Assembly: GCA_030430205.1 (NCBI GenBank)
Contig: JAUIGE010000003.1
Span: 124,001-188,000, forward strand
Origin: Bacteroidia bacterium
GTDB taxonomy: Bacteria; Bacteroidota; Bacteroidia; J057
DNA: 64,000 bases
Direction of reading: 5' to 3'
In this document: positions 1 through 64,000 of the stretch, piece by piece
Layout: each line of letters opens with the position of its first letter
Position numbering within the stretch: position 1 is the stretch's first letter
Program-made: the position numbers and the translations under genes
The notes under the pieces: model-generated
Databases searched by the model: none
The model's input: the letters and a program-made list of their open reading frames with translations, nothing else
What the model was told of the DNA's origin: nothing

Positions 1-281
1 TAATAGACGCTTCTATCTTTGAAAAATTGTTGCTTAACTCGTTGAACCTCAACGATAAATTTCTCACCATGCTCATTTGAACAATACAAATCAAAAACCG
101 CCCTTCTTTCTGTATCGCTTTTTCCTAAATGTTCGTTTTTTAGATAAGTAAGGTCTGTGATTTTTTCTCTTTCTTTTAACAATTCATTGAGAAAACCTAT
201 GAGCAAGTCCTTATTGGGTTCTTCTCCAAATATCTTCTTAAATCCGTAATCTGTAAAAAGATTTATGAATCGATCGTTCAT
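1..281 (-). CDS. Rpn-family recombination-promoting nuclease/putative transposase, N-terminal part (cut by window edge)
   Basis: The minus strand from the ATG at 281 reads without a stop to the window edge (about 93 codons). The product starts MNDRFINLFTDYGFKKIFGE and later has AVFDLYC and FIVEVQ. This is the N-terminal pattern of the PD-(D/E)XK family known as Rpn nuclease/putative transposase: the Asp of FDLYC and the Glu-x-Gln of VEVQ fit the catalytic D...ExQ signature. Family members are non-specific DNA endonucleases, usually near 280-300 residues, linked to RecA-independent recombination and often present in many genomic copies. Only the first third is in the window, so whether the gene is intact cannot be judged. 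It is AT-richer than the next genes, which fits a mobile or accessory gene. Confidence 0.8.
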   Translation of the reverse strand, partial: MNDRFINLFTDYGFKKIFGEEPNKDLLIGFLNELLKEREKITDLTYLKNEHLGKSDTERRAVFDLYCSNEHGEKFIVEVQRVKQQFFKDRSVY

Positions 282-424
282 CTTTATTTATTCATTTTTG
301 TCTAGCAGCAAGATAAGCATTTCTCTTTATGCAAAGAAGCTGATTTCATAGCTAACTCTCCGCCTCACCATTCAATCCGCCCCCTCACTGTAATAATCCC
401 CTCTCCGCCACCACCAATACCAAC

Positions 425-2221
425 ATGAAAAAAACACTACTCACCATCATCACACTCCTCGCCTTCCTCGCTACCTCCGCCCAGGGCGACAAACGCCTCA
501 AAGGCCTGGAAGCCGACCTCAACGCCATCCTTGAAGTGACCCACGCAGCGGGATTTGCTGTGGCAGTCGTGGAAGGCGATAAGGTCGTCTATGCCAAAGG
601 CTTTGGCTATAGGGACTATGAAAACAAAGTGCCTGCCGATGCCAATACCCTCTTTGCCATTGGGTCCAGCAGCAAGGCGTTTACCTCGGCCATCCTGGGA
701 CAGCTACGCGATGAGGACAAATTGTCATTTGATGACAGTCCCATCCAATATGTGCCGGAGTTGAGTTTTTTTAATGAAGAGATGAACAACCAAATCAAGA
801 TCAAAGATCTGATGTGTCACCGCACGGGATTGCCGCGCCATGATTTTTCATGGTATCTGTTTCCGACTTTTGACAAGGATAGTTTGGTTGCGCGGATTGA
901 GTTCCAGGAGCCTTTTACAGGCGTCAGGGAGCAGTGGTTTTACAACAACTTCATGTTTTTGACGCAGGGGGTTATAGCAGAGCGCATCACGGGCAAAAGC
1001 TGGGAAGACAACATCAAAGAACGTTTCTTCCAGCCCCTCGGCATGAGCCGATCCAATGTCTCGATCACAGAGCTGGAGCAAAGCTCCAATGTCGCCCTGG
1101 GCTACGGCCTCAAAGATGATACAGTCATCAACAAAATGGCCTATTATCACATAGCAGCCATGAGTCCGGCGGGCAGCATCAACAGCAGCGTGAATGACAT
1201 GACCCATTGGGTAAGCACCTGGATACATAATGGAAAATTTAAAGGAGAGCAAATCCTGCCGGAAACCTATGTAAATGAAGCCATGAGCTCTCAGATGGTC
1301 GTGGGGGGAGGCTTGCCTGACAAAGAATTTCCGGATATGCACATGTCAAATTATGGCTATGGCTGGTTTGTGTCTTCTTACAGAGGGCACTACCGCGTGG
1401 AGCATGGAGGCAATATTGATGGCTTTTCTGCCAATGTAGCCTTTTTCCCCGCTGATAGCCTAGGGATCATTGTACTGGCGAACCAAAATGGATCAGCCGT
1501 ACCCAATCTTGTGAGAAATACGGTGGCAGACCGCATGCTGAAAACAACAAAAACAGATTGGGCAAAACGCTATAAAGAGCAAAGGATCAAGGCGAAGAAA
1601 ATGCAGGTGGAAAATGTAGCTGCCACCAGCAGCGTAGCCAATACCCGCCCTTCTCATATCCTCCAGGATTATACCGGCAAGTATTCCCACCCAGGCTATG
1701 GCAATTTTGTTCTTCAGCTAAAAAACGATTCCCTTTTTGCCGCTTTTTCGAAGAAACGCTTTTATGTGAGCCACTATCACTATGATATCTTTGAGCTTCT
1801 TGAAGTGACCGAAGAAGGGGTAGACACAACAGGATTTGGCAATGTGAAAATCAATTTTGAAACCAATGAGTCAGGAGATATCTCTTTGGCAAAAATAAAA
1901 TTTGAGCCGACCGTAGATCCCCTCGAATTTAGCCGCACCCCCACTTCCATGGAGGTTAAAAAAGAGACCCTGGAACGCTATGTTGGGGAATATATGTTAG
2001 GCGAAACGACGATCAAGATATACACCAAAAATGATGAAACTCTTTTTCTTTTTGTCGCCGGGCAACCCGAATATGAACTGCTGGCAACGGGAAAACACAA
2101 ATTCTCATTCAAAGCACTCGAAGGATTTAAGGTAGAATTTGTTGAGTCTGAGGGCAATGCAATTGATGATATGACCCTGATTCAACCTAATGGAACCTTT
2201 AAGACGAAAAGGAAGAAATAA
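425..2221 (+). CDS. Secreted serine hydrolase, class C beta-lactamase-like, with DUF3471-type C-terminus
   Basis: A 598-residue protein with a signal peptide (residues 1 to about 20, ending TSAQG). The penicillin-binding/class C beta-lactamase fold is shown by SxxK at S81-K84 (SSSK), YxN at Y173-N175 (YNN) and HGG at 327-329. The C-terminal 200 residues look like the DUF3471 domain that often follows this fold in Bacteroidota. Family members are D-aminopeptidases, esterases or peptidases acting in the periplasm; the substrate cannot be told here, and the active-site set alone does not show antibiotic resistance. The gene is monocistronic and convergent with the DUF547 gene, with a palindromic repeat between the two 3' ends. 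Confidence 0.88.
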   Translation: MKKTLLTIITLLAFLATSAQGDKRLKGLEADLNAILEVTHAAGFAVAVVEGDKVVYAKGFGYRDYENKVPADANTLFAIGSSSKAFTSAILGQLRDEDKLSFDDSPIQYVPELSFFNEEMNNQIKIKDLMCHRTGLPRHDFSWYLFPTFDKDSLVARIEFQEPFTGVREQWFYNNFMFLTQGVIAERITGKSWEDNIKERFFQPLGMSRSNVSITELEQSSNVALGYGLKDDTVINKMAYYHIAAMSPAGSINSSVNDMTHWVSTWIHNGKFKGEQILPETYVNEAMSSQMVVGGGLPDKEFPDMHMSNYGYGWFVSSYRGHYRVEHGGNIDGFSANVAFFPADSLGIIVLANQNGSAVPNLVRNTVADRMLKTTKTDWAKRYKEQRIKAKKMQVENVAATSSVANTRPSHILQDYTGKYSHPGYGNFVLQLKNDSLFAAFSKKRFYVSHYHYDIFELLEVTEEGVDTTGFGNVKINFETNESGDISLAKIKFEPTVDPLEFSRTPTSMEVKKETLERYVGEYMLGETTIKIYTKNDETLFLFVAGQPEYELLATGKHKFSFKALEGFKVEFVESEGNAIDDMTLIQPNGTFKTKRKK

Positions 2222-2248
2222 GTAATGCGAATCAAGATTTGAATACTT

Positions 2249-2409
2249 GGAGCGGATTACGCACAAAGCCAGCCCTTGGGCCCGAAATCCGCTCCAGCTA
2301 TTTGTTTTCAAGCTACTTTTAGTAGCTTTTGTCTCAACCCTTCCTGCTTTTCAAAGAAAAGCTGGCGTGGATTTCGGCTTGCGGGTCGGGCTTGTGGGTA
2401 ATCCGCGCC
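2249..2409. repeat. Two inverted copies of a 46-bp palindromic repeat around a terminator-like hairpin
   Basis: Positions 2249-2295 and 2364-2409 are each imperfect palindromes (GGAGCGGATT...AATCCGCTCC and GGCGTGGATT...AATCCGCGCC). They are also inverted copies of one another. Between them 2310-2328 forms an 8-bp perfect stem (AAGCTACT, TTT loop, AGTAGCTT) followed by T residues. The block lies between two convergent genes, so a bidirectional terminator role is likely for the central hairpin; the outer palindromes look like a REP-type repeat. Confidence 0.65.
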
Positions 2410-2449
2410 ATAAGAATTCTCAACTCTTGATTCGAATAAATAAGAATGC

Positions 2450-3307
2450 CTACTCATTTAAAGACCAATTATAGTCCAGAAATTCAAGCTTTAGCTCCCG
2501 ATTCAGGTCGGGCCTGTATTGTTGGATAAATGCCAAAAGGTCCATTCTCTGGGTAAAATCCTTTTTAAACCAATCGAAGATTTTGGAGAGCTGGATGCTT
2601 TCATCCGTGATGATGTTTTTGTCTGGGTCATTGAGAAAAGCCTTTGCCTGATCTTCCAACTGTGATTCCAGCTTTTGAGCGGTGAAGGCTTCATTTCTCA
2701 ATTTTGGGCAGGAGAGAGACGCGCAATTCATCGCAAAGTGAATGCGCGGCTCATCGAATTGCTTGCGCAAAATTTCATGCTCGATGGTATTCAAATCAAA
2801 GGGCGTTTTTCCTATGTTAAAAAAAGGGATGTCCCAGGGAGAATTGATCATGGGCAGGCCACCACCTATATCTTTGATGCTTTTCAGTGGATAGTGATCC
2901 AGGATGAGTTTGACCGTAAAGGCATTGTATGCGTTGATCCAATAGGCCAGTTTTTCGGCTTCAGACCAGTTGTTGGCTGGCGGGTGATTGCTTATTTGTG
3001 TTAAATAAGCTGTTAGGGAGGCGCTATCCCGCAGGAATCCCTCATAATCTACATTGCCCTTTTCCGAAACATATCTGCCGAGCAAATCTGTCCAGAGCTG
3101 ATGACCGACAGGCGGGCTGCTTTCTCGGTTGATTTTTGATAAATCCACAGAATTGCCTTTTGCTTTTTTGACCCAACTGAGCACTTGCAAACCCATTTCA
3201 TGGATTGTTATCTGCTGGTAGCTTATGTAAGCTATGGAAAACAGGAAGAGGCCGATAAGGCCAATGAAGAGGATTTTTCGTTTTTTCAGTTTTTTGAAGC
3301 TTTTCAA
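2450..3307 (-). CDS. DUF547 domain-containing protein, membrane-anchored
   Basis: A 285-residue protein with a basic N-terminus followed by one hydrophobic segment at about residues 11-28 (uncleaved anchor or signal), then an extracytoplasmic domain. The stretch YWINAYNAF at 122-130, the following PLKSIKDIG and the HFAMNCASLSCP block at 190-201 are hallmarks of DUF547. The biochemical function of this domain is not established; a catalytic Cys/His arrangement has been suspected because of the conserved NC.S.SCP motif. No partner is obvious: the upstream neighbour is divergent and the downstream one convergent. Confidence 0.85.
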   Translation of the reverse strand: MKSFKKLKKRKILFIGLIGLFLFSIAYISYQQITIHEMGLQVLSWVKKAKGNSVDLSKINRESSPPVGHQLWTDLLGRYVSEKGNVDYEGFLRDSASLTAYLTQISNHPPANNWSEAEKLAYWINAYNAFTVKLILDHYPLKSIKDIGGGLPMINSPWDIPFFNIGKTPFDLNTIEHEILRKQFDEPRIHFAMNCASLSCPKLRNEAFTAQKLESQLEDQAKAFLNDPDKNIITDESIQLSKIFDWFKKDFTQRMDLLAFIQQYRPDLNRELKLEFLDYNWSLNE

Positions 3308-3406
3308 AGGGATTCCTGTTTTTATGCCTTATTTTCATAAAACGAGGAAAGTAGGCAATAATGAGGCACATTTTTCACTTATCCGAAATCATTTGACTGA
3401 GTATTT

Positions 3407-3997
3407 ATGAAAAATCCATACTACCACACCTCTACTTCCGTCCAGGAATACATCCAACATGCCGAGGGCTACAACGGAGCCGGGCTCATCGGCCATCTCA
3501 AAACCTTCCTTTCCGGATCAAGTCCGGGACAGGCTTCCAACACCAGCCTGCTGGAACTCGGCTCTGGCCCTGGCACAGACTGGGAGATTCTATCCCAGGA
3601 CTACCAGGTCACCGGCTCAGATTTCTCAGCGGAGTTTTTGCGTCACCTGAGGTCAAAATACCCCCAGGGCCAGTTTCTGGAACTGGATGCCAGCACGCTG
3701 GAGACAGCGGAACAGTTTGACGGAATCTATTCCAACAAAGTCCTGCATCATCTGAAAGATGAGGAACTGGCCGCTTCGGTCCAGCGGCAGCATGCCGTTT
3801 TGAGGGAAGGCGGGATCATCTGTCATTCCTTTTGGAAAGGAGAAGGCTCCGAGGTCTTCAAAGGACTTTTTGTGAATTATCATTCGGAGCAGGCGCTGAG
3901 AGGCTTTTTTGAGCCTTTGTTTGAAGTGCTGCTCATGGAGCTTTATGCTGAGTTTGAGGAGGGGGATTCGCTTTTGGTGATTGGGAGGCGGAGGTAG
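3407..3997 (+). CDS. Class I SAM-dependent methyltransferase
   Basis: A 196-residue soluble protein. The SAM-binding motif I is LELGSGPGTD at about residues 49-58; the acidic end of strand 2 is GSDFSAEFL near 70-78; DAST near 94-97 binds the adenine side; SNKVLHHL at 109-116 is the post-motif typical of the UbiE/Methyltransf_11 group. The substrate is unknown. The gene starts about 100 bp from the divergent DUF547 gene and ends 21 bp before the convergent flavin enzyme. The gap at 3997-4036 carries a small duplicated GTGTACAGCT motif. Confidence 0.8.
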   Translation: MKNPYYHTSTSVQEYIQHAEGYNGAGLIGHLKTFLSGSSPGQASNTSLLELGSGPGTDWEILSQDYQVTGSDFSAEFLRHLRSKYPQGQFLELDASTLETAEQFDGIYSNKVLHHLKDEELAASVQRQHAVLREGGIICHSFWKGEGSEVFKGLFVNYHSEQALRGFFEPLFEVLLMELYAEFEEGDSLLVIGRRR

Positions 3998-4018
3998 TGT
4001 ACAGCTCACGAGCTGGCA

Positions 4019-5032
4019 CTACAGGCTGTGTACAGCTGGCTTTACCTTTTCCCCGATCAGGGCGATTGCCTCCTTTAGCTTCCCATGCGGCAAACCCGCA
4101 TCCATCTGAAAGGTAAAGCGGGAAATCCCGCCCAACGCCTCGCTATGGCGGAGGATTTTTTCCGCAACCTCCTCGGGTCCTCCGACCAGCAAAGCGCCGG
4201 TCGGCCCGTTTTGCGCGTCAAAACGCGCCCTTGACACGGGGGGAAAGCCCCGCTCTTTTCCGATACGGCTAAACATCTCGGCATAGCCGGGATAATAATC
4301 GTTGATGGCTTCCTCGCGGCTGCGGGCGACGTAGCCGAGCGAATGCAATCCTACTTTGAGCTGCTCAGGCGGGTGCCCCGCCATCTCTCCTGCCTGGCGG
4401 TAGAGGTCTACCAGCGGCCGGAAGCGGTGCGTCTCTCCGCCGATCACGGCGAGCATCAGCGGCAGCCCCAGGCTGCCAGCGCGCACAAAAGAGGCGGGCG
4501 TGCCGCCCACGCCCAGCCAGATAGGCAACTTTTCCTGTTGCGGGCGCGGATATACTGCCTGCTCATGCAGGGCCGGGCGAAACTTCCCCGACCAATTGAG
4601 GACTTCCTTGTCGCGAAGTTGAAGCAAGAGATCTAGCTTTTCGGCAAACAAGGCATCGTAATCCTGGAGGTTATACCCAAATAGGGGAAAGGCCTCTGTA
4701 AAAGAGCCGCGGCCAGCGACGATTTCGGCCCTGCCGTTGGAGATGAGGTCCAGGGTGGCATATTGCTGAAATACCCGTACCGGGTCGGCAGCGCTGATCA
4801 CCGTCACGGCGCTCGTCAGCCGAATGCGCTGGGTGCGGGCAGCGGCAGCTGCCAGGATCATATAAGCCGCCGAATCCAAAAACTCTTTCCGATGATGCTC
4901 CCCCAGCCCAAATACATCCAGCCCTGCCTGGTCGGCATGCACGATCCTTTCCAGCAACTCGGCTACAGCCTGGGTGTTGTTGATCGTCATACTTGCCGGC
5001 GCAGCGGCAAAACTGTCTATACCTATTTCCAT
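4019..5032 (-). CDS. LLM class flavin-dependent oxidoreductase (bacterial luciferase-like)
   Basis: A 337-residue protein with the luciferase-like monooxygenase TIM-barrel. Recognisable blocks are GLDVFGLGEHH (about 38-48), RIRLTSAVTVISAADPVRVFQQYATLD (split: RLTSAVTVIS near 73 and PVRVFQQ near 84), RAEIVAGRGSF and the central IWLGVGGTP. Members use reduced FMN or F420; the FMN type is expected in this phylum. The substrate is unknown. It is a single gene on the minus strand; directly upstream is a degenerate CATTCGT-type repeat and then the Crp/DoxX fusion gene on the same strand. Confidence 0.85.
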   Translation of the reverse strand: MEIGIDSFAAAPASMTINNTQAVAELLERIVHADQAGLDVFGLGEHHRKEFLDSAAYMILAAAAARTQRIRLTSAVTVISAADPVRVFQQYATLDLISNGRAEIVAGRGSFTEAFPLFGYNLQDYDALFAEKLDLLLQLRDKEVLNWSGKFRPALHEQAVYPRPQQEKLPIWLGVGGTPASFVRAGSLGLPLMLAVIGGETHRFRPLVDLYRQAGEMAGHPPEQLKVGLHSLGYVARSREEAINDYYPGYAEMFSRIGKERGFPPVSRARFDAQNGPTGALLVGGPEEVAEKILRHSEALGGISRFTFQMDAGLPHGKLKEAIALIGEKVKPAVHSL

Positions 5033-5062
5033 GTGTAATGTCTTCTTATTTCTTCCACTTCC

Positions 5063-5098
5063 TCATTCGTAAATCCTTGTTCGTCATTCGTCAATCAC
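5063..5098. repeat. Short CATTCGT-type intergenic repeat
   Basis: The spacer holds TCATTCGTAAATCC, then TTCGTCATTCGTCAATC, a degenerate 7-9 bp repeat of the same style as the other intergenic arrays of this window. It touches the stop codon of the Crp/DoxX fusion gene (5095-5097). Only a half-array is visible, without an obvious second inverted arm. Confidence 0.4.
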
Positions 5099-5643
5099 TC
5101 CCCCAAATACCGACCATAAGCCACAAAAGCCGCCATCAACAAAATCACGCCATTCATGATATAGGTAGCGGGTTTGTCGCCCCTGCGTATATGCAGAATG
5201 ATAGCGCCGATCATTGTCAGGACCACGCCTACAGCTGCCAGTGGTGTCAACCAGGGTTCAATATTCAGCAAAAGGGGCAGAATCAGCCCAAGAGCTGCGA
5301 GGACTTCTACCACGCCAATCAGTTTCAGGCTGGTGCTGGATATATCAAGCGTCCAATCCATACGGCCATTGCCCTTTATTTTCAGTTCTTCGTTGGTGTT
5401 GGTGAGTTTTAAAAAAGCCGGGCTGCTGTCTTCTATCGCATCGATGAATAAGTCGCAGGCTACTTCCGGAGAACAAGTATCCGCAATTAACCAGTTTTCG
5501 GGGGCAAACATGAAGATGTGTTCTTTGCCTTTTTCATCAATCGAATAGGAGCGTAGCAGGCCGGATTCGACCTGATATCCTTTTGTATTCAGCTCCCCTT
5601 TTCTTTGCAGGATCTGCCCTTTTTGAATGGTAATTTTTTTCAC
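5095..5643 (-). CDS. Chimeric protein: truncated Crp/Fnr cyclic-nucleotide-binding domain joined to a DoxX-like membrane domain
   Basis: A 182-residue ORF made of two unrelated halves. Residues 1 to about 80 match the first part of a Bacteroidota Crp/Fnr regulator (GLLRSYSIDEKGKEHIFMFA and FIDAIEDS are typical), but the rest of the effector domain and the whole helix-turn-helix are missing. From about residue 95 (MDWTLD, KLIGVVEVLAALGLILP, PWLTPLAAVGVVLTMIGA, HIRRGD, FVAYGRY) it is a DoxX_2-type membrane protein that lacks its first helix. Three hydrophobic segments remain. The simplest reading is a deletion that fused two neighbouring genes in frame; it may be a decayed product rather than a working sensor. 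It lies 18 bp downstream of the glycosyltransferase gene on the same strand. Confidence 0.75.
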   Translation of the reverse strand: MKKITIQKGQILQRKGELNTKGYQVESGLLRSYSIDEKGKEHIFMFAPENWLIADTCSPEVACDLFIDAIEDSSPAFLKLTNTNEELKIKGNGRMDWTLDISSTSLKLIGVVEVLAALGLILPLLLNIEPWLTPLAAVGVVLTMIGAIILHIRRGDKPATYIMNGVILLMAAFVAYGRYLGE

Positions 5644-5661
5644 AACATAGATTTTTCAGCC

Positions 5662-7614
5662 TTAGATCCACCGCCAGCCCCGCAGCACAATCTCCATATC
5701 CAATCCCCAACTCCACTCCCGCGCATAAAAGCTGTCCAGCTCTTCCACATTCAATCCTTCCACTGCCAGACCGCCTGCGCGGTGGAGGATACTCAAAACG
5801 CCAGTCTTCATTTTGGGTAAATCATGAACCTCATCCGAGATATAGCCCACCCAATGCTTTTGCCCGCTGAGCACTTTCATCAGGTTGGTCAATGCTCGTG
5901 CTGGCTTTTTGTAGCGCCAAAAGAGCAAGGGAAAAGTCGGCAGCAGCAGCAGGCAGGCTCCCAGATCGAATAGCCGCTTCTGGCGGTGGTAGCGCGGCGA
6001 GTTTAGCTTATAGATCACCCGCCGACTCAGGTCGGTGGTATGTACGCTCTGCGGCCCGATCAGAAAGTCCGCCTTCGGCGGAATGATCTTGTACTGCAGT
6101 CCTTCGGCCTGCAAGTCTTCCATCATCCGCAGGATATGTGATGTGGACAAACTCCCCGCATCGAAGAGCAGCTCTTCGACCCGGTAAAATCGCACGATTT
6201 CGCGCAGTTGGGAGGTTTTTCCCAGCCGTGGAAAAAGAGATTCGCTTTTTTTCACGACTTGCTCACAACTTATCCCCACGATTTCCACAGGATATGCGAG
6301 CTCTTTGTGGATGAATTTTTGTGTCTGTAAAAGGCTTTCGCCTTCGCCGATCAGGATGGCACGTTTGTGCTGGGGTTCGGTGAAGAAAAAGCTGCCTGTG
6401 GAGCGCAGGTTGATCAGGCCGCGGGTGCCCAGCGCCATGATGAGCGTGAAGACAGACGACAGGCCCACAATGGCGCGGCTGAAGTTGATATTGGGGAAGA
6501 GGTAGCTGACTGTGGCGATGGCCACAAAGCCCCAAAAGGTGCCGTTGATCAGCGGCGGGATGCGAAAGGGCCTTTTATAAGCCCCTGCGATCCCGAGAAA
6601 AGAGATAAAGACCAGCGCATAGATCGGCGCGGCGATCGTATCAAAAGTCGGCGGATAGGCCCCGCCTTCCACATATTTCACATAGTGCTCCCAGTATTCT
6701 TTGATGCCGTAGATGATGCCGTAGCTCATCAGCATTTCGAGGATGGGAAAGCCAAAGCGCTTTGCCATGCGACTCACAATCGCGAGCAAGGCCCGCAGGT
6801 AGACCGCCAGGCGGATAAAGAAAATAAAGAAGCGCTGCTTATTGCCACCAAAATGCTTTTTCGCAAAAATGATCATCGCCTGGTAAAAGACTCGCACATA
6901 GTTGAGGCTGCCTTTTTTGGTGCTTTCCCCTTTGTAGTGGATGATCTTTGTATCCGCGAGATAATAGTTTTTGTAGCCCGCCAGCAGCACGCGGTAGGAT
7001 AGGTCGATGTCTTCCCCATACATGAAAAAGGTCTCGTCCAGCCCGCCTATCTGGTCGAGCATCTCCTTGCGCATAAACATAAATGCGCCTGACAATATCT
7101 CGATTTCGTGATTCTCTTCTTTGGAGAGATAGGTCAAATGGTATTTGCCGAAGGTCTTGCTTTTGGGGAAAATCGACGCCAGCCCAAAAATCTTGTAAAA
7201 GGACACCATAGGCGTCGGCAGCGCCCGCTTGGACTCTGGCAAAAATTTGCCTTCTCCATCCAGCATCTTCACGCCCAGCGCGCCCCCCTCGGGATGGGCT
7301 TCCATGAAGTCGAAGCATGTGCGGAAGGTATCTTCCTGCACGATGGTATCGGGATTGAGCAAAAGCACATATTTGCCCCTGGCGATCTCAATGCCCTGAT
7401 TATTGGCTTTGGAAAAGCCGGGATTGTCCTGATTGTCGATCAGGATGACATCGGGAAACTTCTCCGCCAGCATCTGCTGGCTACCGTCCTGGGAGTTGTT
7501 GTCAACGACAACAGTCTCTACCCGCAGCCCGCGCGAAGCGCGTTGGACCGAGCGCAGGCACTGCTCCAGGAAGTGCTTGACGTTGTAGTTGACGATGATG
7601 ACGGTGATGTCCAT
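5662..7614 (-). CDS. Glycosyltransferase family 2 with membrane segments and sugar-transferase-like C-terminus
   Basis: The protein (about 650 residues from MDITVIIVNYN) begins with a GT-A domain: VIIVNYN at the N-terminus, VVVDNNSQDGS, and LLLNPDT as the DxD equivalent near residue 86, then FFMYGEDIDLSYR, typical of rhamnosyl-type GT2 enzymes. The middle has several hydrophobic helices, followed by a Rossmann-like region (LIGEGES...) and a C-terminal piece (KRLFDLGACLLLLP) resembling the start of bacterial sugar transferases. An upstream in-frame ATG at 7686 would add 24 residues that look like a signal peptide; I prefer 7614 because the GT domain must be cytoplasmic and normally starts right at this strand. 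Role: probably surface polysaccharide assembly. Confidence 0.8.
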   Translation of the reverse strand: MDITVIIVNYNVKHFLEQCLRSVQRASRGLRVETVVVDNNSQDGSQQMLAEKFPDVILIDNQDNPGFSKANNQGIEIARGKYVLLLNPDTIVQEDTFRTCFDFMEAHPEGGALGVKMLDGEGKFLPESKRALPTPMVSFYKIFGLASIFPKSKTFGKYHLTYLSKEENHEIEILSGAFMFMRKEMLDQIGGLDETFFMYGEDIDLSYRVLLAGYKNYYLADTKIIHYKGESTKKGSLNYVRVFYQAMIIFAKKHFGGNKQRFFIFFIRLAVYLRALLAIVSRMAKRFGFPILEMLMSYGIIYGIKEYWEHYVKYVEGGAYPPTFDTIAAPIYALVFISFLGIAGAYKRPFRIPPLINGTFWGFVAIATVSYLFPNINFSRAIVGLSSVFTLIMALGTRGLINLRSTGSFFFTEPQHKRAILIGEGESLLQTQKFIHKELAYPVEIVGISCEQVVKKSESLFPRLGKTSQLREIVRFYRVEELLFDAGSLSTSHILRMMEDLQAEGLQYKIIPPKADFLIGPQSVHTTDLSRRVIYKLNSPRYHRQKRLFDLGACLLLLPTFPLLFWRYKKPARALTNLMKVLSGQKHWVGYISDEVHDLPKMKTGVLSILHRAGGLAVEGLNVEELDSFYAREWSWGLDMEIVLRGWRWI

Positions 7615-7791
7615 GGGGCGAAAGTTCGAGCATTGAGTTGAGACTACAAAAAAAAGAAGCAAACCAATTAAGGATTGCTTCTTCATAAGGGGTTTCCCAT
7701 ACTACCACATAGGGCATATAAGTTCAGATAAGACCATAATAACAGAAAGCTTATATGGACTTAAAGCGCTTATATGGTTCATATATGCAGT

Positions 7792-9060
7792 CTAATTTTT
7801 GATCCACTTGCTGCGCCAAAGAGTCTTCCCTGCTTCTTTGACAAACAGCACATACAGACCTTTTTGAAAATCTGCAATAGGTATCTGAATATGTGAATAT
7901 TCTGTTGAAACCGGCGCTTCTTTGATGAGTTTTCCAGTTATATCGCAGATAGTGTAAAAAGCGGAATGCAGACCTTTTTCCGGAAGATCCAGCGTTAAAT
8001 TATCGGCAGCAGGACTGGGATAAAGCCTAAAATCCGCCTCTGGCTCTCCTGGCATATCAGGAGTATTTCTGATACAAATCACTCTTCCCTCTAGTGTCAG
8101 GGCTTTGTCTTTCGTATTCGGGCTTTGTGACTTGAAAGCGGACCGACTGCTTCCGAAAGAGGTTGTGGTTATGATCTGGGTCAGGTCAGTTTCAACCAGT
8201 CTGGTATATTGAAAAGGGCAGACATCAGATATTTCGCCGCCTGCGATTTTGATAGCAAGCGCATCGTCGAGCCCATGGGTATAGGTAGGAGAGTTGCTCC
8301 ATCCCCCGATGAGTAAAGACTGATCTGTGGTCAAGGTAGAAGTAAAACCGGTTTCATTTCCGCTTCCCCCAAAGAGGTAAGCGCTACTTGTAACCATGCC
8401 CCCAGAAGGTTTGATTTCCAGGAAGAAAACATTCTCATCAGCACCCGACTGGACGCTCAGCCTACCGACACATGCAATGTGTCCATTGCTCAAGCTCCAT
8501 AGCTGCTTGCCATTTTTATCAAATACCTGCACATATCCATCTGCATCACCACCCGCTAATACATCATAGGCGGTTCCAAAAAGATAGAGGAAATTTTGAT
8601 CTCCGCTGATGCCATGTCCCTGCTCATCAAAACGGCGGGAGCTCATCCCTCCGATTCTCCTTTCCCACAACCATGCGCCATGTTTGTCAAATTTATTCAG
8701 GATCATATGCTCTTTGAATCCGACCTGTGTTTGCGAACCAAAGACAAACAAATCACCATTCAAATCTTCCCAGACAGAAAAAAAATAATCTGCCTGCGTA
8801 TCATGCCCTCTTCTTACATGCCACAGTTGATTGCCGTCAACATCCGTTTTTACCAGAAGGCCATCATTGCTGCTATTGCTCGTCCCCACTCCTGAGCGGG
8901 TAGTGCCCACATACAGGTAATTGCCATCCAACGTTTCTATTACATCGTAAAAATGATCCCGATCTGTCGTAGTTCCATAGGTACGGATAAAATTACTTTG
9001 CCCAACCACCATGCTCAACAGGGCCGCAAAACCGAAAATATATGCAATGCTTCTTTTCAT
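7792..9060 (-). CDS. Secreted T9SS type A sorting-domain protein with propeller-like repeats
   Basis: A 422-residue protein with a signal peptide (residues 1 to about 20). Repeated blades of the form FYDVIETLDGNYLYVGTT, GLLVKTDVDGNQLWHVRRG and MILNKFDKHGAWLWERRIGG point to a PQQ/Kelch-like beta-propeller. The last 75 residues (FRLYPSPAADNL ... GLYVLFVKEAGKTLWRSKW) are a T9SS type A C-terminal sorting domain, so it should be exported to the cell surface or medium. Function is not known. The 5' flank (7690-7790, beyond its 3' end) has repeated CTTATATGG/CATATAAG motifs; upstream of its start lies a G-rich tandem repeat. Confidence 0.82.
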   Translation of the reverse strand: MKRSIAYIFGFAALLSMVVGQSNFIRTYGTTTDRDHFYDVIETLDGNYLYVGTTRSGVGTSNSSNDGLLVKTDVDGNQLWHVRRGHDTQADYFFSVWEDLNGDLFVFGSQTQVGFKEHMILNKFDKHGAWLWERRIGGMSSRRFDEQGHGISGDQNFLYLFGTAYDVLAGGDADGYVQVFDKNGKQLWSLSNGHIACVGRLSVQSGADENVFFLEIKPSGGMVTSSAYLFGGSGNETGFTSTLTTDQSLLIGGWSNSPTYTHGLDDALAIKIAGGEISDVCPFQYTRLVETDLTQIITTTSFGSSRSAFKSQSPNTKDKALTLEGRVICIRNTPDMPGEPEADFRLYPSPAADNLTLDLPEKGLHSAFYTICDITGKLIKEAPVSTEYSHIQIPIADFQKGLYVLFVKEAGKTLWRSKWIKN

Positions 9061-9145
9061 AATTGGTTGATTCAGGGAACGAAAAACCTTAAAATATTAA
9101 ATATATCCCTGGCAGGAAAGCAAGGATGTATAAGTGGTAGCTCTG

Positions 9146-9191
9146 GTGAGATAGGAGGTGGGATAGGAGGTGGGATAGGAGGTGGGAGGGA
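9146..9191. repeat. 12-bp G-rich tandem repeat (GGTGGGATAGGA)
   Basis: About three and a half direct copies of a 12-bp unit, with four GGG runs that could form a G-quadruplex on the + strand. It lies 86-130 bp upstream of the start of the minus-strand T9SS gene, so it may sit in its promoter region. The motif TATAAGTGG occurs on both sides (9129-9137 and 9195-9203). Confidence 0.6.
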
Positions 9192-9368
9192 ATCTATAAG
9201 TGGGAGGAAGTTTGGGCATTGGGAGCGAATTCGTGAGGGGTGCTGACACCCCGGTCGGAGACGCTGCGTCAAGCCTTCCCTTTGAGGCTACGAGTCGCAC
9301 GCATCTATTTTAGGCTCTAAAATTTCTCTTTTTCGATAAGAAAAAATCAAAGTGAATGCTATGATAAT

Positions 9369-9523
9369 CAACGCTGTAGCGTCATGCCGGAACCGCCATA
9401 GGCTTTGCGAAGGCGGTATCCGGCATCTCCAGAGGAAAAGGCAAATCGCCTTTTGGAGCTGGAGGCACCGGATATTTTTCTCCCAAAACCTCGAAAAATT
9501 CCGGTGTGACGCCTTTGGCGTTG
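9369..9523. repeat. Cloverleaf-like structured element (three hairpins on a closing stem)
   Basis: An outer stem pairs CAACGC (9369-9374) with GCGTTG (9518-9523) and GCGTCA (9379-9384) with TGACGC (9507-9512). Inside are three perfect or near-perfect hairpins in a row: ATGCCGGA/TCCGGCAT with inner ACCGCC/GGCGGT (9384-9426), CTCCAG/CTGGAG with inner AAAAGGC/GCCTTTT (9427-9464), and CACCGGA/TCCGGTG with inner TTTTTC/GAAAAA (9466-9506). Nothing convincing is encoded here. It may be a structured mobile repeat (MITE/REP-like) or a structured RNA. The remaining parts of the 9061-9598 spacer hold small hairpins (for example GGGGTG CTGA CACCCC at about 9236-9251) and no gene. Confidence 0.7.
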
Positions 9524-9598
9524 GGTATTTTTCTTCGAAAGAATGATGTTCCAATCAATGGAGTACTTACGCGGAACTCGTAGCCCTAGAGCGGGCGA

Positions 9599-9919
9599 TT
9601 ATGAAAAGGTGGGGGCATACACCCAAAAATAAATCTGAGGCAGAAATTGATACAAAATGATCGCACCAACATTGATCAAAAGGGCGGTCAATATTTTATT
9701 GAAAATTTTAAATACAAAACTAACGGAAAAGCAAAGAGTAGTAAGTAGTCCCTGAAAAATATTTGGAGCAATAATTTGTAAAACCAGGTCTTCAGAAATG
9801 AAGTCAGGTTCAAGTTGATGCCTGATTTGAAAGAAAGCAAAAAAGGAATAAGCAATAAAGAAAAGCAGAATTAAAAAACTGATGTTAGTCCAGCGAGCGA
9901 TTTTGGAAGAGGAGTTCAA
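9599..9919 (-). CDS. Small hypothetical membrane protein coupled to an antitoxin-like gene
   Basis: A 106-residue protein with about three hydrophobic segments (residues 11-29, about 50-70 and 76-98). There is no ATG anywhere in the frame; the only sensible start is TTG at 9919, whose TTGA overlaps the stop codon (TGA) of the upstream antitoxin-like gene by four bases, a classic translational-coupling arrangement. I do not recognise the family. The position is where a VapC toxin usually follows this kind of antitoxin, so it could be a membrane-acting partner or simply an unrelated gene left after loss of the toxin. Confidence 0.55.
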   Translation of the reverse strand: MNSSSKIARWTNISFLILLFFIAYSFFAFFQIRHQLEPDFISEDLVLQIIAPNIFQGLLTTLCFSVSFVFKIFNKILTALLINVGAIILYQFLPQIYFWVYAPTFS

Positions 9920-10140
9920 AATGCTTCAATTTCTCGGTTGAAAGTTCTACTCGCTCTGATTTCTTCAATCAGTTCATCTGCAGTTTGGTCAGAGTTAAAA
10001 GCTCCATAAAGAGAAAAAAAGTTTTCTGCATTTGATTTTTTTTCCTCCATCATTGATTGAGACAACCTGGAGATAACTTCAAGCCGCTTTTCAAAATTTA
10101 GGCGCTGCAATATTTTGATATAGATATCTACTAACATCAT
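9916..10140 (-). CDS. VapB-like antitoxin-type small protein
   Basis: A 74-residue protein. The pattern EVISRLSQSM near residues 20-29, then FFSLYGAFNSDQTADELI and a final IRASRTFNREIEAF resembles the short antitoxins that precede PIN-domain VapC toxins in Bacteroidota (family recognition from memory, moderate certainty). The normal downstream vapC is missing; instead a small membrane protein overlaps its stop codon by four bases. Start: two ATGs are adjacent at 10140 and 10137; either is possible. Confidence 0.6.
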   Translation of the reverse strand: MMLVDIYIKILQRLNFEKRLEVISRLSQSMMEEKKSNAENFFSLYGAFNSDQTADELIEEIRASRTFNREIEAF

Positions 10141-10183
10141 TTGTCTTTTCCTAAAAATACAAAAAAACCACTCAAATATTCAA

Positions 10184-10222
10184 AACATAAAAAATCATAG
10201 CCAACAGCGAAAATCAGTGTCC
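10184..10222. repeat. Half-copy of the GACGCAGATT-type long-hairpin repeat
   Basis: The sequence ACATAAAAAATCATAG...CAGCGAAAATCAGTGTC matches the right arm of the repeats at 12396-12512 and 13048-13163. It lies between the start of the antitoxin-like gene and the 3' end of recR. The left arm is missing. Confidence 0.5.
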
Positions 10223-10233
10223 CCTTCCTCCTC

Positions 10234-10836
10234 CTACTCCACCACCGTCCGGTTAATCAGCGAGCGCGCCAGCGTAATCTCATCCGTAAACTCCAGATCC
10301 ATCCCCACGGGGATCCCCCGTGCGATATTCGAAATGCGAACGCCCAGGTTCTTCAACTTCTTTGTGATGTAAAAAGCTGTCGTATCTCCCTCAATATTTG
10401 CACTAAAGGCAAAAATAACTTCTTTGGCGTCCTGCTCTTTCACCCGCTCGATGAGCGAGTCGATATTGAGCTGGCCAGGGCCGATGCCCTGCAGCGGATT
10501 GACGAGCCCGCCGAGCACATGGTAAAGCCCATTAAATTGGGCGGTGCTTTCGAGGGCGATCACGTCCTTGGTATCCTCGACCACGCAGATTAGCTGCGTA
10601 TTGCGGCGGTTGTTGTTGCAGATGTTGCAGAGGGCATCATCGGAGATATTGTGGCAGGAAGTGCAGTATTGGATGTTTTTGCGAAGCGAAACAATAGAAG
10701 TGCCGAGGCGCTCCGCCTCTTCTTCGGTCTTCTTGAGTATATGTAGCGCGAGGCGCAAAGCCGTTTTGCGACCAATGCCAGGCAGGCTGGCCAGCTCATC
10801 TACGGCATCTTTGATTGCTTTTGAAGGGTATTCCAT
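10234..10836 (-). CDS. recR: Recombination protein RecR
   Basis: A 200-residue protein of normal RecR length. It has an N-terminal helix-hairpin-helix (ELASLPGIGRKTALRLAL, about 14-31), a four-cysteine zinc site at C58, C61, C70 and C73, and a Toprim domain starting at CVVEDTKDVIALE (about 84-96) that includes YHVLGGLVNPLQGIGP. RecR forms a ring-shaped clamp and works with RecO (and RecF) to load RecA onto SSB-coated single-stranded DNA. It is divergent from the sigma factor gene; the sigma promoter may overlap the recR start codon. Confidence 0.95.
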   Translation of the reverse strand: MEYPSKAIKDAVDELASLPGIGRKTALRLALHILKKTEEEAERLGTSIVSLRKNIQYCTSCHNISDDALCNICNNNRRNTQLICVVEDTKDVIALESTAQFNGLYHVLGGLVNPLQGIGPGQLNIDSLIERVKEQDAKEVIFAFSANIEGDTTAFYITKKLKNLGVRISNIARGIPVGMDLEFTDEITLARSLINRTVVE

Positions 10837-10865
10837 TTGTCAAAAGTAGAAAATCTGTATCTTTT
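10836..10865 (+). promoter_or_regulatory. Candidate Bacteroidota promoter for the sigma-factor gene
   Basis: TTTG at 10836-10839, an 18-bp spacer, then TATCTTTT at 10858-10865 (consensus TAnnTTTG, one mismatch). It lies about 38 bp before the TTG start proposed for the sigma factor at 10903, which is one reason to prefer that start. Confidence 0.4.
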
Positions 10866-10902
10866 CTCCGAAAGTACATTATATCCTCAAAAGACTTCCC
10901 TT

Positions 10903-11460
10903 TTGGCCAGTTATCATCAGACAAAATCACAGCTCGAAGCCGAACGCCTGGAGATTCACGCTGCGCAGCGGGATCCCCGGCGCTTTGGGGTTTTGTATGA
11001 ACGCTACTATGAGCAAATCTTTTTGTTTACCTTCAAAAGGATGCGCGACGAGGAGCAGGCTGCGGATGTGTGTTCACAGGTTTTTTTGAAGGCGATCGGC
11101 AATATCAGGCGCTACCAGTTCAAAGGTGTACCTTTCAGCTCGTGGCTCTACCGCATCGCCCTCAATGAGATCAACCAGTTCTTTCGCGATAGCAAAGCGC
11201 AGCGCCACGTCAGTGTAGAAAGCTCCGGCCTGCATCTTTTGATGGAGGAGGTTGAAGAAGGGCGGGACGAAAGCCAGGTCCAGCAGTTGCTGGGCATACT
11301 CGACGGCCTGAATCCCGACGATCTTCAAATGATCGAATTGCGCTATTTTGAAAAAATGCCGTTTAAAGAAATTGCAGATATTTACAACATAACCGAAAAT
11401 AATGCGAAGGTTCGCTTATATCGGATTTTGGGGAAAATGAAGAAGAAGTTTCGGGTTTAG
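10903..11460 (+). CDS. RNA polymerase sigma factor, sigma-70 family (ECF type)
   Basis: About 185 residues. Region 2 is seen in RRFGVLYERYYEQIFLFTFKR (first block) and AADVCSQVFLKAIGNI, followed by FSSWLYRIALNEINQFFR; region 4 is LNPDDLQMIELRYFEKMPFKEIADIYN with the recognition helix in ITENNAKVRLYRILGKMK. There is no ATG near the N-terminus. The frame opens at a TTG at 10837 directly against recR, but a promoter-like motif covers 10836-10865, so the TTG at 10903 is preferred. The last residues (FRV, stop) are written by the CCCGAAA-type repeat that follows. The next gene, a membrane protein, is probably its operon partner. Confidence 0.82.
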   Translation: MASYHQTKSQLEAERLEIHAAQRDPRRFGVLYERYYEQIFLFTFKRMRDEEQAADVCSQVFLKAIGNIRRYQFKGVPFSSWLYRIALNEINQFFRDSKAQRHVSVESSGLHLLMEEVEEGRDESQVQQLLGILDGLNPDDLQMIELRYFEKMPFKEIADIYNITENNAKVRLYRILGKMKKKFRV

Positions 11461-11534
11461 GGTTTCGGGTTTCGTGCTCCTGTTGGTCCCGAAACTCAAA
11501 ACCCGAAACCCAAAACTCAAAACCCGAAACCCTG
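11448..11534. repeat. CCCGAAACCC-type inverted repeat array
   Basis: TTTCGGGTTTAGGGTTTCGGG on the left pairs with CCCGAAAC...AACCCGAAACCC on the right around a short loop near 11475-11490, giving an imperfect long hairpin. It contains the stop codon of the sigma factor (11458-11460) and runs to just before the next ATG (11545). The same family recurs at 41654-41690 and 58541-58660. Confidence 0.75.
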
Positions 11535-11544
11535 TCCCACCACC

Positions 11545-12411
11545 ATGAGGAATTACAAATTCCATATCGACAAACCGCTACCTGAAAAGGATGAGATCAA
11601 CCGCCACAAGGACTTTGAGCGGCTGTATGGGCGCTATGAGTCGGCGACGCGCTTCCGCTTTTGGCGGAGCTTGATTCGGAGTCCGAAGCTGTTTGCTTCG
11701 GTAGTGCTGCTTGCGGTGATCGTATGGCTGGTTTTTGAGGCAGGCGAAAGGGAAAAAAGGAAAGGCGATCCGCTGATTCAGCCGCAGATGGAGCTGAATA
11801 TTCCTTTTCAACAAGATCAATCCGAAACAGGCCAATGCAGCTACCGCTATCTGAAAGAATTGTCAGCATATTTTGCTGTTGGGCTTCCGTTGAGTTTTGA
11901 GCAAAATGGCGAAAAATACCTCATGCAGGCAGAGGCTGCTGTGCAATGCCTGACTTGTCAGGAGTTTTTTCCTGCCGCAAGTGACACGGTATATGATGCT
12001 GAAAAAGAGTGGTTTATATGGGAGAAGGAAACCAAAACATGGCACATATATCTCCCCGGAGAGCATAAGGCAGATTCAAGCTTTTTATTGCTGGGCAAAA
12101 AAATAAAGGCACCCGCTGAAAACACGAAAGTCATCCGCCTGCTGGATGACACAGGCAAAAACCTCAGCAGAAAATTAGGCAAAAAGCACCGCCAGGCATT
12201 TCTGGTGCTGCCCGATCTACAGACACTTTTGCCGATTGCTTATGATGGCGAAGGCAGGCATATTTTGCCTTTTGTGCCGGAGCGCGCCCTTATCTGGGCT
12301 GTCGATGCTGATGGGCTGTGGTGGGAGGTGGATGAGGCTGCATTTGAGGTGTGGCGAGGCTCTGATGCGGTTGATATTCAGGCAAATGGGAAGAATTTTG
12401 ACGCAGATTGA
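11545..12411 (+). CDS. Hypothetical membrane protein downstream of the sigma factor
   Basis: A 288-residue protein: about 45 cytoplasmic residues (charged, KDFERLYGRYESATRFRFW), one transmembrane helix near residues 49-66 (LFASVVLLAVIVWLVFE), then a roughly 220-residue extracytoplasmic domain with no motif I recognise. The topology and place next to a sigma-70 family gene would suit an anti-sigma factor or a sigma-linked sensor, but no zinc anti-sigma motif (HxxxCxxC) is present, so this stays a guess. Its last codons (FDAD, stop) come from the GACGCAGATT repeat. Confidence 0.7.
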   Translation: MRNYKFHIDKPLPEKDEINRHKDFERLYGRYESATRFRFWRSLIRSPKLFASVVLLAVIVWLVFEAGEREKRKGDPLIQPQMELNIPFQQDQSETGQCSYRYLKELSAYFAVGLPLSFEQNGEKYLMQAEAAVQCLTCQEFFPAASDTVYDAEKEWFIWEKETKTWHIYLPGEHKADSSFLLLGKKIKAPAENTKVIRLLDDTGKNLSRKLGKKHRQAFLVLPDLQTLLPIAYDGEGRHILPFVPERALIWAVDADGLWWEVDEAAFEVWRGSDAVDIQANGKNFDAD

Positions 12412-12512
12412 CGCAGATTATTATGATCTTTTATGTTTTTTCAGCAATCCTGTTTTAGCCTCTCTGCTATCCTAAACATAACAAATCATAATCATCAGTG
12501 AAAATCAGCGTC
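12396..12512. repeat. Long-hairpin repeat, GACGCAGATT family, copy 1
   Basis: Left arm 12399-12435 (GACGCAGATTGACGCAGATT, ATTATGATCTTTTATG) and right arm 12474-12512 (CATAACAAATCATAATCATCAG, TGAAAATCAGCGTC) are imperfect inverted repeats. The stop codon of the upstream gene lies in the left arm. The same element returns at 13048-13163 on the other side of the cupin gene. Confidence 0.75.
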
Positions 12513-12536
12513 TACTCTTATTCTTAGCAACAACAC

Positions 12537-13040
12537 ATGCAAAGCAAAACATACTGGGTCAATCATCTCAACATGCTCCCGCATCCCGAAGGCGGCTTCT
12601 TCAAAGAAGTCTACCGCAGCGACGAAAGCGTCGCCACCGACGCCCTGCCCGCCCGCTACGCGGGCTCCCGTAGCTTCGCTACCAGCATCTACTTCCTGAT
12701 CGAAAGCGAAAATTTTTCCGCTTTTCACCGCATCCAGTCGGATGAAATCTGGCATTTTTACACCGGATCGACCATTACGATGCATATTATCCATCCTGAT
12801 GGCAAGCTTGTTACCCACAAGATCGGCCCCAACTTTGAGGCAGGCGAAGTCTTCCAGCTCGTCATACCGCATAGCTGCTGGTTTGCAGCATCGGTGGATG
12901 AGCCAGACGCTTATGCCCTGGTGGGCTGCGGCGTGGCGCCGGGTTTTGATTTTGTGGATTTTGAGCTGGGGACTGCGGCGCAATTGGTGGCGGAGTATCC
13001 GCAGCATGCGGAGGTGATTTCGAGTTATACGCGGACTTGA
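12537..13040 (+). CDS. Cupin_5 (DUF985) domain-containing protein
   Basis: A 167-residue single-domain protein. Recognisable blocks of this cupin family are LPHPEGGFFKEVYRS (about 15-29), SIYFLIESENFSAFHRIQSDEIWHFY (in pieces from 50), GEVFQLVIPHSCWFAA and the final LVGCGVAPGFDFVDFEL. The H/E set (FHRIQSDEIWHF) fits a metal-binding jelly roll; related proteins are thought to be epimerase-like but activity is not established. The gene is bracketed by two copies of the GACGCAGATT hairpin repeat. Confidence 0.88.
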   Translation: MQSKTYWVNHLNMLPHPEGGFFKEVYRSDESVATDALPARYAGSRSFATSIYFLIESENFSAFHRIQSDEIWHFYTGSTITMHIIHPDGKLVTHKIGPNFEAGEVFQLVIPHSCWFAASVDEPDAYALVGCGVAPGFDFVDFELGTAAQLVAEYPQHAEVISSYTRT

Positions 13041-13047
13041 GGGAAGA

Positions 13048-13163
13048 ATTTTGACGCAGATCGACGCAGATTCTTATGATCTTTTATGTTTTCCAGCGAT
13101 ACTTTTTCACCCTTTTGCTTTTCAATACATAACAAATCATAAGAATCAGCGAAAATCTACCGT
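13048..13163. repeat. Long-hairpin repeat, GACGCAGATT family, copy 2
   Basis: TTTTGACGCAGATCGACGCAG, then TTCTTATGATCTTTTATG on the left and CATAACAAATCATAAGAATCAG, CGAAAATCTACCGTC on the right. It is in the same orientation as copy 1 at 12396-12512 and lies between the convergent ends of the cupin and dacB genes. Confidence 0.75.
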
Positions 13164-13172
13164 CAACTCCCC

Positions 13173-14639
13173 CTACTTCCCGCTGGCGATCTTCGCCATA
13201 ATCCGCTCAAACTTCACCCGCATCTCCCCTGCGCCGCAGGCATACTGATTGGCGAGCATAGCGAAGCACAGCTCACGTCCGTCACTTGTCGTGACATAGC
13301 CCGTATAGGCGCGCACGCCGGAGATATAGCCACTTTTTGCATATAGCCGTCCTTCGGCGGCGGTTCCTTTGAGCATGCCGGAGAGTGAGCCGCTGCGGCC
13401 CGCCAGCGGGAAAGATTTTTTCAAAATCTCGCCATTAGCAGACTGCCAACTGCTAGCCAGTACCTGCGTCATGAAGCTGGTGCTCATGGCATTGTTGGCG
13501 GAGAGGCCGCTGCCATCGCGGATGTATTGCCATTTGCCGGTGATGCCTTTCCCTTCCCAATATTTGAGCAGAGCTTCTACGCCTGCGGCTGTGCTGCCCT
13601 CATCTTTGAGCTTTTTGCCGATGGCTTTGAGCAGGCATTCGGCGTAGAGGTTGATGCTTTGCTGGTTGAGGGGTGTGAGGATTTCGCTGAGAGCAGGGGA
13701 GCGATGGGTGTGGATTGTGGTGCGTTGGGAAGGCTTATAGCTTTTCGAGAGCAATTCCCGGCGCATGCTGCCTGGGCCTGACTCAACCAGGATGTCACAA
13801 TTGGCGAGGGCTTCTAGTAGCAGCTTTGCGCAAAGCATATCCGGCTCCGGGATGGAGCCTTTGATCTTGAAAAGGGGTGGCCCGGCGGGGATGGTGCCGC
13901 GCACATAGCGCTCATAGGTGTAGGGAGCGCCATAGATATAGGCATTGTCGCCGGAGCCGGGCGCGCCCGTGCTGAGTTCGTTGAGGAAGGTGAGGCCATC
14001 AATGGCCGGATAGGTACGGATGATTTCGGCGGGGCTACCCGTGCGGGAGCCGGGCTTCATATAGAGGGTGTACAGGTTTTCAAAAACATTCAATCCGCTG
14101 GCGCCAGCGCCATAATAATTGCCCATGTCTTCCCAATTCCAGTTGCCAGGCGTGAGCTGGCTGGAGAAATAGGTAGCGTCTCCCATTACTTTTCCCTGAA
14201 TCCGCTTGATGCCCAAAGCCTTGATAACTCCCGTCCAGGTGTTGAGGATATCCTCCATTTCGTATGCCTGCCCAAAACGATCACTCCCCAGCGTCGGATC
14301 GCCTCCACCTCTTATGATGAGGTTGCCTTCCAGGACTCCCTGTTCATTGATCTTTCCTTCATATTCCAAGACTGTTTCAAACTGATAATCAGCGCCTAAG
14401 ACCGCAAGGGCTGTAGCAGAGGTTATGGCCTTCATAGAGGAGGCTGTGACAAGGCATTTTTCGGCATCCTTTCCCAACAACAACTTTCCGCTTTTGGCAT
14501 CACGCACACTCAGGCTCCATAGCCCGGATTGCATAGCCGGATCTTTTTCCAGCGCATCTACAGCGGCTTGTAGTTGTGGCATTTGGGAGAAAGAAGGAAG
14601 GGCAGAAAACAGGATGAGCAACAAAAGGCAAAGACGCAT
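13173..14639 (-). CDS. dacB: D-alanyl-D-alanine carboxypeptidase/endopeptidase (PBP4, DacB)
   Basis: A 488-residue protein with a signal peptide (1 to about 18). It has the three active-site motifs of the S13 family: SxxK at S67-K70 (SSMK), SxN in GSGLSANN (about 378) and KSG in YAKSGYISG (about 440). The spacing between the first two motifs is about 300 residues, as expected for PBP4 with its inserted domains. It would trim or cut peptidoglycan peptide cross-links in the periplasm. It is alone on the minus strand; the upstream spacer (14640-15102) holds a repeat and no gene. Confidence 0.92.
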   Translation of the reverse strand: MRLCLLLLILFSALPSFSQMPQLQAAVDALEKDPAMQSGLWSLSVRDAKSGKLLLGKDAEKCLVTASSMKAITSATALAVLGADYQFETVLEYEGKINEQGVLEGNLIIRGGGDPTLGSDRFGQAYEMEDILNTWTGVIKALGIKRIQGKVMGDATYFSSQLTPGNWNWEDMGNYYGAGASGLNVFENLYTLYMKPGSRTGSPAEIIRTYPAIDGLTFLNELSTGAPGSGDNAYIYGAPYTYERYVRGTIPAGPPLFKIKGSIPEPDMLCAKLLLEALANCDILVESGPGSMRRELLSKSYKPSQRTTIHTHRSPALSEILTPLNQQSINLYAECLLKAIGKKLKDEGSTAAGVEALLKYWEGKGITGKWQYIRDGSGLSANNAMSTSFMTQVLASSWQSANGEILKKSFPLAGRSGSLSGMLKGTAAEGRLYAKSGYISGVRAYTGYVTTSDGRELCFAMLANQYACGAGEMRVKFERIMAKIASGK

Positions 14640-14877
14640 AAGATGATTTTTTGTGAAAAGGAAGATCGTTTTTGTCAGGAAAAAATAAGGAAAAGGAAGC
14701 GAATAAGCATGCTTTTTTCGCTAAATCTAAAGATATACCTCCATCCCACCAGCTAAGCTGCGTAACAAAATGGCGCATTTGAACTAAGATGAAAGCTTTT
14801 CCATGCCTACTTTAGAATTGCCTAAGTCAAAAGAAAGCCATTTAAACGCCTTGAGCCAATGTGGATCAGCAGTGTAA

Positions 14878-14960
14878 AGAGAGAAGAGAGAGCAGAGAAC
14901 AGAGAACAGAGATAACAAATGTCTTTAGTCTCTGATCTCTCCTCTCGACTCTCTGATCTC
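14878..14960. repeat. GAGAACA/GAGAAGA-type inverted repeat array
   Basis: AGAGAGAAGAGAGAGCAGAG, AACAGAGAACAGAGATAAC on the left pairs with GTCTCTGATCTCTCCTCTCG, ACTCTCTGATCTC on the right. It lies in the 460-bp spacer between the divergent dacB and outer-membrane protein genes; the rest of that spacer shows nothing I can name. Same family as 30074-30235 and 54029-54091. Confidence 0.6.
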
Positions 14961-15102
14961 AATGGATAAGTAGTAATCTTTGCAAGCAAAAGAGGTTGTT
15001 CATCCCTGAGCAATCTCTTTTCTTTTTGCCTGCTGAGTAGAAAATCATCTGCTTCAAATATTTCTTATCTTTATGGCTGGATTCACTCTTTCCCAGCTAT
15101 CT

Positions 15103-15738
15103 ATGCATCGCTTTTGTATCATTCTGTTCATCTTTTTGTTGCCGCTGATGTCCTATGGACAGCGTAAAACCAGCCTGGGGCTCAATCTGGTCCCTCTGAT
15201 GGTGAATGGCATGGAGGTGAAATTTGAGCGACAGCTCGCTCCCAATCTTGCCCTGCAACTGGGAAGCGGATTTCGTAGCCAAAACAGGAAGCCGGAAGAC
15301 ATTGACAAAAACCGCCTGCTGGACCCTTATGTACAGGAGAAAAACGCCAACGCTTTTATTTCTGCAGGTGTTAAGCTTTTTGAACCGAATCTCTCGGAAT
15401 ACCCCTATTTGGGAGTCCTGCTCACAGGGATGTACTACAACGAGACCTATCTCAATACAGATATGCAACAGCTGCATAGCGATGGTCTGAGTTGGGGATT
15501 TACCTTTAACCTGGGCTATGTTTTCAGTCTTGGCAAACGCCTTTCTCTGGACCTGGGCATGCAGATTGGCTATGCCCCTCCCCGTACCACCGACCATAAT
15601 TACTATTATATGGGCATAGGCTTTACAACCCTTGCTCTCGATGTCATCGGTTATCCCGGCGGCCACATACAGCCTTTGGCTACAGTTAGCTACACGATCA
15701 TCCGCGACCCGCGGAGCCGGATTTTGGAGAAAGAGTAA
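15103..15738 (+). CDS. Outer-membrane beta-barrel-like protein
   Basis: About 211 residues from ATG 15103, which starts a good signal peptide (MHRFCIILFIFLLPLMSYG). An upstream in-frame ATG at 15073 would put ten polar residues before it and is less likely. The mature part is a series of alternating amphipathic strands (SLGLNLVPLMV, LALQLGSGFRSQ, YPYLGVLLTGMYYNE, GFTFNLGYVFSLG, LSLDLGMQIGYAP), consistent with a small eight-stranded barrel. No specific family recognised. Confidence 0.65.
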   Translation: MHRFCIILFIFLLPLMSYGQRKTSLGLNLVPLMVNGMEVKFERQLAPNLALQLGSGFRSQNRKPEDIDKNRLLDPYVQEKNANAFISAGVKLFEPNLSEYPYLGVLLTGMYYNETYLNTDMQQLHSDGLSWGFTFNLGYVFSLGKRLSLDLGMQIGYAPPRTTDHNYYYMGIGFTTLALDVIGYPGGHIQPLATVSYTIIRDPRSRILEKE

Positions 15739-15812
15739 GAGGATGGGAGGATGTGCAGATTAGCAGATTCCGGAAATCCTTACATCCTCTCATCTGCTAA
15801 TCCTCTCATCTC
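15737..15812. repeat. AGGATGAGAGGATTAGCAGAT-type inverted repeat
   Basis: The left arm (AGAGGATGGGAGGATGTGCA, GATTAGCAGATT) and right arm (ACATCCTCTCATCTGCTAAT, CCTCTCATCTCC) can pair. The right arm encodes the last 11 residues and stop codon of the minus-strand oxidase gene. Confidence 0.65.
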
Positions 15813-17054
15813 CCCTATCCCCCGACATCCTGCCAATCCCATTGTCAATTCAAATTCCGCCATCATATTGGCGAGGAGTTCGTAGACGCCCTGCTCGCCT
15901 GCGAGTGCAAGCGCATAGGCATAGGGCCGCCCTATGCAGGCGGCTGTGGCTCCCAGGGCCAGGGCCTTGAAGACATCGCTACCGTCGCGTATGCCGCTGT
16001 CCATCAGGACAGGAATCCGTCCATCAATGACCTTGACGACCTCGGGGAGGGCGTCTATGCTGGCGATCGCTCCGCCGACTTGTCGGCCACCATGGTTGGA
16101 GACGATGATACCATCGACCCCATGGTCGAGGGCGAGTTGGGCGTCATCGCCCCGTAGTATGCCTTTGAGCAGGATGGGAAGCTTCGTATGCTCGCGCAAA
16201 AATGACAAATCATCCCAGCTGATAGAAGGACGGGAATAAATATCGGTGAAGGTGCGGACCCCCACCAGCGGAAATTTGGATTGTAGTTTTTGCAAAAAAC
16301 TGCCTCCTCCTTTGTAGTTGGCGACCTGTCTGAAGAAGTTGAACAACTTGCTGAAGGTAAAACCCGGAGGGGTTTCGAGCCCTCCTTTCTCCCAATTTTC
16401 GCGCACGATGCGCTGGAAGACGGGGTCGGAGACATATTGCCCCAGGCCTTTGGCAAAGGAAAAGGGCAGATGCCCCAGGTCGAGGTCCATGGGCCGCCAG
16501 CCCAGCATGGTCGTGTCAAGCGTCACGACGATCGCCTCGCAGCCACAGGCTGCTGCCCGTTGCAAAAAGCTGATCACCAGCTCATCGGATTTGCTCCAGT
16601 AGAGCTGAAACCAGCGGGGGCTGTCGCCCATCTCTGCGCTGCAATCCTCCATAGAAAAAGCCGCCTGATTGGAAAAAATCATCGGAAGCCCCAGCCGCGC
16701 CGCAGCCCTGGCGACGGCTTTGTCCGCTTCTTTGTGGACCAGCTCCAGCGCGCCTATGGGCGCGAGAAAAAGAGGCGAAGGCAACCTCCGCCCAAAGAGC
16801 TCTATGCTCGTATCACGAGTGGAGACATCGCGCAGCATGCGCGGGCGGATGCGCAGCTTGTGAAATCCTTCGCGATTGTTCGCGACAGTGGTCTGCATGC
16901 CGGCACCGCCGGCGATATAGGCGAAGGCGGCCTCGGAGGCCTTTTCGCGGGCGGCAGCTTCGAGCTGGTCGAAGCTCGTGGGGATACGCGGGCGGCGCCC
17001 GCTGAAGCCATCCAGGTAAATTTCTTTTTGTCGGTCGAGTGCGCTGAATTTCAT
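15780..17054 (-). CDS. FMN-dependent alpha-hydroxy-acid oxidizing protein (lactate dehydrogenase/oxidase-like)
   Basis: A 424-residue TIM-barrel flavoenzyme. Seen: FAYIAGGAGMQTT near the N-terminus, RPRMLRDVSTRDTS, LFLAPIGALELVH, a long central insert, then LLKGILRGDDAQLALDHGVDG, the active-site SNHGGRQVGG (catalytic His) and the C-terminal FMN phosphate site GIRDGSDVFKALALGA with CIGRPYAYAL. Closest in layout to lactate 2-monooxygenase/L-lactate dehydrogenase types; the substrate is not certain. The last 11 residues (GEMRGLADERM) are encoded by an intergenic repeat. It starts 38 bp after the end of the response-regulator gene, so it may be the tail of the caspase operon. Confidence 0.85.
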   Translation of the reverse strand: MKFSALDRQKEIYLDGFSGRRPRIPTSFDQLEAAAREKASEAAFAYIAGGAGMQTTVANNREGFHKLRIRPRMLRDVSTRDTSIELFGRRLPSPLFLAPIGALELVHKEADKAVARAAARLGLPMIFSNQAAFSMEDCSAEMGDSPRWFQLYWSKSDELVISFLQRAAACGCEAIVVTLDTTMLGWRPMDLDLGHLPFSFAKGLGQYVSDPVFQRIVRENWEKGGLETPPGFTFSKLFNFFRQVANYKGGGSFLQKLQSKFPLVGVRTFTDIYSRPSISWDDLSFLREHTKLPILLKGILRGDDAQLALDHGVDGIIVSNHGGRQVGGAIASIDALPEVVKVIDGRIPVLMDSGIRDGSDVFKALALGATAACIGRPYAYALALAGEQGVYELLANMMAEFELTMGLAGCRGIGEMRGLADERM

Positions 17055-17092
17055 AAAGAAAGATTTTTTCAGCGCTTAAGATAGAGATTTTT

Positions 17093-17731
17093 TTAGGGTA
17101 AGGGGTAGCTGCTGTAGCCATTATCTATGCCCCATTTTACGAGGGCTTCCACATTGCTGATGTTCAGTTTTGCCGTGATGTTTTTTTTGTGTCTGGCAAT
17201 CAGCTCTTTGCTTTTGCCCGTCTCTTCTGCTATCTGGGGCACATTCATGCCTCTGCTTATATAGGCCAGGATTTCCTTTTCCTTTTCTGTCAGGTGAACA
17301 AAACCTTTACGAATCATGGCAGCTACCTCATCAGAGTACCTTGTCTCCCCCCGATGGACGATATCTCTGATCGCAGCTGCTAATTTTTCTATCGGCTCAG
17401 ATTTGGTGAAATAGCCATTTACTCCTATTTCTACAGCCCTTTTTACCCTACTGGAAGTTGAATAGCCAGAGAGAATCATGCATTTCGTTTCTGGTTTATC
17501 TGTCTGGATTTTTTGAGCTATTTGTAAACCATCGGCTATTTCGGACTTCCCTCCTAATTGAATATCCAGGATGGCAATATGAATGGGTTGGTTTTTAATT
17601 TTTTGCCAAAATGTAGTCCACTCATACTCCGTGACAAGGATTTCCAGGTCACTTTCTTTGGAAAGCTTTGCTGCCAGGCCTTCGGCCAGGGTTCGGTGAT
17701 CATCCAGGATCGCTACTTTGATGCTAGTCAT
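17093..17731 (-). CDS. Response regulator, receiver plus LuxR-type HTH (third regulator of the locus)
   Basis: 212 residues. Receiver domain: acidic pocket ILDDH (8-12), phospho-acceptor D56 in HIAILDIQLGG, Thr/Ser in ILSGYST and Lys in GYFTKSE. The C-terminal HTH (about 150-205) reads LTEKEKEILAYISRGMNVPQ and SKELIARHKKNITAKLN. It has no kinase gene of its own: it is the second regulator after the 18428-20521 kinase and lies 32 bp behind the 17764-18408 regulator. It is the most diverged of the three, for example in its last residues. Confidence 0.9.
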   Translation of the reverse strand: MTSIKVAILDDHRTLAEGLAAKLSKESDLEILVTEYEWTTFWQKIKNQPIHIAILDIQLGGKSEIADGLQIAQKIQTDKPETKCMILSGYSTSSRVKRAVEIGVNGYFTKSEPIEKLAAAIRDIVHRGETRYSDEVAAMIRKGFVHLTEKEKEILAYISRGMNVPQIAEETGKSKELIARHKKNITAKLNISNVEALVKWGIDNGYSSYPLP

Positions 17732-17763
17732 AGGGAAGAATTTACGATTGGCTACTTTCTGTA

Positions 17764-18408
17764 CTAAAGCTTGTGATATCCATGCTCTATACCCCAGGCG
17801 ACAAGCGCTTCTACATTGTTAATGCCCAACTTTTTCATGACATTTTTTTTGTGGGTCTTAATTACGGCATCGGAGCGGCCTGTTAATTTTTTGATTCTGG
17901 GTACATTGTTTCCCATGCTGATGTATTTCAGAATTTCAATCTCTCTATCTGTAAAGTGGATTTCCGGCTCTTTTTCGCAGGCGATCATGATATTCACTAC
18001 CTTTTGAGAAAAGTAAACCATCTTTTGGCTATGAACTATCCGGATGGCTTTGAGCAATTCTTTGGTAGATTCTTCTTTTAGAAGATAGCCATGAACATTG
18101 GCTTTTTTTGCCCTGCGAATTTCTTCGCAGGTTGCAGAAAGGGAGAGCAAAATGCATTTCATCTCGGGTTGGGTATATTGGAAATATTGAGCGATGTCAA
18201 TGCCATCCTCCACATCTTCCTGTTTGCTGAGATGTATATCCAGGACTGCTATATCAATGGTTTTGTCTTTAACCTGGCTTTTAAAGGTTTCCCAACTATG
18301 ACTGGTTACCAATACTTCAATATCTGATTCTTTTTCTAAAATCGCCTGCAGGCCTTCCAATTGGTTTTTGTGGTCATCGAGAATCGCTAGTTTGATTGGA
18401 GTTTTCAT
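17764..18408 (-). CDS. Response regulator, receiver plus LuxR-type HTH (second regulator)
   Basis: About 214 residues from the ATG at 18408 (MKTPIKLAILDDH); an extension to 18444 would overlap the kinase gene and is not needed. Acidic pocket LDDH, phospho-acceptor D57 in IAVLDIHLSK, switch Ser in LLSLSAT, conserved Lys in GYLLKEES. HTH: FTDREIEILKYISMGNNVP and RSDAVIKTHKKNVMKKLG, then NNVEALVAWGIEHGYHK, nearly the same ending as the 20995-21675 regulator. It starts 19 bp after its cognate kinase gene. Confidence 0.9.
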   Translation of the reverse strand: MKTPIKLAILDDHKNQLEGLQAILEKESDIEVLVTSHSWETFKSQVKDKTIDIAVLDIHLSKQEDVEDGIDIAQYFQYTQPEMKCILLSLSATCEEIRRAKKANVHGYLLKEESTKELLKAIRIVHSQKMVYFSQKVVNIMIACEKEPEIHFTDREIEILKYISMGNNVPRIKKLTGRSDAVIKTHKKNVMKKLGINNVEALVAWGIEHGYHKL

Positions 18409-18427
18409 GAGAAATGGGCGTTTAATA

Positions 18428-20521
18428 TTATGGGTTAAAATCAATCATATAGGCAGTGCCATGTCCGGGGGATGTATCTATCAGGAGAGTTCCTTTGATT
18501 TCGCGGACACGTTCTTTGATATTTTTTATTCCGATCCCTGTATCAGGGCTTGACTCTATTTTTTCCAGGTCAAAGCCTTTGCCATTGTCCTCAATGATCA
18601 GGTTGAGGCCGTCTTCGTTTTGGTTCAGGCTGATAGACAGCTTTGTTGCACCGCTGCTTTTGCGGGCGTTTTCAGCTATTTCGTTGGCGATGGAGAATAG
18701 TTGGTACTTCAAATCGGGCTCCAGAGGGTGGGCGAGCTCTACACTATACACTTCTACTTCAATCTGGCTTGAGGGGTCTTTTTCGATTCTGTTTTTGATT
18801 TGATCAAATAACTGCCGGATCTGGAGTTTTTCCCGCGAATTCTCGGTCATCTCCTGCGAGAGTTCCCGGACATTCTGATAGGTCTTTTCCAGATCTGTCA
18901 TCATTTCTGATATATGCCCTTCAGCTGCTTTTTCGCCCTTTAGTACCTTGTCTGCCCAGCTTTCGATTTCTCGTTTGATCACAATCAAATCTCCTGCTAT
19001 ATGGTCGTGTAGGTTGCGGCCGATCCGCTTTCTTTCCTCCATCATCCCCTGCTGTTGGACTTGCATAAACTCGAAGTTCTGCTTGGCCTGTAGCGCCTGA
19101 TATTCAGCTTCTTTTCGGGCTACTTTTCTTTTTTTGTCGATGTTGAGGTAGGATAAATAAAAGATGGATGCCAAGCCCAGGAGAAATATCAACCCGCCTA
19201 CAAACAGCCAGCGAAATTCCTTTTCAGCCTGGGCCACGCGCAGGGTTTTGCGTCGATTTTCCTCTATTATTTTGGTGGCGGAGATTTCGCTTTCGCTGAG
19301 CAGGTCTTTGTGCTCCCGGTAGCGACGCTCATAGATATAGGCAGAATCTGCTTGATTCGTCCTGGCAAATACCTCCGCAAGGCTACTTGCGATCTCAGCG
19401 CTTTCAAGCGTATATGCATGCTTTTGGGCAAGCCGGTAAGCTGCCGAAAGGTAACTGATAGCTTCCTCATACTTGCCTTCTTCCTGGGCCACACTTCCCA
19501 GGCTGGACAAAACCTCTGCCAGGCGCCGTTCCTGATTTTGCTGCTGATATAAATCTTTTGCCTGTAGAAAATAGCTTTTTGCCGCTTTCAAATTGCCTTC
19601 GTTCAGAAAACTAACCGCCAGGTTGTAGGCATTTAATCCCATGCCTAGGGTATCTCTCAGCGAAGCCTTTAGTTTCTGTATTTTATCATAATAATTACGT
19701 GCCACTGCATTTTTTCCCCGGTCAACCAGGCGCTGAGCCCGGGCTTCCAGGACCATGGCAAAGAAGGCTGTATCGTCCTTGGTCTCTCTTTCCAGCTTGT
19801 CAAAAAGGGAATCAGCTTCCGGGTAATCCAGTTGGGAATAGAGAAGTGCCAGCTCATATTCCGCACTTTGGGTAAAAGCAGGGAAAAAATCCTCCGGCTC
19901 CCTCAAAGCAAGGCTTTGAAGAAAACTACCCATGGCAGCGTCGGGCCTGCCCTGTTGGATGTAGGCTTCGCCTTGAGTTTGAAGCAGCATGCGCTGGTAT
20001 TGTGACGACATGCTGTCGGTCCACTCCGGATGGACGCGCACGATCTGGAGGCCTTCCTCCAGCAAAGGGAAGGCATCTTCCACCCTGCCTCCATAGATAT
20101 GGATGAGGGCGATATTGTTCAGGCTACTCGCTACGCGAGAGCTATTGAGAGGCGAAGCCTCTTTTCGCATCAGCTCCCTTCGCAGGTCAAGGCCCTCCCG
20201 GGCATAAATGAGCGCCTGCTGAAAATCCTCTTTTTTCTGAAATATACTGCCCAGCCTGGTCTTGCTTTCTGCCTGTCCGAAAGTGTAACTGATATTATTG
20301 GATTTTTCCAGTGCCCACATGCTCAGGCATTGGGCATCTTCTAGCTGCCCATCCAACATCAAATAAAAAGCTTCCGTGGTCGCATAGATAATGCTGTCCT
20401 GGAGGGTTTTGAGAGGCTTTTCGGAGGAGAAATAGGGTTGTATGGAAGCAAAATCACAGGCTTGGATCGCTTGAAAAGGAAGAACGAAAAGGCATAATAA
20501 AGAAATGGCAAGGTGTTTCAT
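18428..20521 (-). CDS. TPR-containing sensor histidine kinase (second kinase)
   Basis: 697 residues: signal peptide (1 to about 21), a periplasmic array of tetratricopeptide repeats (about 45-400; e.g. SKTRLGSIFQKKEDFQQAL, NLAVSFLNEGNLKAAKSYF), one transmembrane helix near 432-452 (WLFVGGLIFLLGLASIFYLS), a coiled coil, and a HisKA_3 dimerisation helix with the phospho-His in RIGRNLHDHIAG (about 508). The HATPase domain has NEIAENARK (N box), EDNGKGFD (G1) and GIGIKNIKERV (G2). It is paralogous along its whole length to the kinase at 21678-23801. It should phosphorylate the regulator encoded directly downstream. Confidence 0.9.
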   Translation of the reverse strand: MKHLAISLLCLFVLPFQAIQACDFASIQPYFSSEKPLKTLQDSIIYATTEAFYLMLDGQLEDAQCLSMWALEKSNNISYTFGQAESKTRLGSIFQKKEDFQQALIYAREGLDLRRELMRKEASPLNSSRVASSLNNIALIHIYGGRVEDAFPLLEEGLQIVRVHPEWTDSMSSQYQRMLLQTQGEAYIQQGRPDAAMGSFLQSLALREPEDFFPAFTQSAEYELALLYSQLDYPEADSLFDKLERETKDDTAFFAMVLEARAQRLVDRGKNAVARNYYDKIQKLKASLRDTLGMGLNAYNLAVSFLNEGNLKAAKSYFLQAKDLYQQQNQERRLAEVLSSLGSVAQEEGKYEEAISYLSAAYRLAQKHAYTLESAEIASSLAEVFARTNQADSAYIYERRYREHKDLLSESEISATKIIEENRRKTLRVAQAEKEFRWLFVGGLIFLLGLASIFYLSYLNIDKKRKVARKEAEYQALQAKQNFEFMQVQQQGMMEERKRIGRNLHDHIAGDLIVIKREIESWADKVLKGEKAAEGHISEMMTDLEKTYQNVRELSQEMTENSREKLQIRQLFDQIKNRIEKDPSSQIEVEVYSVELAHPLEPDLKYQLFSIANEIAENARKSSGATKLSISLNQNEDGLNLIIEDNGKGFDLEKIESSPDTGIGIKNIKERVREIKGTLLIDTSPGHGTAYMIDFNP

Positions 20522-20536
20522 GGCTATTTTAGAAGG

Positions 20537-20950
20537 TTATTCGGGGATTTTTTTGATGGGCATTCCAATATTACTTTTGTGTACAACCCGGGCTCTCTTT
20601 TTTTCTGTATCGGTTTTTCCCGAGTCCAGAACCCAGTCTATGAATTCACCCTCCAGGGTGAAAAAAATGTTGAAGACATACTCCTTGTCCTCAATGGCCG
20701 AAAAAGCAGGGAGTGTCACCAGATGTGTAATGGGATCCTCTGCTTCAACCATTTCGTACTCATCTGCCTGAAGGAGTGAGCAATATATATCATAATCCAC
20801 GCCTTCTTCTTGACTAATTTGGGAAGAAACCGGCCCCGCCATGATATTTCCACTTTGAGCTAAATCATGCTCAAGATGGAAGGTATAGGTTTCTGTTCCC
20901 TCCGGATGGAGGATGAATGCGCGTCTTTCCTTGATATGAAATTCTGACAT
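20537..20950 (-). CDS. Small uncharacterised protein, paralogue of the 23813-24217 protein
   Basis: About 137 residues from the ATG at 20950 (MSEFHIKERRAFILHPEGTE). A GTG 48 bases earlier would overlap the preceding regulator gene and is less likely. No signal peptide or membrane helix; pattern of alternating hydrophobic residues suggests a beta-sandwich. It shares order and motifs with the 134-residue protein upstream in the operon: aFILhpEG, Tf.LehDLAqSG, then F.IFF..EGEFIDWVLDSG, and a basic C-terminus VVHKSNIGMPIKK. I do not recognise the family. It sits between the first regulator and the second kinase, mirroring the position of its paralogue before the first kinase. Confidence 0.7.
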   Translation of the reverse strand: MSEFHIKERRAFILHPEGTETYTFHLEHDLAQSGNIMAGPVSSQISQEEGVDYDIYCSLLQADEYEMVEAEDPITHLVTLPAFSAIEDKEYVFNIFFTLEGEFIDWVLDSGKTDTEKKRARVVHKSNIGMPIKKIPE

Positions 20951-20994
20951 AATGTGATGGTGTTTAATGGTGAAATAATGTATGAAAGAGGTCC

Positions 20995-21675
20995 TCACCT
21001 CTTATGATATCCATGCTCAATAGCCCAGACCACCAATGCTTCTACATTGCGGATGCCCAGTTTTTTCATGACGTTTTTCTTATGGGTTCGGATAACAGAT
21101 TCCGCCCAGCCGCTTTCTTTGACAGTCTGCGGCACATTGTGGCCTTTGGCAAAATAGACCAGCACTTCTTCTTCCCTGCGGGTAAGGTTGGGGGCATCAT
21201 CTTCCTCGGGATCTCCTTTCAGGAGAATGTCCATGACAATACGGGAGTAGTAGGTCCTATTGGTGGAGTTAAGGCATTCGATGGCTCGGATAAGTTCCCG
21301 GCTGGTTTCTTCTTTCAGGATATACCCCTCTATCCCAGTCGCCTGTGCCCTTTCTATTTGCTTATAATCTGTATCAAAAGTCATCAGAACAATTTTGCAG
21401 CCGGACTTATGGTCACGCAGGTATTGAGCGATTTCGATGCCATCTACCTCTTCTTCATTCCCATCGTTTCTGTTTAAGTGAATATCTAAAATGAAAATGT
21501 CCACTTCCTGATTTTTGACCTGCGGCCAAAAGGCATCCCAGCTTTGGGCTGCGGCCACGAGATTCAAATTCCTTTCTCTCGAAACTATCGTTTTCAATCC
21601 TTCCAATGTAACAGGATGGTCTTCCAGGATAGCAATATGAATTGTCTTGCTTGTTTTGGCTTTTGATTTAAACAT
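20995..21675 (-). CDS. Response regulator, receiver plus LuxR-type HTH (first regulator)
   Basis: 226 residues. Receiver: acidic pair in ILEDH (17-20), phospho-acceptor D64 in IFILDIHLNRND, switch Thr in LMTFDT, Lys in GYILKEET. The HTH reads LTRREEEVLVYFAKGHNVPQ and ESVIRTHKKNVMKKLG, ending WAIEHGYHKR. It starts two bases after the stop codon of the first kinase, so the two are almost surely a cognate pair. Confidence 0.9.
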   Translation of the reverse strand: MFKSKAKTSKTIHIAILEDHPVTLEGLKTIVSRERNLNLVAAAQSWDAFWPQVKNQEVDIFILDIHLNRNDGNEEEVDGIEIAQYLRDHKSGCKIVLMTFDTDYKQIERAQATGIEGYILKEETSRELIRAIECLNSTNRTYYSRIVMDILLKGDPEEDDAPNLTRREEEVLVYFAKGHNVPQTVKESGWAESVIRTHKKNVMKKLGIRNVEALVVWAIEHGYHKR

Positions 21676-21677
21676 GC

Positions 21678-23801
21678 TTATTTATTTTTTAAGATAAAAA
21701 GGTGAGGAATATCAACAATCACGGACGTCCCTTTGCCAGGGATAGAACTAAATTCGATGCTGCCTTCGAGCTTTTTTTCTACCCGCTTTTTAAGGCTCCC
21801 TAATCCTACGCCCCTATTTTTTGTTCTGCGCAGAACTTTTTCTACATCAAAACCGACCCCATCGTCTTCAATGCTCATATTTAAAGCTTCGCCTTCGCGG
21901 ATAAGCTGAATACTTAATGAAGGAGCCTTGCTGTACTTTTGGGCATTATTTACCAACTCCTGAAGGCATAGGATAAGCTGGAGTTCTTTCTCTTCTTCGA
22001 TGGGTTTATCTATATCGATAAAGTGTATCAGGACCTTCATGCTTGAGATGGCCTCTACCCGATGCTTCAACTCTCTGGCCCAGTCTTCCAGCCCAAAGCC
22101 TGCAAAGGCCTTCTTTGTCAGACCTTTTGTGATATCTTTTAAATCCTGAGTGGCTTTGCCAAGCCATTGGTTGGCCAATGATACAGATTCTTCGATTTCG
22201 GAATGATGGTTCGTTAAAGCATCTTTTACTTCCTGGATTTTGCTTTTGGCAGAACCCAGCAATTGCCCCAGACCATCATGAAGGTCATCAGCGAGGCGCC
22301 CGCGCTCCTGAAAAGTTCCTTTGCGCTGGTATTGCAGATAGGTTTGGGTAACCTCCTTTTCTTTGAGTTTGTAGGCTGCTATTTTCTTGTTTTGAAGGGC
22401 CTGGCGAATGATAAAATAGAGGAGGAACAAAAGGGCCGAGATAATGATGGCTGCGCCTATGTTGATGAGGCGATTTCGCTCCTGCGCATGCGAAAACCGC
22501 TCTGCATGCAACTCTGCCTCGCTGCGATGCGCCTCTATCAACCTGATAGACTCCCGCTCACTGATGCTGACAGCATCTCTGTGTTCTCTGTATAGCCTTT
22601 CATAATGAAAGGCCGAATCCGTTTCTCCCTGCTGACCAAAGAGGTCAGCGAGCTTGCCGGCGAGCTCGACGCTCTTGATCAAATAATGTTGCTGTTGTGA
22701 AAGCTGGTAGCCTTTTCGGAAGTATGCAAGGGCTTGAGCTGTGTTGCCTTCTGCTTCCAGGAGGGTGCCCAGGCTGGAATACAGCTGAGCCAGCCGTCTT
22801 TCCTGCTTTTGATTTTTGTAAAAAAGGACGGCTTCAGCAAAGTGCTTTTTGGCCGTAGTATAATCTCCTTCATTCAAATAAGTGACTCCCAGGTTAAAAT
22901 TGCACAGCCCGATGCCGATGCTGTCATTTAGTTCACGGCGTGTTTTCAGGCTTTTGTAAAAGTAAGGCCTTGCTTCTTCAATTTTATCTGCCTCCAGAAG
23001 CCTTTGGCCTTGGGCACCCTGGACATTGGCCATGAAATGAGCGGAGCCGTTATTTTCCCTTAAGAGCTTATCGAGGAGCGTATCTTCTATTCCCAATTGG
23101 GTGTTCAGCAGGGCCAGCTCGTAGTCCGTCTTCTGTGTATAGGCAGGATTCAAGTCGACAGGCTTAGCTAATGCGAGGCTTTGGTGAAATTTGATGATGG
23201 CAGAATCTGGCTTGTCCAACTGTACAAATGCCGCTCCCTGACTATGCAGGATCGAACGTGTATGCAGATTTTTCTTTTGATCGGAAAAATCAGGGAATTG
23301 AGAGATTGAACTCATCCCTTTATGAAGGAGCTCAAGCGCTTCTTCTGCTTTCCCCAAATATATATGTGGTACAGCAAGGTTGTTATGAATGCCGATATAG
23401 CGATCAATATTCCGTTCTGAGGGTTCCGTTTCGGCCAGGTATTTCCGTATATCCATTGCCTTCTGAAAATGGAAGATGGCCTGCTCGTACTTTTCCTGAT
23501 TTTGATAAATGCCACCCAGCCTGCTGTGGCTTTCTGACCGTCCGAATAGGTAACTGATCTTTTCAGATTTTTGTAATGCCCAATCACTGAGGCACTTAGC
23601 CTCTTTGTTTTTCTTTTCAATCAGCAAATAAAAGGCCTGTAAAGTGATCCAATTTATGCTATCATATACGCTTTCTATTTTCTCCCCTTTTTCAAGGGCT
23701 TTCGCAATATAAGGACTGAGGGATTCCGCATCGCAGGCCAGTATACTGGCAGGCATACTGAGGAAGCAGAACAAACAGAAGGTGAGATGGGAGACTTTCA
23801 T
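21678..23801 (-). CDS. TPR-containing sensor histidine kinase (first kinase)
   Basis: 707 residues: signal peptide (1 to about 22), periplasmic TPR array (about 50-400; SHSRLGGIYQNQEKYEQAI, NLAVPHIYLGKAEEALELL, NLGVTYLNEGDYTTAKKHF), a transmembrane helix (IGAAIIISALLFLLYFII, about 447-465), and a HisKA_3 helix with phospho-His in RGRLADDLHDGLGQ (about 510). HATPase motifs: ELVNNAQKYS, EDDGVGFD, RGVGLGSLKKRV and PGKGTSV. The sensor is therefore outside the inner membrane and output goes to the regulator two bases downstream. Paralogue of 18428-20521. Confidence 0.92.
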   Translation of the reverse strand: MKVSHLTFCLFCFLSMPASILACDAESLSPYIAKALEKGEKIESVYDSINWITLQAFYLLIEKKNKEAKCLSDWALQKSEKISYLFGRSESHSRLGGIYQNQEKYEQAIFHFQKAMDIRKYLAETEPSERNIDRYIGIHNNLAVPHIYLGKAEEALELLHKGMSSISQFPDFSDQKKNLHTRSILHSQGAAFVQLDKPDSAIIKFHQSLALAKPVDLNPAYTQKTDYELALLNTQLGIEDTLLDKLLRENNGSAHFMANVQGAQGQRLLEADKIEEARPYFYKSLKTRRELNDSIGIGLCNFNLGVTYLNEGDYTTAKKHFAEAVLFYKNQKQERRLAQLYSSLGTLLEAEGNTAQALAYFRKGYQLSQQQHYLIKSVELAGKLADLFGQQGETDSAFHYERLYREHRDAVSISERESIRLIEAHRSEAELHAERFSHAQERNRLINIGAAIIISALLFLLYFIIRQALQNKKIAAYKLKEKEVTQTYLQYQRKGTFQERGRLADDLHDGLGQLLGSAKSKIQEVKDALTNHHSEIEESVSLANQWLGKATQDLKDITKGLTKKAFAGFGLEDWARELKHRVEAISSMKVLIHFIDIDKPIEEEKELQLILCLQELVNNAQKYSKAPSLSIQLIREGEALNMSIEDDGVGFDVEKVLRRTKNRGVGLGSLKKRVEKKLEGSIEFSSIPGKGTSVIVDIPHLFILKNK

Positions 23802-23812
23802 AAAAGATAGAG

Positions 23813-24217
23813 TTAACCGCCCTTGGGTCCCAAAGGCATATTGATGATATTACTATGTATGACTTCAGCTTTCTCCTTTGGAGGCGTACCTGAGCCCGAA
23901 GCCCAGTCAATGCTATCATCATTCTCCTTGACGAAAACCCTGAAAACATACAGATGTTCCGGATCTGACTCGGGCACAAAGCCGTTAAGAAATGCATCAT
24001 GCGTAACAGAAACGGTCACATTTGGGAGCCCCCCGCTTTTTGTCACCTTGCAGGTTATTTTGAAATCACAATCTGACTGGTCACCCTCGACTATCGGGTC
24101 TCCATCCCGAATATAGCCACTGTGGTTGATGTCATGGGTGAGATTGAGGTAATAATCACCCTCGGACTCATCGTATAAAATGAATTCGATGCGGTCGGAA
24201 ATTTCATAAGTAGACAT
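23813..24217 (-). CDS. Small uncharacterised protein encoded directly after the caspase
   Basis: 134 residues, acidic, no signal peptide or membrane helix. Motifs shared with the 20537-20950 protein: RIEFILYDESEG, YLNLTHDINHSG, a central beta-rich part, FRVFVKENDDSIDWASGSG and VIHSNIINMPLGPKGG at the C-terminus. It begins 11 bases after the caspase gene and ends 11 bases before the first kinase, so co-expression with both is very likely. Family not recognised; a substrate, inhibitor or adaptor of the caspase would fit the position but nothing in the sequence proves it. Confidence 0.72.
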   Translation of the reverse strand: MSTYEISDRIEFILYDESEGDYYLNLTHDINHSGYIRDGDPIVEGDQSDCDFKITCKVTKSGGLPNVTVSVTHDAFLNGFVPESDPEHLYVFRVFVKENDDSIDWASGSGTPPKEKAEVIHSNIINMPLGPKGG

Positions 24218-24228
24218 AGTGTAAGGGG

Positions 24229-25005
24229 TTATAGGTAAAAAGGTTTTTCAAGGAGAAACTTTTGATTGTTGTTGCCGCTTGCCTGGTTGGGCTTGTAGTA
24301 GGGGTGTGAATTCTTTTTGAGTTTGCGGTAAAACAATTGGTTGTTCAACTTCCCCTGGTCTTGGTGCCAAAGCCTGATCAGGGTTTGGGTGAAAAGGCCG
24401 TTCCCTGCCAGTTCATGAGGGCTTACTGCTGCCCAGAAGAGAGTTGAAGCTTTTAGCTTTTGGCACTTGTCAAAGCCTGAATAATTCTTAATCCGGCTCT
24501 CTGGACGGAACTTCCGAAGGTCAAGCTTCAGTGGAGCTGATGGGCCTTCCAGCTTGTCCATCCCTCCACTATGACAACTGTCAATGATGATATGAATTTT
24601 GGCGCCTTCTACCGCCTGGCAGAGATGGTAATAGAATACATCGTCCAGGAGGATATCGTCATAAAAACAGAGAAGCTCATCCATTCCATCGAAGGGTTCA
24701 TCATCCTTGAACATGACATTATTTGATTGGCCGCCATGGCCGGAGAAGCTGATGACAAGCAAATCGCCGGCTGCCAGTCGGGCGATGTTTTTTTCCAGTA
24801 AATCTACAAAAGCTTCGCGGGTCGCCTTTTCATTCGTCCGAAGAAATACTTCTGTAAAACCTTGCTGACGAGTGATCTCAGCGAGACCCTCTGCATCTTT
24901 CACACTATATTTAAGGGGTTCTACTTCTCTGAAGTATTTTTCAACATAATTGCTGTCATTCACCTTGTCGAGCCCAAAATGTATTGCAAATCCTTTAGTA
25001 GCCAT
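24229..25005 (-). CDS. Caspase-family (peptidase C14) protease
   Basis: 258 residues, a single p20/p10-type domain. The N-terminus AIHFGLDKVNDSNY matches the start of bacterial caspase-like proteins; the catalytic dyad is H90 (SFSGHGGQ) and C144 (IIDSCHSGG); D109 and E110 before LLCFYDD fit the acidic pocket of Arg/Lys-specific metacaspase/orthocaspase types. The Lys/Arg-rich stretch after C144 (LDLRKFRPESRIK) would be a natural self-cleavage linker. There is no signal peptide, so it should act in the cytoplasm. It is the first gene of a compact eight-gene minus-strand operon with two TPR kinases and three regulators. Confidence 0.9.
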   Translation of the reverse strand: MATKGFAIHFGLDKVNDSNYVEKYFREVEPLKYSVKDAEGLAEITRQQGFTEVFLRTNEKATREAFVDLLEKNIARLAAGDLLVISFSGHGGQSNNVMFKDDEPFDGMDELLCFYDDILLDDVFYYHLCQAVEGAKIHIIIDSCHSGGMDKLEGPSAPLKLDLRKFRPESRIKNYSGFDKCQKLKASTLFWAAVSPHELAGNGLFTQTLIRLWHQDQGKLNNQLFYRKLKKNSHPYYKPNQASGNNNQKFLLEKPFYL

Positions 25006-25060
25006 GAGCTAGTTTATAATGAGGAGTAATTCAGGATATTATATCATCTCATTGTATGAA

Positions 25061-25088
25061 CAAAGTTATGATAATTGAATATCCCAAA
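25061..25088 (-). promoter_or_regulatory. Candidate promoter of the caspase/two-component operon
   Basis: On the minus strand TTTG (25088-25085) is followed after 16 bases by TAACTTTG (25068-25061), matching the Bacteroidota -7 consensus TAnnTTTG; the spacer is slightly short. It lies about 55 bp upstream of the caspase ATG, in the only gap before the operon. Confidence 0.4.
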
Positions 25089-25144
25089 CTTCCCCCAATT
25101 AGGGGAGCTGGCGAAAAGGATAGAAAAATGGTTTTCTGGACTAA

Positions 25145-26146
25145 CTAGCGGTCGCTGTCATTCACCCAAAACTGCAGGCCCACCCGATGTATGACGCCCA
25201 GGTAAGTGGTCGGATCAATGGCATAATCCATGATCAACGGATAGCGGCCTACCCGCATACGGAGGCCCAGGCCTGCCGTGGGGAAATTCTGATCACTGAC
25301 ATTTATTTTATAGCCCAGTCGGAGAAACAAGAGCTTATTGAATTCATATTCGGCACCCAGGCGGATATTTTCTGCATTGTCGTTGGGGTGATTGAGCTGC
25401 AGGTAGGCAGTGATAGACTGGTCTTCGCTGCTGCTTCGCCAGGCAATCATGGAGACGCCCAGTTTGAATATAGTGGGAGCGGGATAGCTCTCAAGCGTGC
25501 GATGTTTGGGTGAAAAGGCCTCCTGGAAATTGAATTCTCCTTTGAGAACGGAGTTGAGGCCGAAGTTCTGTAAAAGGACGGAAAAGCTGAGGTCTTTGAA
25601 ATCTGTGCGGTAGAGAAAGCCCAAATCCACGACAAAGGTCTGGGCATCAAAATTGGCGAGCTGCTCGCGCACATAGCGCGCGGTGAGACCAAATCGGAAA
25701 AAATCCGTGAGCTTTTGCGAATAGGTCAGCCCGGCTGTAAAGTAGCCGGCATAAAAATTTTGGCCTGTACCATCAGGCTGAAACTCCGTCCGCACGGGGA
25801 TAGCCCCCGTACCCAGCGCGCCCAGCGAAAGCCCAAAATGCCCGCTTGACGTAGGCTTGGCTACTGAAAAGTAGCCATAGTTGATGCCATTTACCCAAAA
25901 GGTATTGCTGGAGCCTACGCTCAGCCCTTCCGTCTCTGCCAGCGCTGCTGGATTGGTGTAGGAGGAAAAGGCATCGCCAGAGAGGCAGATATTGGCGCCG
26001 CCAAGGCTGGCAGAACGCGGGCTGATGTCTACTTTCAGGAAAGTAAGGCCGGATATGCCGGCGCGCTGTCCGCCTAGTTGTGGAAACAACTGAGCCTGTA
26101 GGGCTACGCCCTGCAAGAGAAAGAGGAAGAGAAGGAATCTACGCAT
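25145..26146 (-). CDS. PorV/PorQ family outer-membrane protein
   Basis: About 333 residues from the ATG at 26146, which starts a clear signal peptide (MRRFLLFLFLLQGVALQAQ). A TTG at 26191 overlapping the TonB receptor stop is less likely. The pattern FLKVDISPRSASLGGANICL near the mature N-terminus followed by YTNPAALAE is diagnostic of the PorV/PorQ family; the rest is a series of beta strands (FGLTARYVREQL, VVDLGFLYRTDF, FSVLLQNFGLNS). Relatives are T9SS outer-membrane components or long-chain-porin-like barrels. It lies directly downstream of a TonB receptor and may be co-transcribed. Confidence 0.8.
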   Translation of the reverse strand: MRRFLLFLFLLQGVALQAQLFPQLGGQRAGISGLTFLKVDISPRSASLGGANICLSGDAFSSYTNPAALAETEGLSVGSSNTFWVNGINYGYFSVAKPTSSGHFGLSLGALGTGAIPVRTEFQPDGTGQNFYAGYFTAGLTYSQKLTDFFRFGLTARYVREQLANFDAQTFVVDLGFLYRTDFKDLSFSVLLQNFGLNSVLKGEFNFQEAFSPKHRTLESYPAPTIFKLGVSMIAWRSSSEDQSITAYLQLNHPNDNAENIRLGAEYEFNKLLFLRLGYKINVSDQNFPTAGLGLRMRVGRYPLIMDYAIDPTTYLGVIHRVGLQFWVNDSDR

Positions 26147-26187
26147 AGCGCAAATTACCAAATTCTCCTGTATGGCTGAAAGTTTTT

Positions 26188-28632
26188 TCAAAACCGCAGC
26201 CGCACTGTCCCTATCAGGTTGCGGCCAGGGGCCGAAATGCCAGAGGCAAAATAGCGATAGTGCCTATCGAGGATATTTTCCAGGCCCAGCTGCAGTTGCA
26301 ACTTTTTGCTTGCTTTGAAGGAGGATTTCAGGTTGAGGGTGTACCAGGCAGGCATGCCTTCTGGCATGGCGAAGGTAATATTGTCCTCGCCGCTGGGGCT
26401 ATAGCGGTCCAGGGTTTTGGCGCCATTAAAAAGCGTATAGGCCTGCACTTCCCACTTCTTCTTTTTGTAGGTCATGTCCACCCGCCCAAAAAACGGAGGA
26501 ATATGGTCAAGTGGCGTATCCGATGCCAACTCCTGTCCATAAGTATAGGTGAATGTCGCACTCATTTTGAGTTGTGGCAGAAGCTGCCAGAGAAGGCTGG
26601 CGTTGAAACCTGTTAGGATAGCATGGCTGGCATTTTGGTTGGCCTGCACGCGGCTCAAGACGCCTTCATACAGGATAGAGTCCTGCCCTTCAGATTGGAA
26701 ATTCCGCACCACGATGGCGTTGTCGTACCAGGTAAACCAGCCCACGATTTCGAGGCGAAACCGGTCGTTGAAGGCTTTGCTAAGCGATGCTTCAGCATTG
26801 TAGGTGTACTCCGGCTGCAAGTCAGGATTGGGGATAATGACTGTGCCCGGCTCAGAATCAAAGGTTTTTCCTACATCATCCACATTCGGTGCCCTGAAGC
26901 CGCTTGCCAGGCTCATGCTAAAACGCCAATCGCTGGGCGCATTGTAGACAAAGCCCAGGTTGGCACTCAAGGCAGCCGTATGGCTTTCAATCGAATCCTG
27001 CAGAAAAGGAAAAAATGTTTTGTCATCAAAACGGGAATGTAGGTAGACAGAGGTGAGGCGGAGTCCGCCATTCACATGAATCCGCGCATGCGGATGCCAC
27101 TGATCGCCCAGGTAAGCGGCGAGTAGCCGCATCTGGCTGCCTCCATCGGGATAGCGGCTGTCCAGGGCTGCTGTCTCCGCAGTCAATATATTGACCTCTT
27201 CTGCCCGGGATCCCACCTCATTCCATGAGCCTTCCAGGCCATAAAGCAGGCGGTGCTTTCCCAGCGTTTTGTTGGCGTCAACATTGACAGAGGCTACCTG
27301 CACCCGCTCATAGCGATCACTGCGCCAGTTGCTGCCAAAGCCCCGCGTATGGCGGCTTTCGTGGATATCCTGGTAGGAGAGGATGAGGTTGAGCTTGTCG
27401 TATATGTTGCTGTCAAACAGATTGAGGGTATAGGCACCCAGGAGGCGCTCCTGCGGGCCATAGTACCATGCTGCCCTGCGCAACATGCCATCGCTTCGCT
27501 CTGTGAGGCGATCGTATCGCGGCACATCCGAGCTGGTAGAATATTGAAAATTGAGGTCATGCTTTACTTTATCACTTTGAATAAAAAAGAATTTTTGCAT
27601 GAAATCATATTGGGTGTATCCTGAAAAAAGCTGAAGATTTATATCTTCATTTTGCAGGATGCTGTCCCGGCCGTCTATGCGGACGGCATAGTCGGGGCGC
27701 GTGCCAAATGGCAGGCCATTTTGATCCAGCTGCCCTTCGGGCCGCTGGGAGCCGGTGCGCAAATCGCCAAAGTCGGAGACAGTGAAACTCGTCAGCGAGC
27801 CCCATTTTTTGAAGCCGATATTGAAATCAAGATGAGCTGTTTTTTCGTTATTGGCTGTCGAGTAGCGGGAAAAAAAGTTGGTTTCGGTAAATAGCTTGTC
27901 ATTTTTGCTCAGCTTAGGCTGGCGCGAGATAAAATGCATCACGCCGCCTAGCGCATCGCTGCCGTATTGTACTGAGCTTGGTCCGAACAGCACTTCTGTT
28001 CGCTCGATCAAATTGGGGTCTATGGTGATGACATTTTGCAAATGGCCGCCTCTGTAAATCGCATTATTCATGCGGATTCCATCAATGACTATCATCACTT
28101 TATTGGCTTCAAAGCCTCTTAAATTGGGGCTTCCGCCTCCCATTTGGCTTTTTTGTACAAATACTTTTCCGCTTTGAAGCAGCAAATCCGCTGCTGACTG
28201 CGGATTTTGAAAGGCGATGGTTTCCTGCCGTACCACGGCTATGGAGGCCGCGATATTGCGGACAGATTCTTCTGTCTTAAGACCTGCTACGACTACCTCA
28301 TCCAACTGGAGCATATCTGGCTCAAGGCTGATCTGAAAGCCATTTTGCTGAACATCTTCACGGGATATTTGCTGGCTTTTATAGCCTATAAAGCTGGCTT
28401 CGGCAAATTGCCAACTGTCCAATTCCGGAATGGCTATTTTGCCCTCGGCATCTGTATAGCCCGCTGTGACAAAATCACTTTTCTTTTCTTTATAAAAGAA
28501 GACAATCACGCCTTCCAGTCTTTCAGAGGTCTGCCCATCAAGGACAGTGAGCGTTTGCCCTTTCTCCTGGCCCAGTGCCATTTGCCAAAAGCCTCCTATC
28601 ACTACAAATAATGCTATCAAAAATTTATGCAT
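26188..28632 (-). CDS. TonB-dependent receptor with N-terminal carboxypeptidase-like domain
   Basis: 814 residues: signal peptide (1-21), a CarboxypepD_reg-like domain (about 27-105, VLDGQTSERLEGVIVFFY), plug domain (about 118-235: IAFQNPQSAADLLLQSGKVF, MGGGSPNLRGFEANKVMIVI, GVMHFISRQP), then a barrel of about 580 residues ending in the aromatic VRLRF. It would import a TonB-energised ligand across the outer membrane; substrate unknown. No SusD partner is present, so a siderophore, vitamin or metal ligand is more likely than a glycan. Confidence 0.9.
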   Translation of the reverse strand: MHKFLIALFVVIGGFWQMALGQEKGQTLTVLDGQTSERLEGVIVFFYKEKKSDFVTAGYTDAEGKIAIPELDSWQFAEASFIGYKSQQISREDVQQNGFQISLEPDMLQLDEVVVAGLKTEESVRNIAASIAVVRQETIAFQNPQSAADLLLQSGKVFVQKSQMGGGSPNLRGFEANKVMIVIDGIRMNNAIYRGGHLQNVITIDPNLIERTEVLFGPSSVQYGSDALGGVMHFISRQPKLSKNDKLFTETNFFSRYSTANNEKTAHLDFNIGFKKWGSLTSFTVSDFGDLRTGSQRPEGQLDQNGLPFGTRPDYAVRIDGRDSILQNEDINLQLFSGYTQYDFMQKFFFIQSDKVKHDLNFQYSTSSDVPRYDRLTERSDGMLRRAAWYYGPQERLLGAYTLNLFDSNIYDKLNLILSYQDIHESRHTRGFGSNWRSDRYERVQVASVNVDANKTLGKHRLLYGLEGSWNEVGSRAEEVNILTAETAALDSRYPDGGSQMRLLAAYLGDQWHPHARIHVNGGLRLTSVYLHSRFDDKTFFPFLQDSIESHTAALSANLGFVYNAPSDWRFSMSLASGFRAPNVDDVGKTFDSEPGTVIIPNPDLQPEYTYNAEASLSKAFNDRFRLEIVGWFTWYDNAIVVRNFQSEGQDSILYEGVLSRVQANQNASHAILTGFNASLLWQLLPQLKMSATFTYTYGQELASDTPLDHIPPFFGRVDMTYKKKKWEVQAYTLFNGAKTLDRYSPSGEDNITFAMPEGMPAWYTLNLKSSFKASKKLQLQLGLENILDRHYRYFASGISAPGRNLIGTVRLRF

Positions 28633-28867
28633 GTTATCTGTCTCACTGTTAATTTTGATTGAAATAAGTAGAAATTTATATGATTGGATATTTCTGGCAA
28701 AGCTTTTGTTTATTTAGCCTGGGGCATGAAACACGGATAAACCAGGTTGTGTTTGATGAAAGTTGCGATTTTTTATTGCAACCAGGTCAGACACAGATTT
28801 ACCAGGGTATTCGTGTTTTTTCTATTGCTCAACGAAAGAAAAGCCTATCTGGTAAATTTAAACTTAG

Positions 28868-29134
28868 TACAGGACAAAAAATGAAAGTCATGAATAATAA
28901 ACATCCTCAAAGTCCTGAAGGGACGCTATATATTACGATCGGGCAAAGCCCGATTATTCGATTCAAACCAGGTCTTAAAGCCCTGAAAGGGCGATATATT
29001 AGCTATGGCTTCCTAAGATATGCCGTCCTTTCAGGACTTCTATTGGGGGCGTTTACCTTCATGGGGCTTCGCCCCATGCTGAATATGGCGTCCCTTCGGG
29101 ACTTTGGGGGACTTTCCTGAAAAATTGTCCTGTA
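28868..29134. repeat. MITE-like element with long terminal inverted repeats
   Basis: The ends 28905-28931 (CCTCAAAGTCCTGAAGGGAC, GCTATAT) and 29083-29109 (ATATGGCGTCCCTTCGGGAC, TTTGGGG) are inverted copies, and an outer pair TACAGGACAA (28868) / TTGTCCTGTA (29134) extends the inversion. Inside are further hairpins: GATCGGGCAAAGCCCGAT-like (28938), AGCCCTGAAAGGGC (28979) and the perfect ATGGGGC TTC GCCCCAT (29061-29077). No protein is supported. It fills most of the 511-bp spacer between the DUF72 and TonB receptor genes; 28633-28867 shows nothing further. Confidence 0.72.
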
Positions 29135-29143
29135 TTGAAAAAT

Positions 29144-30061
29144 TTAAAACAAACTCATCTGAGAGCCCGCTTCAGGCTTGATTCCAGGCTCGGCAAGGCC
29201 CAACTCCAATTTTTTATTTAACTTTTGCACGAGATAGGCCCCCATATCGGGCGCAAAGGTATCATCTGGTTCGTGTACAAAGAAATATAATCTTTCAAGC
29301 CCCTGCTCTGCCCAGTTTGCGATCCGCTCCACCCAGGCATCAGCCCGGGTATAATCGGTGGGCACAAGCCCATTTCCCACAAAACGAATCATAGCAGTAG
29401 AACTGCTGAGGTTGCTGTGCAGCACGTCCCGTCGCCCGGCGACATCCGTTATCAGGGCAGTAGTGCCCGTGGCTTCCAGCAAGTCAAGGACTTGTGGCCG
29501 CAGTTGCTGCTGGTCAAACCAGCTTTCGTGTCGAAACTCAATTGCCAGTGGCAAATGCCTCGGCCATCCGGCCAAAAACCAGTCCAGTCTGCTCAGCTGA
29601 TCCAGCCCAAAATTGGGCGGAAGCTGGACAAAAGAGCAACCTAGCTTTTCCTCAAAACCTTCGATCGCCTCACAAAACTCCTCCACTTGTGGCTCACAAT
29701 TGTACAGACGCAGGTGATGAGAGATATGCTGGGGAATCTTGGGGCTAAAGTGAAAACCTTCTGTAGCCATATCCCGCCAACGCTCAACCGTTTCCTCTGT
29801 AGGAACGCGGTAGTGGGTTGAGTTCAGTTCAATGCCATTGAAAGAACGGGCATATTGCCGGAGGAAATCCGTTGCTTTGGTACCCGGAGGGTACAGTTTG
29901 CCAAGCCAGGCTTTATTGCCCCAAAGCGGGCAGCCAATATGCACCTGCAGAGGAGACCGAACGGCTGACTGAAGCAATGCAATGCTCCTTTCAGGCGTAG
30001 GAGGCAGCCTGAAATCAATCTTTTCCAAAAGAGAGGGATCGTTGAGCTTTCCGAATTTCAT
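29144..30061 (-). CDS. DUF72 domain-containing protein
   Basis: 305 residues. The family pattern is clear: VHIGCPLWGNKAWLGKLYPP (about 39-58), YARSFNGIELNSTHYRVPTE, FHFSPKIPQHISH, FVQLPPNFG, LAIEFRHESWF, and YFFVHEPDD near the end. DUF72 proteins have a TIM-barrel-like fold; activity is not established. No operon partner: its start faces a repeat array and the phosphatase gene upstream on the same strand. Confidence 0.88.
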   Translation of the reverse strand: MKFGKLNDPSLLEKIDFRLPPTPERSIALLQSAVRSPLQVHIGCPLWGNKAWLGKLYPPGTKATDFLRQYARSFNGIELNSTHYRVPTEETVERWRDMATEGFHFSPKIPQHISHHLRLYNCEPQVEEFCEAIEGFEEKLGCSFVQLPPNFGLDQLSRLDWFLAGWPRHLPLAIEFRHESWFDQQQLRPQVLDLLEATGTTALITDVAGRRDVLHSNLSSSTAMIRFVGNGLVPTDYTRADAWVERIANWAEQGLERLYFFVHEPDDTFAPDMGAYLVQKLNKKLELGLAEPGIKPEAGSQMSLF

Positions 30062-30073
30062 GGTTTTGTAGGA

Positions 30074-30235
30074 TTAGAGGCGAGAGTAGAGAATAGAGAG
30101 TAGAGAGTAGAGAGTAGAGAGTAGAGAGTAGAGAGTAGAGAGTCGAGAGTCGAGAGTAGAGAGTAGAGAGTAGAGAGTAGAGAAGCCATTTAGTCTCGAT
30201 TCTTGCTTCTCGGCTCTCGGCTCTCCCCCCTCAAA
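30074..30235. repeat. GAGAGTA tandem array with inverted arm
   Basis: About 14 copies of a 7-bp unit (AGAGAGT) fill 30074-30183; the following CTCGATTCTTGCTTCTCGGC, TCTCGGCTCTC (30192-30222) is the inverted arm. The arm lies inside the coding sequence of the phosphatase gene and supplies its last residues and stop codon. No spacers, so it is not a CRISPR array. Confidence 0.8.
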
Positions 30236-31548
30236 TTCCTCGCCCAAATAGTCCGCTGCCAAAGCAGTTTGCCCTTTACGCTGTAAATGTCGATGACCAT
30301 TTTTCTTTCTTCTCCTCTTCCTTCAAAATGCAGGATGCCGTAGTTTCGTCTGCCTACAAAAGTGCCTTTTACGCGATGGCTGTTGCTCAATTTGAATGGA
30401 ACAGGGAAGGAAGTAAAAGGCGAAATCGTCACATCATAGAGGGGGTATAAGCCGGGATAATCAAAACGGGATATTTCCGTGAGGTGTTTGTCGCCAGAGA
30501 AAAAGAGCACACCTTCGATATGGGCCTCTTTTATCCGCCTGAGCATCCGGTCAAATTCGTGTTCGTACCCGAAAATATAGCCTTCGGCCAGGTTGCAGTT
30601 GGAGAAGACCTGTGTGCCTATGGCCACGATCTTAAAATTGGCGTCGCTTTTTCGAAGCGATTCAATCAGCCAATTGAGCTGCTTTTCTCCCAAAAAAGCT
30701 TTCTGGGGAGAGGCTTCCGCATCGTTGGGTGCGCGGTAAAAGCGGTCGTCCATCAGGAAAAACTCCGCATCTCCGATGCGATAGTTGGTGTAGATACTCT
30801 GCGAATCCACCGGCTCCGGATTGGGCCAATACTGTTTGAAACTGCGGGCAGTCATTTCTTTTAGCTTATAGCTGCTGTCACTGTCATTGGGCCCAAAATC
30901 GTGGTCGTCCCAGATCGCAAAATGCGATCCTGTGCGCAGCACCTGCTGCAAAGCAGGATGAAATCGCGTGTGGCGATAGCGGTACCAAACGCCTTCCTGC
31001 GAATTCCATTCGCCTTCACGGAGATAGATGTTATCTCCCAGCCAGAACATATAGTCCGCCTTGTGGCGGGCGATGGAATCGAAGATTTCGGTTCGATTTC
31101 CATATTTGAAAAGCTTTTTTCCTGACTCATAGCGCTTGTCATTCAGATAGGCACAACTCCCTACGGCCATGCTAAAATCCACGATTTGGCCCTTTGCGGG
31201 CGGGGTCCGAAAGTGGGAGCTGTATGTTTTATCCTGGATTTTACCATTTACCCACAAATCACATGCATAATAATGATCTGCTCTCAGGTCTTTCAGCTGG
31301 AGATGGACCACAAAATCATTTTCTGCTGTGCTCCTCTTTTTATCGCTAAAAACCGTGATGCTGTCTGCAAGTCTCTGGCAACTGCACTGAAGCTCTGCTT
31401 CTTCTCTTGTTTGTAGCCAGATCGTGGCGCGATGGGGATACACGCTGGCCGCCATGGGCCCGGAGATCAGTATCTCTGGATGCTGTGCCGCAAGGCCTGC
31501 ACAGGCGAAAAGAAACGGAAAGAATAAGAATAATAAACGCTGCAACAT
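30190..31548 (-). CDS. Alkaline phosphatase D (PhoD)-like metallophosphatase
   Basis: 452 residues with a signal peptide (1-21). N-terminal fibronectin-like part (SVYPHRATIWLQTREEAELQ), then the PhoD metallophosphatase core: FSMAVGSCAYL, DYMFWLGDNIYLREGEW, SHFAIWDDHDFGPNDSD, FFLMDDRFYR and FFSGDKHLTEIS. These give the metal ligands (D, N, H). It should hydrolyse phosphodi/monoesters in the periplasm. The last 11 residues (ESREPRSKNRD) are written by the GAGAGTA repeat. A strong hairpin lies 5 bases upstream of the start codon. Confidence 0.88.
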   Translation of the reverse strand: MLQRLLFLFFPFLFACAGLAAQHPEILISGPMAASVYPHRATIWLQTREEAELQCSCQRLADSITVFSDKKRSTAENDFVVHLQLKDLRADHYYACDLWVNGKIQDKTYSSHFRTPPAKGQIVDFSMAVGSCAYLNDKRYESGKKLFKYGNRTEIFDSIARHKADYMFWLGDNIYLREGEWNSQEGVWYRYRHTRFHPALQQVLRTGSHFAIWDDHDFGPNDSDSSYKLKEMTARSFKQYWPNPEPVDSQSIYTNYRIGDAEFFLMDDRFYRAPNDAEASPQKAFLGEKQLNWLIESLRKSDANFKIVAIGTQVFSNCNLAEGYIFGYEHEFDRMLRRIKEAHIEGVLFFSGDKHLTEISRFDYPGLYPLYDVTISPFTSFPVPFKLSNSHRVKGTFVGRRNYGILHFEGRGEERKMVIDIYSVKGKLLWQRTIWARNLRGESREPRSKNRD

Positions 31549-31553
31549 AGAAG

Positions 31554-31583
31554 GGGTATTTGTACCCGAAGATACAAATACCC
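31554..31583 (-). promoter_or_regulatory. Stem-loop directly upstream of the phosphatase start codon
   Basis: GGGTATTTGTA (31554-31564) and TACAAATACCC (31573-31583) form an 11-bp perfect stem with an 8-base loop. Its base is 5 bases from the ATG of the PhoD-like gene, so in the mRNA it would cover the ribosome-binding region. Could be a translational control element or an operator. Confidence 0.45.
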
Positions 31584-31675
31584 GCTGAAGATTGTAGGCT
31601 TGGACTTAAGGGAAGCAGGAGAATTGCATCAATATTTCGAAATATTATTTTTTGCTGATGAAGTGACTTAAGCAA

Positions 31676-31830
31676 ATGGAAAATTGAGAATGGAAAATGG
31701 ATAATGTAAGACCATTTGTTTCATTGTCCATTATCCATTATCCATTATCCATTGTCCATTATCCATTATCCATTATCCATTATCCATTATCCATTATCCA
31801 TTGTCCATTGTCCATTGTCCATTATCCATT
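31676..31830. repeat. ATCCATT tandem array with inverted left arm
   Basis: From 31722 to 31830 about 15 copies of a 7-bp unit (TCCATTA/TCCATTG). The preceding AATGGAAAATGGATAATG (31690-31706) is a short inverted arm. It fills most of the 368-bp spacer between two minus-strand genes; 31584-31675 and 31831-31916 show nothing else. Confidence 0.8.
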
Positions 31831-31916
31831 CAAAGAACCAGAACCCGATTCTACCGAAAAAGAGAACCAAAGTATTACGACCCTTTGATGTAATCACCCT
31901 ATTATGGGATCGCTTC

Positions 31917-34109
31917 TCAGTTTCGTTTTATGGGACTTCCGTTTTTAACGGAAGGAGATTTGATTACCGGGCTTTTGGTCGAAGGGGCCTTGCTGGCAGG
32001 ACTGCTTTTCACGGAAGACCTGCTACCAGAGCTGGAGTTTACGCTTCTGGAAGGTGAGCTGCTGGATGGAGCACTTCTGACGGTGGAAGACCTGCTACCA
32101 GAGCTGGAGTTTACGCTTCTGGCCGGCGAACTGCTGGATGGGGCACTTCTGACGGAGGAAGACCTACTTCCGGAGCTGGAGTTTACACTTCTGGAAGGCG
32201 AGCTGCTTGAAGGCGCACTTCTGACAGGTGAAGATTTTCTGACTTCAACCTTTGGTTGAGCTTCCTGCTTCGGGGGAGACGACTCCCAGCTTGACTTCAC
32301 ACGTTGACGTTGCTCTTCCCGAGCCCGATTTTCCTCCCGAACCCGGTTTTCTTCCCGAACCCGGTTTTCCTCCCGGATTTTTTCACGTACCCGCTCCGCC
32401 TCTTCTTCCCGGGCACGTTGCTCTCTGGCGCGCTCTCTTTCTTCTTCACGCTGCTGCTCTACGATTCGTGCTCTTTCTAGCTGACGCTCCTGCTCTCTGG
32501 CGCGTTCTCTTTCTTCTTCGCGTTGCTGCTCTACGATTCGTGCTCTTTCTAGCTGACGCTCCTGCTCTCTGGTGCGTTCTCTTTCTTCTTCGCGCTGTTG
32601 CTCTACGATTCGCGCTCTTTCAGCTTCATGCTGCTGCTCCAAAATTTGAGCTTTTTCTATAGGAGCTTGTTTCGGTTCAACCTGAACTTTCGGTTCGACC
32701 TTTTGTGGTTGCTCTGCAACATTTATTGGCGCTCTGTCGACCTGTACTGATTTAACAGGTTTTTCTGGCGTCTCCACTTGTGTAGCAGGCGTTTCTTTGA
32801 TGGGTTGGGGCGACAGCTGCATGACGCCTGGCTCAAATTTGGGAGTAGTACCCGCAGAGGACTGGGGTGCAGCAACTCTTTTATTGAACCGCTGGTCATC
32901 GCCAGGCCCGCCAATACCGGGAATATAAGGCGTTTTGACATCTGCTGGCTTCAGCAGGATAGTCTCTGAGCTGCGAACTTTTTTCCTCACAACCTTATCT
33001 ATCGCCTGATGCATGCCTCCGATAGTACCTCCTGTCGAACTAACAGTAGAGCTGGCAGGTGTCTGGGCCTGGTTGTAGGTGCGAACTTCGTTTAGGATAT
33101 TTTGTCTTCTTTTCCACAAATCCTGGATATACTGATCACGCTCATCTGGCTCCAGGTCCCGAATTACATCAGGCAGGTCGCTGGAAGGGATGTTATCCCA
33201 GGTTGTATATCCACAGTAAATTGCATCGACCAAATCCCACTGGGGGTTGTAGTAGTTTGTGCGTGTTTTGTAATATACCCGCCAGTAATAGGCGTCGTAG
33301 CTATAGCCCCAGGCGTAGTCGTCCAGGTAGCAATAGCGGTTCCAATAGCTATTGCCATAGCTGCCGTAGGGCAGATAGGTGTCATATAAGCGGCGATTCA
33401 TGCGGGCAAGTTGCTCCCGGTCCTGGCTATTGTGCTGCCAACGTGGGGTAGGGGAATTTTTCAAAGCAAAATACTCTCCCTGACCATAATCCGCAGCGCT
33501 TTTCCAGAGTTTTTTGATGCCTCTGTTATAAGATCCCGCAAAAATGGTATTCACGCTGATGTCCCGTACGCGGGCTTGCTCGATTTTGGTAAATTTTCGC
33601 AGAGAGCGGGTAAACATCTCATTGCCTGCAATGAAGAGGAATTTCAGGTCGCCTGAGCGATTGCTCCAATCCAGCCGTGTTACAGCCTGCTCAAGTGCCT
33701 TAAGCGGGCGCTCAACCCGGCCACCGGTTTCTATTTTGTATAGCTCATCTACGGCCCAGTCGAGGTCCGTGGTAAATGGCACCACGGTATGGATGAAATC
33801 ATTTCGCCTTCCCGCATCTTTCAGGCCATAGACCATGATGGCAATCTCCAGCTGAGGGGTAGCATAGCCATCATAGGCTGCGAGGACTTCATTGACGGTG
33901 TACCAAAGTTCTCCTTTGGCACGATCCATAAACCTTCCCATGCTGCCGCTGGCATCCAGCAGCAGGGCAAGTTGTACTTTTTGTTCGGATACTTCTTGTC
34001 GGGCATAGGTGACAGGGGCGCCGGGGTATTGGGCATAGAGGCCTTGGGTGAGGCTTAGCAGCACAAGGACAATGAGGCTAAAAGACTTGCTGAGTAGGTG
34101 GTTTTTCAT
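31917..34109 (-). CDS. Secreted von Willebrand factor A protein with Arg/Glu coiled-coil and Ser-rich repeats
   Basis: 730 residues: signal peptide (1-26), a vWA domain (about 45-230) with MIDAS D52-x-S-G-S56 (LLLDASGSMGRF), a Tyr-rich middle, then a low-complexity C-terminal half. That half holds three 24-residue copies of an Arg/Glu/Gln unit (ARIVEQQREEERER..., likely a long charged helix) followed by EEN/REENR repeats and three 24-residue copies of a Ser/Arg unit (SVRSAPSSSSPSRSVNSSSG...). It ends in a basic Lys/Ser tail. Function unknown; the gene downstream of the second vWA gene in transcription order, so both may act together. Mature protein is likely surface or periplasmic. Confidence 0.78.
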   Translation of the reverse strand: MKNHLLSKSFSLIVLVLLSLTQGLYAQYPGAPVTYARQEVSEQKVQLALLLDASGSMGRFMDRAKGELWYTVNEVLAAYDGYATPQLEIAIMVYGLKDAGRRNDFIHTVVPFTTDLDWAVDELYKIETGGRVERPLKALEQAVTRLDWSNRSGDLKFLFIAGNEMFTRSLRKFTKIEQARVRDISVNTIFAGSYNRGIKKLWKSAADYGQGEYFALKNSPTPRWQHNSQDREQLARMNRRLYDTYLPYGSYGNSYWNRYCYLDDYAWGYSYDAYYWRVYYKTRTNYYNPQWDLVDAIYCGYTTWDNIPSSDLPDVIRDLEPDERDQYIQDLWKRRQNILNEVRTYNQAQTPASSTVSSTGGTIGGMHQAIDKVVRKKVRSSETILLKPADVKTPYIPGIGGPGDDQRFNKRVAAPQSSAGTTPKFEPGVMQLSPQPIKETPATQVETPEKPVKSVQVDRAPINVAEQPQKVEPKVQVEPKQAPIEKAQILEQQHEAERARIVEQQREEERERTREQERQLERARIVEQQREEERERAREQERQLERARIVEQQREEERERAREQRAREEEAERVREKIREENRVREENRVREENRAREEQRQRVKSSWESSPPKQEAQPKVEVRKSSPVRSAPSSSSPSRSVNSSSGSRSSSVRSAPSSSSPARSVNSSSGSRSSTVRSAPSSSSPSRSVNSSSGSRSSVKSSPASKAPSTKSPVIKSPSVKNGSPIKRN
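32014..32229 (-). repeat. Coding 72-bp tandem repeat, three copies (Ser-rich)
   Basis: Units 32014-32085, 32086-32157 and 32158-32229, each beginning GAAGACCT on the + strand. They encode the 24-residue Ser/Arg repeat of the vWA protein. The first two copies are the most alike. Confidence 0.85.
32419..32634 (-). repeat. Coding 72-bp tandem repeat, three copies (Arg/Glu-rich)
   Basis: Units 32419-32490, 32491-32562 and 32563-32634, each beginning TGCTCTCTGG on the + strand. They encode the 24-residue Arg/Glu/Gln repeat. The third copy is diverged at its far end. Confidence 0.85.
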
Positions 34110-34238
34110 AACTGCTTTCTTTAACTGGTGGATAATAAAATCCCGGTTTCAGTATAAAGGTACGCAGCGGATACGCGCTGGGGTAGGGCGAATCATCTTT
34201 CGGTAACAGCGAATTATCGGACGTGTGGAAATAAGGGA

Positions 34239-35336
34239 TTAGCGCGTACGCTTCCGACGGTTTCGGATGTAATCTTCGAAGATATACTCGCCGAGTCCCT
34301 GCAGGCTGGTGTAAAAGGCCCGGCCATTGTTCACCTTGGTGAATTCCTGCACAAACTCCACCAGCCAACTGTCCCTGGCGATCATGAAGGTCGTGATGGG
34401 AATCTTGAGGCGGCGGCATTGGGCAGCCAGGTTGAGGGTTCTGTTCAAAATCTTGCGATCCAGGCCAAAGCTGTTTTTGTAATAGCGGCCGCCTTCGCGT
34501 ATGCAGGTAGGCTTGCCATCGGTGATCATGAAGATCTGCTTGTTCTGGGTCTTGCGCCTGCGCAGGATGTCCATGGCCAATTCGAGGCCTGCGACGGTAT
34601 TGGTGTGATAAGGGCCTACCTGTAGGTAGGGCAGGTCTTTGACTTCGATCTGCCAGGCGTCATTTCCAAAGACGATGATGTCGAGAAAGTCTTTGGGGTA
34701 TTTCCGCATAATCAGCTCCGAAAGTGCCATGGCCACCTTTTTGGCGGGGGTGATGCGGTCCTCTCCATAGAGGATCATGGAGTGAGATATATCGATCATC
34801 AGGACGGTGGCACAAGTTGTTTTGTGCTCACTTTCCTGCACGGCGAGGTCATCCTGTGTCAGGATGAAGTCATCTACGCCATGGTTGATTTGCGCATTGC
34901 GAAAAGACTCGGTGAAGGCGATGTTTTCCAATGGATCACCAAAGCGGAAGTCCCGCAATTCACTCAGTGGCTCTTCGCCGAAGCCTGAGTAAGGGGTGCG
35001 ATGGCTCCCTCTGCCCGAGCGTTTGAGCTTGCCAAAAATCTCCTCCAGCGAGCGCTGGCGGATACTTTGCTCGGATTTGGCAGTGATTTGAAAGCTGCCT
35101 GTTCCCTGAGCTTCTTCCTCTATATAACCGTTCTTTTTGAGGTCTTCAATAAAGTCACCCATCCCATAATCTGCATCGGTCAGATTATACTCCCGGTCAA
35201 GTTGGTTCATCCAACTCAAAGCTTCAGCCACATCACCTGAGGTATAAGTGAGCAAATCCAGAAATATTTTCAATAGCCTCTCAAAGGGTTCAAGCCCTTC
35301 GCCGCCTTTAAATTCCGAAAAACGATATCCAATCAT
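34239..35336 (-). CDS. vWA domain-containing protein (cytoplasmic)
   Basis: About 365 residues from ATG 35336 (MIGYRFSEFKGGEG); a TTG at 35414 would add 26 unlikely residues. N-terminal helical part to about 150, then a vWA domain with MIDAS DISHSM (VLMIDISHSMILYGEDR) and a Thr/Asp set in MITDGKPT. No signal peptide. Such proteins often work with MoxR-type AAA ATPases, but none is present here. It is 129 bp upstream of the secreted vWA gene on the same strand. Confidence 0.8.
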   Translation of the reverse strand: MIGYRFSEFKGGEGLEPFERLLKIFLDLLTYTSGDVAEALSWMNQLDREYNLTDADYGMGDFIEDLKKNGYIEEEAQGTGSFQITAKSEQSIRQRSLEEIFGKLKRSGRGSHRTPYSGFGEEPLSELRDFRFGDPLENIAFTESFRNAQINHGVDDFILTQDDLAVQESEHKTTCATVLMIDISHSMILYGEDRITPAKKVAMALSELIMRKYPKDFLDIIVFGNDAWQIEVKDLPYLQVGPYHTNTVAGLELAMDILRRRKTQNKQIFMITDGKPTCIREGGRYYKNSFGLDRKILNRTLNLAAQCRRLKIPITTFMIARDSWLVEFVQEFTKVNNGRAFYTSLQGLGEYIFEDYIRNRRKRTR

Positions 35337-35456
35337 AGTAATGAAGTTAATCAAGCTTAGTGACAAACGAAAGCAACTAACAATTGTTAACAAATGGGGC
35401 CGCATTAAAACCAATTTCTTTTTTCTTTCGTTGATTGTTCGTTAATTAGTTGTTAA

Positions 35457-35477
35457 AACTTTCAATTAGTTCTGAAA
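35457..35477. promoter_or_regulatory. Putative operator, copy 1 (upstream of the GbsR-type regulator)
   Basis: AACTTTCAATTAGTTCTGAAA occurs 47 bp before the regulator gene. A second copy with 19 of 21 identical bases lies at 36102-36122 before the next gene. Sharing of the motif between the regulator and its neighbour suggests auto- and co-regulation. Confidence 0.5.
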
Positions 35478-35524
35478 TATTCAGTTAATCATTTAGCTAC
35501 ATTACCTTTTACATAGAAATTGCC

Positions 35525-36049
35525 ATGAATTTAGATGAAGCCAGAGAACGATTTATTCAGTCTTGGGGAGCGCTCGGTTCCAACTGGGGAATCAATCGCA
35601 CCATGGCGCAGATTCACGCTTTGTTGCTTGTGTCACCTGAAGCCCTGAGTGCCGAAGAAGTGATGGAGGGGCTGGACATTTCTCGCGGAAATGCCAACAT
35701 GAATTTGCGCGCCCTGATCGATTGGGGATTGGCGCGCAAGGTGCATAAGTCGGGTGAGAGAAAAGAGTTTTTTATCGCGGAAAAGGACATTTGGCGCGTA
35801 GCAATGCAGGTTATCATCGAGCGGCGCAAGCGTGAGATCGCTCCGGTATTGCAGATGTTGAGCGAAGTGAAAAGCGTAGGAGGAAGCTCAGATGATCCAC
35901 AGGTTCAGGCCTTTATCCAATCTGTTGATGACCTCGATACCATCGTCGGTCAGGCCGACAGCTTCCTTGAGTTGCTCGTCAAAGCCGACCAAAACTGGTT
36001 CGCAAATACCCTGCTGAAACTGTTCACAAAAGAAAAATTGAACAATTAA
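35525..36049 (+). CDS. GbsR/MarR family transcriptional regulator
   Basis: 174 residues. Winged HTH of the GbsR type: WGINRTMAQIHALLLVSPEA (20-39), LSAEEVMEGLDISRGNANMN (recognition helix ISRGNANMNLRALIDWGL) and the wing RKVHKSGERKEFFIAEKDIW. The C-terminal helical part is for dimerisation. Bacteroidota relatives commonly control membrane/lipid or light-induced genes. A terminator follows, and two near-identical 21-bp motifs flank it. Confidence 0.88.
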   Translation: MNLDEARERFIQSWGALGSNWGINRTMAQIHALLLVSPEALSAEEVMEGLDISRGNANMNLRALIDWGLARKVHKSGERKEFFIAEKDIWRVAMQVIIERRKREIAPVLQMLSEVKSVGGSSDDPQVQAFIQSVDDLDTIVGQADSFLELLVKADQNWFANTLLKLFTKEKLNN

Positions 36050-36054
36050 TAAAT

Positions 36055-36092
36055 AGCTTTGCTGAGCACTCCATGTTTGGCAAAGCTTTTTT
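36055..36092 (+). terminator. Rho-independent terminator after the GbsR-type gene
   Basis: AGCTTTGC (36055-36062) pairs with GCAAAGCT (36080-36087), followed by a run of T. It lies 6 bases after the stop codon. Confidence 0.75.
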
Positions 36093-36101
36093 AACAAACA
36101 A

Positions 36102-36143
36102 AACTTTCAATTTTTTCTGAAAAAAATGAACAATTTGAAAGTT
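36102..36143. promoter_or_regulatory. Putative operator, copy 2, with inverted half-site
   Basis: AACTTTCAATTTTTTCTGAAA (36102-36122) is 19/21 identical to 35457-35477. AATTTGAAAGTT (36132-36143) is an inverted AACTTTCAAATT half-site. Both lie upstream of the ATG at 36174 of the membrane protein gene. Confidence 0.5.
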
Positions 36144-36173
36144 GCTGCGTATTTTCAGAAAAATACAGAAATC

Positions 36174-36587
36174 ATGACAGCAGCAAATCCCACCCCCCGG
36201 ACTTTTAGCTCTACCCAAAGCACGCCTTTGATCCGCATTTTTGCACTCATGATGGGCATCTTGCATATCCCCACCTTGATCGCAGGTTTTTTGGGCACAG
36301 CCATTTCTATTTTGGTTTTTCCGATTTTGCCTGTTACCCTTACCCTTTTCATCTGCGCCATTATCCTGTACCAAAAATATTGGGCAATCTACCGGGATAA
36401 GTTAGTTGCATGGGAAGTCGAAGCGGTTTGGAAAAGAAGTTTGTACTTTAGTGCCTTTCTCCTGATTCCTGCCATTTTCCTCAGCATCAATATGAACACC
36501 ATCTGGAGCTGGGCTATTGTAGGCTTCATTTTGGTTAGCATTTTTTTGGAAAAAAGTGCTTTGAATGAACTGGAACGCACAGCATAA
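36174..36587 (+). CDS. Small four-helix membrane protein, probable target of the GbsR-type regulator
   Basis: About 137 residues from ATG 36174 (MTAANPTPRTFSS). An ATG at 36126 is possible but would place the inverted operator half-site inside the gene. Four hydrophobic segments (IRIFALMMGILHIPTLIAGF, AISILVFPILPVTLTLFICA, LYFSAFLLIPAIFLSI, SWAIVGFILVSIFL). Family not recognised. Its stop codon overlaps the ATG of the next gene by one base (TAATG), so the two are translationally coupled. Confidence 0.65.
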   Translation: MTAANPTPRTFSSTQSTPLIRIFALMMGILHIPTLIAGFLGTAISILVFPILPVTLTLFICAIILYQKYWAIYRDKLVAWEVEAVWKRSLYFSAFLLIPAIFLSINMNTIWSWAIVGFILVSIFLEKSALNELERTA

Positions 36588-37492
36588 TGAAAATCCTGAT
36601 CCTCGGTGCGAGCGGACAAATCGGCCACCACCTGCATAATTACCTGCAAAAGGAGCTGCCTGATGCAGAAATCATAGGCGCTTATCGCTCCTTAAGGCTA
36701 TCCGCCAACGGTCATGAAGAATCCCTGCAAAGCATTCACTTTGACCCTTTTGAGGAAAATTGGGAAAAGCTGGGCAAAGTAAATATCCTGATCAATGCCA
36801 TCGGCCAGATCAGGGAAAGCAAAGACAGCAGTTTTGAAAAAGTGCATATAGAGCTTGTCCAACGATTTTTAACGCATAAAAAAGCCCTTGGAGATCCCCT
36901 TTTCATCCAAATCTCGGCGCTGGGCGCCGGAGAGCATCAGGACCTGAGGTTCCTGGAAAGCAAATCCCAGGCAGACCAGCTGCTCCTGGCGCAGCATGAA
37001 AACTGCTTTATCCTACGCCCTTCGGTCGTATGCAGTCCCGAAGCCATGCTCGCCCAGCGGATGAAGACCCTTTTGCAGATGGCAAAAGCGTCTATGGGTA
37101 GGCTGATTGTGCCCAGGGGCTTTCTCTCCAGCCGCGTCCAGCCGATCCTGATCGCGGATCTGTGCGAAGCCATCAGGCAGCTTTGTTTGGGTAAAAAAAC
37201 AGCAGAAAAAATCCTCAGCCTGGTCGGCCCCAGGCCGGTGAGTTTCAGGGAAATCCTGAAACTGGGCGCCAAAGCGCAGGAGATAAAGCTAAAATTCATC
37301 GTGATCCCACGCCCTGTGATCGAACCTTCGGTTCGCTTTTTTGTGGCTCCCATGATGCCGGGCATCCTGACCTATGAGCAATTTCAATTGCTCTTTTTGG
37401 ATAATGTGGCATCGGATGCCACGACAACAGAAATCCTGGGCAGGAAGCCTGCCTCCAGCCTTCCCTTTTGGGAAGGAGAGTTGGGGAGCTGA
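36587..37492 (+). CDS. NAD(P)-binding SDR/epimerase-like protein
   Basis: 301 residues, atypical short-chain dehydrogenase of the NAD(P)H-binding (complex-I 39 kDa/epimerase-like) kind. Rossmann motif ILGASGQIGHHL at the N-terminus, then VNILINAIGQI, IQISALGAG and CFILRPSVVCSPEA. The usual YxxxK is not clear. One-base overlap with the upstream membrane gene indicates an operon, probably under the same regulator. Confidence 0.8.
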   Translation: MKILILGASGQIGHHLHNYLQKELPDAEIIGAYRSLRLSANGHEESLQSIHFDPFEENWEKLGKVNILINAIGQIRESKDSSFEKVHIELVQRFLTHKKALGDPLFIQISALGAGEHQDLRFLESKSQADQLLLAQHENCFILRPSVVCSPEAMLAQRMKTLLQMAKASMGRLIVPRGFLSSRVQPILIADLCEAIRQLCLGKKTAEKILSLVGPRPVSFREILKLGAKAQEIKLKFIVIPRPVIEPSVRFFVAPMMPGILTYEQFQLLFLDNVASDATTTEILGRKPASSLPFWEGELGS

Positions 37493-37502
37493 GGCAAAGC
37501 GC

Positions 37503-37532
37503 TTGCGCTTTTTTCCAACTTTTCTACATTTG
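37503..37532 (+). promoter_or_regulatory. Candidate promoter of cutC
   Basis: TTG (37503-37505), 19-bp spacer, TACATTTG (37525-37532), a full match to the Bacteroidota TAnnTTTG element. The cutC ATG is at 37564. Confidence 0.55.
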
Positions 37533-37563
37533 CACAAGATGTAACTTCCCATCTCATTCTTCC

Positions 37564-38307
37564 ATGGCTATACTTGAAATTTGTATTGATTCTGTCGAAT
37601 CTGCCATCGCTGCCGCCCGCGGCGGTGCGGACCGGCTCGAACTCTGCGCCGCCCTCAGCGAAGGCGGTATCACCCCCAGTGTGGGGCTTTATCGCGCTGT
37701 GCGGGCCCATTTTGAGGGGCCGATCATGTTGATGATTCGACCCCGTGGGGCCGATTTTCTGTACACAGAGGCAGAGTTTGAAGTCATGAAGCATGACATA
37801 GACATGGCCAAAACCCTTGGCGTGGAGGGGGTTGTCCTGGGGCTGCTGACAGCAGCGGGCGGGATAGATGTGGTCCGCACGGCGGAGCTGGTCGAAAGGG
37901 CAAGGCCCTTGAAAGTGACCTTTCACCGGGCTTTTGACATGGTGGTGGATGCCGGGCGTGCGCTCGAAGAATTGATCGCTATAGGTGTGGATCGTGTGCT
38001 GACCTCTGGTCAGGAAGTGGGGGTATATGAAGGGAGGCACCGCCTCGCTCAGATGGTCGCCCAGGCGGGCGATCGCATCCTCATCATGCCGGGAGCCGGC
38101 ATCACCCCCGGCAATTTTGCCGAAGTCATACAGACCATCGGCGCAGCCGAGTATCATGCAGCCGCCCTCGGCTGGCAGGAGAGCGGTATGCAATACCGCA
38201 ACGTCGCCCCCGCCATGGGCGATCCTGAGCGCTCTGAATACCGCTGGCAAGCCTGCGATGCAGGCCAGGTCCAGCAACTCAAAAAGATTCTTTTATTGAC
38301 TCAATAG
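37564..38307 (+). CDS. cutC: Copper homeostasis protein CutC family
   Basis: 247 residues from ATG 37564 (MAILEICIDSVESA); an upstream ATG would lie inside the previous gene and the promoter. Typical CutC blocks: AAARGGADRLELCAALSEGG (split by family pattern GGADRLELC), GITPSVGLYRAV, IMLMIRPRGADF, VTFHRAFDM, VDRVLTSGQ, IMPGAGI. CutC is a TIM-barrel protein historically tied to copper tolerance; direct role disputed. Confidence 0.93.
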   Translation: MAILEICIDSVESAIAAARGGADRLELCAALSEGGITPSVGLYRAVRAHFEGPIMLMIRPRGADFLYTEAEFEVMKHDIDMAKTLGVEGVVLGLLTAAGGIDVVRTAELVERARPLKVTFHRAFDMVVDAGRALEELIAIGVDRVLTSGQEVGVYEGRHRLAQMVAQAGDRILIMPGAGITPGNFAEVIQTIGAAEYHAAALGWQESGMQYRNVAPAMGDPERSEYRWQACDAGQVQQLKKILLLTQ

Positions 38308-38327
38308 CCAACTACAGGAGGCTTTGA

Positions 38328-39194
38328 TTAACCAAAAATACTCCCTTCCCGCATTTGCTTGAATAGCTTCTTGGGCCGCGTCGCGATAACAGGAATATTG
38401 GCGTGGTGGATGATACTGGCTGCGGTTGAGCCCAAAACCAATTCTTTCAATCCATGCTCCCGCAAGGTCATCATGCAGATCATGCCTAATTCTTTTTCGT
38501 CAGCATATTTTAGAATAACCTCGGGAACATATTCGGAAGAGGTGACTATTTCTCCACTTGCCTTTACCCCCTGGCCTTTTGCCTTTTCTATCAGGCCATC
38601 CATTTTATCCTGCATTTCAACCCATTCATTCTTGGTGCTGCCAGGTGCAACAACAGACAAAAGCTGCATTTCTGAACCAAATTGTGCACATATTTCCAGC
38701 CCAAAGTCATAATTTTCTTTGACAGGGTGGTGCAAATCCAGGGGTACCAAAACGGTTTCAGAAGAGGCTCTTTTGAGTTTCTCGGGAACCGATACGATGG
38801 GACATGCCGCCAATTTCAATACACGACGTGTATTGGATCCAATAAACTCTTCAGAAAAACCGCTTGCTCCATGGGTGCCCATCACCACGATTACCGGATC
38901 TATCTCAAAAGCTGCTTCGGCTATCATGCGGAAAGGTTTTCCGACCTTTACCATGCGGCTGACTTCCATGTCTTTCTGAGGGTTTGCGCCGATAAACTCA
39001 TCTGCCATTTTGCGGGCCTCACGGATGCTGAGCTCGTCATTATATTCACTGACAAAACGAAGCGCTTTTGCAGGCGGCTCTACTATATGCAACAGCACAA
39101 GCTCTGCCTTATAAGCCCGGGCAAAAGAAGCCGCTATGCCGTATGCATGGCTGGCCGTATCGGAAAAGTCTGTTGGAAAGAGAACTTTTTTCAT
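38328..39194 (-). CDS. Universal stress protein, two UspA domains
   Basis: 288 residues with tandem UspA domains (about 1-140 and 145-275). Domain 1 has VLFPTDFSDTASHAYGIAA and the ATP-loop VMGTHGASGFSEEFIGSNTRRVL (GxxG...S pattern); domain 2 has ETVLVPLDLHHP and a weaker loop ending LGSTAASIIHHANIPV. Cytoplasmic stress-linked protein. Convergent with cutC. Confidence 0.9.
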   Translation of the reverse strand: MKKVLFPTDFSDTASHAYGIAASFARAYKAELVLLHIVEPPAKALRFVSEYNDELSIREARKMADEFIGANPQKDMEVSRMVKVGKPFRMIAEAAFEIDPVIVVMGTHGASGFSEEFIGSNTRRVLKLAACPIVSVPEKLKRASSETVLVPLDLHHPVKENYDFGLEICAQFGSEMQLLSVVAPGSTKNEWVEMQDKMDGLIEKAKGQGVKASGEIVTSSEYVPEVILKYADEKELGMICMMTLREHGLKELVLGSTAASIIHHANIPVIATRPKKLFKQMREGSIFG

Positions 39195-39313
39195 GAATCT
39201 GTTTTTTTATGTGAAAGAGGAGGAATGTTTTTTCGTAGCTAAAAAACAGAATACCCTATGCCCAAGGGATAGCTTTTGTCATGGGGGTAGGGGATTTTTG
39301 TTTGTCACAAAAT

Positions 39314-39348
39314 AAAAAGAGACTAGGGATAGAACCTAATCTCTTTTT
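39314..39348. terminator. Strong hairpin with T/A tails in a divergent spacer
   Basis: AAAAAGAGACTAGG pairs with CCTAATCTCTTTTT (one mismatch, 7-base loop) and has the form of a bidirectional terminator. Unusually it lies between two divergent genes (usp and aldehyde dehydrogenase), 120 bp from the usp start. The rest of this 397-bp spacer has a duplicated ATCAGGACAAGGAT stretch (39380-39412) and two TATAAGTGG motifs (39523-39531, 39544-39552). Confidence 0.55.
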
Positions 39349-39591
39349 CGTAGTTTACTCAGAACTTAGGTGGGATGACACCAGGACAAGGATGATATCA
39401 GGACAAGGATAATATTAGAACCTGGAGATGATAAAAGGGCTGTTTTTTTATTTTGAGGCTTGAGCGTTCCATTTGTTATATGTTAAAACTACTGTTTTTA
39501 AAATGTATATAAAGCCGGAATGTATAAGTGGCAAGCCATGCTCTATAAGTGGGGGATTTGGGTATATAAATGGAAATGTTAATTTTAAATC

Positions 39592-41007
39592 ATGCTAAAA
39601 GCAACAAAAAACATAGAAGAGCTTAGCCCTGAGCAAGCTCAGGAGATCGTCACAGCGCAGCGCGCCTTCTTCAAATCAGGGCAGACCCTGCCCTATCGCT
39701 TTCGCAGGCAGCAGTTGAAAGTGCTAAAAAAAGCTATAGAAGCTCATGAGGAGGCGATTCTCGAGGCGCTCTTTCTGGATTTTCGAAAACCCCATTTTGA
39801 AGGCTATGCCACCGAGATAGGTGTGGTATTGGCTGAATTGGACTATATATCCAAAAACCTGGAATCCTGGATGAAACCCAGGGTGGTTTCTGCCAGTTTG
39901 CTCAACTTCCCCTCTTCAGATCGCATCTATTATGATCCTTATGGTGTCAGCCTGATCGTTGCTCCCTGGAACTTTCCCTTTCAATTGATGATGAACCCAC
40001 TGATCGGTGCCATCGCCGCAGGCAATTGTGCTGTAATCAAAGCTTCTGAGCTTGCGCCACACACCAGCGCACTGGTGGCTGAGATCATCGGCGAGTGCTT
40101 TGATCCGGCTTTTGTGAGACTTGTGCAGGGAGGCATTTCTACTTCTCAGGCATTGCTGGAGCAGCGCTGGAGTCATATTTTCTTCACAGGCAGTGTGCGG
40201 GTGGGCATCATTGTGGCGACAGCTGCAGCCCGCTACCTTACGCCTGTCATCCTGGAACTCGGAGGCAAAAGCCCCTGCGTAGTCGATGAAACCGCTGACA
40301 TCAAACTGGCCGCCAGGCGCATCGTTTGGGGAAAATATATCAATGCAGGGCAGACTTGCGTCGCGCCAGACTACATATTGGCACATCGCGATATCAAAGA
40401 TGAGTTGGTTGAAAATATGGTCCAGGTGATTCAGGACTTCTATGGAGAAAATCCGCAGCAGAGCCCCGATTTTCCACGGATTATTGATGGAAAACATTTT
40501 GAGCGTGTGAGCAGCTTCCTGGGAGATGGGGAAATAGCCTGCGGAGGCAAGACGGATGCAGAGGATCTCTACATCGCCCCGACCATCCTGGACAAGGTCC
40601 GGTGGGAGGATCGCGTGATGCAGGAAGAGATATTTGGTCCGGTATTACCGGTTCTGACTTTTGATACGCTGGATGAAGTGATACACGAAATCACCGAAAG
40701 GCCCAAGCCTTTGTCGATGTATTATTTCTCCCGCCGGAGCCAGCGGCAGGATCGCTTTCTGGAAGAAACCACCGCGGGCGGCATGTGTATCAACGATGTG
40801 GTGACACATTATGCCAATCCCAAATTGCCCTTTGGTGGAGTAGGTACCAGTGGCCAGGGCGCTTACCACGGCAAGCACAGTTTTCTGGCTTTTTCCCATC
40901 AAAAAAGTGTGAGTAAAAAAGGAAATTGGCTGGATGTGCCTTTGCGCTATCCGCCATATAAAGGAAAATTGGAATGGGTAAAAAGGGCCTTTAAGTTTGG
41001 CGGCTAG
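39592..41007 (+). CDS. Aldehyde dehydrogenase family protein (class 3-like)
   Basis: 471 residues, NAD(P)-dependent. Motifs: YGVSLIVAPWNFPFQLMMNP (about 117-136), IKASELAPHTSAL, IFFTGSVRVG, catalytic Glu in VILELGGKSPCVV, catalytic Cys in NAGQTCVAPDY, EEIFGPVLPVLTF, and the family ending NDVVTHYANPKLPFGGVG. The short form without a long C-terminal extension fits the class-3/coniferyl aldehyde group. Its 3' end overlaps the convergent lspA gene by 17 bases. Confidence 0.92.
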   Translation: MLKATKNIEELSPEQAQEIVTAQRAFFKSGQTLPYRFRRQQLKVLKKAIEAHEEAILEALFLDFRKPHFEGYATEIGVVLAELDYISKNLESWMKPRVVSASLLNFPSSDRIYYDPYGVSLIVAPWNFPFQLMMNPLIGAIAAGNCAVIKASELAPHTSALVAEIIGECFDPAFVRLVQGGISTSQALLEQRWSHIFFTGSVRVGIIVATAAARYLTPVILELGGKSPCVVDETADIKLAARRIVWGKYINAGQTCVAPDYILAHRDIKDELVENMVQVIQDFYGENPQQSPDFPRIIDGKHFERVSSFLGDGEIACGGKTDAEDLYIAPTILDKVRWEDRVMQEEIFGPVLPVLTFDTLDEVIHEITERPKPLSMYYFSRRSQRQDRFLEETTAGGMCINDVVTHYANPKLPFGGVGTSGQGAYHGKHSFLAFSHQKSVSKKGNWLDVPLRYPPYKGKLEWVKRAFKFGG

Positions 41008-41653
41008 ACTGCTTACTGCCCACCGCCTCCTGCTTACTGCCCACTGCCTTCTCATGCAGCTTGAAAAATTTTCCCTGGAAAATCAGGATCACCACGATCC
41101 CGACGGAGATGGCCGCATCGGCCACATTGAAAATGGGCCATAAGAAAAGGCGGGAATTCTCGCCCACAAAAGGCACCCAACCCGGCCAGGGGCCGTCGTA
41201 GACATCGAAGTAGATATAATCTACCACACGGCCAAAGAAAAGCCCTCCTTCATAATTGTTGATTTCTGCGAAAAAAAGGCCATAGAAAGTCCGGTCAATG
41301 ATATTGCCAATAGCTCCGCCAAAGATCAGGGCGAGGTAAAGCGGTAGCGGAGATTTGTGTTTCGACAGGCGAAACAGCATATAGCCAATGGCTCCCACAG
41401 CCAAAATAGAAAAAACAGTCAGCGAAAGCTTACTCGTCTCTTCGCTCATCTCGATGCCGATATTGCCGAGCAGGCGATGGATTGTCAGCCCAAAGGCTGC
41501 GCCTTTGTTTTCTATAAATTGAAATTTGAGAAAATCACCCAGGATAGGCATCGCCTCCCGATATTCAAAATGGGTCTTGACAAGCACCTTCACTACTTGG
41601 TCGACGACTACGACCGCCAATGCCACTAAAAAATATTTTCGCGCCTGTTTCAT
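40991..41653 (-). CDS. lspA: Lipoprotein signal peptidase LspA with repeat-encoded C-terminal tail
   Basis: 220 residues, longer than the usual 160-200. Four transmembrane segments; catalytic Asp residues in GNIIDRTFYG and FNVADAAIS. It cleaves lipoprotein signal peptides at the lipobox Cys in the inner membrane. The final residues (AVGSKQEAVGSKQSSRQT) are encoded by the ACTGCCCACCGCC-type intergenic repeat and the convergent gene end, not by the LspA fold. Upstream gene: dksA-like, same strand. Confidence 0.9.
   Translation of the reverse strand: MKQARKYFLVALAVVVVDQVVKVLVKTHFEYREAMPILGDFLKFQFIENKGAAFGLTIHRLLGNIGIEMSEETSKLSLTVFSILAVGAIGYMLFRLSKHKSPLPLYLALIFGGAIGNIIDRTFYGLFFAEINNYEGGLFFGRVVDYIYFDVYDGPWPGWVPFVGENSRLFLWPIFNVADAAISVGIVVILIFQGKFFKLHEKAVGSKQEAVGSKQSSRQT
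41008..41050. repeat. CTTACTGCCCACCGCC tandem repeat inside the lspA 3' end
   Basis: Two direct copies of GCTTACTGCCCACYGCCT lie between the aldehyde dehydrogenase stop and the conserved part of lspA. A related TCCCACCGCCTACTGCCCC occurs at 41691-41709 on the other side of lspA, so the gene is flanked by this unit. Confidence 0.7.
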
Positions 41654-41709
41654 GTTTTGTTTCGGGTTTTGCGTTCCGGGTTTCGGGGTACTCCCACCGC
41701 CTACTGCCC
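41654..41709. repeat. CCCGAAA-type and CCGCCTACTGCCC repeats between dksA-like and lspA
   Basis: TGTTTCGGGTTTTGCGTTCC, GGGTTTCGGGG (about 41658-41688) is a left arm of the CCCGAAACCC family seen at 11448 and 58541, without its right arm. It is followed by CCCACCGCCTACTGCCCC, which runs into the 3' end of the dksA-like gene. Confidence 0.6.
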
Positions 41710-42078
41710 CGGATTCTCCCTCTGTTTGAGCTTTGCTTCAACTGTGGTAGTCGTATGCGGAACCGCCTTTAGGCGATCTTTGGGAATCAGTTCGCCACTT
41801 ATTTTGCAAATACCATAGGTGCCGTTTTTGATGCGTATCAATGCCTTTTCCAGGTTGTCAATGAAGCGCCCCTGGCGAGCCATCATGATTTCGATTTGCT
41901 CTTTTTCCTGGCTATCCACACCATATTCAGAATCAGTATTACCGCCAGCATTTTCCTTGAGTTCCAGAGCCAGCTCTTTATACTCCTTTCTTGATACTTC
42001 CAGTTTACCCGTGATTATTTCTTCAAACTCCTGGAGTTCTTCCCGGGTGTAAAAGCGTTTTTCAGTCTGATCTTCCAT
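41701..42078 (-). CDS. TraR/DksA family protein lacking the zinc cysteines
   Basis: 125 residues: N-terminal coiled coil (about 10-80, FEEIITGKLEVSRKEYKELA, RQGRFIDNLEKALIRIKNG) and the C-terminal module GTYGICKISGELIPKDRLKAVPHTTT. The normal four-Cys zinc site is reduced to one Cys, which is common in Bacteroidota relatives. DksA-type proteins enter the RNA polymerase secondary channel. 47 bp upstream of lspA on the same strand. Confidence 0.85.
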   Translation of the reverse strand: MEDQTEKRFYTREELQEFEEIITGKLEVSRKEYKELALELKENAGGNTDSEYGVDSQEKEQIEIMMARQGRFIDNLEKALIRIKNGTYGICKISGELIPKDRLKAVPHTTTTVEAKLKQRENPGQ

Positions 42079-42232
42079 AACACGAAGTTAGCATTAAAAA
42101 TAAAGATGAAAATAGTAAAAATTGTGCGTAGCTGGTAAAGCTCAAACGACAAACGAATCCCCCATATTCAGGTAGGCTTCTCTTTGGGAAAAAATGCGAA
42201 ATTGAATGTTGAAACTCCAAACAACCATTTCT

Positions 42233-43375
42233 ATGAAAAAACATGCATATTTTCTATCCATAGCAGCTGCTATTTGCCTGGCAACTGTCTTGATATCAAG
42301 CCAGCAAAAAAGCGCCGCATTTATTACGGGAACACCTGAAATACAGGCCATGAGCAGCCTGACGTTTTCGCCTGAGGGTATGCTCTTCATTGGCGATTCG
42401 CGCTCGTCCAGGATTTTTGCCATCGATATGACAAAAGAGGAGAAAGCGGCAGAAGAGGTGAAATTCAACCTCCCGGCAGTAGATCAAAAGATCGCAGCCT
42501 TGCTGGGCTGCAAGCCCCTGGATGTCATCATCCATGACCTGGCGATCCACCCGCATTCCCGCGACGCCTACCTCGCCATCTCCTCCGCTGGGGCGAACTG
42601 GAATTGGGAGTATCACCTCCCCAATGATGTCGCTGATGCAACTCTGCTGATGAAGATCACGCCAGCGGGAGAAATCAGCGAAGTCTCGCTGGAGAAGGTG
42701 CGATACAGCCAGACAGGCATTCAAAATCCTGTGCCTGAAGAAGCAACACATCGCTGGAAAGAAGGCAAAAGCCTGCGGGTAGATGTCGTTTCGGATATGT
42801 TTTATGATGCAGGGAAATTGTATGTGGCCGGGCTTTCCAATGAGGAATTTGCCTCCACGATGCGCGTATTTGATTTTCCTTTTACAGAAAATGCCCGGAG
42901 CACTAAGCTTGAAATCTTCCACGGAGCCCATGGAAAATGGGAAACCCAATCGCCCGTTCGCTCATTTGTGCCTATTGAGGTAGCTGGCGAAAAGCAGCTT
43001 TTGGCGGCCTATTTATGCACGCCGCTTGTGACCATACCCATGGAAAAACTCCAGGATGGCGCGCATATCAAGGGAAAAACCATTGCAGAGTTGGGTTTTG
43101 GCAACTATCCCCTCGACATGGTTGCACTTGAAAAAGAAGGCAAAACGAAGGTGCTGATCGCCAACAGCAACCGCAACATGATGCAGGTTAATTTGGATGA
43201 TATCGCGGGTACGGAAGAAATCATAGAATATGCCCCTATGGGCTCAGGCGTTAAGTACCAGACGCTGCCGGGCGGCAGCCTGTTCCAGATGGCAAAGCTC
43301 GATGAGGGCCATGCCGTCATCATGCGCCGTTCTCCCAATGGAAGCCTCAAGATGGAGACAATAGATCCACGATAG
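42233..43375 (+). CDS. Secreted protein with propeller-like repeats, function unknown
   Basis: About 380 residues from ATG 42233, which opens a signal peptide (MKKHAYFLSIAAAICLATV). Motifs such as MSSLTFSPEGMLFIGDSRSS, PLDVIIHDLAIHPHSRDAYL and KLYVAGLSNEEFASTMRVFD are NHL/SMP-30-like blades of a six-bladed propeller. No known family by name. It is followed after 24 bp by a lipoprotein gene, probably an operon. Confidence 0.7.
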   Translation: MKKHAYFLSIAAAICLATVLISSQQKSAAFITGTPEIQAMSSLTFSPEGMLFIGDSRSSRIFAIDMTKEEKAAEEVKFNLPAVDQKIAALLGCKPLDVIIHDLAIHPHSRDAYLAISSAGANWNWEYHLPNDVADATLLMKITPAGEISEVSLEKVRYSQTGIQNPVPEEATHRWKEGKSLRVDVVSDMFYDAGKLYVAGLSNEEFASTMRVFDFPFTENARSTKLEIFHGAHGKWETQSPVRSFVPIEVAGEKQLLAAYLCTPLVTIPMEKLQDGAHIKGKTIAELGFGNYPLDMVALEKEGKTKVLIANSNRNMMQVNLDDIAGTEEIIEYAPMGSGVKYQTLPGGSLFQMAKLDEGHAVIMRRSPNGSLKMETIDPR

Positions 43376-43399
43376 AGCGTTTTGGCGAAACATGATATC

Positions 43400-44620
43400 A
43401 TGAAACATATAAGACAGAAACGTGATCGTTTGAGGGATACCGGGCAAAAGTTCCCTGAGACAATAGCGTTTCTGTTTTCTTTTTTTAGTCGGATTTTCGC
43501 TTTCTGCGGGCTTGTATCGGCTCTGTTGGCTTGTGAATCGCCGGAGCATCAACCGGAGCTGAGCCTGTTTATTGCAGGAGAAAACAGCTATCCGATGCCC
43601 AAAATTCAAGTAGACCGCAAGGCCTTCCGCTCCCTCAATCAGGAAGATTGGAAACGCTATTTCCGTGTCTATGTGGGGGACAGCCTGCCCCAGGGAGAGC
43701 TGGCTGCCTATCCCGTTTTGGGAACGTATAGCTGGCGAAAAGATGCCCTGGCATTTCATCCCCGTCTGCCCTGGCAGCCTGAGCAAACGTATTTTGCCTA
43801 TGTTGACCAGCATGCTTTGCTTCGGCATCTCGATATGCCCATTGGAAATGATACGCCTGGCTTATCGCAAAGCTTTCAATTTCACCCTCCCAGAGACAGC
43901 TCGCATGTGGCATTATCCGCTATTACTCCGGCTACAGACAGCCTTCCCGCCAATGCTTTGCGCATCTATCTGCACTTTGATGCGCCCATGAAGCAGGATA
44001 CTGTTTATCGGTATGTGAAATTGTTGGATGAAAAAGGCCAAAACATCCCGCAGGCTTTTGTGGAGGCACAGCCTCCCCTCTTCGATCCCTCAGGCAAGCG
44101 CCTGACACTGATCTTTCACCCAGGTCGGGTGAAGCAGGGAATCGCCTTTGGCGACAGAGTAGGGGCCGTTTTAGCTGCCGGAAAAAGCTACCGCCTGCAG
44201 CTTGATAGCAGCTGGCAAGACCAGCGAGGCAGGCCACTTGCCAAAGTGTATCAGCACGATTTTGAGGTTGTGCCCGCAGATCGCAAATCGCCTGATCCTG
44301 CTGCATGGAGCTTTCAGTTGCCTCAGATCGGTAGCAAAGAGCCCATGAAGCTGTTTTTTGACGAAAAATTGGATCCCATTCTGGCGAGGCGAATGATCCA
44401 TTGGGAATCTGCCGAAGGCATGAGACTTTCCGGCGAAGTGAAAGCAGGCTTGCTTTTCTGTTCGTTTGCACCGGATTCCGCCTGGAAGGCGGGGGATTAT
44501 TGGATCGTGATCGATCCGAGGCTGGAAGATTTGGCCGGGAACCGGCCGGGACGGTTGTTTGACAGCGGCGAAGCCGCTGTGGAGGAGGGGGAAATTGTTA
44601 TTTCCTTTCGATTAAAATGA
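43400..44620 (+). CDS. Probable lipoprotein, Ig-like/unknown fold
   Basis: About 406 residues from ATG 43400; a TTG at 43382 is less likely. After a basic stretch comes a hydrophobic segment with the lipobox SALLAC (Cys about 45), so it should be a lipoprotein. The mature part contains beta-rich segments (RIYLHFDAPMKQDTVYRYVK, PMKLFFDEKLDPILARR) that resemble bacterial Ig-like domains with the 'sign of the first argument' pattern of calculated extreme values (F...PM..dtv). Function unknown. Its 3' end overlaps the remnant of vapC on the other strand by 23 bases. Confidence 0.65.
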   Translation: MKHIRQKRDRLRDTGQKFPETIAFLFSFFSRIFAFCGLVSALLACESPEHQPELSLFIAGENSYPMPKIQVDRKAFRSLNQEDWKRYFRVYVGDSLPQGELAAYPVLGTYSWRKDALAFHPRLPWQPEQTYFAYVDQHALLRHLDMPIGNDTPGLSQSFQFHPPRDSSHVALSAITPATDSLPANALRIYLHFDAPMKQDTVYRYVKLLDEKGQNIPQAFVEAQPPLFDPSGKRLTLIFHPGRVKQGIAFGDRVGAVLAAGKSYRLQLDSSWQDQRGRPLAKVYQHDFEVVPADRKSPDPAAWSFQLPQIGSKEPMKLFFDEKLDPILARRMIHWESAEGMRLSGEVKAGLLFCSFAPDSAWKAGDYWIVIDPRLEDLAGNRPGRLFDSGEAAVEEGEIVISFRLK

Positions 44621-44690
44621 CATCGAAAAATTCTCCATCCAGATGCTCAAAATCTTTATCTGCAGTTATTAATCCTTCATATAATGGCCC
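44598..44690 (-). pseudogene. C-terminal remnant of a VapC (PIN) toxin gene
   Basis: The minus strand reads PLYEGLITADKDFEHLDGEF, then FDVILIERK and a stop. This is the usual end of VapC toxins of this phylum (LITxDKDFxHLDG). The N-terminus of the same kind of toxin lies at 46159-46245 on the same strand, directly after an antitoxin gene. About 90 central residues are missing and a 1.45-kb cassette occupies the gap. Confidence 0.75.
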
Positions 44691-44840
44691 ATTATTGTTA
44701 CGCCTAAACGTTATAAGTAAAAAATGATACAAGAAACACAACAAGAAAGAAGATAAAAAGGTTAATAAAAAATGACAAAAAGCCAACAAAAAACGTACCT
44801 TTATTAAAGGAGAAAACTTTTTTAGAGTAGCTAAAGGCAG

Positions 44841-45656
44841 TTGTTAAAAAGGTTAAAAAATAAATTGAATTTGGAAGATTTAGAAAATATAATTGAGTTA
44901 CGTTTAGCCAGTACGTCTAAAAAAGATGTAAATCCATCCTCTTTTAGAGGAAGGGAAGTAGCAGAATTAATTAATAATTTCGAGTCTTCCTTGATAGCCA
45001 TTATTGAAAAAGAGAACCCAGAGATTAACACGAATCATGCTTTTATAAGCTTGGTAGAAGTTCAGGATGGAAGTTTAAAACTAGGATTTAAAGCAAATAT
45101 TGCCGCCTTAATGGGAGCATTTACATTGTTAACAACAGCCCTAAATTCTAACAGTTTTGAAGGAATACCAGTAAAGTCTTTTGAGAAAACGAAGGAGATA
45201 CACAGAATAGCTCAAAGGAAGGGGGCAAAAATAGAATTTTACAATCCATCAGTTTCAATTGAGCCAATAGCCCAGATTTCTCCAGATCAAGAATTGGCAA
45301 TTGATAAAGACCTTCTTATACAGGGAGAAACAACTATATATGCCAAAATTTTGAGAATTGGCGGAAGGGAGCCAAGGGTGCGTATCGAAACAATTCAGGG
45401 CCAAACTCTATCCATAAGAGTAAGAGAAGAAGAGGCAAAGGAATTAGCTCACAGATTATATGATGAGGTGGCATTACGAGGTATTGGCGTTTGGAGATTT
45501 GGAGATACTGAATTATTTGATTTTAAACTTATAGGAATAGAGCCATATCAAGAAACACCAATATATCAAGCTGTAAGTGAATTGTCCTCACTTGTCGGGA
45601 AATATTGGGATGAAATTAACCCTGACGAATACACCCAAGAGCTAAGAGAAGACTAA
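44841..45656 (+). CDS. Uncharacterised partner gene of a PIN-domain protein
   Basis: 271 residues if started at the TTG at 44841 (an in-frame stop precedes it); TTG at 44865 (NLEDLENIIELRLAS) is an alternative; the first ATG is far inside. No signal peptide; one hydrophobic stretch (IAALMGAFTLLTTAL, about 87-101) could be a membrane segment or core helix. The middle has a small beta domain (IYAKILRIGGREPRVRIET, GQTLSIRVREEEAKELAHRL). Its stop codon is followed at once by the ATG of the PIN gene. Codon use and base composition are clearly more AT-rich than in surrounding genes. Family not recognised; likely regulator or cofactor of the PIN nuclease. Confidence 0.65.
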   Translation: MLKRLKNKLNLEDLENIIELRLASTSKKDVNPSSFRGREVAELINNFESSLIAIIEKENPEINTNHAFISLVEVQDGSLKLGFKANIAALMGAFTLLTTALNSNSFEGIPVKSFEKTKEIHRIAQRKGAKIEFYNPSVSIEPIAQISPDQELAIDKDLLIQGETTIYAKILRIGGREPRVRIETIQGQTLSIRVREEEAKELAHRLYDEVALRGIGVWRFGDTELFDFKLIGIEPYQETPIYQAVSELSSLVGKYWDEINPDEYTQELRED

Positions 45657-46154
45657 ATGCCTGAGATAATAGCCTGTATCGATACAAATATTTTGCTTTG
45701 GGGGGTTAAGAAGCAATCCTCAGAAGGACAAGAAGAAAGAATAGGACAAGCGATTGCTTTTCTAAAAGAGCTGCACGAAAAGAGGGTAAAAACCATTGTT
45801 CCCTCTCCTGTTATAGCGGAAGTACTAACCAGAAGTACCAAAGATGAGAGAAGAGCCTTTTTAAAAGATATTGCTGGAAAATTCAGGATCGCGCCATTTG
45901 ATACACTTGCAGCAGTTAAATTCTCGGAAATCTTTAGTGATAGATTAAATAATGAAATAATCAAGCAATACAGAAAAGAGTATCAAACTCCCAGAGGAAA
46001 AATGAAGTTTGATTTACAAATAATTGCCATCGCTTTAGTTCAAAATGCGGATGTCATTTATAGTAATGACCCCGATATGACAAGGTTTGGAGAGGGCCTA
46101 ATTAGAGTTGAAAAAATGCCCAATATCCCCCATCAGCTAGGGTTTGAATTTTAA
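45657..46154 (+). CDS. PIN-domain protein (VapC-like ribonuclease)
   Basis: 165 residues. PIN motifs: ACIDTNILLWG (first Asp D9), VIAEVLTRS (Glu), KFDLQIIAIALVQNADVIYSNDPDM (second and third acidic sites; KFDLQ and SNDPD). PIN proteins are Mg-dependent RNases, often toxins. It is longer than usual VapC (about 130) and its upstream partner is 271 residues, not a small antitoxin, so it is not a standard VapBC pair. AT-rich; inserted in an older vapC. Confidence 0.85.
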   Translation: MPEIIACIDTNILLWGVKKQSSEGQEERIGQAIAFLKELHEKRVKTIVPSPVIAEVLTRSTKDERRAFLKDIAGKFRIAPFDTLAAVKFSEIFSDRLNNEIIKQYRKEYQTPRGKMKFDLQIIAIALVQNADVIYSNDPDMTRFGEGLIRVEKMPNIPHQLGFEF

Positions 46155-46158
46155 TGGA

Positions 46159-46245
46159 CTACAAGGATTTAAATTTGCCGAGCGTTTTTGTTTTCTGATC
46201 TTTTAGGTAAATCAGAATGATATTAGTGTCTAAAACGTAATTCAT
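46159..46245 (-). pseudogene. N-terminal remnant of the same VapC toxin gene
   Basis: From the ATG at 46245, three bases after the antitoxin stop codon, the minus strand reads MNYVLDTNIILIYLKDQKTK and then leaves homology and hits TAG at 46159-46161. MNYVLDTNI...YL is the typical VapC start with its first catalytic Asp. The C-terminal part is at 44598-44690. Confidence 0.8.
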
Positions 46246-46248
46246 GGC

Positions 46249-46533
46249 TTAGATCATTTTCAGTAATTCTTCAATTGACTCCTGGATATCGGCTTCTTCA
46301 ATCAATTGATTCATCTTTCCTTTGTCAATGCCCTTAAAACCCTGTTCTCCTTTAATCTTTTCCAAATCAAGCTTAGGCTCGATAGTAGTTCTATATAGCT
46401 CCACAGGATTTGGTTCACTTATTCTTTGAGAAATAAGCGGAATTATCCTTGATCGAATTTCATCAATTATGGATTCGTTTTCTATTGAAAGAATCAGCTG
46501 AACTACATTTATTTTTTTTATTGCAAGACTCAT
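46249..46533 (-). CDS. VapB-type antitoxin of the interrupted vapBC module
   Basis: 94 residues: MSLAIKKINVVQLILSIENE, then VELYRTTIEPKLDLEKIKGE, and the family-typical toxin-binding end DKGKMNQLIEEADIQESIEELLKMI (DIQE.IE.LL). It is intact although its toxin is split. The VapC start codon follows three bases after its stop. Such antitoxins bind their own promoter and the cognate toxin. Confidence 0.75.
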   Translation of the reverse strand: MSLAIKKINVVQLILSIENESIIDEIRSRIIPLISQRISEPNPVELYRTTIEPKLDLEKIKGEQGFKGIDKGKMNQLIEEADIQESIEELLKMI

Positions 46534-46626
46534 TTCCTGTCCTCTATTTGTGGTTCGTACCTAAAGATACGGTTTAATTACAAGTAAGGACAACCCAATT
46601 TTAACCTTTCTCCCTATCTTTATCCC

Positions 46627-47697
46627 ATGCGAATCGCATTGATACACTACCGCCTCGCCCGCCAGGGCGGGCTGGAAACCCGCCTTTTCAACTATATGAA
46701 CTGGTTCATACAGGCGGGCCATGAGGTCACGGTCATCTATGCCCGGAAGAAAGCAGGCGTAGCGCTGCCGGAGGGTGTACAAGCTATACAGGCTTCGCCT
46801 GGTCTGGCGCTCAAACCTTTTCGACGGATCGTCTTCTCCAACAAAGCCGGGCGCATCCTCAAAGCGCAACAATTTGACTTCAGCCTCTCGCTGGGGCGGA
46901 CAGTGGGGCAGGATGCTGTGCTTGCCGCAGCTAACCACAGAGGCTTTTTGAAAGCCTTGGGGAGAAAAAAAAGAGGCCTCAGCGACTGGTCGCAGGACCG
47001 CATGGACCGCCTTTCCTTTGAAAAATCAAAACTTATTTTTGCGGCTTCTTCTATGATGAAGGACGAATTGGTCCAGTTGTACGGGATAGCCCCGGCGAAA
47101 ATTCACCTCCTTCTCCCGCCTATACAAACAGGACATTTTTCACCTCAACTGAAAGCCCAACAGGCCCAACTCAAAGCCCAATATGGCATGTCTCCCGAAA
47201 AAACAAGTTTTTGCTTTATCTCCACCAGCCATTACCGCAAGGGTTTTGATATTTTGCTCAAGGCCTTTGAGCATTTGCCAGCGGAGAAATACGAACTTTT
47301 TGTGGCAGGCGACAGCTTTCGCAGCCAGCTTCCGCATATACATTCGCTGGGCTTTGTGCAGGAGCCTGCGGCTTTGTATGCTGCGGCAGACTTCTGTCTG
47401 CATCCTGCGCGTTTTGAGCCCTTTGGGCAGGTCGTGACGGAGTCGATCCAGTGCGGGACGCCCGTGCTGGTGTCTCATCTGGTCGGCGCGCAGGAAATCA
47501 TTTCCCCCGAAGTCGGACAGGTGATAGCCTCCCTGGCATGGGAGGATTGGCGGAAAGCCATTTTGGCTTTGAAGGCTTCTGATTTTCGGATTCCCGCTGA
47601 TTATATTCAGCAGAAGAGATTGAGCCTGGAGGATCACATGGGGAGGATGTTGGAAGTGGCTTTCCCCCCCCTCAAATCGTCAATCCCTCCAAAATAA
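46627..47697 (+). CDS. Glycosyltransferase family 4
   Basis: 356 residues, GT-B fold. N-terminal RIALIHYRLARQGGLETRLF (GG loop), C-terminal domain with TSHYRKGFDILLKAFEHLP and the donor-site ALYAAADFCLHPARFEPFGQ followed by VVTESIQCGTPVLVS (E-x7-E). Probably adds a hexose in LPS core or exopolysaccharide; the layout resembles WaaG-like enzymes. Convergent with the nuclease gene, overlapping 26 bases. Confidence 0.9.
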   Translation: MRIALIHYRLARQGGLETRLFNYMNWFIQAGHEVTVIYARKKAGVALPEGVQAIQASPGLALKPFRRIVFSNKAGRILKAQQFDFSLSLGRTVGQDAVLAAANHRGFLKALGRKKRGLSDWSQDRMDRLSFEKSKLIFAASSMMKDELVQLYGIAPAKIHLLLPPIQTGHFSPQLKAQQAQLKAQYGMSPEKTSFCFISTSHYRKGFDILLKAFEHLPAEKYELFVAGDSFRSQLPHIHSLGFVQEPAALYAAADFCLHPARFEPFGQVVTESIQCGTPVLVSHLVGAQEIISPEVGQVIASLAWEDWRKAILALKASDFRIPADYIQQKRLSLEDHMGRMLEVAFPPLKSSIPPK

Positions 47698-48625
47698 TCT
47701 GCGTGCCGCCTTCCAGGCCGCGCACATCTACTTCTGTGATCGTCAGTTTGGAAGGGCGGTCATCCTGAAAAGGATCGGTCGCTTCGGGAAATGTGAGGCC
47801 TGTAAGGGACTCGATGAAAGCTACATTTACCTGGTAGGTGTCTGCTTCTTCGAAGTTCATAAACTGCGCATCGGCGGACTCCAGGCCGCGCTCTGTCACC
47901 TTGGGGTGGGTGACCTTGTGCTTTTCGAGCAGGCCCTGCTGGCCTACGAGAAAACCAACTTTGCAAAGTTGCTGGCCGCCTTTCACAAAATAAACCACTT
48001 TCCAGAAAAGGGTAGGAATGGGCACTTCTTCGCCCTTTACTTTTTTGACAAAAATGGGATCATTGGGCTGTAAAACCGGACCCGTCATGACATTTACCTT
48101 GAGCTCGTCGCCTACCGTCTCTTCATGCAGGATAAAATCCTCCAGTTTAAGCCAGATAGCGCGATTTACTTTGGCATGCTGGGGCACAGAGTTGGTGTAA
48201 AAAAAAGTAGACTGGGCTGCCAGAGCAGCTTTCGGGTCATCGTCGCCCCATTGCACATCCTCCCGTTTGACCATATGACCTTTGTCAAAATCATTTGCTT
48301 TGGCACTGTACAATTCAGAGCCCCATTGGTGTTCATAGGCGATCCGTTTATCCTTCACCCAGCGATCTGTACCGCCTGGGAAAAGGCTTTTTCGGGGAAT
48401 AGATTTAATCTTTTTTCCATGAATATTGGATACTGTATAAACAGGCAATTTACGGCCTGCATGCTGCACCACGCTGTAGTTGTGGTAATCCAAAACATAG
48501 CCATTGCCATCTTTGAGTGTGGCGATTTCGGCCCCCAGTTCGGGTGATATTTTGGGGAGGTTGACTTCAAAGCCAGGTCCCAGAAAATCGGGAGCATAGC
48601 CCTTCATCAATTCAAATTCTAGCAT
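47672..48625 (-). CDS. DNA/RNA non-specific endonuclease (NUC1 family)
   Basis: 317 residues. The beta-beta-alpha-metal nuclease motif is D114-K-G-H117 (NDFDKGHMVKRED) with the Mg-binding Asn later in FFYTNSVPQHAKVNRAIW (N145/N154) and WLKLEDFI. No signal peptide is visible, unlike many secreted relatives, so a cytoplasmic role or another export route is possible. The last residues come close to the convergent glycosyltransferase gene. Confidence 0.88.
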   Translation of the reverse strand: MLEFELMKGYAPDFLGPGFEVNLPKISPELGAEIATLKDGNGYVLDYHNYSVVQHAGRKLPVYTVSNIHGKKIKSIPRKSLFPGGTDRWVKDKRIAYEHQWGSELYSAKANDFDKGHMVKREDVQWGDDDPKAALAAQSTFFYTNSVPQHAKVNRAIWLKLEDFILHEETVGDELKVNVMTGPVLQPNDPIFVKKVKGEEVPIPTLFWKVVYFVKGGQQLCKVGFLVGQQGLLEKHKVTHPKVTERGLESADAQFMNFEEADTYQVNVAFIESLTGLTFPEATDPFQDDRPSKLTITEVDVRGLEGGTQIILEGLTI

Positions 48626-48732
48626 AAGTTACAGGATTTAGTGGGTGATATGGAGATGTCTTCTGGAGTTATGGGATTAATATAAGCCTTTTACGAATGC
48701 TAACGATGCAGAGAGAGATTTTCTTTAAAAAT

Positions 48733-48762
48733 AAAAGAGCCCGCCAAAGCGAGCTCTCTTTC
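48733..48762. terminator. Terminator after the beta-barrel receptor gene
   Basis: AAAGAGCCCGC (48734-48744) pairs with GCGAGCTCTCTTT (48749-48761) with one mismatch and a 4-base loop, flanked by A and T runs. It lies about 35 bp after the stop codon of the receptor gene (minus strand). Confidence 0.7.
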
Positions 48763-48795
48763 AATTCTAATCTATAAATACCTGAAAAAAATAAA

Positions 48796-51342
48796 TCAAA
48801 AATCTTCGTCCATGCCGCCGCCATCATCATCATCTCCTCCTCCACGCTCTCCCCGTCCGCGCTTGCGGGCCTCAAATTGCTGCTTGCCAAAACGGTAAGA
48901 AAAAGTCACCGTGGCCATGCGGCTTTCGCGTTTGCGCAAAAACTCCTGCGAAAATAAGGGATCATCTATTTCCAGACGAAACTGGCGGGTATTGAAAATG
49001 TCCTGCACATTCAGGCTGATGGTGGCTTTGTTGTCGAGCAGGCGCTTTTGAAGCGCGAGGTTTACGCTGTTGAAGGCGTACATACGCCCCTGAAGCGTGG
49101 GCGCAGGCCCACGATAAAAGCTGGAAAGCTGGATATTGAAATCTTTCGGCAAGCGAAAAGTTCCCATAAAACGGCCTCCATAGCCATATCCGCTGACATT
49201 CAGCTCTGTCTCCCCCCCATCTATCAGCGAGCGGTAAAAATTGCCACTCACATTGAGATTAAACCATTTTGTGACCTGGCCTATATAGATCAACTCCACG
49301 CCATAAGAAGTGCCACTTCCCAGATTCTGGTAGGTGGTCGTGCCCACATTGGTGAGGGTGTCGAGCGTCTTGAAGCGCTGGATCACGTCATGTATGACGC
49401 GGTAGTATGTGGAGGCCGTGACGGTTTGGCGTTTTTGGGTAAAAACATAGCTTAATTCATAGGCATCCACATATTCCGGAAGGAGGAAGGGATTGCCATA
49501 GCGCAGGTTCAGCGGATCCTGAAAATTGGTAAAAGGGTTCAGGTTGCGCGTATTGGGCCGGTTGATGCGACGGCTATAATTGAGCTGCAGTTGCTGACTT
49601 TCTGTCAGCTTATAGCTGAGGAAGGCCGAAGGAAAGAGGCTCGGATAGTTGTTGACAAATTCTTCATTTGTCGTGACAAGCTGAGAAGTGGTGAAAGTCT
49701 GCTCTGCACGCAGACCGAGCTGGTAGCCCAACCGCTTAAATTGTTGACCGACTATGCCGTAAATGGCATGTATGCGCTCTTTATAGAGGAAATTGTTATT
49801 GAGAAAAGTATCCAATACAAAAACATCCGAAAATTGGTCAAAGCTTTCAGAGATAAAGCTATCATCTACATTTCGAATGATGCTTTTATAGCCAGCCTCC
49901 AGTTTGCCTTTGTTTTTCAACGGTTTTTCATAATCCAGCTGAAGGGTGTATAGATCGTTGGAGCGATCCGTGAAGTTGTTCTGACGGTTGCGGGGCCCGC
50001 TGATAGCGTTGCCGGCTTCGTCCAGATAGGTGCTGAAGAAAAAGTTATCTGAATCACTAAAACCACGAGAGTAGTTGATACTCGCAAGCAGTTTGTGGTC
50101 GCCATCTGTATTGAACTTTCTTTCATACATCAGGCTGCCATCATAAGATCCCCGCTGGCTCTGCTCATCTGTTTTGCGGACATAAGAGCTGTCCTGTTGT
50201 CCTTCTGTATTGAGAAATTTGAACAGGCCGTTTTCTTCCTCCTGCTGCATCCGATCGCTATAGGTCCCTGTAAAAGAAAGGGTATTTTTGGGATTTAGAT
50301 AAAAATCCATCCCGCCGCGCACAAGGCCGGAGGTGCCATTTCGCAGGGAGTTTTCATCCTGCGAAAGCGCAGCAAAAGAGCTCCCAAAGTGATTTTCTCT
50401 ATAGCTGGTGCCATAGCCAAAGCGCTCATCTATGCGGTAGCTGCCATTCACAAAGGCGTTGATTTTGGCATTGCGGAAGTTGAGGCCGAGGGAATTGTTG
50501 AATTTGTTGGGTTCCAAAAATGCAGGCGAATGCTCGCGGGTGCCTTGCGTGCTGGCACTCAGGGAGACATTGCCATTGAGGCCGAGGCGCCGGTTGCGCT
50601 TCAGGACCACATTGATGATGCCCGACATGCCGTCGGGGTCATACTTGGCGGAGGGATTGGTGATCACCTCGATCCGCTCGATAGAGCTGGCCGGGATCTG
50701 CTCCAGGACCGCGGAGCGGTCCGCTCCGGTAAGGCCCGACGGACGCCCGTCGATGAGGATATTGACATTGCCGCTGCCGCGCAGGCTGATATTGCCGTCA
50801 ATATCGACCTCTACTGAAGGGATATTTTGTAAAATATCGGTAGCCACCCCCCCTTCTGTCGTCAGAAGCTGATCCACATTGTAAATCTTGCGGTCAATGG
50901 CCATTTCCATAAATTTCTTTTCGCCCACGATCTCCACTTCCGCTACCGAAAAATCCTTGGCCTCAAGCTGGATGCTGCCCAGGTCTTTCACGGGCTCCTT
51001 CGGACTGACAAAAATCCGGTTAATGAATTTGTCATTATGCGCCATAGACTGAATGCGCAGGTTGTATGCAGAGATGCGAACCTCCGTGAGGCTAAATCTT
51101 CCTTTTTCATCCGTCAAAGCTCCTGCCACGATGCTATCGCCACGCATAAGGCTCAGTACCACGGAGGCATAAGGCACAGGCTTCTGGGAAACAGAATCGA
51201 CCACAATGCCACTCAGTGTGCCAATTGCTGGCCGCTGGGCATAGGGGATATTCTCTCTTTGCCGATCACCTCCGGGAGGTTGGGCGAATAGGCTGGAACA
51301 TGCCAGAGAGAGAAATAGGAAAAAAAGGATTCGTTGATTCAT
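48796..51342 (-). CDS. TonB-dependent/outer membrane beta-barrel family receptor
   Basis: 848 residues: signal peptide (1-20), CarboxypepD_reg-like domain (about 40-120), plug (about 145-245, e.g. GGVATDILQNIPSVEVDIDG, SAKYDPDGMSGIINVVLKR) and a large barrel ending in VTFSYRFGKQQF. After the barrel comes a 25-residue charged tail rich in Gly/Arg then Asp (KRGRGERGGGDDDDGGGMDE). Belongs to the beta-barrel group common in Bacteroidota; ligand unknown. Confidence 0.9.
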   Translation of the reverse strand: MNQRILFFLFLSLACSSLFAQPPGGDRQRENIPYAQRPAIGTLSGIVVDSVSQKPVPYASVVLSLMRGDSIVAGALTDEKGRFSLTEVRISAYNLRIQSMAHNDKFINRIFVSPKEPVKDLGSIQLEAKDFSVAEVEIVGEKKFMEMAIDRKIYNVDQLLTTEGGVATDILQNIPSVEVDIDGNISLRGSGNVNILIDGRPSGLTGADRSAVLEQIPASSIERIEVITNPSAKYDPDGMSGIINVVLKRNRRLGLNGNVSLSASTQGTREHSPAFLEPNKFNNSLGLNFRNAKINAFVNGSYRIDERFGYGTSYRENHFGSSFAALSQDENSLRNGTSGLVRGGMDFYLNPKNTLSFTGTYSDRMQQEEENGLFKFLNTEGQQDSSYVRKTDEQSQRGSYDGSLMYERKFNTDGDHKLLASINYSRGFSDSDNFFFSTYLDEAGNAISGPRNRQNNFTDRSNDLYTLQLDYEKPLKNKGKLEAGYKSIIRNVDDSFISESFDQFSDVFVLDTFLNNNFLYKERIHAIYGIVGQQFKRLGYQLGLRAEQTFTTSQLVTTNEEFVNNYPSLFPSAFLSYKLTESQQLQLNYSRRINRPNTRNLNPFTNFQDPLNLRYGNPFLLPEYVDAYELSYVFTQKRQTVTASTYYRVIHDVIQRFKTLDTLTNVGTTTYQNLGSGTSYGVELIYIGQVTKWFNLNVSGNFYRSLIDGGETELNVSGYGYGGRFMGTFRLPKDFNIQLSSFYRGPAPTLQGRMYAFNSVNLALQKRLLDNKATISLNVQDIFNTRQFRLEIDDPLFSQEFLRKRESRMATVTFSYRFGKQQFEARKRGRGERGGGDDDDGGGMDEDF

Positions 51343-51461
51343 TGCTAAACATGATTTACTGAATGTTCATTGCCCTACTTAGGCGAATAAAGACAGTAAA
51401 TGTTTCGCAAAGGTAGGCTCAAAAGCCTGCTAAAAGACATCTTTGCAACGAATGACGGGAT

Positions 51462-52217
51462 TTATGCACCGAAATTCAGCTTCCACAAGTCCGTCTCCTT
51501 AAAAGGAGTCCACAGACCTTCCTCCTGCGCCAGGCGGTCTCCGATAGCCATGAGCACCAGGCGGTTGTGCCCAAAGCCAAAATGGCTGCTGGGCGCTTCG
51601 ATATTTTCAATGCCATAGTCTTCCTCGGCCTCGATACAGATCTGCCAGGGCACGATGCCATCGGTCTTGCTGAAAATGGCAGTTATCGGAACCGGCGGCG
51701 GTTCATGCAGGCTGGACAAGACTGCCGGCGAAATATCCCCGATCTTATGCCCGCTGAGCAATTCATATATCCAGTTGGCATTGGTTTGGGTAGAAAGGTC
51801 TATTCTAAAAGGAGAACCCATGGTGATTACCTGCCGGGTTTTTTCGGGAAAAGCTTTGCTGAGTTCGCGGGCAAAAACGCCCCCCAGGCTCCAGCCGATC
51901 AGGCTGACTTTGCGGCCACCGTATTTGTTGTAGAGATATGTCAGACGGGTCGAAAGCCGCTCCAGCATATAATCGTGGTACCCACGATTCAGCCCCTGCT
52001 GCCAGCCATAGGTGCGGTATTCCTGCTTTTTGAGAAAAGAGCGAAGCAGCCCTGTCGAGTTATCGGAAGTCCCCAGTCCGGGAATCACCATGACAGGATG
52101 GCCATCACCTGCCGGAACCTCCGGCAGGTTCATCACTGTAGATACATATTCAAAAAAGGCTCTGCCTTCTTTTAACAAATTCTGAAAAGGGGGGGGATTA
52201 ATGGGTGATTTGTTCAT
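51462..52217 (-). CDS. Alpha/beta hydrolase
   Basis: 251 residues. Core motifs: VMVIPGLGTSDNSTG (oxyanion region), nucleophile elbow IGWSLGGVFAREL (GWSLGG, Ser), Asp in FSKTDGIVPW, His in SSHFGFGHN. The pattern is lipase-like. Its start overlaps the stop of the upstream wax-ester synthase gene by four bases (ATGA), so the two are one operon and probably act on the same lipids. Confidence 0.85.
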   Translation of the reverse strand: MNKSPINPPPFQNLLKEGRAFFEYVSTVMNLPEVPAGDGHPVMVIPGLGTSDNSTGLLRSFLKKQEYRTYGWQQGLNRGYHDYMLERLSTRLTYLYNKYGGRKVSLIGWSLGGVFARELSKAFPEKTRQVITMGSPFRIDLSTQTNANWIYELLSGHKIGDISPAVLSSLHEPPPVPITAIFSKTDGIVPWQICIEAEEDYGIENIEAPSSHFGFGHNRLVLMAIGDRLAQEEGLWTPFKETDLWKLNFGA

Positions 52218-53635
52218 ATCTCCTCCTTGTTTGAAATGACACTTGCTTCTAATTCATCCAATGCTTCCTGCACATAATCCATCAGCTGGTCCAGGTCAGG
52301 CATGATCTCCCTGCATGAAATGGCTCCGAGCGATATTTTTCCTGCGTAGCTAAAAATAACAAGCAGCAGGCCTAAGCCATCCAGCAGCGGGGCCATCGCG
52401 AAGTGGTGCAAAAGCTTTGCGCCAGCCATATAAAGCGGCATCGGCGGCCCGGGTACATTGGTTATTACGAGGTTAAACACGGGTTTTGTTCGATCGGGAA
52501 TATGCATCCGCGTGTACAATTGAGCTGAAAGTGCTGCCAATTCAGCGGGGACAAAGTCCAGCAAATTTTCCGGCGCAAGCCCTTTGCTTACTTGCTTGGC
52601 AGCACTGGCGTGATCATGTATCAACTGCAAGCGAAGGAGCGGATCGGCTTCATTTGTCGCCAAATCAACCAGCATGGCGCTCACTTTGTTTCCCATCCTG
52701 CCTTTTTCATCCTTACTTCTGACAGAAATCGGTGCCATGGCTATCAGGGGTTTTTCCGGTAAAGCTTCTTTTTCCAGCAAATATTTTCGCAGCCCTCCTG
52801 CACAGATCGCCAGCATGGTATCATTAACGGTGGTGCCTGCGGCGTTTTTGATCGCTTTGATGCGCTTCAGTTCCATTCCTGTTGTGCGGAAAATGCGGTG
52901 ATAGCTGACCTCTGTGTTGAAAGGCGTATGCGGGGCGGTAAATGGGAAAGGCGGCGGTTGGAGTTTGTTTTTCAAAACTTCCGCTGCCGTATCTACCATA
53001 CCACCCAGGTTATTTCTCAGGTAGTTGAAAATTTTGAGAGGAGAGCCCAGCCGCGCGCCGTAGCTGCGCGCGATCAATTCCATGCTTGTAGGAATCCGTT
53101 CGGGCTTCCAGGCCTTTTCGGGCGCATTTACTTGCCGTGGATTTGGGCTAAAGTCCAGGAGAGCACTCATGATCTCTGCTCCTGATGCCCCATCTATGGC
53201 GCAATGATGCACCTTGTAAATCATGGCAAAAGAGCCGGGAGGCGCGACTTCAGGGGCATTGAGCCCCTCCACGATCAGCATCTGCCAGAGCGGATGGCTG
53301 CGATCCAGGGGGCGACTGAAAATCGTCGCTGCCAACTCCATCAACTCCGCCATGCTGCCATCGCCGGGAAGGCCGATACGGGTGAGGTGATATTCCAGGT
53401 CAAAGTCGGGGTCCTCGACCCAGTAAGGATGCCCCAGGTTGAGCGGTAGCTCAATCAGCCGCTCGCGGAAAATCCGCGAGAGATGCAGCCGCTGGCGCAG
53501 CATTTTCTTAAACCCTTCAAAATCAAAGCTTTTGCCCGGAGGCTGCTCAAAAATATAGACCCCGCCCAGATGCATGGGCATGCGCGGCGTCTCCATATAC
53601 AAAAACATGGAATCGAGTCCCTGGAGTTGTTGCAT
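52214..53635 (-). CDS. Wax ester synthase/diacylglycerol acyltransferase (WS/DGAT)
   Basis: 473 residues, full length for the family. N-terminus QLQGLDSMFLYMETPRMPMH is typical; active site HHCAIDG (H143, H144, D148); later NDTMLAICAGGLRKYL and NLVITNVPGPPMPLYMAGAKLL. The enzyme joins acyl-CoA to fatty alcohols or diacylglycerol to make storage wax esters or triacylglycerol. Paired with the hydrolase by a four-base overlap. Confidence 0.93.
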   Translation of the reverse strand: MQQLQGLDSMFLYMETPRMPMHLGGVYIFEQPPGKSFDFEGFKKMLRQRLHLSRIFRERLIELPLNLGHPYWVEDPDFDLEYHLTRIGLPGDGSMAELMELAATIFSRPLDRSHPLWQMLIVEGLNAPEVAPPGSFAMIYKVHHCAIDGASGAEIMSALLDFSPNPRQVNAPEKAWKPERIPTSMELIARSYGARLGSPLKIFNYLRNNLGGMVDTAAEVLKNKLQPPPFPFTAPHTPFNTEVSYHRIFRTTGMELKRIKAIKNAAGTTVNDTMLAICAGGLRKYLLEKEALPEKPLIAMAPISVRSKDEKGRMGNKVSAMLVDLATNEADPLLRLQLIHDHASAAKQVSKGLAPENLLDFVPAELAALSAQLYTRMHIPDRTKPVFNLVITNVPGPPMPLYMAGAKLLHHFAMAPLLDGLGLLLVIFSYAGKISLGAISCREIMPDLDQLMDYVQEALDELEASVISNKEEI

Positions 53636-53724
53636 TGCTTTTTGCTTATTATTACCAACAAAAGGTAGCCAAATGTTCTTTTAAGCTCAAATTACTCTTC
53701 AAATTCAAGATAAAAGCTGAACTC

Positions 53725-54018
53725 ATGAAACATCCCCATCAGGTCAACCTCTCCCTTCAGGTCGTGCCCATCAACACCACTGACAGCTATCCCATCATCG
53801 ATCGGGCGATCGAAGCCATCGGGGCCAGTGGCGCCAGGCATATCGTCGGGCCATTTTCCACCAGCATGGAAGGCCCACTTGAAGCATTACTTGAAGTAGT
53901 AGAAAAAGCGAAAAACGCCAGCCTGACCGCAGGGGCGTCAGAGCTTGTGCTGAATATCCAAATTCATTTGAAAAAGAATGAAGATGTAGTCATGCAAGAC
54001 AAAATCAAGCCCAATTAA
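53725..54018 (+). CDS. Thiamine-binding protein (MTH1187/YkoF-like, DUF77)
   Basis: 97 residues from ATG 53725 (MKHPHQVNLSLQVVPINTTD). Small alpha/beta domain with VNLSLQVVPI, SYPIIDRAIEAI, HIVGPFSTSMEGPLEALLEV. Members bind thiamine or its pyrimidine; function as carriers or sensors is suspected. An upstream frame extension (from 53635) lacks homology. Confidence 0.8.
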   Translation: MKHPHQVNLSLQVVPINTTDSYPIIDRAIEAIGASGARHIVGPFSTSMEGPLEALLEVVEKAKNASLTAGASELVLNIQIHLKKNEDVVMQDKIKPN

Positions 54019-54028
54019 TCCTAAACTC

Positions 54029-54091
54029 CCGCCTCTCCGCTCTCTACTCTCCGCTCTCTGCTCTCGCCTCTTCGCTCTCGCCTCCCGCTTC
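54029..54091. repeat. GAGAGTA-type repeat forming the 3' end of the flippase-like gene
   Basis: CCGCCTCTCCGCTCTCTACT, CTCCGCTCTCTGCTCTCG and CCTCTTCGCTCTCGCCTCCCG are degenerate copies of the TCTCTACTC unit (inverse of GAGAGTAGA). The minus-strand gene ends inside it. Confidence 0.65.
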
Positions 54092-55171
54092 CCCATAAAC
54101 CCGCTTCACCCAGCGAGGCAGGATCGGAATCCCAATAAACAGATAAGGATAATAGGTGATCAGTCGCCAGACCAGCGCGATCATCATGGTGATGCCGACT
54201 GGCACGATCATATCGCTAAAGAGTTCGCGGAAAGTAGACTCGGCGATGCCCGAGCTGCCGGGAGTGGGCGAGACGATCATGACCACAAAAAGCACAGCTT
54301 GTCGCGCAAAAGCGATCACGTGATCGCGGAAGCCCAGCTCGGAGGAGACAAAGGCTGCGAGCACGCAGTTGAGGACGAGGTAACGGGCCATCCAGGCCAT
54401 GAAAGTGGCCGCAGTGGCCTCCAGCCAAAAGCGAAAACGCTTTTCGCCAAATTCCTGTGAAGCCAGCAGCAGTTCGTCTGCTGTCTTGAAGCCCCGCCGC
54501 CTGAAGCGGCGGAGAAAGCGCTTGTTGAACAAGCGCTTGACGCTGCGGGACATCCCTGTGGGATTGACAAAAAGCCCAAACAGCAGGAAGAGCACATAGC
54601 AAAAAATCACGCCATAGGCGATCCAGAAGCCAGCCAGGAGGCTGGCACCGAGGATAGAGCCGTCTGCATCCATCTGATGCAAAGGCGAAAAAATCACGCT
54701 GTGACCTACCCAAAGCACACAGAGCGGAAGCATCAGTATATAAAAAGCTTCATCCAGCACCACCGTCACAAAGACGATAGCGGCGCTGCGACCGATAGAT
54801 ATTTTTTCTTTGATAAACATAAATACCGCCACAGCCACACCTCCAACGATGGAGGGAGATGCTGCGGAGGAAAACTCCCAGAGCAAGGTCACTTCAAAGC
54901 AGGCACGCCAGCTCATCTGCCGCTCGGTGATTACCCGCATCCGCCAGATATAGGCAAAATCGCGAAAGACCATCATCAGCAGCCCCATTCCCAGCCAGAA
55001 GAAGGTTCTTCCCGTCCAATCCACCTGCTCAAAATAGGCCACCAGGCCATCACCCGAGCGATTGATATCGCGGTAAAACAGCCAGCCAACTATGCCAAGT
55101 CCGATAAGTACCGGCCAGATAATCCGTTTGAAACGGAAATATTTTTGAATGTTGGGGGCGATTTCGGACAT
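54044..55171 (-). CDS. Lysylphosphatidylglycerol synthase TM region/UPF0104 family membrane protein
   Basis: 375 residues with about eight transmembrane helices, e.g. WPVLIGLGIVGWLFY and TFFWLGMGLLMMVFRDFAYI. Family blocks include WRMRVITERQMSWRACFEVT and SPTPGSSGIAESTFRELF (PTPGGxGxxE-like). UPF0104 proteins resemble the flippase part of MprF. The final 12 residues (GESEEARAESGE) are encoded by the repeat. Monocistronic; divergent from gldA. Confidence 0.82.
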   Translation of the reverse strand: MSEIAPNIQKYFRFKRIIWPVLIGLGIVGWLFYRDINRSGDGLVAYFEQVDWTGRTFFWLGMGLLMMVFRDFAYIWRMRVITERQMSWRACFEVTLLWEFSSAASPSIVGGVAVAVFMFIKEKISIGRSAAIVFVTVVLDEAFYILMLPLCVLWVGHSVIFSPLHQMDADGSILGASLLAGFWIAYGVIFCYVLFLLFGLFVNPTGMSRSVKRLFNKRFLRRFRRRGFKTADELLLASQEFGEKRFRFWLEATAATFMAWMARYLVLNCVLAAFVSSELGFRDHVIAFARQAVLFVVMIVSPTPGSSGIAESTFRELFSDMIVPVGITMMIALVWRLITYYPYLFIGIPILPRWVKRVYGEAGGESEEARAESGE

Positions 55172-55253
55172 ATCTTAATTGCGGTTGTGCCTTGGCCGTT
55201 GGGGAAAGGCCCAAAGGTAGGAAAAATAGAATAACTCCACCCTACATTCCAAG

Positions 55254-55285
55254 TTTGACAAACAGCCTTCAACCTCTTATTTTTG
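55254..55285 (+). promoter_or_regulatory. Candidate promoter of the gldA operon
   Basis: TTTG at 55254-55257, a 20-bp spacer and TATTTTTG at 55278-55285 match the Bacteroidota consensus (TTTG, TAnnTTTG) fully. The gldA ATG is 30 bp downstream at 55315. Confidence 0.6.
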
Positions 55286-55314
55286 TGCCTTTCAAACAAA
55301 AACCCTACCTATAG

Positions 55315-56241
55315 ATGGATATCAAAGTACGAGAACTCACAAAACGTTATGGTCCTCAAAAAGCGGTAGACAACATCTCTTTTGAGGTAAAAACGGGCGA
55401 AATCCTGGGTTTTCTCGGCCCCAATGGTGCCGGAAAGACCACAACCATGAAGATTTTGACCTGTTACATGGCACCCTCTGAGGGCGAAGTACAGATTGGT
55501 GACTATGATATCTTCCGCGACCCGGAAGCGATCAAGAAGCGGATCGGCTACCTGCCGGAAAACAATCCGCTCTACCACGAGATGCCCGTGATGGAATACC
55601 TGGCCTTTATGGCAGAGATTCAGGGCGTCAGCAAAAGCAAGATCACCGCTCGCTCCAAAGAGATTGTTGCCCTTTGCGGCCTCGACCGCGAAAAGCACAA
55701 GAAGATCGGCCAGCTTTCCAAAGGCTACCGCCAGCGCGTAGGCCTGGCGCAGGCCCTCATCCACGACCCCGAGATCCTCATCCTCGATGAGCCGACCACG
55801 GGCCTCGACCCCAACCAGATCGTGGAGATTCGAAATCTCATCAAAGAGATTGGCCGCGAGAAGACCGTCATCCTCAGCACCCACATCCTGCCAGAAGTGG
55901 AGGCCACCTGCGACCGCATCCTGATCATCAATAAAGGCAATATCGTGGCCGACGGCACACCCGAAGGCCTGCGCAACCGCGCCCAGGGCAACGAAATCCT
56001 GCGCGTGCAGGTCAATGCTCCGGGAGAGGCGAAGATTTTTGATACCTTACTGGCTTTGCCGGAAGTGAGTCTGGTGGACCCACTCGAAGGCGAAAATCGC
56101 TTTCAGCTCGTGAGCAGCGACGACCACTCCGCGCGCGAAGCCATCTTCCACACCTGTGTGGACAAGGGATGGGTGCTGACGGAGATGACCCCCGTCGAAA
56201 CCAAATTGGAAGATATTTTCCGTGACTTAACTTTGAATTAA
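55315..56241 (+). CDS. gldA: Gliding motility-associated ABC transporter ATPase GldA
   Basis: 308 residues. ABC motifs: Walker A GPNGAGKTT (about 39-47), signature LSKGYRQRV, Walker B LILDEPTTGLD, H-loop STHILPEVE. Full-length and highly typical of GldA (VRELTKRYGPQKAVDNISFEV, KRIGYLPENNPLYHEMPV). With GldF and GldG it forms an ABC transporter needed for gliding in several Bacteroidota. The gene starts the gld operon. Confidence 0.93.
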   Translation: MDIKVRELTKRYGPQKAVDNISFEVKTGEILGFLGPNGAGKTTTMKILTCYMAPSEGEVQIGDYDIFRDPEAIKKRIGYLPENNPLYHEMPVMEYLAFMAEIQGVSKSKITARSKEIVALCGLDREKHKKIGQLSKGYRQRVGLAQALIHDPEILILDEPTTGLDPNQIVEIRNLIKEIGREKTVILSTHILPEVEATCDRILIINKGNIVADGTPEGLRNRAQGNEILRVQVNAPGEAKIFDTLLALPEVSLVDPLEGENRFQLVSSDDHSAREAIFHTCVDKGWVLTEMTPVETKLEDIFRDLTLN

Positions 56242-56244
56242 AAA

Positions 56245-56979
56245 ATGAAAAATATACTCATTATTGCAAAAAGAGAGCTTCGAACCTTCTTCGACTCCCT
56301 GATTGCCTACATCCTGTTGGTGGTCTTTTTGGTGCTGACAGGATTTTTGACCTGGATATATGGAATTGGCAATGGAGACATTTTCAGCAGCGGAATCGTT
56401 TCGCTGAGGTGGTTCTTTTATTATGCCCAGTTTACCCTGATTTTTCTTATTCCGGCCTTGACGATGCGCATGATTGCAGAGGAAAAGAATAGCGGAACGC
56501 TTGAGGTATTGCTCACACGAGCTGTGACAGACTGGCAAGTGGTGGCAGGCAAATATTTGGGAGGCCTGTTCATGATTTGCATTACGCTTGCGTTTACCCT
56601 GCCTTATTATTTTGGGCTGGCATACCTCGGCGACATTGATCATGGCGCTACCCTTGGCGGGTATTTAGGCCTGGTGTTTTTAAGCTCTGCTTATCTCGGG
56701 ATTGGCATTTTTTGCAGCAGCATCACCAACAACCAGATTGTTGCTTTTTTGCTGGCCATCATCCTCTGCGCAGCTTTCGGGATTGTCTTCGAAATCGTCT
56801 CTGGCGCTATGAGCGGCAGCCTGGGCAACGTCATTCAATTCCTCAGTGCCAATGACCACTTTGCTTCCATGCAAAGAGGCGTGATAGATTTACGAGATGT
56901 CATTTTCTTCCTTTCACTGACCGTGCTGGGGCTGATTCTGGCAGAAATGCAATTGGTAAAAAGAAACATTTTAGCATAA
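56245..56979 (+). CDS. gldF: Gliding motility-associated ABC transporter permease GldF
   Basis: 244 residues with six transmembrane helices (LIAYILLVVFLVLTGF, FYYAQFTLIFLIPALTM, LGGLFMICITLAFTLPYYF, LGLVFLSSAYLGIGIFC, VAFLLAIILCAAFGIVFE, VIFFLSLTVLGLIL). Motif RMIAEEKNSGTLEVLLT is typical of ABC-2 permeases. It follows gldA by 3 bases. Confidence 0.92.
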   Translation: MKNILIIAKRELRTFFDSLIAYILLVVFLVLTGFLTWIYGIGNGDIFSSGIVSLRWFFYYAQFTLIFLIPALTMRMIAEEKNSGTLEVLLTRAVTDWQVVAGKYLGGLFMICITLAFTLPYYFGLAYLGDIDHGATLGGYLGLVFLSSAYLGIGIFCSSITNNQIVAFLLAIILCAAFGIVFEIVSGAMSGSLGNVIQFLSANDHFASMQRGVIDLRDVIFFLSLTVLGLILAEMQLVKRNILA

Positions 56980-56988
56980 AGAGAAAAG

Positions 56989-58536
56989 ATGAAATTAACG
57001 AAAGAAACCGTACTCATACGACTCCTTCTGTTTATCGGCATCTTCCTGGTGCTGAATATGTTGGTGTATCGCGTGTATTTCCGTTTGGATTTTACCAAAG
57101 ACCAGCGCTATACCCTGAGCAAAGTGACCAAAGACATTTTGGGTTCACTGGATGCTCCCGTGACGGTTCGGGCATTTTTGTCCGAGGAATTGCCGCCTGA
57201 GGAGGCGCGCATCACGCGGGAGTTCAAAGACCTCCTGCAGGAACTTGAAAGTACCAGCGATGGTCAGCTGACCTTTGAGACCTTCGATCCATCGGATGAA
57301 GAAAATACCCCTCCCCCCAATCCCATGATGCAGGGGCAGCAGCAAAACCAATATCCCGGCTTTCTGATCGGTGTGCGCGAGCGCGACAAGGTAAGCCAGC
57401 AGATCGCTTATCGCGGTGCGACTTTGCTCTACAAAGGCAAAGAGGAGATGGTGCCTGTCATCAATGGCAGCATGAACATGGAGTATGAGCTTGTCAAAGC
57501 GATCAAGAAAATGGTGGTTGCAGAAAAGCCCAAAGTGGGCTTTCTCCAGGGCCACGGCGAAGCCGGGCAGGAAAGCGTGGCGCAAGCCATGCAGGAGTTG
57601 GGTGTCTCCTATGAGGCCGATACCCTCACGCTGGACGATCCGACCCGCTGGTCGGAGTTTAAGACAATTGTGATTCTGGGTCCTAAAGACTCCTTTCCTC
57701 AGAGCCATTTGGCTCAGTTGGATCGTTTTATGGAAGGCGGTGGCCGCCTCTTTGCGGGTGTCAAGGCCGTAGAGGCCAACCTGCAAAACGGACAGGGCAG
57801 CCGGGTCACCACCGGCCTTGAAGGCTGGTTGCTCGGCAAAGGCATAGATGTAGAGCCCGCTTTCCTGACGGATAACCAATGCGGAGGCATCAATGTGCAG
57901 CAGCGCCAGGGCTTTTTCAATATGGTGCGCCAGGTAGAATTTCGCTATTTCCCCATTCTGCAAAACTGGTCCGATCACCCCATCACACAGGGCCTGGGTC
58001 CGATGATTCTGCCTTTTGCCAGTCCGGTAAATATCACCAGCACAGACAGCAGCCTGAATACAGGCATTTTGGGTACTACCTCTGATCTTTCGGGCAAATC
58101 TCCCGCCCCTTTGCAGATCAATATAGAAGCAGAACTGGACCGCAACACCTGGTCTTTCGCTTATTCCAAATTGCCTGCCGCAGCCTTTATGGAGGGAAAA
58201 ATCGCGGGTTCGGCAGAAGGCAAAATCGTTGTCATCGGAAATGGTGATTTCCCCCTCAACCAGGGCCAGCAGCCTGTGAATCCTCCCGATAACCTCAACT
58301 TCCTCATCAATGCCATTGACTGGCTGACAGATGATACGGGCCTGATCGAGCTCCGTAACCAGGTGCCCAAAGTTGCCCTGATCGAAAAACTGACCGGAGA
58401 GGAGGATGCCAGTTCAAGGCAGATTTTCAAAATCTTCATCTTCCTGCTACCGATCCTGATTGCGATAGGATTTGGCTTCTTCCGCTTCCGCCTCAGGCAG
58501 GGAAGGATGAAGCGTTGGAGGAATGAAAAATATTAG
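56989..58536 (+). CDS. gldG: Gliding motility-associated ABC transporter substrate-binding protein GldG
   Basis: 515 residues: N-terminal transmembrane helix (LIRLLLFIGIFLVLNMLVY, about 10-28), a large extracytoplasmic ABC-type auxiliary domain (RLDFTKDQRYTLSKVTKDIL, GSMNMEYELVKAIKKMV, KVGFLQGHGEAG) and a C-terminal helix (FLLPILIAIGFGFFRFRL). Seven bases after gldF. The stop codon is followed by a CCCGAAA-type repeat. Confidence 0.92.
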   Translation: MKLTKETVLIRLLLFIGIFLVLNMLVYRVYFRLDFTKDQRYTLSKVTKDILGSLDAPVTVRAFLSEELPPEEARITREFKDLLQELESTSDGQLTFETFDPSDEENTPPPNPMMQGQQQNQYPGFLIGVRERDKVSQQIAYRGATLLYKGKEEMVPVINGSMNMEYELVKAIKKMVVAEKPKVGFLQGHGEAGQESVAQAMQELGVSYEADTLTLDDPTRWSEFKTIVILGPKDSFPQSHLAQLDRFMEGGGRLFAGVKAVEANLQNGQGSRVTTGLEGWLLGKGIDVEPAFLTDNQCGGINVQQRQGFFNMVRQVEFRYFPILQNWSDHPITQGLGPMILPFASPVNITSTDSSLNTGILGTTSDLSGKSPAPLQINIEAELDRNTWSFAYSKLPAAAFMEGKIAGSAEGKIVVIGNGDFPLNQGQQPVNPPDNLNFLINAIDWLTDDTGLIELRNQVPKVALIEKLTGEEDASSRQIFKIFIFLLPILIAIGFGFFRFRLRQGRMKRWRNEKY

Positions 58537-58540
58537 GAAT

Positions 58541-58660
58541 GTTTCGGGTTTTGAGTTTTGGGTTCCGTGTTCAGTCCCGAAACCCGAAACCCAAAACCCG
58601 AAACCCAAAACCCGAAACCCGAAACCCGAAACCCGAAACCCGAAACCCGAAACTCAAAAC
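58541..58660. repeat. CCCGAAACCC tandem array with inverted left arm
   Basis: Left arm GTTTCGGGTTTTGAGTTTTG, then about 11 copies of a 7-bp unit CCCGAAA/CCCAAAA (58577-58660). The array lies between gldG and the DUF4340 gene. A spurious reading frame (PETRNPKPET repeats) runs through it and should not be taken as the N-terminus of the next gene. Confidence 0.85.
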
Positions 58661-58674
58661 TAAAGCTTTACCCC

Positions 58675-59628
58675 ATGTTTAAAAGATTTTCAAATAAACA
58701 ATTGCTGCTTGTCCTGGTGGGGCTGGTGGTACTATATATGCTGAGTTTTGCTTTTGGCGGTGGCAAAAGCGGCAGCTTTCAGAAAATACTGGCGACCGTA
58801 GACACGGCGCAAGTCACACAGATCGTGGTCACCGCCCCCAAGGCGGCGCAGCCCATCAGCCTGAATCGCGCAGGCAATGCCTGGCAATTGACGCCGGAAG
58901 GCGGCAAAACGGTTCCCGCAGACCGCAGCGCAGTACAAAGCGCGCTGAAAGAATTGGTCCGGCTGGAAGCAACACAGTTGGTTTCTAAAAGCCCGGATAG
59001 CTGGGCGGAGTATCAGTTGGATGATGCCACGGGCACCCGGATCAAAGTGATCGGCGGTGCCGATCCGCTCGAAATCGTCGTAGGACGATTTGAATACAAG
59101 CAGATGAGCGGTGGCATGACCTCTTATGTCCGCTTTGCGGACAAAGACGAAGTCTACCTGGTCAAAGGCTTCTTCGATGCCTTGTTCAACCGCGAGGCAA
59201 ACGCCTGGCGCAACAAGACCCTGCTCAGCGGCAGCGCCGCTGATTGGATGAATTTGACCTTCGCCTATCCAGGCGAGCCTTTCCAGCTATTGAAAGGCAT
59301 GGACAATGTCTGGCGACTGCCCGACTCCACAGAGGTGGACCAGGCACAGCTAAAATCTTACCTGAGCGGCATTTCCAATCTTACGGGAACTACTTTCTCC
59401 GATGAAAAACCTGCTGGCGCGCCTTTGATGCGCGTAGAGGTAGCAAATGCTACAGGGCAGGCGATATCTCTCAATGCATATCCAAAGGATTCCACTTTTG
59501 TTATCCAATCGACAGCAAATCCGGATTCCTATTTCGATGGATCGGCGGGAGACTTGTTTGAAAAAGTCTTTGTGCCGAAAGCGCATTTTTTGCCTCAGGT
59601 TGAGGCGGGAGGAGGAGTAAGTCGCTGA
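58675..59628 (+). CDS. DUF4340 domain-containing protein
   Basis: 317 residues from ATG 58675 (MFKRFSNKQLLLVLVGLVVL), a transmembrane anchor (about 9-24) followed by an extracytoplasmic beta-rich domain (VTQIVVTAPKAAQPISLNRA, GNAWQLTPEGGKTVPADRSA, LVSKSPDSWAEYQLDDATGT). DUF4340 often follows GldG-like proteins in operons; its role may be as an accessory of the ABC system. The end (VSR, stop) merges into the next repeat. Confidence 0.85.
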   Translation: MFKRFSNKQLLLVLVGLVVLYMLSFAFGGGKSGSFQKILATVDTAQVTQIVVTAPKAAQPISLNRAGNAWQLTPEGGKTVPADRSAVQSALKELVRLEATQLVSKSPDSWAEYQLDDATGTRIKVIGGADPLEIVVGRFEYKQMSGGMTSYVRFADKDEVYLVKGFFDALFNREANAWRNKTLLSGSAADWMNLTFAYPGEPFQLLKGMDNVWRLPDSTEVDQAQLKSYLSGISNLTGTTFSDEKPAGAPLMRVEVANATGQAISLNAYPKDSTFVIQSTANPDSYFDGSAGDLFEKVFVPKAHFLPQVEAGGGVSR

Positions 59629-59672
59629 AAACGCAAGCTCGCTGAAAACGCAAGCTCGCTGAAAACGCAACA
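59620..59672. repeat. TCGCTGAAAACGCAAGC direct repeat, three copies
   Basis: Copies start at 59622, 59639 and 59656 with a period of 17 bp. The first carries the stop codon of the DUF4340 gene (TGA within CGCTGAAAACGC). Confidence 0.75.
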
Positions 59673-59692
59673 GGTTTCTAAAACCTGTTGTG
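59668..59692. terminator. Terminator hairpin at the end of the gld operon
   Basis: CAACAGGTTT (59668-59677) pairs with AAACCTGTTG (59681-59690), 10 bp perfect stem with a 3-base loop, then TGTTT. It lies between two convergent genes. Confidence 0.7.
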
Positions 59693-59706
59693 TTTAGCGA
59701 GACATC

Positions 59707-62700
59707 CTACTTCTTCACAAGCTTCCGATGCCACAGCCTATCCCCATTCTCCAGTTTCAGCAGATAAACACCCTTTGCCAGCCCACTCATGTCCAGCGCA
59801 AAGCGAAAGCGGGCTCCCGCATTTCCGTCATGTATCTGCTGCAGTTGTATTTTTCCCTGTAAATCCATCATTTGTAAGCGGACTGCCGGCGCAGTCGCAT
59901 TCAGCTCTATCCATAGGAGATCATCTGTAGGATTGGGATAAATACGTAGAAAATCATCTCCCAAAGCACTTTCCACATCCGTTGGGATGGTCACGAGGCT
60001 GTCTGTCCCAAAGAAAAATTGATTGATGCGGAAAAGGCCGTTGGGCTGGTTGGGATTGCGGAAAAGGAAGTAGTAGGTATCGCTACCTCCCAGGTCAATG
60101 ACTGGAATTTTCGCATCGAGATAGCGCGTCCAGGAGCCCGTCGGGCGTAAGTTGCCGCTGCCTGCGAGGCTTGCTTTTCCATTGGGAATGCCTTTGTGGA
60201 TTTCCATCACCCCGCCGCCGCCACCGGAGGCATAGCGTACCTTCACAGAGCGTATGCCCTTGAAGTTCATCGGATCAAAGGCGATGAAATCGCCATCATC
60301 TATATCTGCGATATCGGAAATACTGGCGCTGTCATCCGTCGGGATAACCTGTATGCCATGGCTACCTGTAAAGTGCTCCGCCTGTTTCAGGCGGGGATGC
60401 AGGAAATGGATTTGGCTTCCCCGCAATTTTCCTGAACCACCCAATCCCAGATCGGTATAAGTCGCCTCAAAGAGGTAAAAAACCTGATCCTCAGTGATGG
60501 CATGGCCACCCGAAGGAGTGAAAAATTTGCCTTCACACAGGTTGAAAATCGTAGAAGGGTGCGCATGGCCATCATGGCCGAGCAAGGTCTGGTTGTCCAG
60601 GTCTGTACAGGCGATGGAGCCATCATCAGTGGTGCCGTCTTCCAGGTCTGTGACTTTTACTTCGAAAGCCACGGAATCAAACCAGTCGAAGAAAGTGCCG
60701 TCTTCCGGCGAAATAATGCTCACCTCTGGCGCGCTGTTGCCCGCAGTGATGGTGAGGATGGCATTGCCACGGCGATTTTCGACATTGGTGACGGTAAGGC
60801 GGACGTTATAGACGCCTATAGAGTTGTAGGTGTGAGAAGGGTTGATGGTGGTATCCGGTGTGGAGCCATCTCCAAAGTCCCACTCATATTCCAGGCCCAG
60901 GCCTGCCGGGTCGGTCGATTTAGACGCATCAAATTGGACCGTCAGCGGGGCAGGCCCCGCCAGGACATCAGCCTCGGCGACAGCCTGAGGAGAACGCGCC
61001 CCTGGCGCGTAGCAGATCCGGCTGATACGCGAATTGGGATTCGCAGCACCGCCCCAACTCAAGTCCCACTCCAAAGTATAGAGGCAGCCGTCAGGCCCTA
61101 CCTTGAGGTCCATCGGACGGAGCCAGTCGCGACTTTCCAAAAAAGGATTGATTTTCAAAACTTCCCCATTGGCATCCAGTACCACTTCCTTGACCCAGTT
61201 GCGGGTCCAGTCCATGATGAAGAGTTTGTTATTGAAATACGCTGGCAGGCGCTCCTGGCTGCTGGAAGCAGGGTTAAAATGATAAACATCTCCCACCATG
61301 GCGGTGGCGCTTCCCGCCCCAAATTCCGGAAATTCCGGCGTCATCGTGTTTTTGTCCATCCACATCAGGGCTGGCTGGACAGCTGGCAGTAGCTGCTTGC
61401 CGGTATTGTTGGGGGAGTCGTTGGTGGGACCGTTGGGGTCAAAAGGGGCACCGCTGGTACTCGTGACGAAGTTGTAGTCTACATAAGGCGTATTGTCGCC
61501 GGCAAAGTAAGGCCAGCCGTAGTTGCCCGGGCCTTTGGCCTGGTTGAATTCGTCCTTGCCAATCGGGCCCCGACTCGGGTTGGAGAAAATGGCGTCAGGC
61601 CCTACATCGCCCCAATAAACCCAGCCTGTGGCCGTGTCTACTTTCATGCGAAAAGGATTGCGAACCCCCATGATGTAAATCTCGCCAAGGGTCGAGTCGG
61701 TGGCCGGGAAAAGATTGCCCGCCGGGATCGTGTAGCCATTGCCGATGCTATCGGATGGAGTGATGCGCATGATTTTGCCACGCATATCATCCGTATTACC
61801 GGAGCTTCTCTGGGCATCATAGATATGATTGCCGCTTCTTTCATCTATGGGATTGTAGGGGTTTACGCTTGCGCCTGCGCCGTAGCTGGTATTATCGCCT
61901 GTGGCGATGAAGAGATTGCCTTCTTTATCAAAATCCAGGCAGCCACTGGAGTGGATTTCCGAAGCGCGATCTATGGTATAGGTGAAAAATATTTCTTCTG
62001 AAGCCAGGTCGAGCAGATCGCCATTTACCTTAAAACGCGATACCCTCTGTTCTCCGGGACCTGTATTGCCCCAATTGCCATCCTGAAAAGTATAGTGGAG
62101 ATAGATGTAGGGCGGATTGGGAAAGCCAGGTGCCAGTGCCATGCCCATCATGCCATTTTCCCCGCCCGGAAATACAGGAACAGCTCCTACCAAAATGGTA
62201 CTTCCAGTGGAAGGTTTCCATGCTTTGACGGAGCCGTTTTTTTCGATAAAAAATACGCGCCCATCATCTGCGATGTCCAGAGCCATGGGGTCTGTATTCA
62301 TGCCATCGAGCAGGGTGATGTCGTAGTTTTCGTCGAGCGTAGCTCCTGCATCTCCCGGCAATTCGCCGGCGGCCCACTCTATGCCACCTGTCAGGTGGTC
62401 CTGGAAAAAGGAGCTTTGGTACAGAGCGACATCTCCGCCCAGGCTGGTGGCCCATACGCGGCCTCCGGCATATTCTTTGGCCCAGGAGAGGGGGTGGTCA
62501 AAGCCGTTGGTGCCTCCTGAAACAGTCCTTTCATCCAGGCTAGCAAGTACATGCGCTTTTGCGCGGATGGTATCTGCGACATTGTACCAGCTTTCTGTGA
62601 AAGCCCAGAGTTGCGGAAGCGTGAGGGTCGAGGGATGCACACGATCGGCCACGATCACTTCGCCGGGCTGACTGCTCATTTGTGTGGAAAGGTAGCCTGT

Positions 62701-63069
62701 GGCTGCTTTGTCCCACCAGGGCCAGCCGCTATGCGGCAGCAGGGCCGTATGCAGCAGGACAAGTCCTTTGTCATCCTGCAAAAAGGCCTCAAGCGCGCCT
62801 TGCTCACTGGCGCCTAAGCTCGACGGCGTGCGATTGAGAAAGATGACTACCGTATAGTTGGCGAGGTTGGCGGAGGTGAAAGCGCTGTTTTGCGAAGTAC
62901 TGTCCACCGTAAAACTGTGCGCCTGGGCAAGGCTGGCAAGTGCCGCCAAAGCTGTGCTGTTCAGGCTGTTAGGACCGGGGCCCATATATACCAATGCATT
63001 GAAGTTATGGGCGCGAAGGCCCAGGCTCATCAGGGCAAAACACAAAAAGGTCGTTATTCTCAAAAGCAT
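59707..63069 (-). CDS. Large secreted ThuA / PQQ-type sugar dehydrogenase / PKD / CBM-like protein with T9SS sorting domain
   Basis: About 1,120 residues from ATG 63069 (MLLRITTFLCFALMSLGLRA, signal peptide); ATG 63099 would add ten residues before it. Domains: ThuA-like (about 20-230), glucose/sorbosone dehydrogenase propeller (about 245-690; e.g. MGMALAPGFPNPPYIYLHYT, GVRNPFRMKVDTATGWVYWG), PKD (about 700-785, FGDGSTPDTTINPSHTYNSI), an Ig/CBM6-like part (about 790-1040) and a T9SS type A domain (LRIYPNPTDDLLWIEL to KLVKK). It is a cell-surface or secreted enzyme, likely acting on sugars. Confidence 0.88.
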   Translation of the reverse strand: MLLRITTFLCFALMSLGLRAHNFNALVYMGPGPNSLNSTALAALASLAQAHSFTVDSTSQNSAFTSANLANYTVVIFLNRTPSSLGASEQGALEAFLQDDKGLVLLHTALLPHSGWPWWDKAATGYLSTQMSSQPGEVIVADRVHPSTLTLPQLWAFTESWYNVADTIRAKAHVLASLDERTVSGGTNGFDHPLSWAKEYAGGRVWATSLGGDVALYQSSFFQDHLTGGIEWAAGELPGDAGATLDENYDITLLDGMNTDPMALDIADDGRVFFIEKNGSVKAWKPSTGSTILVGAVPVFPGGENGMMGMALAPGFPNPPYIYLHYTFQDGNWGNTGPGEQRVSRFKVNGDLLDLASEEIFFTYTIDRASEIHSSGCLDFDKEGNLFIATGDNTSYGAGASVNPYNPIDERSGNHIYDAQRSSGNTDDMRGKIMRITPSDSIGNGYTIPAGNLFPATDSTLGEIYIMGVRNPFRMKVDTATGWVYWGDVGPDAIFSNPSRGPIGKDEFNQAKGPGNYGWPYFAGDNTPYVDYNFVTSTSGAPFDPNGPTNDSPNNTGKQLLPAVQPALMWMDKNTMTPEFPEFGAGSATAMVGDVYHFNPASSSQERLPAYFNNKLFIMDWTRNWVKEVVLDANGEVLKINPFLESRDWLRPMDLKVGPDGCLYTLEWDLSWGGAANPNSRISRICYAPGARSPQAVAEADVLAGPAPLTVQFDASKSTDPAGLGLEYEWDFGDGSTPDTTINPSHTYNSIGVYNVRLTVTNVENRRGNAILTITAGNSAPEVSIISPEDGTFFDWFDSVAFEVKVTDLEDGTTDDGSIACTDLDNQTLLGHDGHAHPSTIFNLCEGKFFTPSGGHAITEDQVFYLFEATYTDLGLGGSGKLRGSQIHFLHPRLKQAEHFTGSHGIQVIPTDDSASISDIADIDDGDFIAFDPMNFKGIRSVKVRYASGGGGGVMEIHKGIPNGKASLAGSGNLRPTGSWTRYLDAKIPVIDLGGSDTYYFLFRNPNQPNGLFRINQFFFGTDSLVTIPTDVESALGDDFLRIYPNPTDDLLWIELNATAPAVRLQMMDLQGKIQLQQIHDGNAGARFRFALDMSGLAKGVYLLKLENGDRLWHRKLVKK

Positions 63070-63118
63070 GTGCTGTTTTTTGAGAATAAAGATAGGCAAG
63101 GAAAGCTTAGGGAAGAAA

Positions 63119-63577
63119 TTATAATAAGCGCCGCTGGGACATCATATAGCCATAGTGCAGGGCTTCGTGGATATTGTTGAAGCGAATAGCGTCTTCTATG
63201 CTATTTAGAGGAATGCCATAGGAGGTTTCATAGGGCTGAAAAGCTTTTCCAAATCTTTTTCCATAATAATCCTCGATCAACTCATCCACCATCATGGGAA
63301 TGCCTTTTTTGATCAATTCAATTTCCTCCAAAGGCACAAATGCTTCCGGCTTGCTGCCTTTGCGGTAGAGAGGGATCCAATGATCCCTGATCAGAAAAGG
63401 CAGGCCACAGCGGCCATAGGTGAGGAGTTGTTGGGTAACCAACACATGGCCCAGATGCCAGATGAGGTTATTATTAAAGCCCGAAGGAACCTTATTCAGG
63501 TCCTCCGGGCTCATATCTTCAACAAGCTCCAATATATTTTTTCGTGTTTGACGAAAAGTATTGAAGAGGAAGTTCAT
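63119..63577 (-). CDS. DinB family protein
   Basis: 152 residues, four-helix bundle of the DinB/DUF1569 kind. N-terminal FRQTRKNILELVEDMSPEDL, LIWHLGHVLVTQQLL (His at the metal site), then later NIHEALHYGYMMSQRRLL with the second conserved His. Such proteins bind metal through three His and are thiol-transferase-like; function unknown here. The preceding gene on the same strand ends 4 bases before. Confidence 0.85.
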   Translation of the reverse strand: MNFLFNTFRQTRKNILELVEDMSPEDLNKVPSGFNNNLIWHLGHVLVTQQLLTYGRCGLPFLIRDHWIPLYRKGSKPEAFVPLEEIELIKKGIPMMVDELIEDYYGKRFGKAFQPYETSYGIPLNSIEDAIRFNNIHEALHYGYMMSQRRLL

Positions 63578-63581
63578 TTTC

Positions 63582-64000
63582 TTATAATTTAACCCACCTG
63601 GCTATCCAAACGCCTTCGGCGGTCTGTGCGCGCAGGAAGTAAGTGCCTGCAGGCAGGTTGCCGACCTGCAATTCCGTCTTCTGTGAAGGCTGCGCTACGC
63701 GCATCACTTCCTGACCGACGAGGTTCAGTACCTGAAGGCTTTCAACGGGCAGGCTTGCCTCGATAGACAGTTTGCTGGTAGCTGGGTTGGGATAGAATTT
63801 GATAGCACTTGCATTCAATTCTTTTCCTATGTCGGACATGTCATTATCTGTGATCACGATGGTCACGGTATCAATGGATACTTCTGCACCATTGGTGACA
63901 GTAGAAATGACCAATACAATGGTCTCGTCAAGCTCAACATCCATGTCATCGGTAATGGTCACATCGAAGCTGGCAGCGCCTGCGCCACAACCATTGAAAT
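63582..64000 (-). CDS. T9SS type A sorting-domain protein with Calx-beta motif, C-terminal part (cut by window edge)
   Basis: The frame is open to the window edge. It carries a Calx-beta repeat (FDVTITDDMDVELDETIVLV, VTIVITDND) and ends with a T9SS domain (FYPNPATSKLSIEASLPVES to GTYFLRAQTAEGVWIARWVK). The N-terminus is outside the window. Likely a large surface adhesin or secreted enzyme. Very close to the downstream DinB gene (4 bases), so the two may be co-transcribed. Confidence 0.8.
   Translation of the reverse strand, partial: FNGCGAGAASFDVTITDDMDVELDETIVLVISTVTNGAEVSIDTVTIVITDNDMSDIGKELNASAIKFYPNPATSKLSIEASLPVESLQVLNLVGQEVMRVAQPSQKTELQVGNLPAGTYFLRAQTAEGVWIARWVKL

What the first reader, a model, noticed from the sequence alone, without database searches (positions are those of the whole stretch)
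17093..25005. Caspase-family protease operon with duplicated small-protein/TPR-kinase/regulator modules
Seen: eight minus-strand genes with gaps of 2-44 bases, in order caspase, small protein A, TPR kinase 1, regulator 1, small protein B, TPR kinase 2, regulator 2, regulator 3. The three-gene unit (small protein, kinase, regulator) has been duplicated. Established: caspase-like C14 proteases (His/Cys dyad H90/C144) act in programmed death or proteolytic signalling; HisKA_3 kinases pair with LuxR-type regulators. Inference: a stress- or envelope-sensing pathway that controls a cytoplasmic caspase, with the small proteins as substrates, inhibitors or adaptors. I know of no described system with this composition.
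Basis: partly seen in the sequence, partly recalled or inferred. Interest (0 to 1): 0.87.

Follow-up and report, generated by a model that had tools for sequence, protein, structure and literature searches.

The report
Sensor-kinase-controlled bacterial caspase operon
A bacterial operon joins a caspase-type protease to envelope sensor kinases, their gene regulators and an unnamed small protein; related operons in other bacteria carry known immune genes as well, so it is probably an undescribed bacterial immune or cell-death system.

Summary
In detail: eight minus-strand genes, gaps 2-44 bp, caspase > small A > TPR kinase 1 > regulator 1 > small B > TPR kinase 2 > regulators 2 and 3; catalytic H90/C144 intact. 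It is no local oddity. Small protein > HisKA_3 kinase > LuxR-type regulator, with a caspase within 8 kb of the regulator, recurs in 12 of 13 loci with a recognisable small protein (11 genomes; the 13th is cut by a contig end). Three were found by kinase alone, seven by the small-protein profile alone. Seven, the window included, have the short caspase immediately before the small protein; the window caspase forms one clade with the five of these put in the tree. Six of ten other loci scanned carry TIR, TIR-STING or CBASS (SMODS+SAVED) genes; regulator 1's nearest relative among the proteins compared is fused into a caspase-iSTAND conflict operon of the same genome. Best reading: an undescribed two-component-controlled immune or cell-death cassette. 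The small protein's constant partner is the kinase, not the caspase, so it is more likely an adaptor than a mere substrate; only its basic tail tracks the short caspase. Function is inferred. Weak points: rare, very divergent sequences, no usable fold model, no experiment.

The parts
24229..25005 (-). short stand-alone caspase (Peptidase_C14), 258 aa, no TM or signal; one clade (SH-aLRT 97, quick tree) with five caspases that stand in the same place in other loci
24736..24738 (-). catalytic His90 codon
   Evidence: residue, ORF
24574..24576 (-). catalytic Cys144 codon (IDSCHSGG; Asp at C-2)
   Evidence: residue, ORF
23813..24217 (-). small protein A (134 aa), member of an unnamed small-protein family; no TM or signal peptide
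23816..23878 (-). C-terminal tail of small A: basic/His stretch followed by MP (KEKAEVIHSNIINMP...); weak form of the motif, read by eye
21678..23801 (-). kinase 1: signal-peptide-like N-terminus, TPR region, one TM, HisKA_3 (His508), HATPase_c
20995..21675 (-). regulator 1: Response_reg (Asp64) + GerE; nearest relative among the proteins compared is the regulator fused in L099:2230-6435
20537..20950 (-). small protein B (137 aa)
20540..20602 (-). C-terminal tail of small B (KKRARVVHKSNIGMP...)
18428..20521 (-). kinase 2: same architecture as kinase 1 (His505); TPR halves 40.5% identical, kinase halves 26%
17764..18408 (-). regulator 2: Response_reg (Asp57) + GerE
17093..17731 (-). regulator 3: Response_reg (Asp56) + GerE, 48% identical to regulator 2
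25061..25068 (-). TAACTTTG, a possible Bacteroidota-type -7 element (consensus recalled), upstream of the caspase; weak, the pattern is no commoner in the window than by chance
15780..17054 (-). flank, possibly co-transcribed: FMN-dependent dehydrogenase, 38 bp behind regulator 3

Best explanation
A two-component-controlled immune or cell-death cassette. Inferred working: the two membrane kinases carry TPR sensors outside the cytoplasm and respond to envelope disturbance (phage attack, lysis of neighbours or similar). They phosphorylate the LuxR-type regulators, which raise expression of the operon and perhaps of the related caspase-iSTAND operon of the same genome. The small protein is a cytoplasmic adaptor: its body belongs to the kinase-regulator unit, its variable C-terminal tail matches the effector of that locus. 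In the window that effector is the short caspase, which binds or cuts the basic tail and, once active, cleaves cellular targets. Shown: gene content, order, intact catalytic residues, recurrence of the unit, its linkage to caspases and immune genes, the caspase clade, the regulator's kinship. Inferred: signal, phosphotransfer, adaptor role, cleavage, outcome.
For: Recurrence: of 40 loci chosen by kinase similarity (27 with a TPR-kinase by my HMMs), 3 hold a recognised small protein and the same 3 hold a caspase, the other 37 neither (Fisher 1e-4); with the five kinase matches that I had fetched earlier because a caspase was near (L083 with small protein, L084-L087 without a recognised one) the table is 4, 0, 4, 37 (Fisher 5e-4). 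40 random 17-kb control loci, all from five genomes of the window's family, hold no caspase and no TPR-kinase over 60 bits (one weak one, L160). The small-protein profile alone found 11 new places in 10 loci: 7 loci with stand-alone small ORFs, all 7 directly upstream of the kinase gene (one cut by a contig end), 6 of 7 with a caspase; the other 3 are giant proteins of 1219-2105 aa, taken as chance. Order short caspase > small > kinase > regulator in the window and in L203, L205, L206, L239, L243, L247 (in L205 two smalls, and a caspase-nSTAND gene between kinase and regulator). Caspase clade SH-aLRT 97. Immune neighbours in 6 of 10 other loci scanned: ThsB-type TIR (L203), TIR (L206, L243), TIR-STING (L235), two TIR + ThsB-type TIR + 8xMP (L236), SMODS + SAVED (L242); also caspase-nSTAND1 (L205). 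Own genome: regulator 1 and the regulator part of a 1401-aa protein are sisters (98; with regulators 2 and 3 100), in an operon with a caspase-iSTAND protein. Adaptor: small by the kinase in 13 of 13 loci, by the short caspase in 7 of 13; basic tail motif in 6 of 7 loci with the short caspase and 0 of 6 without (Fisher 0.005; 0.015 without the cut locus). The exception, L247, also has an altered active-site loop (Cys kept, CHSG lost).
Against: The window itself has no TIR, STING or CBASS gene; its scanned neighbours are PorV-like, TonB receptor, FMN dehydrogenase, S13 peptidase. The module is rare: profile A5 gave it in 7 of 395 class genomes (two further matches are the giant proteins), A9 in 5 of 35 and 3 of 87 genomes of two other families (a fourth match in the latter is a giant protein). 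Two close caspases of the clade stand without recognised small protein or kinase (L245, L246). Caspases also stand by TPR-kinases without a recognised small protein (L084-L087). At C-2, which I recall as part of the Arg/Lys pocket, four of seven short caspases have Asp (window, L205, L239, L247) but L203 and L243 Ser and L206 Asn, although their smalls have the strongest basic tails. The tail counts are not independent: L203, L206 and L243 come from one genus, and I drew up the motif by eye after seeing the sequences. In the leave-one-locus-out test window small A is found at E 1.7e-4 but small B only at 0.2, behind two unrelated proteins; profile comparison with the other groups is weak (36%, E 4e-4; A7-A1 0.8%). 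Immune genes cluster in islands, so neighbourhood alone can mislead. No close homologue in 12 other family genomes.
Confidence: 0.55

Rival explanations
1. One reading: the small proteins are chiefly substrates or inhibitors of the caspase, which is activated in a stress pathway; the kinases only set the expression level.
For: Small A follows the caspase after 11 bp; short caspase next to small protein in 7 of 13 loci; the basic tail stretch goes with the short caspase. Precedents: Csx29 (TPR-CHAT) cuts Csx30, an inhibitor of a sigma factor (PMC10028731, passages); MaOC1 cuts an antitoxin (PMC7935541, listing and start of abstract).
Against: Small proteins occur in 6 loci without the short caspase, always by the kinase; small-like ORFs stand before TPR-kinases without a caspase in the stretch read (L191, L194, L197); smalls and kinases are 2:2 in the window and in L083.
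Confidence: 0.25
2. A regulatory, non-lethal proteolytic circuit: the caspase trims the small protein or the kinase to tune an envelope response (cell wall, secretion), without immunity.
For: The window lies among envelope genes (PorV-like, TonB receptor, D-Ala-D-Ala carboxypeptidase), and kinase proteolysis is known as a control step (PMC6237974, listing and start of abstract).
Against: TIR, TIR-STING or CBASS genes beside the same module in 6 of 10 other loci scanned; regulator 1 is sister to one in a conflict-type operon.
Confidence: 0.15
3. No functional system: two-component units and immune genes collect in the same islands, and caspases are common in these genomes (11 in this one).
For: 103 C14 matches in 13 family genomes; of 65 C14 places examined, not counting the window's own, 9 have any kinase hit within 5 kb, some weak or on the other strand.
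Against: Fixed order and mostly short gaps over very divergent sequences; no caspase in 40 random loci nor in 37 kinase-selected loci without the small protein, though four kinase loci fetched through their caspase have none recognised either; small-protein searches predicted the neighbours.
Confidence: 0.05

Closest known systems
iSTAND and VMAP (MoxR-vWA) ternary conflict systems (Kaur et al. 2020, PMC7159879; passages and section 20 read)
   Same: Caspases as peptidase part, receiver domains among the effectors, conflict setting; the own genome holds an operon of this look whose receiver-GerE part is the nearest relative of regulator 1 among the proteins compared.
   Different: No MoxR, vWA, iSTAND or VMAP match in the window operon; [quoted passage not shown]
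EACC1-caspase two-gene system (same paper, passages)
   Same: Small protein gene next to a caspase gene.
   Different: EACC1 is a one-TM protein; the small proteins here have no TM, and the caspase scores 19.6 bits against a cut-off of 140 in the EACC1-associated caspase model.
Type III-E CRISPR Craspase (Csx29/Csx30/CASP-sigma; PMC10028731, passages)
   Same: Caspase-like protease plus dedicated partner protein plus transcription control.
   Different: CHAT protease, RNA-guided activation, sigma factor; none of these found in the window operon.
CBASS and TIR-STING
   Same: Sit in the same gene runs as the small-kinase-regulator-caspase unit in L242 and L235.
   Different: No nucleotidyltransferase, SAVED, STING or TIR match in the window operon or its scanned neighbours.
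Stand-alone bacterial caspase GSU0716 (PDB 3bij)
   Same: Best solved relative of the window caspase, E 8.4e-24.
   Different: Its gene context was not compared here.
MctS/MctR and other HisKA_3-NarL-type two-component pairs
   Same: Best NCBIfam matches of kinases and regulators.
   Different: Far under the curated cut-offs.

Membership tests
Peptidase_C14 (caspase superfamily) | C14 domain over the curated cut-off with His/Cys dyad | tested here: met
   51.3 bits against 21.4; H90 and C144
HisKA_3 / LuxR-type two-component system | HisKA_3 + HATPase_c kinase with phospho-His, beside a Response_reg + GerE protein with phospho-Asp | tested here: met
MoxR-vWA ternary systems | MoxR ATPase, vWA protein, third component (VMAP or iSTAND) | tested here: not met
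   none in the eight window proteins at E up to 0.1; none in the four window neighbours scanned
EACC1-caspase system | one-TM EACC1 protein and EACC1-type caspase | tested here: not met
   19.6 of 140 bits; no TM in the small proteins
CBASS | CD-NTase gene in the operon | tested here: not met
   no SMODS match in the window operon; present in related locus L242
Type III-E Craspase | CHAT protease with Cas7-11 | tested here: not met
   no such match among the eight proteins
Arg/Lys-specific orthocaspase activity | cleavage after Arg or Lys | not testable with these tools
   Asp142 at C-2 is present in the window; Ser (L203, L243) or Asn (L206) in three relatives; role of the residue recalled
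Small-protein family proposed here | 111-138 aa, directly upstream of a HisKA_3 kinase gene, match to the profile of the other loci, central His, C-terminal (R/M)P | tested here: met
   with the window left out of the profile small A scores E 1.7e-4, small B only 0.2 and is joined through A
Known anti-phage defence proteins (PADLOC) | match of the small proteins | tested here: not met
   0 of 10 members at E up to 1

The most novel reading that the evidence does not exclude
A class of bacterial immune systems of its own: an envelope-sensing two-component pair whose dedicated adaptor protein carries an exchangeable C-terminal tail that couples it to interchangeable death effectors (short caspase, second caspase, TIR, TIR-STING, CBASS). 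It would be a bacterial counterpart of receptor-adaptor-caspase signalling, with histidine kinases in the place of NLR-type sensors, and would supply the histidine-kinase input missing so far for the receiver domains seen in caspase conflict systems.
Probability: 0.3. Interest if true: 0.95.

Novelty: new variant of a known kind. Interest (0 to 1): 0.8.

Why it matters
Bacterial caspases are many and their switches mostly unknown (my own knowledge). This operon class names a candidate switch (a two-component pair with an envelope sensor), offers a small-protein family without a significant match in Pfam (10 members) or PADLOC, and ties both to TIR, STING and CBASS genes. It makes directly testable how a bacterium could turn an envelope signal into caspase activation, and whether the receiver domains found in caspase conflict systems have kinase partners after all.

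Tried and rejected
PP7 coat-protein match of A1 (E 4.6e-5 over two weak repeats) taken as chance of a two-row profile; with ten rows only RbmA and other weak matches remain (E 0.055-1.4). Five weak Pfam matches, each in 1 of 10 members (E 0.039-0.22; Ig-like and PEGA among them), at best hint at a beta-sandwich. Small A in plasmids and phages: no match at E up to 1. Two-row profile in 395 class genomes: own genome only; the wider family was found only after the kinase loci had been read. Caspase scan of named genomes: one Microvirga match (29%, E 1e-9), not followed.

Promoter and terminator scans are near chance. The two small ORFs of L085 and the 141-142 aa ORFs of L084 and L086 stand in the same place but are not joined to the family: A8-A6 8%, E 0.004, and the two of L085 do not match each other. 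They are left out of the 13-locus count, as are the small-like ORFs of L191, L194 and L197. Of 103 C14 places in the family genomes 65 were read, the window's own not among them; the rest were not fetched. The kinase-selected set leaves out L083-L087, fetched earlier for their caspases; one search puts them back. The small protein of L203 was missed by my rough gene caller and added by hand. The careful caspase tree did not finish; the quick one is reported, and it flags long rows. The giant proteins in L237, L238 and L244 were dropped as chance. Taken by eye, from no program: the dibasic tail motif, the (R/M)P tail, the regulator of L242, MoxR and vWA in L099.

Full report
OBSERVATION. The eight genes are there, on the minus strand, with ATG starts and gaps of 11, 11, 2, 44, 15, 19 and 32 bp. 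Pfam gives Peptidase_C14 for the first protein, TPR + HisKA_3 + HATPase_c for both kinases, Response_reg + GerE for the three regulators and nothing for the small proteins. The active-site residues of caspase, kinases and regulators are present. The kinases have a signal-peptide-like N-terminus and one TM before the HisKA_3 part; small proteins and caspase have neither by a simple hydropathy scan. Genome: 7.24 Mb, 80 contigs, 11 C14 matches; it is unnamed. A PorV-like neighbour (just under the Pfam cut-off) suggests a member of the Bacteroidota (inference).

DUPLICATION. Kinase 1 and 2 are each other's nearest kin by far (441 bits; next 111.5 in 13 family genomes; with the profile of both no other match above 180 bits in 395 class genomes). 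Their TPR halves are 40.5% identical, their kinase halves 26%, so the sensor side was kept better than the kinase core. Small A and B are 32% identical. Regulator 2-regulator 3 are 48%, regulator 1-regulator 2 44%, but regulator 1 is 52% identical to a regulator part of another protein of the same genome. The unit was thus duplicated, with a different history for the regulators.

FIRST SEARCHES WERE NEGATIVE. Close homologues of the caspase (best other match E 6e-8, partial) and of the small protein were not found in the 12 other family genomes, and the two-row small-protein profile found only the window in 395 class genomes. Read alone, this would have refuted the finding.

THE MODULE RECURS. 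Reading the loci of caspases and of the kinase's best matches changed the picture. L083 (same genus): small > kinase > regulator > caspase > small > kinase > regulator, again two units and one caspase, with very different sequences. L206, L203 and L205 (other families): short caspase > small > kinase, then the regulator at once in L206 and L203 and after a caspase-nSTAND gene in L205; each has at least one further caspase. The small proteins of these loci form a family: leave-one-locus-out HMMs over 2153 sequences rank the left-out members first among non-training proteins, at E 3e-31 (L203), 2e-27 (L206), 7e-18 and 4e-17 (L205), 2e-7 and 7e-5 (L083), 3e-6 (L236), 1e-5 (L235), 1.7e-4 (window A). 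Window B reaches only 0.2, behind two unrelated proteins, and is tied in through A. Profile comparison: A6-A7 87%, A6-A1 36%, A7-A1 0.8%.

PREDICTIVE TEST. Searching with the small-protein profile alone (A5 in 395 genomes; A9, which includes L235 and L236, in 35 and 87; overlapping sets) gave 11 new places in 10 loci. Seven loci have stand-alone small ORFs: L235, L236, L239, L240, L241, L242, L243. All seven have the kinase gene next downstream (L240 runs off its contig within the TPR part; the kinase of L242 has no TPR match at 1e-3). Six have a caspase: about 70 to 130 bp behind the regulator in L235 and L241, behind the regulator in L242, both before the small protein and behind the regulator in L239 and L243, and 7.4 kb behind the regulator, within a same-strand run, in L236; L240 shows none. 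The other three places lie in proteins of 2105, 1219 and 1517 aa and were dropped. The module is rare: 7 of 395 class genomes by A5, chance matches left out. A profile of six short caspases in 395 genomes then gave a 13th locus, L247, with the same order; but also two close clade members without the module (L245, L246) and fused or more distant ones (L248-L251).

CONTROLS. 40 random 17-kb loci from five genomes of the family: no caspase, no TPR-kinase over 60 bits (a weak one in L160). They are not matched to the other families. 40 kinase-selected loci: small protein and caspase in the same 3 (Fisher 1e-4). That set lacks five kinase matches already fetched for their caspases; with them, 4 loci have both, 4 a caspase without a recognised small protein, 37 neither (Fisher 5e-4).

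CASPASE TYPES. In a quick ML tree of 80 caspases (the careful search did not finish) the window caspase groups with the short upstream caspases of L203, L205, L206, L239 and L243 (SH-aLRT 97); the second, downstream type (10 members plus two from L088) forms another group (98); none of 500 shuffles clustered as tightly. The 20 caspases listed keep His and Cys. L247, not in that list nor in the tree, keeps both but has CCGD in place of CHSG. Identity of five short caspases to the window's is 25-33%.

IMMUNE NEIGHBOURS. Pfam was run on some neighbours of ten other loci (L203, L205, L206, L235, L236, L239, L241, L242, L243, L247): TIR, STING or CBASS genes in six (L203, L206, L235, L236, L242, L243). 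In L242 the caspase is followed after 4 bp by a SMODS nucleotidyltransferase and after a further 54 bp by a SAVED protein; in L235 the caspase is followed after 3 bp by a TIR-STING protein (gaps). L205 has a caspase-nSTAND1. L239, L241 and L247 gave none among the two or three proteins scanned in each; neighbours of L083 and L240 were not scanned. The window shows none.

LINK IN THE OWN GENOME. The nearest relative of regulator 1 among the 2150 proteins of 141 loci is the receiver-GerE-GerE part of a 1401-aa protein with EAD11 (L099:2230-6435). Its operon holds a caspase protein with an iSTAND match just over the cut-off (24.2 against 24 bits) and an ATPase that I read as MoxR by eye; the vWA domain of the long protein is also read by eye. 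In a tree of 44 regulators, regulator 1 and this part are sisters (98) inside a clade with regulators 2 and 3 (100). Not the whole genome, only fetched proteins were compared. Kaur et al. 2020 (PMC7159879, passages and section 20) describe such ternary systems and report receiver domains but no histidine kinases among the vWA effectors; passages of the 2021 sequel (PMC8195603) also speak of receivers independent of kinases. The window is thus a place where that kind of regulator sits with kinases and a caspase.

WHAT THE SMALL PROTEIN DOES. Position says kinase partner: 13 of 13 loci against 7 of 13 for the short caspase; 2:2 with kinases in the window and in L083 (but 2:1 in L205 and, as far as seen, L240). 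The tail says caspase: a basic stretch with His before the (R/M)P end occurs in 6 of 7 loci with the short caspase (not L247; in L205 in one of two smalls; weak in window A) and in 0 of 6 without. The motif was drawn up after seeing the sequences and three loci share a genus, so this is a lead. L203, L206 and L243 have the strongest basic tails but lack the Asp at C-2 (Ser, Asn, Ser), which speaks for docking rather than cutting there, or for another specificity. Hence the adaptor model, with substrate or inhibitor as the main rival.

LITERATURE. In the listings of nine searches for the combination I saw no description of caspase + TPR-kinase + regulator + small protein. The operon survey of prokaryotic caspases (PMC3501461, section 13 read) lists signalling, sensor and regulatory domains in 23 of its operons, without naming this set; its supplements were not read. 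Passages only were seen of PMC8195603, PMC13236601 and PMC10028731. Subscription papers are mostly not held.

VERDICT. Observation confirmed; interpretation partly supported and sharpened. I file it as a new variant of bacterial caspase conflict systems, because the effector is known and the control and adaptor are not; the bolder reading is given as the novel case.

Noticed in passing
L099:2230-9025 (G000:C17, same genome): Caspase-iSTAND protein, MoxR-like ATPase (by eye) and 1401-aa protein ending in receiver-GerE-GerE-EAD11: an iSTAND-type ternary operon whose regulator part is sister to window regulator 1.
   Followed up: partly
L242:1611-8720: Small > kinase > regulator > caspase > SMODS > SAVED in one direction: a CBASS core directly behind the caspase module.
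   Followed up: partly
L235:3938-9113: Small > kinase > regulator > caspase > TIR-STING with gaps of -1 to 70 bp.
   Followed up: partly
L236:2176-14637: Twelve-kb same-strand run: small, kinase, regulator, TPR-S1 protein, PIN-domain protein, two TIR proteins, caspase, ThsB-type TIR, 8xMP.
   Followed up: partly
L247:2452-3237: Short caspase with Cys kept but the CHSG loop changed to CCGD, in the one short-caspase locus whose small protein lacks the basic tail and the (R/M)P end.
   Followed up: partly
L084:2398-2823 and L086:12738-13166: Small ORFs (141, 142 aa) by TPR-kinase, regulator and 666-684 aa caspases share an acidic C-terminal tail GVEE(x)DDDRxG; related or analogous to the small proteins.
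   Followed up: partly
L085:4571-5143: Two further small ORFs (83, 92 aa) before kinase, regulator and caspase; the second ends in VMPL, like the MP tail of the window proteins.
   Followed up: partly
L191:6403-6882, L194:9993-11077, L197:10306-10773: Small ORFs upstream of TPR-kinases with no caspase in the stretch read; some have a KPxxH-like N-terminus. The small-kinase-regulator unit may be wider than the caspase link.
   Followed up: partly
L083, L085, L203, L206 (downstream caspases): The 313-336 aa caspases share a C-terminal stretch like LVxPxxxxMYxAAxxSxxCxLTxxGxxYW (by eye) that the window caspase lacks.
   Followed up: no
window 21678-23801 and 18428-20521: TPR sensor halves of the two kinases are far more alike (40.5%) than their kinase halves (26%), as if both had to keep one common ligand.
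   Followed up: no
L245:6222-9341: A short-clade caspase without recognised small protein or kinase, 24 bp behind a papain-family (C1) protease gene.
   Followed up: no
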